DNA of 37,718 nt from Candidatus Hodarchaeaceae archaeon. GTDB lineage: Archaea > Hadarchaeota > Hadarchaeia > Hadarchaeales > Hadarchaeaceae. The position numbers and the translations under genes are program-made. Shown piece by piece: positions 1 to 37,718 of this stretch (position 1 is the stretch's first letter; each line of letters starts with the position of its first letter). The notes beneath the pieces are model-generated. The model saw only the letters and a program-made list of their open reading frames with translations. It made no database searches and was not told the origin of the DNA. The stretch lies in contig JASEGJ010000009.1 of the NCBI GenBank assembly GCA_030018135.1, positions 1 to 37,718 on the forward strand. The letters are read 5' to 3'.

Positions 1-80
1 GAGGAAGTATCTCAAGAACTATTTTACGGCGAAAATTAGGTGATATGACTTAAAAGGGGTAATGGCGCCGGGGAGAGGAT

Positions 81-107
81 TATCGGTCAACGATTTCTCG
101 TCAACTC
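81..107 (-). other. tRNA-Asn T-loop intron (27 nt, non-canonical)
   Basis: The T loop should read TTCGAAT but is broken after TTCGA by 27 nt. The insert folds into a hairpin of eight continuous pairs (GUUGACGA with UCGUUGAC, two of them G-U) closed by a GAAA tetraloop. Exon UCG can pair with intron CGA to make a short central helix, giving a relaxed bulge-helix-bulge. T-stem pairing resumes exactly after the insert, so this is an intron and not decay. Confidence 0.85.
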
Positions 108-128
108 TCGAACCTCTGACCGCCCGGT

Positions 129-188
129 TGCCGTATGCGAACACGTCGTCCCGCTTTTTGAGGTTCGTTCTTCATTCATGCTCGCGTT
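129..188 (-). other. tRNA-Asn anticodon-loop intron (60 nt)
   Basis: This 60-nt insert sits between positions 37 and 38, the standard archaeal intron site. A bulge-helix-bulge can be drawn. Exon CUGU pairs with intron ACGG as the 4-bp central helix, with bulges UA^A and CA^A and the anticodon stem as outer helix. An inner intron helix forms around CGCGA/UUCGC. The boundary could shift by one or two A residues because of an A run. Confidence 0.85.
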
Positions 189-250
189 TAACAGCCGGGC
201 ACTCTACCTACTGAGCTACCCCGGCACCATGGTATCCTCTGAAGGGAAAC

Positions 251-258
251 TCTATAAA
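251..258 (-). promoter_or_regulatory. TATA box of tRNA-Asn
   Basis: Minus-strand TTTATAGA begins 33 bp and ends 26 bp upstream of the first tRNA base, the expected archaeal TBP spacing. The rest of the 226-358 spacer shows no gene. Confidence 0.7.
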
Positions 259-358
259 CATTTGGTCCCGCTGTAAGCCGATAACCCATTTTTAGCACTG
301 CCGATTCCCACGGCCCTAGCTCGAATAACTCTAATGTCGCTCGTCTATTAATTTCAGA

Positions 359-1474
359 TTAACCAGCACCGAGAAACTTCTGCCCCTCGACCTGCTCGAG
401 CTTGGCCGGCAAATATTTGTTCACGACGTACGCCAAGCCATACTTCGCGAATGCCTGCTGTTCGGCCTTCTTGCCGAGTTCGAGCATCTTTTTGATCTCG
501 CCCTGCCAGAACTCCGTGTTATACCTGGGGTCCTTCTGAAGCTGCTTCAGCCGGGCGATGTCGAGCTCCCGCAGCTTGTCGGTGGGCAGCTCATATTCCA
601 CTATATCGCTCGCCGTCACGCCGATGTACTTCGCATCCGGCACGGCAAGCTCGTGGTTGATGTAGGCGAGCTTCGCGCTACCCGAGATTATGACCATGGC
701 TATGTGAAAGCCGAATGGGTCGCCGTCGCAGTTTAGATATACGGGCAACCCAAGCTCATCGTGCGCCCTCTTCAGGAACCTCCTCGTAGCCCGAGCGGCC
801 TGCCCCTTCAGACCGACTATCAACGCGTCGAACTTCTTCCATGCCTCCTCCTGCACTAGCCTATGGTACATGCCCATGGTCTCCACGGCTATCACGCGCT
901 TCGCCTTGCACTTGACGAACTCCACATCATCGATGGTCGGCGGGATGGTGTAACCCGCGCGGCCCGCCTTGGTGGCGTCTATTGTCACATCGTCCTCCTT
1001 GATCACGAGCTGACCGTAAACTGCTGCGCCGTCCTCCTCCGGCGTCAAGCCGAGGTCCTCGCGCTTCAGCCCAAACGCCGCCTCGAGGTCCTCCAGGATG
1101 GCATCGGATTCGCCCTGATCCCCGAATGGGCCGGACTCCCAGCCCTCCGCGGTGTAGTACATCTCCCGCAGCGTGGCGAATTTTTTGCTTGTGATGAGTT
1201 CCTTGCAAAAGTCCGCGACGCACATCGTCTGTGCGAATTTTTTGACCTGCTTTATGCTCGCCGCCGAGCGCACACCATAATGGGGCCCGAGCACGAAGTA
1301 CCTATTCGCCTCATCGTAGACGATGTTGGAAGTGCTTCGCGACGGTATCTTGAGCCTCGGCGGGACGACCCGCGCGATGTCCTCGATGATCTCGGCCCCC
1401 AATGCCACAAGCTTCTCCTCAGCCCTTTTCTTCCGCTCCTTCCCACGCCCTTCGACTTTAGGCATCTTCAACAC
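359..1474 (-). CDS. top6A: DNA topoisomerase VI subunit A
   Basis: Catalytic subunit of the type IIB topoisomerase, which cuts both DNA strands and relaxes supercoils together with Top6B. At 371 residues it has the family's usual length. The winged-helix domain carries the catalytic tyrosine in [10 protein letters not shown] (Tyr at about 106-107). The Toprim fold shows the acidic residue in [11 protein letters not shown] (Glu198) and the metal-binding DGDPFG (Asp250, Asp252). The start is GTG overlapping the end of top6B by 17 bp, with AAGGTGG upstream; an ATG three codons in is the alternative. It is the last gene of the minus-strand run. The overlap implies translational coupling to top6B, as expected for an A2B2 complex. 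Confidence 0.97.
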
Positions 1475-3011
1475 CCGCCACCTTCTTTAATAGGGGTTTG
1501 ATATCCGGCTCCTTTTTACCGACCAAACTTGCGGCCTTTTTGGCGATTATCGGCAGATACCTCTCAAATATACTGGCGCGCTGCTGCCGCTCCTTCACGC
1601 GTATCTTCCGATATAGGTATCGCCTGAGTTCGCGCGCTACATCCATGATCGCGGCGCGAACCTCCTCATGCACCTCCGGCTCGTCGGCAATCGACTGCTT
1701 GCCCGCCGAAGTGTATGGCACATAGGCAGAAACGAGGTTGACGAAAAGTGTCAGGGGCGCAGTCGCCACATCGACGCCGTACCTGCGCCAATCGATGCTC
1801 CTTGCTGCCGAGGTTATGGCACAGCCTCCCTGATCGAACACTAGTGGCGCGCGGTTCGCAAACCTGATCAAGTCCAAGCCCTCCGTTTCTATTCCCTCCC
1901 CTTCAGCCGTCTTGCCAGCGCCGCCGCCGTAGGCGATGCCAGCTTCGACGATGAACGGGATGCCCCCGCGATAGGCTTTAGGTGGGCGGGTGACCGCATG
2001 GACGAATTCTGGATTCAATATCTGCCGCATGCCGCTCTCGATTTCAGCCGCTCCGATCGGCCGCAAACCCGCCGTCGGTGGGGCCATGAACTTGATCTGC
2101 TTGAACGCCGAGACTATCCCTTCAGCCTCCTCCCACGTGAGCTCGGACGGCCTTTTGTTGAGATCGACGCCGGAGAGCTTTTGAACCTCCTTGACCTTGC
2201 CCTTTGTCATGCGTGAAAGTTCAGCGACCAGAAAACCCGCCAAGGTTCGGCTTTTTGTGTGTTTGGCAAGGACTAGCAGGTCGTCCGACATTATGCCCCA
2301 GGGATGGGGCGCCATGGGCTTGGGTCGTTCTGGTATCTTATCGGTCGCACGCTCGAAGACGGTTAGCGTGCCGTCTGGCTCGACGAAGGTGATTTGAACG
2401 TGTGGATTTGCGATCGCGGTCATACGCAGGTAGTTGAACGGCCCGTAGCGGGAGCGCACGTACGCGACGTCTTTGAGCTCTAATTCAAGCCGCGTTCCCT
2501 GCCAGTCGCCCTTGAGCTTCTTGCCGTTGAGCACCTTGCCCTCGTTCTTATCGACATCGATCATGACATTCGCGTGAACGATTTCGCCGTTGCCCGTCGA
2601 GGTCACCACCGTCGCAGGTCTGCCGCTCGTTATTTGGCCGAACATCACCGAGCCTACAATCCCGATCCCCTGCTGCCCCCGGCTCTGCATGTTCCGATGC
2701 AACTTCGTGCCGGCGAGCATCTTGCCGAATACACCGGGGATGAATTCCTCTGGTATGCCCGAGGCGTTGTCTTCTATCACCACCTTGAGGTGCTCGAGGT
2801 TTTCATCCACCCTCTTTATCATGACAGATATGGAAGGGAGGATCCCAGCTTCCTCCGCGGCATCGATTGAATTTGTGACACCTTCATGCACCACTGTAGT
2901 GAGGGACCTTATCTTTCCCGTGTAGCCTAGCATGGCGGCGTTCTTTCGGAAGAACTCGCTGACGCTGTGCTCCCGAAAGTCCTTGAATAGCTCGTCAGCA
3001 AGCGTTTTCAT
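1458..3011 (-). CDS. top6B: DNA topoisomerase VI subunit B
   Basis: ATPase subunit of topoisomerase VI. It shows the GHKL nucleotide-binding motifs in order: [15 protein letters not shown] (Asn for Mg), [10 protein letters not shown] (DxGxG-like), [10 protein letters not shown], and the glycine-rich [15 protein letters not shown] lid. A transducer domain and a C-terminal region follow. The track start is a TTG. I prefer the ATG seven codons later, because GGTGA lies about six bases before it and the protein then begins MKTLADELF, leaving 517 residues. It sits upstream of top6A and overlaps it. A 60-80 bp gap separates it from the KH protein gene. Confidence 0.96.
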
Positions 3012-3092
3012 GGCATTCACCGCATATTTCAATCAAGCTCTCATCACGGCTTTTTAAATGCGTTTGGGAGAGAGGTGACCGAAAGTGATCCA

Positions 3093-3635
3093 CTACCTCC
3101 AAATCTCCCTCACCCGCCTTTTGGCCTCCCTGCGCTTTCGCTCTAAAAATCTATAGGCCGCGGAATGAGGGACACCCCTCAAAAGCATTAGGATTGCCTC
3201 CCTCGCCACCGCGAGTTGCTCCGGCTCTCCTATCAATGCGATGGTCTTGCCGTAGACCGACACGTAGACACCGGCCGTTTCCTCAATTATTCGGCGCGTT
3301 TTGCCTGCCTCGCCTATCACCCTGCCCTTAAGCCTGATTAACGCTTTATCCGAGCGGCCGATGAAGTCCGTCATGTCGATTACCTCGAGGTACTTGTTCT
3401 CGTCGAAGAGGCGAAACGCTCGCTCCGAGCTAAAGCCGCGCGCTATCGCATTTAACACATCCCTCGCGCGCAGCGCACCAAGCGGATCGTCGCCCACCAA
3501 TTTGATTATCGTCTCCCCGGTCTCGCTGTCGAAGGTAAGCTCTGTTCCCGTCCTGCGTTCGATCTCCTGCTTGACCATTCCGCCGGGGCCGATCGCAACA
3601 CCGACCCTTTCCTTGGGCAATCTAAAGTGCTTCAT
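3093..3635 (-). CDS. KH-domain RNA-binding protein (archaeal Pno1/Dim2-like)
   Basis: Two KH domains are visible, each with its GxxG RNA-binding loop: IGPGGMVK near the N terminus and IGEAGKTRR in the middle. This matches the archaeal KH family related to eukaryotic Pno1/Dim2, which binds the 3' end of small-subunit rRNA during ribosome assembly. The family role is established for the eukaryotic protein and inferred here. The setting supports it: aIF1A and RIO1, also small-subunit factors, lie just upstream. The start is either the GTG at 3647 or, as chosen, the ATG at 3635 with GGTG nine bases before it. The C terminus is strongly basic (KRRREAKRRVREIW). Confidence 0.88.
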   Translation of the reverse strand: MKHFRLPKERVGVAIGPGGMVKQEIERRTGTELTFDSETGETIIKLVGDDPLGALRARDVLNAIARGFSSERAFRLFDENKYLEVIDMTDFIGRSDKALIRLKGRVIGEAGKTRRIIEETAGVYVSVYGKTIALIGEPEQLAVAREAILMLLRGVPHSAAYRFLERKRREAKRRVREIWR

Positions 3636-3655
3636 TTTAACTTGCACCGACGAGC

Positions 3656-4222
3656 TTAAGATCTGTCCTCAAACACCATGCTACCGGAAGGCTCAACCTT
3701 GCCGGCATACTTGCCCCTGATTTCGTCGTATCCCCTGCTTACGGCCCTATCCATCGCATAAAAAAGCAACTGGCAGATGCGCATGCCTGGGTATAGCTTG
3801 ACTGGTGCCGGGTTCATGTTTAGGATCTCCAGCGTAACCGGGATCGGGCTCTTGGAACCGGATCCCGGGTTCACATGGCCGGAGGAGATGTGAATGAATA
3901 CCCCCATGCGGGCGATGGAGGACCGCCCTTCGATCGAGGCCACGAGATCTTTGGGCACCGCGATCCTTTCCAAGGTGACGCCCAAAATGAGCTGGCCAGG
4001 CTGAATGACGAATGGCTCCCCCTTGGTGTCGACCAGCTCGGTATTTTTCTCGATGGATTCCCTATCGTAGGGGTCGACCAAACTCGTCGATCTAAAGACC
4101 CTAAATTTGCAGCCCAATCTGAGGTCCACCTGGCTGGGCCCAATTAACCGATCGTCGAAGGGCTCGATCAAGATCCTGCCCTCTCTTATGTACTCGCGAA
4201 TTTGCTCGCCTGAGAGGATCAT
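3656..4222 (-). CDS. dcd: dCTP deaminase (Dcd family)
   Basis: Trimeric nucleotide hydrolase that deaminates dCTP to dUTP; some archaeal members also hydrolyse dUTP. The 188-residue length fits. The start MILSGEQI, the QVDLRLG strand, the signature EGRSSIARMGVFIH (Arg100, Ser101) and the catalytic glutamate in TLEILN (Glu132) are present. The segment between the signature and the glutamate reads HVNPGSGSKS where I would expect a D-A-G-F-type loop. Mono- versus bifunctional activity therefore cannot be called. SD GGAGTGG precedes the ATG. Its placement between rio1 and the KH gene suggests co-transcription. Confidence 0.88.
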   Translation of the reverse strand: MILSGEQIREYIREGRILIEPFDDRLIGPSQVDLRLGCKFRVFRSTSLVDPYDRESIEKNTELVDTKGEPFVIQPGQLILGVTLERIAVPKDLVASIEGRSSIARMGVFIHISSGHVNPGSGSKSPIPVTLEILNMNPAPVKLYPGMRICQLLFYAMDRAVSRGYDEIRGKYAGKVEPSGSMVFEDRS

Positions 4223-4283
4223 TCACGCCACTCCGAAAATCTTATCGGGCGCTCCGACAAAAGCGTTGCGGTTTGTTCGCATT

Positions 4284-5063
4284 TCATCGATCAGCCTTAA
4301 CCCTAGAGAATAACTCAATCGGCTCCGGCGTTTCCACCCCAAGCCTGCGGAAGTAATTGACGAGGTTGCTGATGTCCCTCAACAAGAGCTCACCGGACAT
4401 CGGATTCGCGATATCGGTCGCCATGGAAAAATCGATCAAAGTGGGCTCAGGTCCGACCAGAACATTGTACTCGCTCAAATCAGAGTGGACGAGATCAGCC
4501 TCCCGATAAAGCTTCTCGACCGCGTCGACTAGCTTCTCGAATGTGGCCTTCGGGTTTCTCGGCGGGGAGTCCTTCATGCGGGGGTAGGGCACGCCATGCT
4601 CGCCGATGAACTCCATCGCGAGCACATTGTTTTCGAAGTCTATCGGCCTCGGCGCTGGTACGCCGACCTCGTGAGCGCGCTGCAGGTTTTTGAACTCCCG
4701 CGAGACCCAAGTGTAAATGATCTGCCTTCGGTTACGGCGGAAGGTCCTGAAGCGGGAATCGCCTATCAGATACCGGTACATGGTCTTGAAATCCGAGGTC
4801 GCTATGCGGTAGATCTTGACCGCAACGTAATTTCCCCGCTCATCGAGGGCGCAAAAAATGTTTGCCTCCTTGCCCGTGCTAACGGCGCCGTAGAGCGCGT
4901 CGAACACGCCCCTGTGAATCATGTGGTAAAGCGTCATCAGCGTGGAGCGGTCGAAGACATCCGCCATTATCTTGTAGGTCTCGGAGTCCTTCTCGAGCCT
5001 CTCCGGCTTCCGGCGCTCAAGCCTACGCAAAAGGGACTCGAAGTCCGCGGGCAAGCAGGCCAC
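4284..5063 (-). CDS. rio1: RIO1-type serine/threonine protein kinase
   Basis: Atypical kinase/ATPase that acts late in small ribosomal subunit maturation. Visible motifs are the nucleotide loop STGKEANIF (62-70), the lysine in VAVKIYRI (Lys83), the catalytic loop VHSDLSEYNVL (Asp195, Asn200), and the metal-binding LIDFSMAT (Asp211) that replaces DFG in RIO kinases. The 259-residue length fits RIO1. It begins with GTG directly after the aIF1A stop codon, with GGAG just upstream, so the two are co-translated. Confidence 0.95.
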   Translation of the reverse strand: MACLPADFESLLRRLERRKPERLEKDSETYKIMADVFDRSTLMTLYHMIHRGVFDALYGAVSTGKEANIFCALDERGNYVAVKIYRIATSDFKTMYRYLIGDSRFRTFRRNRRQIIYTWVSREFKNLQRAHEVGVPAPRPIDFENNVLAMEFIGEHGVPYPRMKDSPPRNPKATFEKLVDAVEKLYREADLVHSDLSEYNVLVGPEPTLIDFSMATDIANPMSGELLLRDISNLVNYFRRLGVETPEPIELFSRVKADR

Positions 5064-5369
5064 CTAGCTCCAAAGCCCCTTCCTCATCAGCCAATCAACT
5101 TGGGTTCTGGTATAGCGGTAGATGATATCCCCCTTCTCCTCACCCTGCACAGCCCATGGGCGCACGATCACGACATCGTTCTCGCGTATCCACAGCCTCT
5201 TCCTGATTTTACCGGGTATTCGGCATATCCTAGTATGACCGTCCTTGCATCGCACGCGTAAGCGATCGAACCCGACCATTTGTTCCACGGTGCCAAAAAC
5301 CTCGTCCCGACGTGGCACGCGCAGCCTCTCGAACTGTTCCTCGGGCGTTTTTGGGCCCCGATGCGGCAT
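5064..5369 (-). CDS. eif1A: translation initiation factor aIF-1A
   Basis: A single S1/OB-fold protein that binds the ribosomal A site during initiation. At 101 residues it shows the family core [19 protein letters not shown], then [19 protein letters not shown] and VRPWAVQ, with the conserved ending [15 protein letters not shown]. The ATG follows the cimA stop without a gap and has GGAG six bases before it. It heads the ribosome-related part of the run (aIF1A, RIO1, KH). Confidence 0.97.
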
Positions 5370-6869
5370 TTAAGCTCCTCCGATTTTTCTGTCCCAAAGC
5401 AATCGATTGACCCCGTTCAACATCGCTTGGACGCTTGCCATGATGATGTCCCCGCTGGTGCCCCGCGCGGTGACGATGCGCTTGCCGTCGGTTAATTTGA
5501 CGACCACATCGACGACCGCGTCCGTGCCTCCCGAGATGGCGTCGACGTGGTACTCCTGTAGGCGGATGTTGGACATCCCCTCGACGACCTTTCGAATCGC
5601 GTTGATCGCGGCATCCACCGGCCCAACGCCTAGGCCGGATTCAGTCACCTGCTTATCCTCGAACTTTAATCGAACCGACGCGGTCGGGGTCACCTTGTTG
5701 CCGCTTAAGACCGTGAGCTCCTCGAGCTTGACCATCTCTTCTAAGATGCGGCCCATCACGGCATCGACGATCGCGCGCAACTCGGCATCCGTGACGAGCT
5801 TGCCTCGATCCCCGAGCTTTTTGACCTGCTCGAATATCTCCCGCACCTGCTCCTTGGTCGGCTCCAAACCCATGCGCCTGAGCTCGCTCTCTATGGCGTG
5901 GGAGCCGACGTGCTTACCGAACACCAATCGACGGTGGTGGCCCACCATCTTCGGCGCTATTGGCTCGTACGTCGGCGGGTAAGCCAGCACCCCGGCCGTA
6001 TGAATGCCGGCTTCGTGCGAGAACGCATTTTCGCCGACGACGGCTTTGGTTGGCGAGACCGGCAAGCCGGTATGGCGCTCGACAAGGCGGGAAATCTCGT
6101 ATAGCCCTTTGAGCCGGATCTTCGTTTGAACATCATAAAATTGCGCGAGCGCTAACACGACCTCCTCCAAAGCGGCGTTGCCCGCCCGCTCGCCCAAGCC
6201 GTTTACGGTCACGTGGACCTCCTGCGCGCCGGCCCTCACCGCCGCGACCGTGTTGGCGGTAGCCATGCCGAAGTCGTTGTGACAATGGGCCGCGACCGGC
6301 ACGTTAACCGCCTTGACGACTTCGGCGAACAGCTCGTGCGCCCGCTCTGGAGTTAAAACTCCAACGGTGTCGCAAATGCATACGCGCTGGGCGCCCTCCC
6401 CGATGCCACCGAGAAAAATTTCCTTGATGAACGCTAGATCGGAACGGGTGGCATCCTCGGCGGACAGCTCGACTATCAAGCCGTGGTCGACCGCGTACCG
6501 CACCGCGTCGAGCGCCATCTCCTTCACCTCCGCCCTGCTCTTCTTGAGCTTGTACTGCAGGTGGATGTCTGAGGTCGGCACCACCAGGTGGATGCTGTCG
6601 ACATCGCAAGCGAGTGCGGCATCGACATCGGCGCGAAGGGCGCGGGTGAAGCTACATATCTCCGCATTCAAGTTGGCGCTGGAGATCATCTTGATCGCTT
6701 GGCGCTCCCCCTCCGATGTTATGGCCGCACCGGCCTCTATTACGTCGACGCCGAGGTCGTCGAGCGCCTTGGCTACCTCCAGCTTTTGTTCGGGGGCCAG
6801 CGCTATCCCCGGCGTTTGCTCGCCGTCGCGCAAGGTCGTGTCGAAGATTTTTACCATCCGTTTCGACAT
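5370..6869 (-). CDS. cimA: citramalate synthase (LeuA family)
   Basis: Condenses pyruvate with acetyl-CoA to (R)-citramalate, the entry to the pyruvate route of isoleucine synthesis. The N-terminal barrel carries [13 protein letters not shown], the metal-binding HCHNDFG, and [15 protein letters not shown]; a LeuA-type allosteric domain follows. I call CimA and not LeuA because, as I recall the family, [28 protein letters not shown] and [14 protein letters not shown] follow the methanogen CimA pattern, whereas the divergent neighbour follows LeuA. The track start is a TTG. A TATA-like TTAAAATA at 6918-6925 places the transcript start near 6895, so the ATG at 6869 (MSKRMVK) is preferred. Confidence 0.8.
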
Positions 6870-6917
6870 TTTGAACGCCCTTTTTATCGCGTATATCAAC
6901 CTATACTTTTGAATAGG

Positions 6918-6925
6918 TATTTTAA
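6918..6925 (-). promoter_or_regulatory. TATA-like box of cimA in the cimA/leuA divergent spacer
   Basis: Minus-strand TTAAAATA lies about 50 bp upstream of the cimA ATG and about 25 bp upstream of a likely transcript start. The same AT-rich patch (TATTTTAA on plus) could serve leuA, whose TTG start lies 31 bp downstream. The two promoters would overlap in an 87-bp spacer. Confidence 0.5.
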
Positions 6926-6956
6926 TGCCCTACATTAGAACCTGTTTGGTGGTCGC

Positions 6957-8507
6957 TTGCCGGAGGAGGCTTTTGTCAGCGATTTCATCAGGCAGGTGGG
7001 CAGGGAGCTCAAGTTGCCAAAGCGCATCAGGGTATTCGACACCACGCTTAGGGATGGTGAGCAAACCCCGGGGGTTTCCTTCACCCCCGATCAAAAATTG
7101 TTGATAGCCCGCCAGCTCGACAAGCTGGGGGTCGACACCATCGAGGCGGGCACCCCGGTATCGTCGGATGGCGAGAGGAGGGCCGTGGCCGCAATCGCGG
7201 GAGCCGGCTTAAATGCCGAGATCTGCGCGCTCGCGAGGCCGGTCAAGGCTGATGTGGATGCTGCGCTTGAGTGCGGGGCTGACTGCGTTCACATATTCAT
7301 AAGCACATCGGACCTCCACCTCAAGCACATGCTCAAGATGACGCGGGAGCAGGTGCTTCGCCAGGCGGTCAAATACGTCGAGTACGCCAAGGACCGCGGC
7401 GCCACCGTCGAATTCTCGGCAATGGACGCCACTCGAACCGACCTAGAATTCCTAAAGAAAATCTACCGGGCGGTTGTAGACGCAGGGGCGGATCGCATCA
7501 ACGTCCCGGATACCGTGGGCGTCATCACCCCGCGTGGCATGTACTACCTCATAAGCCAGCTTAAGCCAGTCGTAAGGGTGCCGATAAGCGTGCACTGCCA
7601 CGACGACTTCGGGATGGCGACATCCAACTCGCTCGCGGCGGTCGAGGCGGGAGCAGAGCAGGTCCAGGTAGCGGTCAACGGGCTGGGTGAGCGCGCCGGC
7701 AACGCGTCGCTCGAGGAGGTCGTGATGAGCCTCCGCGCGCTCTACGGGATCAAGCCGAACATAAAGACGGAGCTGCTCGTCGAGACCTCGGACCTAGTGG
7801 AGCGCCTGACGGGCATAACCGTGCCGCCGAACAAGGCGATCGTCGGAGACAACGCGTTCGCCCATGTTTCGGGCATCCATGCGCACGGTGTGCTAGAGTT
7901 CCCCGGCACCTATGAGCCGATTTCGCCCGAGCTCGTCGGGCATCACCGCCGCTTGGCCCTCGGCAAGCTCACGGGCAGGCACTCGGTCGAGAAACAACTA
8001 AAGGATCTCGGGGTGCGGGTGACGAAGCGGCAGCTCGCGGATATCACCGAGCGCGTCAAGGAGCTGGGCGACAAGGGCAAGGCAATCACCGACATCGACC
8101 TGCGCGCAATCGCCGAGAGCGTTCTCGGTACGCTGCCGCCCGAGGAGAAGGTGGTCGAGCTCAAGGAGGCGACCGTGCTCACGGGGAGCACCGTGACGCC
8201 CACCGCTTCAGTCAGGGTCGCCGTGCGCGGACAGGAGCGCATGGGCTCCGCCACCGGAGTTGGACCCGTCGATGCAGCGATAGGTGCGATTCGAAACGTG
8301 ATGCAGGAGATCTCGGCGCTGAGGCTGAAGGAGTACCACCTCGACGCGGTTACTGGCGGGAGCGATGCTTTGGCCGAAGTCACGGTGAAGCTCGAGGACG
8401 AGAAGGGCAACCTTTACATAGCCAAGGGCGTGCGAGAGGATGTCGTCATAGCGAGCGTCGAGGCGATGATAAACGGCATCAACCGCTACTTCGCGGGGCG
8501 GAAGTAG
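6957..8507 (+). CDS. leuA: 2-isopropylmalate synthase
   Basis: First committed step of leucine synthesis, 2-oxoisovalerate plus acetyl-CoA to 2-isopropylmalate. The catalytic barrel shows [13 protein letters not shown] near residue 28, HCHDDFGMATSN and [15 protein letters not shown]. The C-terminal third is the LeuA allosteric domain, with [10 protein letters not shown] and [12 protein letters not shown]. The features CALARPVKADVDAAL, CVHIFISTSDLHLKHMLKMTREQVL-type helix and DRINVPDTVGVITP match LeuA rather than CimA. It is a paralogue of the divergent cimA (516 versus 499 residues). The start is uncertain: TTG at 6957 with GGTGG just before it; no ATG occurs ahead of the conserved region. 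Confidence 0.88.
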   Translation: MPEEAFVSDFIRQVGRELKLPKRIRVFDTTLRDGEQTPGVSFTPDQKLLIARQLDKLGVDTIEAGTPVSSDGERRAVAAIAGAGLNAEICALARPVKADVDAALECGADCVHIFISTSDLHLKHMLKMTREQVLRQAVKYVEYAKDRGATVEFSAMDATRTDLEFLKKIYRAVVDAGADRINVPDTVGVITPRGMYYLISQLKPVVRVPISVHCHDDFGMATSNSLAAVEAGAEQVQVAVNGLGERAGNASLEEVVMSLRALYGIKPNIKTELLVETSDLVERLTGITVPPNKAIVGDNAFAHVSGIHAHGVLEFPGTYEPISPELVGHHRRLALGKLTGRHSVEKQLKDLGVRVTKRQLADITERVKELGDKGKAITDIDLRAIAESVLGTLPPEEKVVELKEATVLTGSTVTPTASVRVAVRGQERMGSATGVGPVDAAIGAIRNVMQEISALRLKEYHLDAVTGGSDALAEVTVKLEDEKGNLYIAKGVREDVVIASVEAMINGINRYFAGRK

Positions 8508-8518
8508 GAGGGGGAGTT

Positions 8519-8806
8519 TTGGAAAAGCGTGAGCGGAGGGTCGAGGGCAGGGAGAGGTTTCCCGTGCTGCGGCTGAGCATCCCGAAAAACGGGGGATACC
8601 AGGACTTCGAGATACCCATCAAGGCCAGGCTCACGATGTTCTTGCCCAAGGGCAGCCACATCCAGGCGCGCGAGAAGTTCATCGAGTACGTGCGCATCCC
8701 CATCGACGAAAGGCGGAGCGTGTTCATAAACTTCGGGAGCAAGGGGAGGCTCGGCTTCTACGCCTCCGTCAGGGTGCACGAGCGAGCTGCCGAGCGGGAA
8801 AAGTAG
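8519..8806 (+). CDS. hypothetical protein, 95 aa, downstream of leuA
   Basis: I do not recognise this protein. It is 95 residues, highly charged, with Arg/Glu-rich ends and a beta-rich middle (FPVLRLSIPKNG, FEIPIKARLTMFLPKG, SVFINFGSKGRLGFYASVRV). No membrane segment, Cys pair or signal peptide is seen. It starts with TTG seven bases after a strong GGAGG in GGAGGGGGAG and 11 bp after the leuA stop, so it is very likely co-transcribed with leuA. The strong SD and continuous frame support it as real. Confidence 0.7.
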   Translation: MEKRERRVEGRERFPVLRLSIPKNGGYQDFEIPIKARLTMFLPKGSHIQAREKFIEYVRIPIDERRSVFINFGSKGRLGFYASVRVHERAAEREK

Positions 8807-8841
8807 CTAAGTGGCAAAAGCGAACCGAAATTAAGCGTGAA

Positions 8842-9966
8842 TCACATCCCCCTTATCCTTGCCGCCACGGCGTCCCCGACCTCGGAGGTGCTCGACCTTC
8901 CGCCCAAGTCGTAGGTCCTGACCTTGCCCTCCTTCAGGACCTCGATCACCGCCCGCTCGACTTTGCCCGCCGCCTCCTCCTCGCCCAAGTGCTCGAGCAT
9001 CATCTGCCCCGCCAAGATCGTCGCCAGCGGGTTCGCCACGTTCCTGCCAGCATGTTTGGGCGCCGAGCCGTGGATGGGCTCGAACATGCTCACGCCCTCA
9101 GGATCGATGTTGCCTCCCGGCGCGAGCCCCAAGCCGCCCTGGATCATCGCACCCAAGTCGGTAAGGATGTCGCCGAACATGTTGGGCGTCACGACTACCC
9201 GGTACCACTCCGGGTTCTTCACGAACCACATCGCCACGGCATCGACGAACGAGAACTCCGTCTCGATGTCAGGATACTCCCTCGCCACCCGCTCGAAGAC
9301 CTCCCGCCAAAGGCTGTAGGCGTGCGTGAGCACGTTGACCTTGTCCACCGAGGTCACCCGCCGCTTGTCCTTCCTCCGAGCCAGCTCGAAGGCGTAGCGC
9401 ATTACCCGCTCCGCGCCCTTGCGGCTTATCACGCCGATCTGGTACGCGATCTCATCTCGGTCGACGTCGATGTCCAAGTCGAACTTGAGTTTGTAAATGG
9501 AGCGCAGGACCTCGAGCTTCGCGCGCGATTTTCCCCCAGCGCGGCCGCCTATGGCGACGTAGAAATCCTCGGTGTTCTCACGCACGACGTAGAAGTCGAT
9601 GTGCTCAGGGCCCTTCCCCACCAGCGGGCAGGGCACGCCGGGGTAGAGCTTGACCGGGCGGAGGTTGATGTACTGCTCGAAGTAGAAGCGAAGCTTCAGC
9701 AGGATCCCTTGTTCGAGCACGCCCGTCGGCACCCTGGGGTCGCCGAGCGCTCCCAAGTAGATCGCATCCATTTTCTCGAGCTGCTTGAGGCCGTCCTCCG
9801 GCACCAGCTCCTCGGTCCTGAGGTAGTGCTCGGCCCCGTACGGGAACTCGACGAACTCAAACTTCAAGCCGGGCACCGCATCTTCGACCGCGCGCAGGAC
9901 CTTCACGCCCTCGCGGACGACCTCGGGCCCAATCCCATCGCCGGGTATGACGGCAATCTTGTACAT
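8842..9966 (-). CDS. leuB: 3-isopropylmalate dehydrogenase family protein
   Basis: NAD-dependent beta-decarboxylating dehydrogenase oxidising 3-isopropylmalate in leucine synthesis. At 374 residues it shows [13 protein letters not shown] at the N terminus, [15 protein letters not shown] in the substrate region, [38 protein letters not shown] and the NAD loop [13 protein letters not shown]. The segment [19 protein letters not shown] resembles the tartrate-dehydrogenase/IPMDH branch, so substrate range is less certain than the fold. The presence of leuA, leuC and leuD nearby argues for LeuB. The ATG is preceded by AGGTGATG. It converges on the leuA-side small gene. Confidence 0.88.
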
Positions 9967-10032
9967 CGCATCACCTAGGCTAATTTTTTATCTCCTTAAC
10001 GGTCTTAAACTTACACGTTTGAGGTATCCTCG

Positions 10033-10626
10033 ATGAACGTAGCGGAAAAGTTGAGGTTGAACAATAGGTTGACCTACCTCGCCACAATCGTGCTCGCCTC
10101 CTATTTCTTCTTAGTTTTCGGGTTCGTGATCTTACCCAAGCTGCCGCAGATCCCCACGGAACTCGGGGAGTGGCGGATAGCGATATCCTCGTGGAATCTG
10201 GGAGGGTCGATAATGTTCACGCTGGTATTCAGAATTCAACTCCTGCGCGGAGCCCTAGATAGGCTCAATAATAGAAAGAGAAAGATGCGCGTGACACCAT
10301 GGGTGTGGTTTTGGTTCGCTGGCTTGACGGTGGTCGGCTCCTTAAGCTTGATCACCGTGGTCTACAGCTATCTTTTCCCGGGGATTTTCATGTCGCGCGG
10401 GAGCACGATCGCCCACGATTTTCTCACCATCTTTTCTCTCGCGCTTTGGGCGATGTTGATAGTTCTATCGATCTCGCTTCTACGCGCCCACGATAAATGC
10501 CCCAGAAAAATGGCGGGAGAAATCAGAGGGGCAATTCAAATCCATCGCTGGCTCCTAGCACCGTCGACGATAGCATTCTTTATCTTTTCCGTGGTGGTGG
10601 CACCCACGTCATTTTTCTTCATCTAA
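10033..10626 (+). CDS. hypothetical multi-pass membrane protein
   Basis: Not recognised. The 197 residues hold about five hydrophobic segments, around 14-36, 50-68, 92-115, 128-150 and 172-196, joined by short basic loops (RLNNRKRKMR; RAHDKCPRKMAGEIRG) that suggest cytoplasmic sides. The loop histidine in IQIHRWLLAP and DFLT-type helices recall small membrane proteins of unknown role. ATG at 10033 has GAGGT seven bases upstream. It is divergent from leuB and its last four bases overlap the end of leuD. Confidence 0.75.
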   Translation: MNVAEKLRLNNRLTYLATIVLASYFFLVFGFVILPKLPQIPTELGEWRIAISSWNLGGSIMFTLVFRIQLLRGALDRLNNRKRKMRVTPWVWFWFAGLTVVGSLSLITVVYSYLFPGIFMSRGSTIAHDFLTIFSLALWAMLIVLSISLLRAHDKCPRKMAGEIRGAIQIHRWLLAPSTIAFFIFSVVVAPTSFFFI

Positions 10627-11165
10627 CGACGCCACTCGACTGAGGTCGGGCGGGCGCCAAAACCCATTAAAATTTCTCCACCCTTTTCCGCAGACTGTTT
10701 CAAGTAGGGAAGCATGCCCCCTGCCCGAAGTATTCTGAGGATAAATTCGGGCAACGGCTCACACTTGAAGCTCTTGCCGGTTGTCAGATTATGCACCATG
10801 CCCTTCTCCAAGTCGATCTCGACCTCATCGCCCGACTTAAACCCTTTACGCGCGCGCCTGCACACCACCGCTGGCAGGCCCTGGTTTATGGCGTTACGAT
10901 AAAAAATTCGGGCGAACGACTCGGCCACGATGGCCGAGATACCAGCCGCCTTTAAAGCGACGGGCGCGTGCTCACGGCTCGAGCCACATCCGAAGTTGCG
11001 GCCGGCGATTATGACATCGCCCGCTCGCACCCTAGTCGCAAATTTTGGGTCTATTGTCTCCATGGCGTGCTTTGCGAGCTCGCGGGGGTCCGTTTTCACC
11101 AAGTAACGACCGGCAATTATCTGATCGGTGTCGATGTTGTCCCCAAAAACCCAAGCACGGGGCAT
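10623..11165 (-). CDS. leuD: 3-isopropylmalate dehydratase small subunit
   Basis: Swivel-domain subunit of isopropylmalate isomerase. It is 180 residues with FGDNIDTDQIIAGRYL at the N terminus, AGRNFGCGSSREHAP, and ARIFYRNAINQGLP, all hallmark substrate-recognition elements of LeuD/aconitase small subunits. A homoaconitase-type role is possible in archaea, but leuA and leuB nearby favour leucine synthesis. The leuC stop and the leuD ATG overlap as TGATG, with GAGGG upstream, so the subunits are translationally coupled. An adjacent GTG one codon earlier is an alternative start. Confidence 0.94.
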   Translation of the reverse strand: MPRAWVFGDNIDTDQIIAGRYLVKTDPRELAKHAMETIDPKFATRVRAGDVIIAGRNFGCGSSREHAPVALKAAGISAIVAESFARIFYRNAINQGLPAVVCRRARKGFKSGDEVEIDLEKGMVHNLTTGKSFKCEPLPEFILRILRAGGMLPYLKQSAEKGGEILMGFGARPTSVEWRR

Positions 11166-12421
11166 CACAGGTCCCTCGGATCCGTTATGGCCCCCTTCAG
11201 TGCAGAAGCCGCAACGGTCGCTGGCGACGCCAAGTATATTTTCGCCTCCGGGCTACCCATGCGACCCTTGAAATTCCGGTTCGAGGAGGAGATGCAGGCC
11301 TCACCCGGACCCAGAATGCCGATGTGCCCACCCATGCAGGCCGCACAACAGGGTGCCTCGACCAACGCCCCCGCCTCGGCGAATACCTTGAGGATGCCGC
11401 GCTCGAGCGCGTCCAGATATACCTCCTTGGACGCCGGCGCAACTATCATCCTCACTCGCCCCGAGATTCGCTTCCCCCTCAGGATCCTCGCCGCCTGCGC
11501 GAGGTCCTCGAGCCTGCCGTTGGTGCAGCTGCCCAGGAATGCTTGGTCTATCTCGATGCCCTCGACCTCCCTAACCGCTCGAACGTTGTCGACGCTGTGC
11601 GGGCAGGCCACCTTTGGCTCGAGTTTCGCCGCATTGTACGTGAGTTCCTCGACGTACACGGCGTCCCGGTCGCTGCGCACTGGCTTGTATGACTGCTTCG
11701 TCCGGCCAGCCAGATAATTTCTAGTTAACCTGTCGGGCGGCACGATCGCCGTCTTCGCCCCCATCTCGACCGCCATGTTGCAGAGCGTCATCCGCCCGGC
11801 CACGCTGATGCTGCGCAAGCCAGCCCCGACGAACTCAACCGAGCGATAATTCGCGCCATCCGCGCCGACGTCTCCAATTATTTGTAGGATGAGATCCTTC
11901 GACGCGACATGTTTGGGTAGCGTTCCTTCGATCTGCACCTTCACGCTCTCGGGCACGCGGAACCAAAGCTTGCCCTTTGCGAAGACCGCGACCATGTCCG
12001 TCGAGCCGATGCCCGCGGCGAAACATCCGAACGCCCCGTAGGTGCAGGTGTGCGAGTCCGCTCCGACTATCAAGCGTCCCGGCAGCGCGATGCCCTTCTC
12101 GGGCAACACCTGGTGACATATTCCCTCGAAAACGTCGTAAAAGTTCGAGATCTCTTGTTTTGCCGCGAACTTGCGAAGCAAGATGTGATTCCGCGCCGCA
12201 TCGATCGAATCGGCCGGCACTTGATGATCAAAAGCTATCACGATTTTGTCCGGATCCCAAACCTTGTCAACGCCCAACTCTCGCAGGCCGTCGACGACCA
12301 TCGGGCCGGTAATGTCGTTTATCATCGCCGCGTCGATCTCCGCCTCGACTATTTCCCCCGGGCTAACCTGCCCGCGGCCGGAGGCCCGCGCTAGGATCTT
12401 TTCTGCTATCGTCATGCCCAT
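11165..12421 (-). CDS. leuC: 3-isopropylmalate dehydratase large subunit
   Basis: Iron-sulfur subunit of isopropylmalate isomerase, interconverting 2- and 3-isopropylmalate. The [4Fe-4S] cysteine ligands are visible in LGSCTNGR and in APCCAACMGGHIG, with DSHTCTYGAFGCFAAGIGSTD earlier in the protein. The track start lies inside ilvD; the ATG at 12421 or 12415 follows GGTGATGG closely and gives the usual MTIAEKIL start. It sits between ilvD and leuD in one operon with overlapping or near-touching ends. Confidence 0.95.
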   Translation of the reverse strand: MGMTIAEKILARASGRGQVSPGEIVEAEIDAAMINDITGPMVVDGLRELGVDKVWDPDKIVIAFDHQVPADSIDAARNHILLRKFAAKQEISNFYDVFEGICHQVLPEKGIALPGRLIVGADSHTCTYGAFGCFAAGIGSTDMVAVFAKGKLWFRVPESVKVQIEGTLPKHVASKDLILQIIGDVGADGANYRSVEFVGAGLRSISVAGRMTLCNMAVEMGAKTAIVPPDRLTRNYLAGRTKQSYKPVRSDRDAVYVEELTYNAAKLEPKVACPHSVDNVRAVREVEGIEIDQAFLGSCTNGRLEDLAQAARILRGKRISGRVRMIVAPASKEVYLDALERGILKVFAEAGALVEAPCCAACMGGHIGILGPGEACISSSNRNFKGRMGSPEAKIYLASPATVAASALKGAITDPRDL

Positions 12422-12425
12422 TCCA

Positions 12426-14084
12426 TCACCTGCAAATTGCGCCATCCGCGGCCGAACCCACGATGCGCGAGTAGAGCGCTAGATAACCCTTCTTCACCCT
12501 TGGCTCGGGCAACTTCACTTTAGCAAGTCTGGCCTTGATCTCAGGATCCGGTAGGAGGAGCTCCAATCTACGACGCCTGATGTCGATCGATATCACGTCT
12601 CCGTCCTGCACGATCGCTATGGGCCCGCCCTCCGCGGCCTCGGGTGAAACGTGACCGATGCAGGGGCCGCGCGTGCCGCCGGAAAACCTTCCGTCTGTCA
12701 AGAGCGCGACCGACTCGGATAGCCCCATCCCCGCAACGGCGGCCGTCGAACTCAGCATCTCCCGCATCCCGGGACCGCCCTTCGGGCCCTCGAAGCGGAT
12801 GACTATGACATCGCCCCGTCTTACCCGCTTGTTCAAAATTGCCCTGACCGCATCCTCCTCTCGATCGAAAACTCGTGCGGGCCCCCTATGCCTCATCATC
12901 CTCGGGCTGATCGCTGCATACTTGACGACCGCCCCACGCGGCGCGAGGTTGCCGCGCAGAACTGCTATTCCTCCCTCCTTGTGGAATGGCCTCGTGGGCG
13001 GCCTGATGACCTTGGAATCGTAAATCTTCGCATAGCGCAGATTTTCGCGCACCCTGCGACCGGTGACGGTTAGCGGGCTCAGGTGGGCGAGCTTACCCAA
13101 GCGCTTCATTACGGCCTGCACGCCGCCAGCGCGCTCCAGATCTAGCATGGTGTGCACACCTCCCGGGCGCAAACTACATATTTGCGGCGTCCGCCTGCTC
13201 AGGCGGTCGAACACGTCCAAAGAAAGGTTGATGCCGAGTTCATGGGAGATCGCCGGTAAATGCAGCACCGTATTCGTGGAGCCGCCTATCGCCATGTCCA
13301 CGACTATCGCGTTCTCGAACGCCGCGCGGGTCATGATATCGCTCGGCCTTATTCGGCGGCGCAGTAGCTCGACTACCTGTTTGCCGCTCTGCTTGGCCAT
13401 CCGCCGTTTCTTGGCGTCCACCGCATGCGCCGTCGCCACCCCTGGCAGGGACATGCCCAAGGCTTCGGTCAGACAGGCCATCGTGTTCGCCGTGAATAAG
13501 CCGGCGCAGGAGCCGCAGCCGGGACAGCAGCGGTTTTCGATCTCCATCGCCTCTAGCTCGCTCAACTTGCCCGCCTTGACGGCGCCGACCGCCTCGAACG
13601 CGCTTATGATATCCAAGCTTTGACCTCGCCACTCGCCGGGCATCATCGGGCCGCCGGTGAGCATGATCGCTGGAATGTCGACTCGCGCTAGGGCCATGAG
13701 CATGCCGGGCACGATCTTATCGCAGCTCGCTATGGCCACGACCGCGTCGAAGCGGTGGGCCTCCAACATGAGCTCCAAACTATCCGCGATTATTTCGCGC
13801 GAGGGAAGCGAGTAGCGCATGCCGACGTGCCCCTGCGCCAGACCATCGCATATGCCTATGGTGTTGAACTCAAGCGGCGTCCCGCCGGCTGCCCTAACGC
13901 CAGCAGCGGCTGCCTCCCCAAGCTCGCGCAGGTGCAGGTGCCCAGGCACGACTTGGTTGTAGGAATTCGCGATCGCGATGAACGGCCGCTCGATATCCGC
14001 ATTGGTTAATCCGTTGGCTTTTAAAAGCGCGCGACGGGGCAAACCCTCGAGGCCCGATACGACTTCCCTGCTACGAAGTTTCAC
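12426..14084 (-). CDS. ilvD: dihydroxy-acid dehydratase
   Basis: Dehydrates dihydroxyisovalerate and dihydroxymethylvalerate in valine, leucine and isoleucine synthesis. It is 552 residues, with iron-sulfur cysteines in [12 protein letters not shown] and [10 protein letters not shown], the motif [12 protein letters not shown], and late SDGRFSG-type sequence [12 protein letters not shown]. It begins with GTG. A TATA box at 14116-14122 puts the transcript start within about 8 bases of this codon, so translation is leaderless or nearly so. It is the first gene of ilvD-leuC-leuD. Confidence 0.96.
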
Positions 14085-14115
14085 GAATTTACCCGAAAAG
14101 CCTTCTCTGTCGCCC

Positions 14116-14122
14116 TATATAA
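14116..14122 (-). promoter_or_regulatory. TATA box of the ilvD-leuC-leuD operon
   Basis: Minus-strand TTATATA is centred about 35 bp before the GTG start of ilvD. This implies a very short leader with no room for an SD sequence. Confidence 0.65.
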
Positions 14123-14185
14123 CCAATTTCGTGCGTCCCGGAATTTGATATATCATCGGTGAGGTCGACCGCCATCAGCGATACT

Positions 14186-14194
14186 CATAAAAAG
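14186..14194 (+). promoter_or_regulatory. TATA-like box of the coiled-coil/secretion operon
   Basis: CATAAAAAG lies about 45 bp before the ATG of the 57-residue gene. It would give a leader of about 17 nt that includes the SD GGAGGTGA. Confidence 0.45.
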
Positions 14195-14232
14195 GAAATA
14201 ATTTAGAAAATTAGACGGAGGTGGAGGTGACT

Positions 14233-14406
14233 ATGTCGGAGAAATCTTCGGATTTGATAGCAGATTTGATGAACGAACTTAGGCATCGATTGAACGAGCT
14301 TGAACGCCGCATGGTGGCCGTCGAACTCGCAGTCGTGCAGAAAAACCCAACCCCTGAATTTACTTTGAAGGTTTGTGGTGCGGGGGCGGATGCCGGCATC
14401 GCATAA
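14233..14406 (+). CDS. small coiled-coil protein, 57 aa
   Basis: Not recognised by family. The track start is a GTG, but the ATG at 14233 follows an excellent SD (GGAGGTGA, two bases before) and gives 57 residues. Residues 5-37 form a long amphipathic helix with heptad spacing (LIADLMNELRHRLNELERR), probably a coiled coil; the tail includes one Cys. It is 19 bp ahead of the secretion ATPase gene on the same strand. The likely role is as a small partner or regulator of that system, inferred only from position. Confidence 0.7.
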   Translation: MSEKSSDLIADLMNELRHRLNELERRMVAVELAVVQKNPTPEFTLKVCGAGADAGIA

Positions 14407-14425
14407 TTTTTGAGAAGGTTGTGGG

Positions 14426-16642
14426 ATGGGGGCAATCCCACAGGTGCGCGCCTCGGGACCTTTGTGGGTAGCAGAGATCGATTGTTGTGGTTGCGAAGGA
14501 TTGAGCAGCCTCGTCGACCAGAGGTGTCGGGTGTGCGTGCTTAAACAACTCGGCGCGGAGAGCGCGGTCGACCAGGTCGTGCTCAAGCGGGGATACCACC
14601 GCATCTATAACTCGAAGGAGTTATCTAAGCTAGCGAGGACGTTCGCGACGATAAAGTTAATGGTCCACGATCACGCGCTTTATGCACCGCGTGAGGAGGG
14701 CAAATGTAGGGGCTGCGTCGATAGACGCCAGGGGAAGCTGAGTGAACTGTGGTCGAAAGCACTTGCGAACCCGCATGACCCCTCCATATTCGAAGGAATA
14801 ATTGAAGGACAGGATGGGCTTGAAGGTGAGTGCACCGAATGTACCCGGCAACACCTCCATAAGTTGCTGAGCAGTATCAAAGCTGGTTTAACTAGTTTGA
14901 AGGTGCTTCAGCGGCTGACGCCCACAAATTACGATGAAGTTTTCGTGGCCAGAACAAAACCATTTTTCGTCGACGGCGTTTGGCGTTCACCCAAGCATCC
15001 AACGCGACTCATTGACAGTTATGCACTGCTTGAAGACCGGGGGCAGGTACGAATCTACGAGCAACTTGACCGCCCCGTGCCTTTCTATGAGCTCGACCTG
15101 CCGGAATTCAAGTGGCCAGCTGAGCACATCGAGCTCTTGGACGAGGCTTTTAGGATGGAGATGAGGGAGGCGCCCGGGCATGCCCGATTCGCCTACCCGA
15201 CGCGCATCGCTGGCTTCGCGGAGGATTGGTACAGCACATTGCTGCATATGGTGCGCGAGCGCCTGAACATCAAAATTTCTTCAGGTAAGCTACGGGAACT
15301 CGCCAAGAGGATGGCCAGTTGGCTTGCCTATAGGGTGCTCGAGCCGTTTTCCTGCGATGATCACATCACCGACATCTACGTTCCTGCCCCGCCTGAATTG
15401 CAACCGATATACGTGGTCCACGACCGTTGGGAAACTTGCGAAACGGGCATCTACTGGACTACTTCCGCATTGCTCGGCATCGGGGAAACCCTCGCGAGCA
15501 GGCTCGGCACGGCATTCGACGAAGTCAGGCCCCAACTCGATGTGGAAATACCCGAGCTCGGCATGCGGTTATTCATGAGCCGCCACCCGGCGGTCTGGCC
15601 TCGAAGCATCTCCATCGCCATACGAAAGCGCCGCCGCCATGCTTGGACGCAACCGCTTTTCTTGGCGAGGGGAACGCTTACGCCCCTCGCGAGTTCCCTC
15701 GTCAGCAATATCATTCGCGCTGGCGCCTCCGCATTCATAATAGGTGAAAAGGGCTCCGCGAAGACCAGCAAGGTGGAGACCCTTATTCCAGAGATAGGCC
15801 CACACGAGCGCATAATATGCTATCAGGACACGGAGGAGCTCCATCTAGAGGAGTTCATCGCGCACGGCTACAAGTTGGAGAACGTCCGCATCGCCAACCC
15901 TGACCATCTGCAAAGGCAGATAGATGCATTCCTCCGCGGGGGTGAAGCGTTTTGGCTGATAACAGAAGTTCGCGCCTTGGAAGCGGTTAAGGCAACATTG
16001 GGGGCCGCTGCTCGCCAGGGCAGCCAGCCGCTCGTGACGAGTTTTCATGTGAAGACCAAGCGTGAGATGTATGATTTAATATGCCGCATCATGGGCCTGC
16101 ACGAAGCGGCCTACAAGTATATCGATTTCATCGTGAGCACCGCTCGTTTCTCCACGCCAAGGGGCTCGGTTCGTCGCATAATAGAAATTGTAGAAGTTTT
16201 GAAGGAATGGGAGGACAAGCCGGAGTACGTGGAGCTTTTTGTGGACGATCGAAGGAACGATCAATTAGTCCCAAAGAATTTTCTAAAGGGCGATGAACAT
16301 TTAATTAGGCAACTTAACTCGCACAATTTATCAAACGTCGATGTCATAGCCGCTTGCGAGCAAATCGAGTTCCTTCCGCCAAGCGAGGGAGGTAGTCACC
16401 ACATCCCTATGGCCTGCGAGAGATTGGCAATTGAAACCCAAGATTTCCTAACCGGCATTTTAGTGGAGGCTAAGATGAAGTCGGACTTGTTGAATCTTTC
16501 CCAACGTGCTGGCGACACCAGTTACCTAGAGCTGCCCTTTGTGAGCAAGGCCTACGATGCCTATTTTGCCCTGAAGAAAAAGTATGTGCCGGATTACGAG
16601 CGGGTGCTGGAGGGCTGGCGTGCTTGGCTGAGGTCCATCTAA
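14426..16642 (+). CDS. type II/IV secretion (FlaI/TadA/GspE-like) ATPase with Cys-rich N terminus
   Basis: Hexameric ATPase of the kind that powers archaeal pilus, flagellum or secretion machines. Of 738 residues, the first 150 hold clustered cysteines (CCGC at 20-23, CRVC, CRGC, CTEC at 136-139), likely zinc sites. The C-terminal RecA-like core has the P-loop GEKGSAKTS (440-448), Asp box CYQDTEEL, Walker B-type LITEVRALEA (Glu514) and His box TSFHVKTK (His541). The P-loop has Ala in place of the last Gly of GxxxxGKT. The gene follows the coiled-coil gene and ends two bases before its FlaJ-like partner. No pilin or prepilin peptidase is in view. Confidence 0.88.
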   Translation: MGAIPQVRASGPLWVAEIDCCGCEGLSSLVDQRCRVCVLKQLGAESAVDQVVLKRGYHRIYNSKELSKLARTFATIKLMVHDHALYAPREEGKCRGCVDRRQGKLSELWSKALANPHDPSIFEGIIEGQDGLEGECTECTRQHLHKLLSSIKAGLTSLKVLQRLTPTNYDEVFVARTKPFFVDGVWRSPKHPTRLIDSYALLEDRGQVRIYEQLDRPVPFYELDLPEFKWPAEHIELLDEAFRMEMREAPGHARFAYPTRIAGFAEDWYSTLLHMVRERLNIKISSGKLRELAKRMASWLAYRVLEPFSCDDHITDIYVPAPPELQPIYVVHDRWETCETGIYWTTSALLGIGETLASRLGTAFDEVRPQLDVEIPELGMRLFMSRHPAVWPRSISIAIRKRRRHAWTQPLFLARGTLTPLASSLVSNIIRAGASAFIIGEKGSAKTSKVETLIPEIGPHERIICYQDTEELHLEEFIAHGYKLENVRIANPDHLQRQIDAFLRGGEAFWLITEVRALEAVKATLGAAARQGSQPLVTSFHVKTKREMYDLICRIMGLHEAAYKYIDFIVSTARFSTPRGSVRRIIEIVEVLKEWEDKPEYVELFVDDRRNDQLVPKNFLKGDEHLIRQLNSHNLSNVDVIAACEQIEFLPPSEGGSHHIPMACERLAIETQDFLTGILVEAKMKSDLLNLSQRAGDTSYLELPFVSKAYDAYFALKKKYVPDYERVLEGWRAWLRSI

Positions 16643-16644
16643 AA

Positions 16645-18600
16645 ATGGATGAATGGTTGCCTATTTCAAGCGACGTTCAGGAGATACTGGTCAGGCTTGA
16701 AGAGGCTGAGAGGCGCCCGCCGCGATTTTACGAACGACTGTGCTGGTTCTCAAAGCGATACTTGGGCAGAGTGGTCAAAGACATGAAGCTGACCGAAAAC
16801 GTGGTGAATGCCATATCATTCGCTAAGCTGAGGATAAAACCCGATGAGTGGTGGGCCGGCTTTTTCTTCTCGCTTGGGGCACCTATGTTGCTCTGCCTCG
16901 GCAGCTGGCTGCTCGCCGCTCTACTCGGCGCAGACCTGCTCGCGCTTTGGTATCTGCCAGTTCTAGGCATCTTGCTCGGTAGTTTGTTTGGCATCATTTT
17001 CTACGTATACGCGCCATCGCTCGCCGAGATCAGGCGGAGCGAGGCCCAAAGCAGGGCCATCGGCACAATGATGTTGTTGAGCTTCGAACTATATCACAAG
17101 CCGGATCTCCGCGGGGCGACGGTATTTGCAGCGGATGCAAGCAAGGGCGAGCTGGCCGAGGATCTTCAGAGGGGCCTTTTCGAGCTAGATGAAGGGAGAC
17201 GGTATGAAAGCGTCCGCCACTTTTTCACCGTGCTCGCACACAGGTGGGGAAAGCTGGACGAGGGAACGAGACAAGCCATCTTCGACATACTTCGCTCGAC
17301 GGGACAGAAGGAGGAGGCCGCCCGCCTGCAGGACATCGCTCAAGCCCCAAAACGTGTCCTTGAGAGCTTGGAGGTGAAGTTGGATAAACGTTTGAACTCA
17401 CTGGTGATGCCGACGATGGCGTTTATGGTCTTCGGCTCGCTTGCGATTGTTGGGATCATAGGCCTTTCGCCCATCTTCGGCGTGGTGGGCCTCCGCTTCG
17501 CGGACATAAAATTCTTCTCGCTGACCGCGATGGTGCTCGTGGCGAGCTTTTTGGCGTTTACTGTATACATGAGCAAACAGCGACCAGCGACCATCCCCCA
17601 GCCCGAAATCCTAGCTGGCGACCCACGTCTACCGCCTCCGGGGAAGGTGAAGTTTTTTGGTCACATGTTGCCAATTTGGCTGCTCCCGTTTCTAACTTTT
17701 GTGGCCTTGGTCTGGCCCGGCGCGCTCTACCTCGCTGGATGGGCACCGGGAATGGTGGGCACGCTAGCGTTTGGTTTGAATACCTTCTGGTTTATTTGGG
17801 CCATCGCGGCTGCCATGGTGGTCTATGCCCACCTTTATGCAAACCCTCGAGTCAAGATCTGTGAGGAGGAGCGCAGGAAAACCGGGGATTGGGAGATAGC
17901 TTTTAACACCATGGGCAGCAGGATACTCGATGGCAAGCCAATGCATCAAGCAATGGTTGAAACGGCGGAACTCATGTCGGGCACGGCCATTGCTGAACAA
18001 CTTAGGCAAATTTGTGCGGCGATGGGCAGGTTGTCCGTGGATTTAAGCACGGCGTTGTTCGAGAGGGGCCTCGTCAGACGCATCTACAATCCACTGGTAA
18101 CGAGCTTTCTAACGGTAGTAACCCGCATCAGGCGGGGCTGGGAAATGGCTGCCGGTAGGGCGTGTATGATCGCCGCCGAGTTCCTGGGTACTTTGCGCCG
18201 CGTTGAAAATAGATTTAAGGAGCGCATGAACGAGGCGGTTGGCAACCTTTGGATGGTCGCCGTAATTTTACTTCCCGTCGTCTGTGCCATGTCGATCTGG
18301 ATAATGGAACTCATGTCGGGCATATCGTTCACGATGAAGGCGGAGGCCGTGGGCGCCGGTTTGACACATGTGCCCATTCTGTTCGGAGAGATGGAGGCGA
18401 GCGAACTGGCGTTGCTGAAACTGATAATGGGTTTGCTGACCCTAGCGCTTGCGCTGGTGATGGCCCGTTATATATCGGTAATCCGTGCTGGACAGGATAG
18501 AATCGAGTTTTGGTCGACGGTGACGAGGACTATATTGGCCGCCACGATTGTTTTTACCGCCGCGTACTTCAGCTTTGGGTTCGCTAGGGTCGGTTTTTAA
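16645..18600 (+). CDS. FlaJ/TadC/GspF-like membrane assembly protein
   Basis: Inner-membrane platform of an archaeal type IV pilus-like or secretion system. About nine membrane segments are seen: a pair near residues 70-125, pairs near 262-325 and 345-410, and three at the C terminus. Two cytoplasmic helical domains lie between them, the second with RILDGKPMHQAMVETAELMSG, typical of T2SF domains. At 651 residues it looks like two F domains in tandem, as in FlaJ-type proteins. The track start TTG lies inside the ATPase gene. The ATG at 16645, immediately after that stop, is preferred, giving MDEWLPIS. Confidence 0.85.
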   Translation: MDEWLPISSDVQEILVRLEEAERRPPRFYERLCWFSKRYLGRVVKDMKLTENVVNAISFAKLRIKPDEWWAGFFFSLGAPMLLCLGSWLLAALLGADLLALWYLPVLGILLGSLFGIIFYVYAPSLAEIRRSEAQSRAIGTMMLLSFELYHKPDLRGATVFAADASKGELAEDLQRGLFELDEGRRYESVRHFFTVLAHRWGKLDEGTRQAIFDILRSTGQKEEAARLQDIAQAPKRVLESLEVKLDKRLNSLVMPTMAFMVFGSLAIVGIIGLSPIFGVVGLRFADIKFFSLTAMVLVASFLAFTVYMSKQRPATIPQPEILAGDPRLPPPGKVKFFGHMLPIWLLPFLTFVALVWPGALYLAGWAPGMVGTLAFGLNTFWFIWAIAAAMVVYAHLYANPRVKICEEERRKTGDWEIAFNTMGSRILDGKPMHQAMVETAELMSGTAIAEQLRQICAAMGRLSVDLSTALFERGLVRRIYNPLVTSFLTVVTRIRRGWEMAAGRACMIAAEFLGTLRRVENRFKERMNEAVGNLWMVAVILLPVVCAMSIWIMELMSGISFTMKAEAVGAGLTHVPILFGEMEASELALLKLIMGLLTLALALVMARYISVIRAGQDRIEFWSTVTRTILAATIVFTAAYFSFGFARVGF

Positions 18601-18605
18601 CGGGT

Positions 18606-20903
18606 CTATGTTTTGAGGCGGTCACCGATCAGGCAGAAGTGCGCCAGCGCCGCCTCGAGCTGAATGCGCTCGTTTGCGCCTTCGGTCAACCTGAAGTCGA
18701 ACTCGCCAACTTTGTCGATGAGTTTGATTTTTACCTGCTCCGGCAGGTCGAGGTTGAATATCTCGCGGTGGATCTGGTCGAGGATATCCTGGCCGGAGAG
18801 CCCCTTGTCGATCAGCATTTCGACGAGCCTGTTGCGCGCCTCCTCAAACTTTCCGACCAAGGCAAGCTGCAGCATTTCCCTGACCTCCTCCGGTCGCGCC
18901 AGGGCGCTGACCTCGTAGATCGCCTTTTCGTCTATCTTCCTTTTTATGGCTGCAGCCGCCTGCAGGATGTTCGTGGCGCGCCGCATATCGCCCTCCGAAA
19001 CATAGGTGATGGCTTTGATGCCGTCGTCCGTAAGCGTGAGTTTCTCCGCGCGGGCGATTCGCCTCAAATATTGGGCGATGTCCTTTTCGGCTAACCTCCT
19101 GAACCTGAAGATCGCGCAGCGCGATTGGATGGGCTCGATGATCCGGCTGGAGTAATTGCAGTCCAGGACAAATCTGCAGGTATGGGTATACATCTCCATC
19201 GTCCTGCGCAACGCGTGCTGCGCATCCGGGGTTAAGGCATCGCTCTCGTCCAACAAAACTATCTTGTAGGGGACGTCCGCGATGGGCCTAGTCCTAGCGT
19301 AGTCCTTCACCTTCGTGCGGATGGTGTCTATCCCACGCTCGTCGCTATTGTGCAAAAGGATCGGGGTGGTACCCCCGAAAAACATCTCCGCGCCGGGTAC
19401 CGAAACATCGTAAACATATCCATCATAGTTTTCAACCACCACTTCCTTGACCAAAACTACGGAAAGATCTGAGTCTATGAGCCCCTTCACCCTGTCGTAC
19501 AGCTCCGATACCTTCTTTCCGCTCGCCGCCCATTTTTCGATGAGTTCCTTGGCGCGATGTTTTGATATCCTCTTGGCGCCGGAATAGAGCGAGTGCCTCA
19601 AAAAATATTTATGTCGAACCCCCAGCCTTTCCGCCAGATTCTTCATCAAGCTCGCAGGCAAGAATTCCGTTTTTAAATACGAATATGAGGGCATCTTCCA
19701 CACCAACCTAGCCTCGCCATCGAAGCAAGATGTATCAAGGCCGCTCATCCTCCCCAACCAAGCGATGTCGATGAGATTTTCTTTCGAGCGAGAGGAATAT
19801 CTTATGAATTCGCCCCATCTCCCGCATGCGTCGCCCATGTACCCCCTTAAGAAAGCTCTCCGGGCATCTGGGCAGGCGGAGTAAATGAAGGAGGGAACTC
19901 TCTTGGCCGCGGCGTTTTTAAGTTTTGAACCATCGTAAAAATGCTCTTGAAAGAACTTTGCAAGTTGAGTATTCATAATCCTGTATTGTACTGCGCTCAT
20001 GCTCCCCGCTTTGAAGCCCGACGGTGCAACTTTGGCTTTTCCCTCTAAGCCAAATTTTTCCTCAAAGATTTTTCCAACTTTTTTTAATACATCAATCTCG
20101 CTTGGATACGAGAGCGTGAAGATTACTTGCCCGCTGGTCTCGTTGCGCTCTAGACATGCACACCCCTCGGCTAGGTATAAGCCAAAAAGCCATGCTAGCT
20201 CTTGATCCATCCTTTGATTGAGCAACACCGATTTTATCTTAGGGTTTTTTACCATGCCGCTGTGAAGCTCATTACACAATTTCGGCGAAATTTTCTTCAA
20301 ATTTAGAATTTGATTTTTCCCCTCGAGTTCTCCCTTAAACGTTACAAGAAGGTCACCTTTTTTTAACTCGCTCGCCGACTTCCTTTTAAGCGATCCGAAG
20401 TCGTCAATGACAATAACCGAATGGTCCATGCTCGTCCTTACCCAACCTCCCTCGTACCTTACCCGCACTACTTTGTCGACCTTGTGCCTCGAGATGACGC
20501 CGACCGGCAAGAAGCTCGCTCTGCGGTTCCCGTCAACTGAGAGCACCTCAAGGTCATCGGCTCGGGCATATTCTTGCAAATCATCCACGAAATATTCCTT
20601 GGCGAGCTCGGCGAAGTTCGTCCTCCTTATCGCTCCATTCCTTCTAACGATGATAGGGGTTTCCGGCGTGACGCTCGCGTTTAACTCTAAGAAGTTCTGG
20701 CGCCAGCCCTCGCCGAAGAGCTCTCGGGCTATGCAGAGCGCCGCCGTGGTCTTCCCGCTCCCCGGCGGCCCAGCGAACAACAGGTGGGGCAGGGATTTCT
20801 TAGCAACGAAGCTTTGAAGCCTGCTGACGACCTCGTCCTGCCCGATGATCTCCGAAAGCTCCTTGGGACGATACCTTTCGACCCAGATCTCCTCGGCGAC
20901 CAA
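18606..20903 (-). CDS. rfcS: replication factor C small subunit, intein-containing
   Basis: AAA+ clamp-loader subunit that loads PCNA onto DNA. The exteins total 322 residues, the normal RfcS length. The N-extein (1-76) has [16 protein letters not shown] and Walker [11 protein letters not shown] (44-53). The C-extein has [15 protein letters not shown], Walker B LLDESDAL, the SRC motif [12 protein letters not shown] and the C-terminal collar. A 443-residue intein splits LNA|SDERG. The start is TTG with GGAGGTG seven bases upstream, three bases after a BlaI-like regulator gene on the same strand. Splicing is required for function. Confidence 0.97.
19347..20675 (-). mobile_element. RfcS intein with LAGLIDADG homing endonuclease
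   Basis: This 443-residue in-frame insertion begins at Ser ([14 protein letters not shown]) and ends [15 protein letters not shown]...PILLHN, followed by extein Ser+1. The N block, the SMDHSVIV B block, the F and G blocks and the terminal His-Asn are intact, so splicing looks competent. Two LAGLIDADG motifs occur at about 162-171 ([10 protein letters not shown]) and 275-284 ([10 protein letters not shown]), each with an acidic residue. The coding is visibly more AT-rich than the exteins, which fits a mobile origin. The site, before SDERGID, is a known RfcS intein position. Confidence 0.95.
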
Positions 20904-20906
20904 TCG

Positions 20907-21278
20907 CTACACCTCCTTGAGCTTCTCTTGCATCTGCTTCTTCGCCGTCCTCCGGAATGAGACAAGTAGGCTATCGACGACCTTGCCCACGACCTCGCGC
21001 TCAAACCTCGCGCGCGAGAGCCGTACTTTATAGATGTACTTTAAGCCGCCGCGCCCCTTGCTCACCCTCGCAGACAGCAGGCCGCGCTTACAAAGCGAAC
21101 TCATGACGGCATTTACCGTCGGACGGTGGACGCTGTGCTTGCTCTTGATGCGGGTGTAAACGGTGCGCGCTGTGGCCTTTTTTTCCCTCCACATGATATC
21201 CATGATATCGGACTCAAGGGGGCTCAACACGGTCTGCAGACCCTGCTTGTGCGGCCTGTACTCGGACCATCTAAACAA
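20907..21278 (-). CDS. BlaI/MecI-like winged-helix transcriptional regulator
   Basis: About 123 residues with the BlaI/MecI-type winged-helix pattern: LSPLESDIMDIMWREKKATARTVYTRI, then the recognition helix HRPTVNAVMSSLCKRGLL and a wing ARVSKGRGGLKYIYKV. A C-terminal helical dimerisation region follows (VVGKVVDSLLVSF). The track begins at TTG 21296, but a TATA box puts the transcript start near there. The TTG at 21278, four or five bases after GGTGA, is more likely. It is three bases upstream of rfcS, so both probably share a transcript. The target genes are unknown. Confidence 0.82.
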   Translation of the reverse strand: MFRWSEYRPHKQGLQTVLSPLESDIMDIMWREKKATARTVYTRIKSKHSVHRPTVNAVMSSLCKRGLLSARVSKGRGGLKYIYKVRLSRARFEREVVGKVVDSLLVSFRRTAKKQMQEKLKEV

Positions 21279-21315
21279 GCTATCACCAAAAGTCAATCAA
21301 AGATTAAGTCAGCTC

Positions 21316-21325
21316 TTAATAAAAC
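21316..21325 (-). promoter_or_regulatory. TATA box of blaI-like/rfcS operon
   Basis: Minus-strand TTTTATTAAG lies about 40 bp upstream of the chosen TTG start and supports a transcript beginning near 21293. Confidence 0.55.
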
Positions 21326-21342
21326 CTTGTTGGTGACATGAA

Positions 21343-21350
21343 TTTATAAA
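21343..21350 (+). promoter_or_regulatory. TATA box of ileS
   Basis: TTTATAAA lies about 38 bp before the ATG at 21384. It rules against the upstream TTG at 21354, which would precede the predicted transcript start near 21373. Confidence 0.65.
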
Positions 21351-21383
21351 CGCTTGTCGAACGATAAGTTTCGGGGTTGCGAG

Positions 21384-24300
21384 ATGATCAAACAAGCTCA
21401 GAAGACCTATGATGCTAAAAAATCCGAGCAAGAAGTCCATGCTTGGTGGCAAGCGAGCGATATATATAACAAGCTCAAGCGATCGCGCGCCGACGCCCCG
21501 ACTTGGTTCTTCTTGGATGGTCCGCCTTATGCAAGCGGTGCGATCCACTTGGGCACTGCTTGGAACAAGATAATTAAGGATGCCGTCTTGCGCTACAAGA
21601 CCATGCGCGGTTTCAACGTCCTTCGACAGCCGGGCTGGGACTGCCACGGCCTGCCGATCGAGGTCAAGGTCGAGGAGAAGCTCGGCGTCAAGTCCAAAAA
21701 GGACATCGAGCAGGTGATAGGGGTCGAGCGGTTCATCGAGGAGTGCAGGCAATGGGCGCTCAAGCACATCGCGCTCATGACGGAGCAGTTCAAGCGCCTC
21801 GGTGTATGGATGGATTGGGACAGCCCCTACGTCACGTTCACGAACGACTACATCGAATCCGCTTGGTGGACGCTTAAACGAGCGCACGAGAGCGGCCTGC
21901 TGCAGATGGACTTGCGGATAATTCACTGGTGCCCGCGCTGCGAGACGGCGCTTGCCGAGCACGAGATCCGGGGCGAATATCAGGATGTTCGAGACCCGTC
22001 GCTTTTCGCCCGCTTCAAGCTGGCGGATAGGCCGAATGAATACCTTCTCATCTGGACGACTACCCCTTGGACCCTGCCGGCAAATGTCGCGGTTTGCGTG
22101 CATCCAGATTATTCATACGCAAGGGTCAAAGTAGACGGCGACATCTACATCCTAGCTGAGGCGCTCGTCGCCAACGTGATGGGTGAACTGGGGGTCGGCA
22201 ACTATCAGTTGATGGGCCTAGTGAAGGGCAAGGAACTTGAGGGCCTTCGCTACGAGCCTCCGCTGCTCGAGGAGGTTCCAAAGCAGCGCGAGTTTCAATC
22301 CCACTACCGCGTGATATGCGGGGAGCACGTCACGCTCGAGGAGGGCACGGGCTGCGTCCACACCGCGCCCGGCCATGGTGAAGAGGACTTCGCGGTCGGG
22401 GCGAAGTACGGCCTGCCCGTCTTCAGCCCCGTCGGCCCGGATGGGAAGTTCACGGCCGAAGCTGGGAAGTATGCGGGCCTGTTCGTCAAGGATGCTGACA
22501 GGGTGATCCTCGAGGACCTGGAGCGAAAGGGCGTGCTGCTGAAGCGGGGCGTCATCACGCACCCCTATCCCCACTGCTGGCGCTGCCAAGTTCCGCTGAT
22601 CTTCCGGGCGACCGAGCAATGGTTCCTCAAGATTTCCGACATCAAACCGAGGATCCTCGAGAAGAACAGTGCGGGCGTTCGATGGGTCCCGGACTGGGTC
22701 GCCACCCGTTATGTGAATGGCGTCGAGTCGGTCGGCGATTGGTGCATCTCCCGCCAGCGCTACTGGGGAATACCGCTCCCCATCTGGATTTGCCAGAATT
22801 GCGACGACATGGTCTTGATCGGCGGCAGGGAGGGGCTAGCAACCTTGGCCTCAGGGCCGCTTGGCGAGACGGACTTACACAGGCCGCACATCGATCGCGT
22901 GAAGTTGCGCTGTCAGAAGTGCCAGGGCGAGATGCGGCGCGTGCCGGATGTGCTCGACGTTTGGTTCGACTCCGGCATATGCTCGTGGGCTAGCTTGGGC
23001 TACCCGAGGCACGGGGAGCCGTTCAAGAGCCTCTGGCCGAGCGACTTTATCACGGAGGGCGAGGATCAGGTGACCAAATGGTTCTACAGCCAGCAGGCGG
23101 CTTCCGTCATAGCATTCGGCGAGGTGCCGTACAGACTTGTGCTCATGCATGGATTTGCGCTTGACGAGCACGGCAGAAAGATGTCGAAGTCCCTCGGCAA
23201 CGTGGTAGAGCCGAGCGAGGTCATCGACAAGTATGGGGCCGATGTGTTGCGCTTCTACATGCTATCCGCGAACCCGCCCTGGGAGGACCTCAGGTTCAAC
23301 TGGAAGGGAGTCGATGTCGTAAATCGGATGTTGAACGTGCTCTGGAACGTTTACGTTTTTGCGACGACCTACATGGCGCTGGACGAGTTCGATCCCAAAA
23401 AGATCGACATGGGAAAAATCAGAGGCCACTTTTTGCCGGAAGACCTGTGGATGCTCTCGCGGACAAACAGCGTTACGCGCGGGGTCACCGAGGCATTTGA
23501 GGAATTCAACATACACATTGCCGCCCGGGCCCTTGCCAATTTCGTGCTCGAGGACCTGAGCAGGTGGTATGTGCGCCTCGTGAGGGAGAGGGTATGGGTC
23601 GAACGCGAGGACCCCAGAAAACTGGCTGCATATGTGGTGTTATACCAGGCGTTGCACTCGTTGATCAGGCTGCTGGCCCCGATCATGCCCTATGTCACGG
23701 AGGTAATGTATCGCGACTTGGTCAAGGCGGTCGATGCTAGGGCCCCCGAAAGCGTACATATGTTGCCGTGGCCGTCCGTCCAGGAGGCGGCCATCGATGC
23801 TGAATTAGAGCAGGGCATGAGCATCGCCCGCGTGCTGGTCGAGGGAGCGGCGGCGGCGAGGCAACAGGCGAACCTAAAGTTGCGGTGGCCCATAGGCAAG
23901 GCCATCGTGCAGACCTCCTCGCCGGAGATGGTGAGGTTGCTGCGCGGCCTTCAATCCGTGCTCAAGGGCCAGCTGAACTGCAAGGAGCTGGTTTTGCTCG
24001 GGCCGGAGGAGTACGCCGCGGAGTTCCGCTTGGTTTGCAAACCGGACATGAGAAGTTTAACGGAAAAATTCGGCGGACTTGCGCCGGCCATTGTTGACAC
24101 CGTTCAGAGAATGGACGTGAGGCGCCTGCGTGCGGAACTTCGGCGCTATGGGTTTGCGGGCCTGCAGATCGCGGGACAGAAGGTCAGGATTTCGAGCGAA
24201 GACGTGGCCTTTGAGGAGGCACTGCCGGATGGGTTCGCGGTCGCTCCGACGGAGTTCGGCAGGGTGATCATCGACGCCCGCTTGACGCCGGAGCTCAAGG

Positions 24301-24578
24301 CGGAGTGCTTGGCTCGCGAACTCGTGAGGCGGCTCCAGACCATGCGCAAGGAGCAGGACCTGGCAATGGAGGAGCGCGTCGATGTGGTGATAGGCACCAA
24401 GGCTGACGAGCACGTAAAATTGCTCGCTTCCCAACAGGGGTACATCGCCCGGGAGGTTCGAGCACAAAACCTACGCATCTGCCGCTCGGAGGAGGTTGCC
24501 GGCCCAGGCTGCGTTAAGGACTGGAACGTCGATGGAGACAGCTTCAGGTTGCTCGTTAGGCGCTTGTCCAAGAGCTAG
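21384..24578 (+). CDS. ileS: isoleucyl-tRNA synthetase
   Basis: Class I synthetase charging tRNA-Ile. At 1064 residues from the chosen ATG it has normal length. The HIGH motif appears as HLGT in PYASGAIHLGTAWNK (55-58), and KMSKS appears intact in GRKMSKSLGN near residue 600. The CP1 editing domain has CVHTAPGHGEEDF and the TTPWTLPANVAV strand. PGWDCHGLPIEVKVEEKLG is also typical of IleRS. The C-terminal anticodon-binding region is complete. The gene is divergent from the blaI-rfcS pair with its own TATA box. Confidence 0.97.
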   Translation: MIKQAQKTYDAKKSEQEVHAWWQASDIYNKLKRSRADAPTWFFLDGPPYASGAIHLGTAWNKIIKDAVLRYKTMRGFNVLRQPGWDCHGLPIEVKVEEKLGVKSKKDIEQVIGVERFIEECRQWALKHIALMTEQFKRLGVWMDWDSPYVTFTNDYIESAWWTLKRAHESGLLQMDLRIIHWCPRCETALAEHEIRGEYQDVRDPSLFARFKLADRPNEYLLIWTTTPWTLPANVAVCVHPDYSYARVKVDGDIYILAEALVANVMGELGVGNYQLMGLVKGKELEGLRYEPPLLEEVPKQREFQSHYRVICGEHVTLEEGTGCVHTAPGHGEEDFAVGAKYGLPVFSPVGPDGKFTAEAGKYAGLFVKDADRVILEDLERKGVLLKRGVITHPYPHCWRCQVPLIFRATEQWFLKISDIKPRILEKNSAGVRWVPDWVATRYVNGVESVGDWCISRQRYWGIPLPIWICQNCDDMVLIGGREGLATLASGPLGETDLHRPHIDRVKLRCQKCQGEMRRVPDVLDVWFDSGICSWASLGYPRHGEPFKSLWPSDFITEGEDQVTKWFYSQQAASVIAFGEVPYRLVLMHGFALDEHGRKMSKSLGNVVEPSEVIDKYGADVLRFYMLSANPPWEDLRFNWKGVDVVNRMLNVLWNVYVFATTYMALDEFDPKKIDMGKIRGHFLPEDLWMLSRTNSVTRGVTEAFEEFNIHIAARALANFVLEDLSRWYVRLVRERVWVEREDPRKLAAYVVLYQALHSLIRLLAPIMPYVTEVMYRDLVKAVDARAPESVHMLPWPSVQEAAIDAELEQGMSIARVLVEGAAAARQQANLKLRWPIGKAIVQTSSPEMVRLLRGLQSVLKGQLNCKELVLLGPEEYAAEFRLVCKPDMRSLTEKFGGLAPAIVDTVQRMDVRRLRAELRRYGFAGLQIAGQKVRISSEDVAFEEALPDGFAVAPTEFGRVIIDARLTPELKAECLARELVRRLQTMRKEQDLAMEERVDVVIGTKADEHVKLLASQQGYIAREVRAQNLRICRSEEVAGPGCVKDWNVDGDSFRLLVRRLSKS

Positions 24579-24580
24579 AA

Positions 24581-24637
24581 CTAGCAGGGCTTCTTCTCCC
24601 CTTTTGGCTTCTTCTTGGGCTTCCTACACGCTACCAT
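24581..24637 (-). CDS. candidate micro-ORF, 18 aa, basic, Cys at both ends
   Basis: A short minus-strand frame begins ATG and reads MVACRKPKKKPKGEKKPC before TAG. It has GGTGA five bases upstream and TATA-like patches (GTTTAATT; ATATTATTAAC) at distances suited to a short leader. It is too short for the ORF track and lies just after the ileS stop codon on the other strand. The composition (9 Lys plus 1 Arg, Pro spacing, Cys flanking the basic core) could suit an RNA-binding peptide. No family recognised; chance occurrence is possible. Confidence 0.4.
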   Translation of the reverse strand: MVACRKPKKKPKGEKKPC

Positions 24638-24722
24638 TTTTTCACCGCCTTGTTGGTGGCACAATTAAACGTATTCCAAGCAGTTAATAATATTCTCTAC
24701 CGCAGTTTAGGATGGGGAATTC

Positions 24723-25997
24723 ATGAGGACCTCGGAAATCCCCGGGTTTTACAAGCTGAGCCCAGGGGAAAGGCTGAAGATCGTGCGGGAGTTCGCCGGC
24801 CTGAGCGATGAGGAGGCGGAAATCCTCAGGAAAACTGGGGCCCTAGAGCTTGAGCAGGCAAACAGGATGATAGAGAACGTGATAGGCACGACCCAGCTGC
24901 CCTTGGGCATAGCGGTTAACTTCCTCATAAACGGCAGGGACTATCTGGTGCCCATGGCCATAGAGGAGCCCTCCGTGGTCGCCGCCGCCTCAAATGCCGC
25001 GAAGATGGCTCGGGTCAAGGGGGGCTTCCGGGCGAGCAGCACCGAGCCGCTCATGATAGGGCAGGTCCAGCTCACGGGCTTGGACGACCCGTTCAGGGCA
25101 AGGGAGGCGATCCTGTCGGAAAAGGGGAGGATAATCCAAATCGCTAACGAACAGGACCCTATGCTCGTGAAGCTCGGCGGGGGGGCGAAGGACCTCGAGG
25201 CAAGGGTGCTCGACACCGCGGCGGGGGCGATGGTGGTCGTGCATCTGATCATCGACACCCGGGATGCGATGGGTGCAAACGTCGTCAACACCATGGCCGA
25301 GGCAGTTGCGCCCTTCATCGAGCGGATAACCGGCGGGAGGGTCTACCTCAGGATCGTTTCGAACCTCGCGGCTCTGAGGCTGGCGAGGGCTGAGGCCGTC
25401 TTCGCAGAGGAGGCCGTTGGCGGGGAGGAGGTCGTGGATGGCGTCGTCCAGGCTTACGCGTTCGCGGCCGCTGACCCGTATCGATGCGCCACCCACAACA
25501 AGGGGGTGATGAATGGGGTCGTAGCTGTCGCCCTAGCCACGGGCAATGATACTAGAGCACTTGAGTCCGGCGCGCACTCGTATGCGGCGATGAAGGGAGG
25601 GTACAAGCCTTTGACGAGTTGGGAGAAGACCCCCGAAGGCGACCTGTTAGGGAGGATAGAGCTCCCTGTGGCGGTGGGCATCGTGGGCGGGGCGACTGCG
25701 AGCAACCCCGTGGCTAGGGTTTGCCTCAAGATCCTAGGGGTGAAAACAGCCCGGGAACTCGGGGAAGTGATGGCGGCGGTCGGCTTGGCTCAGAACCTCG
25801 CGGCGATCAGGGCTCTCGCGGCGGAGGGCATTCAATTGGGTCATATGTCGTTGCACGCGCGGAACATCGCGATCATGGCTGGTGCAAAGGGCGAACTCAT
25901 AGATGAGGTCGCGGAGCGATTGGTCAGGGAGAGGAAAATTAGGGTCGATCGAGCAAAGGAGATTTTACAAGAAATTCAGGGTGATGTGCCCTCTTGA
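24723..25997 (+). CDS. mvaA: HMG-CoA reductase, class II
   Basis: Reduces HMG-CoA to mevalonate for archaeal lipid synthesis. At 424 residues it follows the class II (Pseudomonas mevalonii-like) pattern throughout: IENVIGTTQLPLGIAVNF, VPMAIEEPSVVAAAS (Glu81/82), GGGAKDLEAR, DTRDAMGANVVNTMAEA, ATHNKGVMNG (Lys260), ATGNDTRALE (Asp276) and the late GHMSLHARN (His374/378). All catalytic residues expected for the class are present. Class II enzymes often prefer NADH. The ATG at 24723 follows GATGGGG and an AT-rich TTAATAATATT about 35 bp upstream. A 177-bp spacer follows with no gene seen. Confidence 0.94.
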   Translation: MRTSEIPGFYKLSPGERLKIVREFAGLSDEEAEILRKTGALELEQANRMIENVIGTTQLPLGIAVNFLINGRDYLVPMAIEEPSVVAAASNAAKMARVKGGFRASSTEPLMIGQVQLTGLDDPFRAREAILSEKGRIIQIANEQDPMLVKLGGGAKDLEARVLDTAAGAMVVVHLIIDTRDAMGANVVNTMAEAVAPFIERITGGRVYLRIVSNLAALRLARAEAVFAEEAVGGEEVVDGVVQAYAFAAADPYRCATHNKGVMNGVVAVALATGNDTRALESGAHSYAAMKGGYKPLTSWEKTPEGDLLGRIELPVAVGIVGGATASNPVARVCLKILGVKTARELGEVMAAVGLAQNLAAIRALAAEGIQLGHMSLHARNIAIMAGAKGELIDEVAERLVRERKIRVDRAKEILQEIQGDVPS

Positions 25998-26174
25998 GGA
26001 TATGAAAGCCGGGGGCTGATGAATGTGGATTTCTCGTTGTGCTCCATTGCAGGGTCGCGTTAAAAGGGCTGTTTCACCTAAATCCCAGAGATCGTCATTT
26101 CGATAAATCTCGCCAAACTGCTCGATCGCCAAACCTTATTTACGTGATGGCGAATCCTGTGTCGGTATCCACAC

Positions 26175-27425
26175 ATGGTCATTAAGATGCTTAGGTGCCT
26201 GAAATGCGGCCGAGCGCACGAGCCAGCTCGAACGCTTTATACCTGCGAGAAATGCGGCGGAAAGTTGGAGATCGTCTACGATTACGATGCGGTCGCCGAA
26301 AAGATCGATAAGAAGGCCCTCGCGAAGCGGTCCATGGGCGTTTGGAAGTACCGAGAGCTTTTGCCGGTCGACGACCCAAAAAACATCGTCACGCTAAATG
26401 AGGGTGGCACGCCGCTGCTCGAGGCGCGGAACTTGGCGCGCGAGCTAGGCCTGAAACACCTTTGGCTGAAGGACGAGACTAGGAACCCCACGGCGTCCTT
26501 CAAGGATCGCCCCATGAGCGTCGGCATCTCGAAGGCCGTCGAGTTCGGCGCGCAGACGGTGGTGACCGCGTCCAGCGGAAACGCCGCGATAGCGCTCGCC
26601 GCGTACGCCGCGAAGGCCGGAATAAAATGCTACGCGTTCGTCCCAGCCGACGCCCCAGAGGCCAAGCTGGCACAGCTCTCGATCTACGGCGCTCGTGCGA
26701 TCAGGGGCGCCCCAAAAGGCATAGGGGACCCGGCCTACAAGCTGATGCAGATCGCGCACAAGCGCTACGGCTGGCACCCCATACCCAGCTGCAGCGCTTT
26801 CAACCCCTACCAGCCCGAGGGCTCTAAGACCATGTCGTACGAGATAATCGAACAGTTAAATTGGCAAGTTCCAGACTGGGTGATCGTGCCAACTGGGGCC
26901 GGAACGTTGGTCTCGGGAAATGCCAAGGGTTATTTTGAATTTGAGCAACTCGACTTTATCGATCACGTGCCGCATCTGGCTGCAATTCAGGCCGAGGGTT
27001 GCGCGCCGCTCGTCAGGGGCTTCAAGGAGGGCAAGCCGCCCCACGAAATACCGACTTGGCCCAACCCGAAAACGATCGCTGGGGGCTTGGTGGATCCCTA
27101 CCCATGGGATGCCGATATCGCGATACCCGCCATCAGAAAATCGGAGGGCGCTGCGGAAACGGTGGCTGATGCTGAAATCTTGGAGGCTGAAAAGCTGTTG
27201 GCCAAGATGGAGGGCATCTTCGCGGAACCATCCGGAGCGGCTGGATTGGCGGGACTCGGAAGGCTACTCGAGGCAGGCGTAATCGATCGGTCCGATGTGG
27301 TGGTCGTCGAAGTCACCGGCAGCGGCCTGAAGGACATAAAAATCGTAACTCAGCTCTTTGAGGTGCCGCCGGTGATCGAGCCCGAATTGAAACAGCTCGA
27401 GGGACTCCTCGAGAAACTGCGTTAG
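26175..27425 (+). CDS. thrC: threonine synthase
   Basis: PLP enzyme converting O-phosphohomoserine to threonine. An N-terminal zinc-ribbon pair is present (CLKCG at 8-12, CEKCG at 24-28). NPTASFKDRPMSV carries the PLP lysine (Lys110), followed by VTASSGNAAIALAAYAAKAG and a late EPSGAAGLAGL. At 416 residues it fits the archaeal enzymes. The start is ATG 26175 or ATG 26187; no SD is seen, and a TTATTTA about 40 bp upstream suggests a short leader. Confidence 0.93.
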   Translation: MVIKMLRCLKCGRAHEPARTLYTCEKCGGKLEIVYDYDAVAEKIDKKALAKRSMGVWKYRELLPVDDPKNIVTLNEGGTPLLEARNLARELGLKHLWLKDETRNPTASFKDRPMSVGISKAVEFGAQTVVTASSGNAAIALAAYAAKAGIKCYAFVPADAPEAKLAQLSIYGARAIRGAPKGIGDPAYKLMQIAHKRYGWHPIPSCSAFNPYQPEGSKTMSYEIIEQLNWQVPDWVIVPTGAGTLVSGNAKGYFEFEQLDFIDHVPHLAAIQAEGCAPLVRGFKEGKPPHEIPTWPNPKTIAGGLVDPYPWDADIAIPAIRKSEGAAETVADAEILEAEKLLAKMEGIFAEPSGAAGLAGLGRLLEAGVIDRSDVVVVEVTGSGLKDIKIVTQLFEVPPVIEPELKQLEGLLEKLR

Positions 27426-27433
27426 GCCCCGCG

Positions 27434-28492
27434 TCAGCCCATCAGCATCGCCATTATCGCCTTTTGCACGTGCATGCGGTTTTCGGCCTCGTCGAACACG
27501 ACCGAGTGTGGCCCGTCGATGACCTCGTCGGTGACCTCGAAGCCTCGGTCGGCTGGCAGGCAGTGCATGTAGGCCACGCCCTCATTGCAAAGGTCAATCT
27601 TCGCTTGGTCGCAGATCCAGTGTTTATTGGCATCGAAGAGTTTCTTCAGCCCGTCGAAATCGGGCGACTTGGCCTTCGGGGGTATGAAGTCCAAGCTCAG
27701 CCAAGACTTGGGATAAACCACATCCGCACCCTCGAAGGCTTCGTCCACGTCGTAGCTGACTTCAAACGACCCCCCGTATCGATCGGAGTTCTCCTCGCAC
27801 CAGCGTATCACTTGGGGATCAAGTTCGAAGCCCCTTGGGTGCGCGAGCGTCACGTCGAGCCCGTACATCGTCGCCATCAACACCGCGCTTTGCGGCACGG
27901 CCATCGGCTTTTCGACGCTGGGGGTATACGCCCAGCTCATCACGAATTTCTTGCCCTCTGGCTTAGGATATCGCTCGAGGACCGTCATTATGTCCGCCAT
28001 CGCCTGGCATGGATGATACATGTCGCACTCCATGTTGATGACCGGAACATCGGCCCACTGCGCGAACTCACGCACGATTTGATTGCCCCTTCCGTAGATC
28101 CACTTTGCATGCTTGCCGTAGATTCTTATCGCTATACCATCGCCGTATCGCGCTAAAACCCGACCCACGTCGGCGATGCGCTCGGTTTTGTATGCCTCCT
28201 CATCACCGGGCAAGGCGGGCGTGTAGATCGAGTCGTGCGGATCGAGAAAATGCGCGTGTCCGCCTAGCTGGGTCATGCCCGCCTCGAAACTATTCCGCGT
28301 GCGGAGCGAGCGGTTGTAGAATATCAGAAACAATGTCTTGCCATCAAGGTAGCGGTGCTGCTCGCCCTTCTTAAACTTCTTCTTTAAATCCAAGGCCGCC
28401 TCCAAGATATCATCCAAATCCTCGCGACCCCAGTCCTGCGTGTTTATCCAATCCCTGCCCCTGAAGGCGCCGACATACTCGGGTATGGCCAT
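27434..28492 (-). CDS. YgeW/N-acetylornithine-type knotted carbamoyltransferase
   Basis: Transfers the carbamoyl group of carbamoyl phosphate to an amine. The carbamoyl-phosphate loop reads YNRSLRTRNSFEAG (60-72), followed by LGGHAHFL, then YHPCQAMAD and MHCLPADRG. The ending DEAENRMHVQKAIMA is shared with acetylornithine carbamoyltransferase, but SLRTRNSFE and YTPALPGDEEAY look closer to YgeW, whose substrate is unsettled. It is not a plain OTCase, so I give no gene symbol. It may still serve arginine synthesis. Start moved from an upstream TTG to the ATG, which has GGAGGTG five bases before it. Convergent with thrC. Confidence 0.82.
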   Translation of the reverse strand: MAIPEYVGAFRGRDWINTQDWGREDLDDILEAALDLKKKFKKGEQHRYLDGKTLFLIFYNRSLRTRNSFEAGMTQLGGHAHFLDPHDSIYTPALPGDEEAYKTERIADVGRVLARYGDGIAIRIYGKHAKWIYGRGNQIVREFAQWADVPVINMECDMYHPCQAMADIMTVLERYPKPEGKKFVMSWAYTPSVEKPMAVPQSAVLMATMYGLDVTLAHPRGFELDPQVIRWCEENSDRYGGSFEVSYDVDEAFEGADVVYPKSWLSLDFIPPKAKSPDFDGLKKLFDANKHWICDQAKIDLCNEGVAYMHCLPADRGFEVTDEVIDGPHSVVFDEAENRMHVQKAIMAMLMG

Positions 28493-28523
28493 GTGAACAC
28501 CTCCTGATAACAACCCGCCCCCA

Positions 28524-28531
28524 AAATTTAA
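28524..28531 (-). promoter_or_regulatory. TATA-like box of the carbamoyltransferase gene
   Basis: Minus-strand TTAAATTT lies about 35 bp before the ATG at 28492. Confidence 0.45.
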
Positions 28532-28580
28532 GTTTTGCCCTCTTTCCTCTCTCCTACTTTACAAATACAATAGACTAAAG

Positions 28581-28588
28581 TTTAATAA
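28581..28588 (+). promoter_or_regulatory. TATA box of the ferredoxin-AOR operon
   Basis: TTTAATAA lies about 42 bp before the ferredoxin ATG, leaving a leader of about 16 nt that contains GGTGGAAG. Confidence 0.55.
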
Positions 28589-28626
28589 AGCGAACTCCCG
28601 ATAGCGTCTTAAGCCCGGTGGAAGCG

Positions 28627-29019
28627 ATGAGATTATTCGTCTACGAGGACAAATGCACGGGATGCCGGCTTTGTACGCTCGTCTGCTCGTTGAGGCACGA
28701 AGGCATTTGCAACCCGAGCAAGTCCAGGATTCGGGTGGAACGCCGAAGCGTCGCAGTGGATCGCCCAATCGTGTGCCGACAGTGCGACAATGCACCATGC
28801 ATCGCAGCATGCCCATATGGCGCCCTAAGTCGAGATTTAAGCGGTGCCATTCAGGTCGATGAAAACTTGTGCACCGCCTGTGGCCTGTGCCAGACCGCAT
28901 GCCCATTCGATGCGATACGCATGCATCCATCGAAACACGTCGCGATGATCTGCGACCTCTGCGGCGGCGAGCCCCAATGTGCTAAATACTGCGTGCTCGG
29001 GGCGTTGAAGGTGGCCTAG
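28627..29019 (+). CDS. polyferredoxin-like electron-transfer protein, AOR-associated
   Basis: 130 residues with four cysteine groups in the order of DMSO-reductase-B/HycB-type proteins: CTGCRLCTLVC, CRQCDNAPCIAACP, CTACGLCQTACP and CDLCGGEPQCAKYC. It could hold up to four [4Fe-4S] clusters. The stop codon directly abuts the AOR start, so this is very likely its dedicated electron carrier or linker subunit. The ATG is preferred over an upstream GTG because GGTGGAAG lies just before it. Confidence 0.92.
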   Translation: MRLFVYEDKCTGCRLCTLVCSLRHEGICNPSKSRIRVERRSVAVDRPIVCRQCDNAPCIAACPYGALSRDLSGAIQVDENLCTACGLCQTACPFDAIRMHPSKHVAMICDLCGGEPQCAKYCVLGALKVA

Positions 29020-30876
29020 ATGTATGGATACGGCGGCAAGCTGCTTTACGTCGACCTCTCCAGCGGCAAAATAGTCAAACGGAAGCTGGACGAGGGGTTC
29101 GCGCGAAAATACGTCGGCGGCAACGGCTTTGGTGCCCGCCTGCTCTACGACAATGTTAAAGCGGGCGTGGACCCACTTGGCCCGGACAACTGCCTAATCT
29201 TCGCCCCGGGTGCCTTTTGCGGCTCACCCGTGCCAGAGGCCTCCAAGTCAGGTTTCTACGCGAAATCCCCGCTCACCGGGGCATTCAGCGAGGCGATTCT
29301 CGGCAGCGGCATCGGACCCGAGCTGAAGAACGCTGGTTATGATGCGTTCCTCGTGCGCGGCAGGGCTAAACAGTGGTCGTACCTATGGGTAGACGACGAT
29401 GACGTGCGCATAGAGGATGCCAGTCATTTGGTTGGCCGATCCACCCTCGATACGCTTGATGGCATTCGTGAGGACATCGGCGATTTGAAGGTAATGGTTG
29501 CATGCATAGGCCCGGCGGGTGAAAACTTAGTCAGGTTTGCATGCATCGAAAGCGACTTTCGTCAAGCTGGTCGCACGGGCTTGGGCGCTGTGATGGGCAG
29601 CAAGCTCTTGAAGGCAATAGCCGTGCGGGGCAGCCGCGACTTTGAGATAGCCGATGCTGAGCTCATGGAGGGGCTCCTAGCTGAGTGGTACGATCGAATC
29701 GCGACTCACCCCCAAGCAATTTCGGACATAAAATATGGCACCGGTGAGTTCATCGGCACGCTGAACGAGATACACGGCGTCTTTCCAACGCGCAACTGGC
29801 AGGACTCCGTCTTCAAGGGGTACCGCACGATCGCGCCACAATATTGGGTGCCCAAGTACTCGATAAAGACCAAGGCCTGCCACACGTGCATCAAACCCTG
29901 CGGCAAGGTCTTCGTCATCAACGATGGACCATATGCGGGGGTTTCGATCGATGGCCCCGAATTTGAAACCCAGTATTCTTTGGGCGGATGTGTCGGCAAC
30001 GCTGACCCAGAGTTGCTCGCGAAGGCGAACGAACTTTGCGATAAACTGGGCATAGACACGATATCGGCTGGCGTCGTCATCGCTTGGGCCATGGAGTGTT
30101 ATGAGCGCGGCCTGCTGACATCGAGCGATACGGGTGGCCTGAAGCTTAACTTCGGCAACGCGGAGGCCATCTTAAAGCTGCTGGAGATGATCGCCCGGCG
30201 CCAAGGCATCGGCGACATGCTCGCGGAGGGGGTGCGCGAGGCATCGCGGCGGCTCGGCAAGGGCTCGGAGATGTTTGCGATGCACGTTAAGGGCCTAGAA
30301 CCGCCGGCATACGATGCAAGGGGACTGAAGGGCATGGGGCTAGCCTACGCCGTCTCCACGCGAGGTGCTTGCCACCTGCGCTCATGCGCTTATGCTCCGG
30401 AGCTGAGCGGCAGCTGGTGGAAATTCAAGCGCGTTGATAGGCTCTCCGCCGAGGATAAGGCGTACGTCAAAACGATCGAGGATGTCATGGCCCTGTACGA
30501 TACCGTTGGCATATGCAAGTTCTCGCGCCACTTCTACTTCGTCGAAGAACTGCCAGATTTTTTTATGGCCGTGCATGGCTACGACCTTGACGATAAGGAG
30601 CTGCTGAAACTTGGCGAGCGCGTCTACAACCTCGAAAAGGCATTTAACGTGCGCGAGGGATTTGACCGAAGGCACGATACCCTGCCGCCACGTCTGCTGA
30701 ACGAGCCAGTGCGCGAAGGGGGCTCGAGGGAGAGCGTCATCACGAACGAGGAACTCAACCGCATGTTGGACGAATACTACGAGGCTCGCGGCTGGGATAA
30801 AAATGGCATCCCGACACGCGCCAAGCTTGAAGAACTTGAACTCAACGATATCACCGACGACTTAAAACTGAGGTAA
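29020..30876 (+). CDS. aor: tungsten-containing aldehyde ferredoxin oxidoreductase
   Basis: Oxidises aldehydes to acids, passing electrons to ferredoxin, with a tungstopterin cofactor. The 618 residues match the family. The [4Fe-4S] ligands are CHTCIKPC (Cys287, 290, 294) plus Cys499 in TVGICKFS, matching the spacing of Pyrococcus AOR. The N-terminal domain has YVGGNGFGARLLYD and GFYAKSPLTGAFSEA. STRGACHLRS lies in the pterin/active-site region. The exact substrate (AOR, FOR or GAPOR type) cannot be read from the sequence. AAGGTGG lies five bases before the ATG. Confidence 0.94.
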   Translation: MYGYGGKLLYVDLSSGKIVKRKLDEGFARKYVGGNGFGARLLYDNVKAGVDPLGPDNCLIFAPGAFCGSPVPEASKSGFYAKSPLTGAFSEAILGSGIGPELKNAGYDAFLVRGRAKQWSYLWVDDDDVRIEDASHLVGRSTLDTLDGIREDIGDLKVMVACIGPAGENLVRFACIESDFRQAGRTGLGAVMGSKLLKAIAVRGSRDFEIADAELMEGLLAEWYDRIATHPQAISDIKYGTGEFIGTLNEIHGVFPTRNWQDSVFKGYRTIAPQYWVPKYSIKTKACHTCIKPCGKVFVINDGPYAGVSIDGPEFETQYSLGGCVGNADPELLAKANELCDKLGIDTISAGVVIAWAMECYERGLLTSSDTGGLKLNFGNAEAILKLLEMIARRQGIGDMLAEGVREASRRLGKGSEMFAMHVKGLEPPAYDARGLKGMGLAYAVSTRGACHLRSCAYAPELSGSWWKFKRVDRLSAEDKAYVKTIEDVMALYDTVGICKFSRHFYFVEELPDFFMAVHGYDLDDKELLKLGERVYNLEKAFNVREGFDRRHDTLPPRLLNEPVREGGSRESVITNEELNRMLDEYYEARGWDKNGIPTRAKLEELELNDITDDLKLR

Positions 30877-30880
30877 CCCG

Positions 30881-31555
30881 ATGGAGATTGTCTACGAGGG
30901 CAAGACCAAGCGCATCTTGCACGCCGGGGAGCGCATCATCCTGCAGTTTAAGGATGCCGTGACCGGCGATGCCGCGGGCAACGTCGATCCGGGCGGAAAT
31001 TTCATCGTTGGAAGTGTGAAGGGGAAAGGCGCTGCATCCGCAAAGGTAGCCGCCCACTTTTTCAAAATCTTAGGCGATGCGGGAGTTGACACGCATTTTT
31101 GTGGCGTGCGCTCGGAAACGGAGGTAGAGGTCCTTCTAGCGGCGAGAATCCCGCTTGAGGTAGTTTATCGTGCGAAGGCGTACGGAAGCTTTCTCACCAG
31201 ATATCGCAACCATGTGGCGCCGATGTCGTCGCTCGATATAGTTGAATTCAACCTCAAGGATGACGCAATCGGCGATCCACTCATCACGCCCCAAGCCGTG
31301 GTTAAGCTTGGAATTGCGGATGCGGGCGAACTTGAACGGATGGAAGCCGTGACTCGCAAAGTTGCCCTACTCGTGGCGAAATCGCTCCTCGATCTCGGTC
31401 TTGAGTTGGTCGACATGAAGCTTGAGTTCGGGCGCGTCGGCGGCAAACTGTTGGTGGTCGATGAGCTGAGCGGCGACACGATGCGCATCTACGACTCGGC
31501 AGAAAAAAAGTTATTAAATCAGGTAGAGTTGGCCCGCAAACTTGGTCTTATTTAA
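30881..31555 (+). CDS. purC: phosphoribosylaminoimidazole-succinocarboxamide synthase
   Basis: SAICAR synthetase, an ATP-dependent step of purine synthesis joining CAIR and aspartate. The 224-residue length is typical of the short form. It begins YEGKTKRI, has the ATP/CAIR-binding VVYRAKAYGSFLTRY and ends with VDMKLEFGR and VDELSGDTMRIYD. The ATG follows the AOR stop by 4 bases, with GAGGTAA as SD, so it may be co-transcribed with AOR though functionally unrelated. Its 3' end overlaps the convergent proteasome gene by 8 bp. Confidence 0.95.
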   Translation: MEIVYEGKTKRILHAGERIILQFKDAVTGDAAGNVDPGGNFIVGSVKGKGAASAKVAAHFFKILGDAGVDTHFCGVRSETEVEVLLAARIPLEVVYRAKAYGSFLTRYRNHVAPMSSLDIVEFNLKDDAIGDPLITPQAVVKLGIADAGELERMEAVTRKVALLVAKSLLDLGLELVDMKLEFGRVGGKLLVVDELSGDTMRIYDSAEKKLLNQVELARKLGLI

Positions 31556-32159
31556 TGAGATTCTCCGCCTCTTCCTCTGAAAGCTCGCGGTAGCCCTTTT
31601 CGTCGATCGTCGCAACAACCACTTTATCTCCGGTTGCCGCATCCCGTTCGATTGCGGTCCTGATCGACTGCGCCGCCAGCTTGAGCCCATCGCTGAGTTT
31701 CATGTCGTCGCGATAGTTTTGCTCGAGGACGCCGTAAGCAATCGTCGAACCTGTGCCAGCGCTCGCGAACTTCTCCTCCTCAATCTTGCCCCCTATCGGG
31801 TCGAGGAAGAACAGACGAGGACCATCGCCATCGACGCCGGATAGGATGCCCGCCACGATGTATGGAAACATGCGGCGATTGTGCAAAAGGTTGGCCGCTA
31901 TTTGTGCCAAGCTCTTGGTTGAAATCGGTCGATCGTGGTTAAGCCTGTAGAGGTTCGCCTCAGTTTTTAGCAGGTTCATCAGGCTCTGAACATCGCCGGA
32001 GCTGCCCGATATCGCCGCGCCTATTCGCTCCTCCAGCTGGAATATCTTGCGCACGCGCTTGCTGAGCACCAAATAGTAGGCCGCCCCTCTGGTATCGGAG
32101 GCCAACGCGATGCCGTCCTTGCATCTCACGCCGACGACTGTGCCCGTAAAACCATACAT
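31548..32159 (-). CDS. psmB: proteasome beta subunit lacking Thr1 (probably inactive)
   Basis: Beta-type 20S proteasome subunit, 203 residues from the ATG at 32159. The body is plainly beta: AISGSSGDVQSLMNLLKTEA, RMFPYIVAGILSG, GTGSTIAYGVLEQNY and ERDAATGD. Aligned without gaps to the Thermoplasma enzyme, Asp17 (ASDTRG), Lys33 (RKIFQ), Ser129 and Asp166 equivalents are kept. Position 1, however, is Gly in MYGFTGTVVGVRCKDG, and there is no propeptide longer than five residues. The neighbouring Thr is at -1. An active partner subunit should exist elsewhere. A TATA box lies 32 bp before the ATG. Unrelated convergent neighbour: purC. Confidence 0.9.
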   Translation of the reverse strand: MYGFTGTVVGVRCKDGIALASDTRGAAYYLVLSKRVRKIFQLEERIGAAISGSSGDVQSLMNLLKTEANLYRLNHDRPISTKSLAQIAANLLHNRRMFPYIVAGILSGVDGDGPRLFFLDPIGGKIEEEKFASAGTGSTIAYGVLEQNYRDDMKLSDGLKLAAQSIRTAIERDAATGDKVVVATIDEKGYRELSEEEAENLIK

Positions 32160-32187
32160 GGTAACCAAGCTTACTCTGGAAAACTAC

Positions 32188-32194
32188 TATAAAA
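32188..32194 (-). promoter_or_regulatory. TATA box of psmB
   Basis: Minus-strand TTTTATA is centred 32 bp upstream of the ATG. It predicts a leader of about 5 nt and excludes the TTG at 32168 as a start. Confidence 0.6.
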
Positions 32195-32196
32195 CT

Positions 32197-33603
32197 TCAT
32201 CGGCGCCCGATCATAAAAATTGCTGCCGCAATTATCGCGCAGACGATCGTCGAAACGATAATAAACGGCAATATGTCCTCAAGTTTTTCCCACAGCTCTT
32301 CGGATGGAGCTGCCGGAAGCGTGACGCTTATCAGCATCTGGTCCTCCGCCAAAAAGGTCCCGTATGGGCACTCGTAGGTTATCCTCGCCTTCAGAGCGCT
32401 GTTTTCAACGCTTTTCTTGACTCTAACATCAAAGCTCACCCGCTGATGCGCGCCGGCCCCCAATCCACCTATGCTTTCAGCTTGCGGTACTTCGATGTAG
32501 GTCGCGTCGGCCACTAGTTCTATCTTTACATCTGTGACGGCCTGCTTGCCGACGTTGTTGACGAGAACCGAGAACGTCCAAATGTCGCCTCGCATCGAGG
32601 GCTCTGCGACGAGCTTTGGCTCGACTGCCACCTCGCGCGTTATTTTGCCGCTCTTGAGAAAAATCTCGCAATTTGCGGGGGAGCCGACTATTACGCGGTA
32701 GTCCACCCTGTAGCCCCCAGGAGGGCTGATATGGCTGTCCCTAACCATATTGGTGCCGTCGCTGACGGCGTGGATGATGTGGTCGGGGCTAAGCTCGCAA
32801 AACAAACCAACCCCGAGCGGCCAGATGAGGTCGACTGGGACCCAACCATGACCAGGCAGATAAATGATCGAAAATGCGTGGCCCATTCTCTCAGGGTCTG
32901 TTTCAAGCTCCTGCTTATAACCGTAGCAAGCCACGAATTTTGCGGGTATGCCCGCCGCGCGGCATAGCGCGATGAACAGATTAGTGAACTCGGTGCAATC
33001 ACCGTTGCGGTGCCGATATGCCCAGAGCGCGCCGTGCTCCTCGATCTGCTCTCTGTATTCCAAATAATCTCTCACGAAATCAAAGATTCGTTTAGCCTTG
33101 TAGTAGATGTTCGGTTGACCGTCCGTGAGTTCACACGCCTTGGCCTGAATCTCGGGCGCCTCGCTTTCCCATAGGTGATCGATTTGCGATGTGTACCCAA
33201 ACTCCATCGGGACAAAGTTCTCTATGGAATCCTCATCAAGGGGGCGCCGATCCACGTAATCGACTTTAACTGTCTGGGTGATGGTGATGGTTCTGCTCTC
33301 GCCTGCGGAAATATCGCCCAAGGAAACTAACAGCACACGATTGTCTTCCGTGCTTAGGATTTCCCCGATTGGCGAAATATCGGCGGCCAACACCTGTTGA
33401 CTTGCCCAACCGGACCATTCCTTAAAAATGTGGACAGTTGCCACAACGTCGATGGCAATACCCGGCCCATTGTTCTTCACCTCGTATGTCATTACGGCCG
33501 TGTAAACGACCGATTTCGTCGCGGTCGAAGCTGAAACGGGCTGGACAAGTAGTAGGAATAGAATCAATCCGAATATGATGGGTCTATGCAGACGAACCCC
33601 CAA
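32197..33603 (-). CDS. secreted, membrane-anchored transglutaminase-like protein
   Basis: About 468 residues. A signal peptide (RPIIFGLILFLLLVQPVSAS) is followed by a beta-sandwich region. A transglutaminase-like domain follows, with the triad Cys in RNGDCTEFTNLF (about 203), His in MGHAFSI (about 242) and Asp in GWVPVDLIW (about 258). A second beta-sandwich (VNNVGKQAVTDVKIELV) precedes a C-terminal membrane helix ending FMIGRR. It is probably an extracytoplasmic protease or cross-linking enzyme anchored at its C terminus. The track start 64 codons upstream overlaps the divergent gene. The TTG at 33603, just before the signal peptide, is preferred but not certain. Confidence 0.82.
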   Translation of the reverse strand: MGVRLHRPIIFGLILFLLLVQPVSASTATKSVVYTAVMTYEVKNNGPGIAIDVVATVHIFKEWSGWASQQVLAADISPIGEILSTEDNRVLLVSLGDISAGESRTITITQTVKVDYVDRRPLDEDSIENFVPMEFGYTSQIDHLWESEAPEIQAKACELTDGQPNIYYKAKRIFDFVRDYLEYREQIEEHGALWAYRHRNGDCTEFTNLFIALCRAAGIPAKFVACYGYKQELETDPERMGHAFSIIYLPGHGWVPVDLIWPLGVGLFCELSPDHIIHAVSDGTNMVRDSHISPPGGYRVDYRVIVGSPANCEIFLKSGKITREVAVEPKLVAEPSMRGDIWTFSVLVNNVGKQAVTDVKIELVADATYIEVPQAESIGGLGAGAHQRVSFDVRVKKSVENSALKARITYECPYGTFLAEDQMLISVTLPAAPSEELWEKLEDILPFIIVSTIVCAIIAAAIFMIGRR

Positions 33604-33619
33604 CGCCTTTCGTTTTCGC

Positions 33620-33628
33620 TTTATAAAT
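33620..33628 (+). promoter_or_regulatory. palindromic TATA box between divergent genes
   Basis: TTTATAAAT reads as TATA on both strands. It is well placed for the OB-fold gene (GTG about 35 bp downstream). On the minus strand it lies only about 21 bp from the transglutaminase TTG, so that gene may use the TTATAA near 33675 or a start further in. Confidence 0.5.
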
Positions 33629-33658
33629 CGCCCGCTGCCAACTTGGCGGCGGGGTGCC

Positions 33659-34327
33659 GTGTCCGAGAAACTTATAACTAAGTTGAGCCTGGCCTGCTCG
33701 CTAACGGGTCTCTTGTCGTTATATGCGGCCGCCATACAAATGCGCCCTACCATAATCCCGATCGCTAGTTTAAACGACGAGTTCCTAGGCCTCAAAGTGA
33801 TGATCTCCGGCCAGGTGATCGACTTACGAGAGCATGTGGACGGTCACCTGTTCCTGAAGCTTAAGGATGAATCGGGCGGCGTGATGTCCGTGCCGGTATT
33901 CGCTGGGGTGCGGTCGCAACTTGGGGAGCCGATCGAGTTACTAGACGCCGTGCAGGTCACCGGATTGGTGAAGAAGTACCGCGATGAGCTGGAGGTAATT
34001 CCGGACAAGGCGAGCGACCTGCGCATCGTGCACGCTCCAGCCACGCGGATCTCGAGTTTAAATGCAGAGCAAATCGGCGAGCTCGTCAAAGTCGAGGGCA
34101 TAATCATAGAGCGGGAGATCGTCGGCAAGGGCAGCCTCATTTTAACGTTGCGCGAGGACGGCCATGAGCTGCCGGTCTTCGTGCCGGCGCCGGTGGTCAA
34201 AAATGGGTTCCCCGAGGTGCACGTGGGTTACCTCGTGCGCATCGATGGTTGGCTCCAACTCTACAACGATCAAATTGAACTCCAACTCAAGAACGCGAAT
34301 CACATCCGCGTGATCGAGGCCGCGTGA
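33659..34327 (+). CDS. membrane-anchored protein with two OB-fold-like domains
   Basis: 222 residues from GTG 33659, which has GGGGTG just upstream. One N-terminal membrane helix (about 8-28, LSLACSLTGLLSLYAAAIQ) follows a basic cap, so the rest should face outside. Two beta-rich repeats follow, each like a nucleic-acid-type OB fold: VMISGQVIDLREHVDGHLFLKLKD and later VKVEGIIIEREIVGKGSLILTLRE. I do not know the function; ligand could be nucleic acid, glycan or protein. The TGA overlaps the ATG of the permease gene (TGATG), implying joint synthesis. Confidence 0.75.
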   Translation: MSEKLITKLSLACSLTGLLSLYAAAIQMRPTIIPIASLNDEFLGLKVMISGQVIDLREHVDGHLFLKLKDESGGVMSVPVFAGVRSQLGEPIELLDAVQVTGLVKKYRDELEVIPDKASDLRIVHAPATRISSLNAEQIGELVKVEGIIIEREIVGKGSLILTLREDGHELPVFVPAPVVKNGFPEVHVGYLVRIDGWLQLYNDQIELQLKNANHIRVIEAA

Positions 34328-35562
34328 TGCTCGATGTGCTCGCGTACGCGCTGCTCGGCATCGGCCTAGGCGTCTTCACGGGATTGGTGCCAGGCATTCA
34401 CGTGAACAACCTGACGCCGATGCTCGTCGCCCTCGCGTTGAGTTCTTCGCTCCCGCCGATGCGTCTCGTAGCGACGATAGCGGCGATGGCCCTTACCCAC
34501 ACTTTCATCAGCTACATACCCGCGACCTTCCTCGGCGCTCCGGAGCAGGGGACCGAGCTCTCCGTGCTGCCTGCGCATCGATTATTACTCGAGGGCCATG
34601 GTTACAAGGCCATCGAACTCACAGCGTTCGGTTGCTTGAGCGCGCTCATGCTCGGCGCGGCGCTCGTATTGCCCCTATCGCTCGTCGTCGAGCCTGCATA
34701 CAGGCTCATCCAACCCCAGATGCATTGGCTGCTGATTGCCATCATCGCGATAATGGTGGCGCTTGAGCGGTCTAGGGCCGGCATCTTTTGGGCGGCGGCG
34801 ATCTTCCTGCTTTCCGGCCTGCTCGGCCTGCTGACGCTCGACACCAATTTATGCAGGGGCGATGCCGCGCTCATGCCGCTGCTCTCCAGGCTGTTCGGCG
34901 CCAGCGTGTTGCTCGTGAGCGCCATACAAAAAAGCAGCTTGCCAGAGCAATACATCGGCGGTGAACTGCTTGGGTTACGCCCCAACGTTCGCCCCCTCTG
35001 CGCTGGCACGGCCGCTGGCATCCTAACCGGCTTCATCCCGGGCATAGGGCCGTCGCAGGGCACGGTGCTGGCACAGCTCGCGACTCGCTCAAGTGGCACG
35101 AATGAGTTCCTCGTAGCGGTGAGCGGAGTAAATACCGCTAAGACGCTTTTCTCGTTTGTCGCGCTTTACGCCATCGGCAGGCCGAGGAGCGGGGCGGCGG
35201 TCGCGGTTGATCAACTCATAGAGGTCGGACTTAAGGAGCTGATTTTTCTCGTGGGCGTCGCCCTACTTGCCGGCGGGGTCGCGGCGGTGCTTCACTTAAA
35301 GCTCGGCAAGCTCGCTGCGAAGCATATCGGTAGGCTACCCTATCGCGCGATGTGCATCGTCGTCATAGCGAGCATAGTCGGGCTGACGGTTTGTTACTCG
35401 GGCTTGATCGGGCTGCCGGTGCTCACGACCGCAACGGCGATAGGCCTGCTGCCGGCGACTACCAAGGTCAAGCGCACCCACTGCATGGGAGTGATCATGG
35501 TGCCGTGCATCCTTTACTTCGCTGGATTAAAGGACGGGATGCTGGCGGCTCTCGGGTTATGA
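34327..35562 (+). CDS. TctA-family (PF01970-like) membrane permease
   Basis: 411 residues, about ten membrane segments. The TctA hallmark appears twice, as expected for its two halves: GLVPGIHVNNLTPM near the N terminus and GFIPGIGPSQGTVLAQ after the middle, with an early IPATFLGAPEQGTE. Bacterial TctA works with TctB and a periplasmic TctC; neither is here. Instead it is coupled to a double OB-fold protein, so the substrate is open and tricarboxylate transport should not be assumed. The start is the ATG in TGATG; the GTG one codon earlier is an alternative. Confidence 0.85.
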   Translation: MLDVLAYALLGIGLGVFTGLVPGIHVNNLTPMLVALALSSSLPPMRLVATIAAMALTHTFISYIPATFLGAPEQGTELSVLPAHRLLLEGHGYKAIELTAFGCLSALMLGAALVLPLSLVVEPAYRLIQPQMHWLLIAIIAIMVALERSRAGIFWAAAIFLLSGLLGLLTLDTNLCRGDAALMPLLSRLFGASVLLVSAIQKSSLPEQYIGGELLGLRPNVRPLCAGTAAGILTGFIPGIGPSQGTVLAQLATRSSGTNEFLVAVSGVNTAKTLFSFVALYAIGRPRSGAAVAVDQLIEVGLKELIFLVGVALLAGGVAAVLHLKLGKLAAKHIGRLPYRAMCIVVIASIVGLTVCYSGLIGLPVLTTATAIGLLPATTKVKRTHCMGVIMVPCILYFAGLKDGMLAALGL

Positions 35563-35606
35563 AACCGAACCAGCGGAATGGGGCAGAACAGCACCCCCTC
35601 TAAAAA

Positions 35607-35626
35607 GTTTAAATGCATGTTTAAAC
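35607..35626 (+). promoter_or_regulatory. inverted repeat over the vapBC promoter (probable operator)
   Basis: GTTTAAA, six bases (TGCATG), then TTTAAAC: two perfect 7-bp arms ending 19 bp before the vapB start. The arms double as TATA-like elements. VapBC complexes commonly repress their own promoter by binding such repeats, so this is probably the operator. Confidence 0.6.
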
Positions 35627-35645
35627 TACTTAATGTGGTGGGAAC

Positions 35646-35858
35646 TTGGTCAAAACTATAACCATCCGGGATGAGGTTTATGGAAAGCTGTCAACAGTCA
35701 AAGGGAAGGGCGAGAGCTTCAGCGAACTTCTTGAGAGGCTCGTGGAGGGGATGGACCCGACCAAAACCCTTATGAAGCTCAGAGGATGCGCCGAATTTAA
35801 GAACAAGAAAAAAATCCTCGCGGAAATTCGGTCCCTGAGGACCGAGCGGAGATTATGA
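35646..35858 (+). CDS. vapB: VapB-family antitoxin
   Basis: 70 residues of the archaeal VapB type (PF02697-like): MVKTITIRDEVYGKLSTVKG, then FSELLERLVEG, then a basic tail (FKNKKKILAEIRSLRTERR) that should wrap the toxin. It starts at TTG with GGTGGG upstream. Its TGA overlaps the vapC ATG (ATGA), the usual coupling that keeps antitoxin ahead of toxin. Confidence 0.88.
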   Translation: MVKTITIRDEVYGKLSTVKGKGESFSELLERLVEGMDPTKTLMKLRGCAEFKNKKKILAEIRSLRTERRL

Positions 35859-36235
35859 TCGTAATAGACACCGATGTCCTGATTGAGATCTTCGATAAAA
35901 AATCGGAGAAAGGCGAAGAGGTCCTTAAAAAGGTCGTCGAAAGTGGTGAAGGCATAGGCATAACTGCGGTGAACCTCCACGAGATCCTGTACGGCCTCCA
36001 GAAATATGCCAAGCCAGTGAAGGAGGTCCTGCAGCTTCCCGTGCTGAGCTACACGAAGGAGGACGCAAGCTTGGCCGCCGAACTCGAGTTGGAAGCGGAG
36101 GATAGGGGAGCACCCATCCGCAGGACCGACGCCATGATAGCCGCGATAGCCATAAACAACGGTGCGAGGCTTTACACGCTTGACCTGAAGCACTTCAAAC
36201 CTTTGGAACCCATGGGGCTCAAACTTTTCAAATAG
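35855..36235 (+). CDS. vapC: VapC-family PIN-domain toxin ribonuclease
   Basis: 126-residue PIN nuclease. The acidic metal-binding residues are present: Asp5 and Asp7 in VIDTDVLIE, Glu43 in VNLHEILYG, Asp92 in RRTDAMIAAIA and Asp110 in LYTLDLKHF. Nothing suggests inactivation. VapC toxins cut tRNA or rRNA. It overlaps vapB by four bases. The pair lies between an intact TctA gene and a remnant of a second one. Confidence 0.92.
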   Translation: MIVIDTDVLIEIFDKKSEKGEEVLKKVVESGEGIGITAVNLHEILYGLQKYAKPVKEVLQLPVLSYTKEDASLAAELELEAEDRGAPIRRTDAMIAAIAINNGARLYTLDLKHFKPLEPMGLKLFK

Positions 36236-36291
36236 CAAAAAGCAAGGGCTGGGACGAGTGAGCAGATTCGGTGAGTTCGCATGATTTCGAT

Positions 36292-36378
36292 ACGCACTGC
36301 ATGGGGATCATCATGCTTCCTTGCATTTTGTACTTCGCTGGGCTGAAGGACCCAGTAATTTCGGCCTTAGGGCCATAA
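36292..36378 (+). pseudogene. 3' remnant of a second TctA-family permease gene
   Basis: Twenty-eight codons plus stop encode THCMGIIMLPCILYFAGLKD followed by PVISALGP, nearly the same as the C terminus of the intact permease (THCMGVIMVPCILYFAGLKD, MLAALGL). Many third positions differ, so this is an old paralogue and not a recent copy. The match stops abruptly at Thr; upstream bases to the vapC stop, 56 bp away, show no similarity. No start codon suited to a working protein is present. Confidence 0.85.
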
Positions 36379-36461
36379 TATGCTCTTCGAACTCTCTTGG
36401 CATCTCTATGAACGTCAATGCCTTTTTAATCATGCCGCCTTAGCATCAAAAGGAGAAAAAA

Positions 36462-36785
36462 ATGGTCAAAACGATATTGAGGTACACGACGCTGCTCCTA
36501 GCTGCAGCTATCGTCCTATCGTGGACGATGCCGACCGCGGCGATAGCAAAGTCGGACAAACCAATAACCCCGCCGGATGTGAGGAGCATCGTGCTCGTCC
36601 ACCATGCTAAGCCGAGTAACCCAAGGAAGCCCGCTCCGCCGCCGCCAGTTTACGATTATTACGAATTGCTTGGGCTTGAGCTGACGGGAACGGTGATGTA
36701 CTACGTTAACCCGGACGGCAGTAAGAACGAGGCATCGGCGGTAGCGACGCAAATTCAGTTAGCGTTCGAGGCCTGGGAGGGGTGA
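36462..36785 (+). CDS. metzincin-like secreted protease, N-terminal part (frame broken)
   Basis: 107 residues: a signal peptide (LLLAAAIVLSWTMPTAAIA), a Pro-rich linker (KPAPPPPV), then the start of a catalytic domain (VMYYVNPDGSK, IQLAFEAWEG) that ends at TGA. The next frame continues the domain. Joining GAGGGG to GTGACG by one extra G gives an unbroken reading through FEAWEG into VTAMELFSY. AGGAG lies seven bases before the ATG. Alone this half lacks any zinc site. Confidence 0.75.
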   Translation: MVKTILRYTTLLLAAAIVLSWTMPTAAIAKSDKPITPPDVRSIVLVHHAKPSNPRKPAPPPPVYDYYELLGLELTGTVMYYVNPDGSKNEASAVATQIQLAFEAWEG

Positions 36786-37213
36786 CGGCGATGGAGCTCT
36801 TCAGTTACGGGGGCGCGACTGGTGCGAGGGGCTACTCGCTCGACCGACAGAACACCGTCTCTTGGGTTGGGATAGCACCTACCACGGCCGTGGCGATCAC
36901 GGTGATCTGGTACGTCCCTGACACCGACGGGGATGGCTTGGACGAGATCGTGGAGTTCGACGTGATCCTCAACGCCCTCCTGAAGTGGGGAATCGACCCC
37001 GACGGCGAGGGGCCAGTCACCATAAAGGCGTACGACATCAGGAATGTGGCGACGCATGAGGCGGGCCATGTCGTTGGCTTGGCCGACCTGTACGATGCAG
37101 CGTACCGCGAGCTCACGATGTACGGCTACACCTCAAAGGGCGAGACGAAGAAGATATCGCTGGAAACGGGCGACATCGCTGGTGCTCAATACCTCTACGG
37201 TGCCCCAACTTAA
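36782..37213 (+). CDS. metzincin-like protease, C-terminal catalytic part
   Basis: 143 residues from a GTG overlapping the preceding TGA. It carries VATHEAGHVVGLADLYD, the HExxHxxGxxD zinc signature of matrixin-type metzincins, and a DTDGDGLDE loop like a calcium site. Without the upstream half it has no signal peptide and lacks the first strands, so by itself it is unlikely to be exported. It may be the second half of a frameshifted gene, or be read through by coupling at GTGA. Confidence 0.75.
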   Translation: MTAMELFSYGGATGARGYSLDRQNTVSWVGIAPTTAVAITVIWYVPDTDGDGLDEIVEFDVILNALLKWGIDPDGEGPVTIKAYDIRNVATHEAGHVVGLADLYDAAYRELTMYGYTSKGETKKISLETGDIAGAQYLYGAPT

Positions 37214-37256
37214 TCGTAAATCCAGGCTACGCGAGGCTCCACCGCCAAAAACAATA

Positions 37257-37628
37257 CTATAAGCCGCCCCTCCTAATCCTAGCTTTGCCCACTATTGCCA
37301 AGGAGGCTATTATCAACATCGCCCCGGGGATCGCCAAAGAGATTTTGGAGGAACTTGTCAGCCCCGCACCAGTTGCAGCCTGGATCGACACAAGAACCCC
37401 GAGGATAAAGAGTATCGGCGCAAACGCTATTGCCCTAGATTCGGTCCTGAATATGCGATTGAGGCTGTCTCCGATCATGCCGCAATAGCCGAGGACCAAC
37501 GCCGCCCCAAAGACCATGAGGGCGCCGTCCAGCAAGCTTTCCGGCACGGGAGTTGCGCCCTCAAATAAAAAAAACATGCCCACGATGAGAACGATGATCG
37601 CCACGCCTGCGTTCTTCAATTCTCCCAT
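37257..37628 (-). CDS. hypothetical small membrane protein
   Basis: Not recognised. From the ATG at 37628 (GGAGGAG eight bases before) it has 123 residues and four hydrophobic segments, around 8-25, 34-52, 66-85 and 95-115. A short basic end (KARIRRGG) follows the last segment. The Gly/Ala-rich helices resemble small integral proteins of no set function. It converges on the split protease gene. The last 90 bases of the window hold its AT-rich promoter region and no other gene that I can see. Confidence 0.75.
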   Translation of the reverse strand: MGELKNAGVAIIVLIVGMFFLFEGATPVPESLLDGALMVFGAALVLGYCGMIGDSLNRIFRTESRAIAFAPILFILGVLVSIQAATGAGLTSSSKISLAIPGAMLIIASLAIVGKARIRRGGL

Positions 37629-37718
37629 TTTTTTCACTCCTCCTAATAGATAATTGTATAGGTATTAAGTCATTTCCCACAAGTCACGCCGTAGTTTAAA
37701 AACATCGGAGTCCCAGAA

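Follow-up and report, generated by a model that had tools for sequence, protein, structure and literature searches.

Introns at 37/38 and 59/60 of a tRNA-Asn gene in Hadarchaeota, with a single detected α-type splicing endonuclease

We describe a hadarchaeal tRNA-Asn gene that is interrupted both in the anticodon loop and in the T loop. The locus is very probably a functional single-copy gene, the transcript of which is matured by excising two BHB introns, and this judgement extends jointly to the full explanation developed below. The T-loop insert lies at 59/60, and the only splicing endonuclease detected is of the α type. The genome carries a heavy load of other introns outside 37/38, for which the enzyme is a harder question.

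Results

The tRNA-Asn gene and its two introns

The window, meaning the whole analysed stretch of 37,718 nucleotides, holds the gene near its first position. The features are all on the minus strand.

63-225, minus strand: pre-tRNA-Asn(GUU) gene, with position 1 at 225, G73 at 66 and the encoded CCA at 65-63
190-192, minus strand: anticodon GUU, positions 34-36 at 192, 191 and 190, read from the sequence
129-188, minus strand: anticodon-loop intron of 60 nt at 37/38, BHB with central helix C32U33G34U35/ACGG
160-175, minus strand: conserved core AUGAAGAACGAACCUC of the 37/38 intron, its start box-C-like
107-117, minus strand: exonic T-stem 5′ strand AGAGG (49-53) and T-loop U54 to G59
80-106, minus strand: T-loop intron of 27 nt at 59/60, an 8-bp hairpin with a GAAA loop
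74-78, minus strand: T-stem 3′ strand CCUCU (61-65), half of the T-loop BHB outer helix
253-258, minus strand: TATA-like TTTATA upstream of the gene, by inspection only

When 129-188 and 80-106 are both removed, a 76-nt tRNA-Asn with a complete cloverleaf results. Its acceptor, anticodon and T stems are perfect, all arms are intact, the discriminator is G73 and the CCA is gene-encoded. The initial annotation had proposed a tRNA-Asn with these two introns and intact arms after their removal, and both the parse and the homologues agree with it.

The locus gives 0 genes with ARAGORN and 0 matches with Rfam at the gathering threshold, and RF00005 reaches at best E = 7.3 in a search of its own genome. 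Because these tools miss the gene and ARAGORN, when permitted introns, parsed several others wrongly, an intron-tolerant parser was written for this analysis. An uninterrupted second tRNA-Asn, with this locus silent, would according to the initial annotation speak against its reading. No second tRNA-Asn was found, uninterrupted or otherwise, in this genome of 1.1 Mb, the 92.9% completeness of which bounds this negative and that on the β subunit below for this one genome.

The gene's neighbour encodes topoisomerase VI-A, 78-88% identical to those of Hadarchaeota (Hadesarchaea). Elsewhere in the window, a 765-aa ORF (18606-20903, minus strand) resembles, on inspection, a small subunit of replication factor C that contains an intein-like insertion. 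A viral-contig scan gave no match.

Register of the T-loop intron

The insert does split the T loop as first annotated, but its site is 59/60 rather than the proposed 58/59, according to both the BHB pairing and the uninterrupted homologues. The register 58/59 gives 1/4 central and 0/4 inner pairs. The register 59/60 gives 3/4 central, 3/3 outer and 4/4 inner pairs with a contiguous inner helix of 8 bp, and it is the only one with BHB geometry. Such central and inner pairing arises in 3e-5 of intron shuffles. Uninterrupted tRNA-Asn genes of 17 Hadarchaeota read TTCGAG/T across the junction (TTCGAG/C in one), hence G59 is exonic.

Measured against a BHB of two 3-nt bulges and a 4-bp helix, the T-loop intron has both bulges (AG/A and AA/U, the slash marking the cut), both flanking helices and 3/4 central pairs. 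The central helix is UUCG/CGAU, where U54-G57 face CGAU with a U54-U mismatch. The 37/38 intron has 4/4 central pairs and the bulges UA/A and CA/A.

The T-loop intron across Hadarchaeota

The 59/60 intron is present in 7/24 Hadarchaeota tRNA-Asn genes, this genome included, with lengths of 24-31 nt, and is absent at the exact junction in the other 17. The annotated 8-bp GAAA hairpin is sustained by its covariation across the seven species. In their alignment 93.2% of the cells are paired, compared with no more than 56% after sliding of the partner, and the 8 double-changed cells are reached by 0/500 shuffles. In other species tRNA-Asn has introns at 8/9 or about 22/23, and some of the tRNA-Asn genes have three introns.

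The same site is used in other tRNAs. In this genome (G000), tRNA-Cys(GCA) (L055, C42:22156-22238, minus strand) has a 16-nt intron at 59/60 and a 13-nt one at 37/38. Further 59/60 introns are found in tRNA-His of G026 and initiator tRNA-Met of G001, in surveys that parsed long or odd tRNA matches only. These three have 4/4 central helices and the T stem as the outer helix. Thus T-loop introns were found in four tRNAs, and all are at 59/60.

The central helix of the tRNA-Asn T-loop intron is 4/4 in one homologue, G005, and consists of 3 bp and the U54 mismatch in the other six. In four of these six, the drawn BHB form is less stable than the nearest-neighbour minimum by about 1-3 kcal/mol; the G006 and G013 drawings end the hairpin at a mismatch, so their energies are not comparable with the four fully drawn. 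These six mismatched helices and the energies above the minimum count against our explanation.

Two other accounts of the locus fare worse. The 27 nt might be kept in the tRNA as an extended T loop, as the stability of the hairpin would allow. This is very improbable, as the insert would break the T loop, the docking partner of the D loop, is missing from 17 homologues at the exact junction, and keeps its BHB features in seven species and its site in three other tRNAs. Even less credible is a decayed pseudogene or an assembly error. The failure of the standard tRNA finders speaks for it, but no other tRNA-Asn was found in the genome, its arms are perfect after intron removal, and the intron recurs at its site in seven separate genomes.

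Equivalence of 59/60 and 37/38

Excision of the two introns can be understood by comparing the two loops. A 5-bp stem and a 7-nt loop make up the T arm as well as the anticodon arm, and from the sequences we infer that 59/60 would match 37/38 exactly in its geometry. The first four loop nucleotides (32-35 or 54-57) would pair with the intron 3′ end as the central helix, nucleotides 5-6 and the first intron nucleotide would make the 5′ bulge, and the cut would follow nucleotide 6 of 7. The nearly invariant T-loop UUCR would then contribute the exonic strand of the central helix, so that in principle any tRNA could host a 59/60 intron. This equivalence was not found stated in the open-access literature examined. 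It would explain why T-loop introns recur at 59/60 with no change of enzyme.

Since its near-canonical BHB geometry is kept, a 59/60 intron would by itself need no broad-specificity enzyme. The initial annotation had taken the T-loop intron to imply one, and this step does not follow.

The conserved core of the 37/38 intron

The 37/38 intron is found in 24/24 Hadarchaeota tRNA-Asn genes parsed. Its core has the consensus RAUGAAGARCGARCCUC ... NNGA (loci L090-L115) and is closed by a stem that covaries, with double changes in 6/7 pairs. The CGARCCUC part, here CGAACCUC, and T-arm nucleotides 50-57 of the same tRNA-Asn are complementary. At the position of box C (RUGAUGA) nearly all have AUGAAGA and G017 has AUGAUGA; at that of box D, G021 has CUGA and the others NNGA. 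By its motifs the core resembles a box C/D RNA.

The intron was considered as a guide for Cm56. No guide is needed for it, because the T-arm C56 methylase Trm56 is encoded in all the high-quality genomes.

The splicing endonuclease and the ligase

The check for endA paralogues that had been proposed returned one EndA gene per genome in 23/28 Hadarchaeota genomes, the 11 high-quality ones all among them. The protein is α-type and about 180 aa long (179 aa here), has the N- and C-terminal domains and the catalytic Y/H/K, and aligns nearly end to end with Methanocaldococcus jannaschii α (1A79). From its size and domain content it is predicted to form an α4 homotetramer. The Crenarchaea-specific loop (CSL) or an ASL insertion, which would lie beside the active site, is absent, with a 9-residue gap relative to A. 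pernix in 23/23 EndA sequences. The loop at the CSL position reads GKPLSGG[KR] in nearly all the aligned hadarchaeal sequences. It differs in G001, the member with few detected introns, of which all five parsed are at 37/38 or 59/60.

Among the 23 genomes, a profile of four β sequences matches only the α gene at E<=5. Besides the α gene, the Sen15 model finds only one 29-aa open frame at E = 0.17. As a positive control, these models pick up known β fragments from M. kandleri, N. equitans and Pyrobaculum, with Sen15 doing so for Pyrobaculum. The ε2 type is excluded by the EndA length of 179 aa. An αβ or ε enzyme, as first suggested for this organism, is thus not supported. Weak second PF01974 matches occur in G012, G013 and G015; the one in G012 was rejected as EndA, since its 359-aa ORF looks primase-type on inspection.

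The gene of the RtcB ligase is present. Its match is interrupted inside an open frame of 874 aa (G000 C11:68229-70859, minus strand), which suggests an intein in the tRNA ligase gene.

The sole detected EndA would cut at both 37/38 and 59/60, and RtcB would ligate the exons. Observed directly are the sequence, the register, the covariation, the presence/absence polymorphism, the one EndA gene and the RtcB gene; the α4 assembly, the cleavage and the ligation are inferred.

The non-canonical intron load

Of the 28 introns catalogued in the genome, 17 lie outside 37/38. D arms hold nine of these and T loops two, positions 9/10 and 29/30 have one each, and the other four are in the anticodon arm or close to it. 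The counts come from one parser that rewards BHB geometry at boundaries and from a few manual readings, and they leave out L031 (Asp) and L050-L053 as uncertain. Non-canonical introns thus number at least 17. L021 and L022 are counted at 37/38 although their central helices are 0/4 in the parse; both are probably misread, and L022 may be a two-intron tRNA-Thr.

The central helix is a perfect 4 bp in nearly all catalogued introns. Yet 8/9 D-arm introns have no contiguous 3-bp outer helix, and about ten introns of the genome, mostly in the D arm, are relaxed BHB introns in lacking it. These relaxed D-arm introns would be a better argument for a broad enzyme than the T-loop intron.

Two other genes were also noted. 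tRNA-Pro(UGG) (L029, 1501-1620, minus strand) appears to have two anticodon-loop introns, of 28 nt at 33/34 and 17 nt at 37/38, and the second BHB forms only once the first intron is removed. L052 is probably a tRNA-Trp in which a very long intron sequence follows the anticodon, as in those archaea whose tRNA-Trp intron contains a C/D RNA.

Discussion

Relaxed BHB introns are said to need (αβ)2 or ε2 enzymes (PMC6379350, PMC4090602, PMC4033280). According to reviews, only these two types handle relaxed non-canonical introns efficiently, and the enzyme type drove the intron spread. A relaxed-intron load under an α-only, loop-less EndA, as the sequences present it, conflicts with this published co-evolution rule. 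The rule is not absolute, as multiple-intron tRNAs were known earlier from two euryarchaea, M. kandleri and M. thermautotrophicus (PMC4033280). Introns that are only canonical BHB at 37/38 are a correlate of the α4 type and not a structural criterion of it; the hadarchaeal genome, with its at least 17 non-canonical introns, departs from this correlate.

The intron load can be read as the work of a broad α4, of an undetected β, or of a narrow enzyme for which relaxed motifs suffice. A broad-specificity (αβ)2 or ε2 endonuclease with a β too diverged for detection would suit the many non-canonical introns, about ten of which (mostly D-arm) have no proper outer helix, as this is the pattern of (αβ)2 organisms (PMC4090602, PMC4033280). 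It is nevertheless unlikely in view of the single EndA gene in 11/11 high-quality genomes, the β profile and Sen15 searches that yield essentially nothing but the α gene, the 179-aa length unfit for ε and the missing CSL.

We favour the broad α4 among the three readings, at about an even chance. Equally balanced is the specific claim that the homomeric, loop-less α-type EndA of Hadarchaeota excises relaxed-BHB introns from D arms and further atypical sites. The broad specificity would perhaps be conferred by the conserved GKPLSGG[KR] loop. If the claim is true, broad specificity arose without a β subunit, CSL or ASL. The α-only, loop-less EndA together with the heavy non-canonical load makes the endonuclease-intron rule testable in Hadarchaeota.

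Comparison with known systems

No literature on Hadarchaeota tRNA introns or splicing endonuclease was found in the open-access literature. T-loop 59/60 introns as such are already known in Crenarchaeota, and 59/60 is listed among the non-canonical archaeal tRNA intron positions (PMC4090602). The known ones share the position and the BHB logic with those here and also co-occur with a 37/38 intron. They are described as typical of Crenarchaeota and Nanoarchaeota, which have (αβ)2 enzymes, whereas ours are in Hadarchaeota with an α-only EndA. The permuted tRNA genes of Cyanidioschyzon merolae (type IV) and Thermofilum pendens have their junction at the same 59/60 place (PMC3978253), but their halves are in reversed order, while tRNA-Asn here has an ordinary cis intron.

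A box C/D guide RNA is known from the tRNA-Trp intron (PMC4090602), which is likewise a 37/38 intron of some 60 nt closed by a stem. The two are alike in the C- and D-box-like motifs and in the complementarity to tRNA. Here, by contrast, a tRNA-Asn is the host, its intron has degenerate boxes, and it is the T arm to which the complementarity is conserved.

The α4 EndA of M. jannaschii (1A79) is like the hadarchaeal one in its 179 aa, the N- and C-terminal domains, the Y/H/K and the lack of the CSL. Its specificity is reported as narrow (PMC6379350), whereas the hadarchaeal genomes have many introns outside 37/38, and its loop at the CSL position differs from GKPLSGG[KR]. The best-scoring PDB match to the hadarchaeal EndA is the (αβ)2 EndA of Methanopyrus kandleri (5X89), which is also euryarchaeal and without CSL and ASL (PMC6379350). 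The M. kandleri enzyme has a β subunit, however, and none was found in Hadarchaeota.

Follow-up and report, generated by a model that had tools for sequence, protein, structure and literature searches.

Inactive beta subunits of the proteasome are generally described as a hallmark of eukaryotes, and eukaryotic beta3, for example, is unprocessed and inactive. In archaea, for their part, genomes with two or three alpha or beta subunits are common, and the purpose of these subunits is mostly unknown (PMC13022661). A close described counterpart to the subunit considered here comes from Sulfolobus acidocaldarius, where a core built from alpha and the beta subunit Saci0662 is inert and becomes active only once a further beta subunit, Saci0909, has joined it at a lower ratio (PMC4569737). 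All active proteasome subunits have Thr1, Lys33 and Asp or Glu17 in common, and the T1C exchange inactivates them (PMC4792962, which is also our source for the mechanistic roles of these residues and of Ser129 and Asp166). Among reconstituted archaeal proteasomes with an inactive beta subunit, Sulfolobus is the one example that we found.

Hadarchaeota are archaea of the deep subsurface and hot springs. In full-text searches that covered few subscription papers, which limits any claim of novelty, we encountered no report of a dead beta subunit in a Hadarchaeota proteasome, and the literature searched likewise held no biochemistry or proteomics of any Hadarchaeota proteasome. The window (the whole stretch of DNA analysed, 37,718 nucleotides) is contig 45 of a Hadarchaeota MAG of 1.1 Mb and 93% completeness, and it encodes a protein, beginning MYGFTGTVVGVRCKDGIALASDTRG..., that the initial annotation had read as a proteasome beta subunit with Gly in place of the catalytic Thr1 (Table 1). 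The Pfam Proteasome profile (PF00227) places it firmly in the superfamily (3.8e-52; 177 bits, cut-off 22.4). A fold model, which had been proposed as a check, gave a confident proteasome fold (AlphaFold2; pLDDT 89.7, pTM 0.89) in which strand S1 comprises residues 7-12; the top Foldseek matches of this model are the Archaeoglobus, Thermoplasma and S. acidocaldarius Saci0662 beta subunits, with a TM score of 0.90 to the Archaeoglobus subunit and of 0.92-0.93 (target-normalised) to Saci0662.

Table 1. Features of the beta subunit gene and its neighbours, in window coordinates.
Feature	Position	Strand	Remarks
Predicted non-catalytic proteasome beta subunit, CDS	31548..32159	-	203 aa + stop; ATG at 32159, stop codon at 31548-31550; protein MYGFTGTVVGVRCKDG
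N-terminal tail MYGFT, positions -5 to -1, predicted unprocessed	32145..32159	-	start Met equidistant in 21/21 orthologues; residue -1 is Thr, Ser, Ala or Gln
Gly codon, position 1, site of catalytic Thr1	32142..32144	-	alignments
Thr7 codon (position 2), beginning of strand S1	32139..32141	-	alignment and model
Asp22 codon, Asp17 of mature enzyme	32094..32096	-	invariant
Lys38 codon, Lys33 of mature enzyme	32046..32048	-	invariant
Thr136 codon, at the place of Ser129	31752..31754	-	Thr in 20/21 orthologues
TATA-like box TTTTATAG	32187..32194	-	~30 bases 5' of ATG; similar box in most orthologues
purC	30881-31555	+	convergent with the beta subunit gene
Transglutaminase-core, DUF11/CARDB membrane-type protein	32197-33795	-	directly upstream of the beta subunit gene

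In the numbering of the Thermoplasma beta subunit, the protein has Gly1, Thr2, Val3, Val4, Gly5, Asp17, Lys33, Gly47, Thr129, Asp166 and Thr169. The alignment is free of gaps, with Gly at 1, Thr at 2 and both Asp17 and Lys33 in register; the open reading frame and the register originally proposed both stand. The protein has the fold and length of canonical archaeal beta subunits (TIGR03634; that on contig C13 of the same genome, for example), together with their Asp17, Lys33, Gly47 and Asp166, but it lacks Ser129, Thr1 and a cleavable propeptide with Gly(-1) as its last residue. Its PF00227 match begins at profile position 5, versus 2 to 4 (mostly 3) for the canonical beta subunits of relatives, and its score against the archaeal proteasome beta equivalog TIGR03634 (216.8 bits, matched from model position 3) falls below the cut-off of 224; the canonical subunit on C13 scores 237 bits. 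Thr at -1 and the start Met at -5 leave nearly no propeptide, as had been claimed, and upstream of the ATG the reading frame is open for only about 8 more codons. The TATA box invoked in favour of this N terminus is also there: TTTTATA lies some 30-35 bases ahead of the ATG, and most of the 21 orthologues described below have a comparable A/T box at about equal distance. As for the neighbourhood, the gene and purC overlap by 8 bases at their ends and this convergent pair recurs in relatives, and in most relatives (loci L034-L047) the transglutaminase-core gene, which has the same orientation, lies directly upstream; the whole order is common to many of them.

The profile search found three PF00227 genes in the MAG, namely an alpha subunit (C11), a canonical beta subunit (C13) and the window beta subunit. 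The canonical subunit reads LEG|TTTIG, which bears out the prediction of a second psmB with a TTTVG-like N terminus, and the PAN ATPase is encoded as well (600 bits). The alpha gene adjoins what we take to be SBDS-like and Rrp4-like genes, the canonical beta gene is followed by what is presumably a KH/beta-CASP nuclease-like gene, and the window gene sits at a locus apart from both. As in the Saci0662-type family, a beta subunit without Thr1 shares its genome with an active one.

Orthologues of the window subunit occur in 21 of 27 Hadarchaeales genomes. Both beta subunits are present in all ten genomes of at least 90% completeness, and the six without the Gly1 subunit are 76-89% complete; the sole Hadarchaeota genome outside Hadarchaeales has alpha and an active beta subunit only, with no Gly1 subunit. 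Invariant throughout the 21 orthologues are the start Met at -5, Phe at -2, Gly1, Thr2, Val4, Gly5, Asp17, Lys33, Gly47, Asp166 and Thr169, in support of the original reading of a non-processed subunit devoid of Thr1. For comparison we sampled 73 Thr1-type beta subunits, 15 of them the active subunits of Hadarchaeota and 58 from elsewhere. Position 1 is Gly in every orthologue versus Thr in 15/15 and 58/58 of these; position 129 is Thr in all orthologues but one versus Ser in 15/15 and 58/58. Thr3, Ala27, Thr44, Val49 and Pro132, conserved in active subunits, are altered in the orthologues too. Pairwise dN/dS values (NG86) among the orthologues are 0.05-0.17, which shows that selection maintains the gene, and we conclude from these comparisons that it encodes a retained, functional protein with a broken nucleophile. 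Chance, assembly error and frameshift are excluded by the recurrence of Gly1 and the start Met in 21 independent genomes, and a pseudogene is rejected on the number of orthologues and their dN/dS.

Overall, we believe that the window subunit is very probably an unprocessed, catalytically dead structural subunit of the 20S core that stands beside the active beta subunit in a mixed ring. The sequences themselves show the fold, the loss of Thr1 and Ser129, the retention of the rest of the site, the co-occurrence with an active subunit and the purifying selection; its incorporation into the same particle as the active subunit, the stoichiometry and its role there we infer, and a mixed ring with few active sites would have its experimental precedent in Sulfolobus. 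The protein would be expressed from its own promoter and without a propeptide, would be unable to process itself, since Gly stands in place of Thr at position 1, and, with the start Met at -5 in every orthologue, would have nothing to process. Most likely it is built into the inner beta rings together with the LEG|TTTIG subunit, which would leave fewer than 14 active sites, and its role would be in assembly, stability, contact with the alpha ring or the shape of the chamber. It would probably be a structural filler next to an active partner, much like the inactive subunits of Sulfolobus and human cells. Against such a dead subunit speaks the retention of Lys33, Asp17, Gly47 and Asp166, a pattern not expected from pure relaxation, and also the lack of the gene in six of the 27 genomes, all of them below 90% completeness. 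At the same time, the retained residues may be structural, and the inactive eukaryotic beta3 also keeps Asp17 and Lys33.

Regardless of the exact role, the origin of this subunit has to be considered together with the Thr1-less beta subunits of other archaea. A second beta subunit in which position 1 is Ala, or in rare cases Gly or Ser, is present in Thermoproteota (L121, L139, L141, L143, L149, L151, L153, L154, L157, L158, L162, L165, L166, L169, L171, L177) and in many Asgard genomes (part of L185-L203), all in one strongly supported clade that is apparently an ancient non-catalytic family. Among 35 such subunits, with phyla assigned from gene sets, 31 have Ala at position 1, 3 have Gly and 1 has Ser. 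Two of the Gly1 members, MSSLPGTVLGI (L143) and FIGGTVVGI (L201), resemble the window subunit, but the group differs from it in clade in the best trees and mostly has Glu17 (25/35) and Ser169 (33/35). In a beta tree computed with positions 1-4 left out, the 29 Thr1-less Thermoproteota and Asgard subunits included form one clade (100/99), whereas the Hadarchaeota subunits stand outside it as a clade of their own (100/100) that adjoins the active beta subunit of Hadarchaeota, in a placement that is unsupported (14/75). The initial annotation had likened the protein to the non-processed subunits of Thermoproteota; the likeness holds for the replacement of Thr1, but not for descent in this tree, and the host belongs to Hadarchaeota, with Hadesarchaea/Hadarchaeum as its nearest named relatives.

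The mixed ring of Hadarchaeota may have arisen independently of those in Thermoproteota/Asgard and eukaryotes, through duplication of a beta gene and loss of one codon at the Thr1 site in one copy, and we regard this as an evenly balanced proposition. Thr169 and Asp17 agree with the active beta subunit of Hadarchaeota, and the active subunits of WYZ-LMO6-like members read FTG|TTTVG versus FTGTVVG in the Gly1 subunit, which together make a one-codon deletion after duplication plausible. A single origin, with the Hadarchaeota subunit an orthologue of the ancient Thermoproteota/Asgard family, inherited vertically or transferred, seems to us less likely, though a serious contender. The two groups share Phe35, Leu27, the loss of Pro132 and the loss of Ser129 (in about half of the Thermoproteota/Asgard clade), and joining them in one clade is not rejected by the AU test, either with the first sequence set (p 0.34-0.47) or with the set of the tree above (p 0.18). 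Against it, the best trees separate two well-supported clades, the joined topology has a log-likelihood 26 lower, and the residues at 169 and 17 side with the active subunit of Hadarchaeota. The free tree search on the first set missed a better tree, one that joins the Gly1 clade to the active Hadarchaeota subunit, and single tree placements are therefore not to be trusted.

The remaining alternatives concern function. The subunit could form a homomeric ring of its own, or enter an alternative, inactive particle with a regulatory task, instead of a mixed ring; its own promoter and separate locus would suit this, and the Sulfolobus particle of alpha and Saci0662 does assemble without Saci0909 (PMC4569737). 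We consider it improbable, since both Sulfolobus beta subunits co-assembled in the same study and a core composed entirely of dead subunits has no obvious use.

Somewhat more doubtful still is a cryptic active subunit, cut between Gly6 and Thr7, with S1 one residue shorter and Thr7 serving as nucleophile with Lys33 and Asp17. The invariant Gly-Thr pair does resemble a Gly(-1)|Thr1 junction, the one-codon deletion considered above could have produced it from FTG|TTTVG, and Lys33, Asp17, Gly47 and Asp166 are in place. But Thr2 is also invariant in the sampled Thr1-type subunits, so that no catalytic role is required to explain its conservation; Ser129 is lost; and in the AlphaFold2 model Thr7 starts strand S1. 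Saci0662 resembles the window subunit (~38% identity) as a second beta subunit encoded alongside a single alpha and a single catalytic beta subunit, as a member of a family that, as sampled, has no Thr at 1, and in its short N-terminal tail and its Thr2, Lys33 and Asp166; it differs in belonging to a family that forms a separate clade in the tree and mostly has Ala1 and Glu17 as opposed to Gly1 and Asp17. An equivalent threonine has been named in Saci0662, and the truncated protein with alpha was without activity (PMC4569737). The Saci0662 chain in PDB 6z46 starts M-TAIG, and in the nearest homologues surveyed that Thr occupies canonical position 2 and follows an Ala, Gly or Ser. The inert construct thus appears to start at the homologue of Thr7, which argues against Thr7 as a nucleophile. 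Judged from these family homologues, the absence of Thr1 from its family probably explains why Saci0662 is inert, and the threonine that has been taken for its Thr1 is probably Thr2. The suggestion that an inserted Val preserves Thr5 as nucleophile can be dismissed: Thr5 exists in the window protein, but two orthologues have Ser there, four have Ala and one has Gln, and a gap would be needed where the ungapped alignment already places Asp17 and Lys33.

A dead subunit in a mixed ring also invites comparison with eukaryotic beta3 (PSMB3/Pup3), which, as aligned for the human protein, likewise has Gly at 1 with Asp17 and Lys33 in register (MSIMSYNGGAVMAM), but occupies one of seven fixed positions in the eukaryotic ring. 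The window protein matches eukaryotic beta3 with E about 1e-21 versus 1e-45 for archaeal beta subunits, and with similarity this distant the resemblance is probably convergence. Thus, the likely function of the Hadarchaeota subunit is one already known from Sulfolobus and eukaryotes; what is new is the lineage and the fixation of Gly1, and probably also a separate origin. If that origin is true, the Hadarchaeota mixed ring would represent a third, separate invention of a division of labour between dead and active beta subunits. In this context, a dead beta subunit fixed in another archaeal phylum, probably by a route of its own, suggests that fewer active sites per 20S particle have been favoured repeatedly, and the uncomplicated two-beta systems of Hadarchaeota lend themselves to testing that idea.

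Elsewhere among the archaea, no late-starting PF00227 match was seen in 40 genomes taken as Halobacteriota or in 46 taken as Thermococci, as judged by profile start positions with few sequences read. Two Thermoproteota genomes (L160, L163), with 4-5 PF00227 genes, encode as their third beta subunit an extra Thr1 protein that starts almost at Thr1 itself (MTTIVAI and VTTIVGL), with virtually no propeptide.
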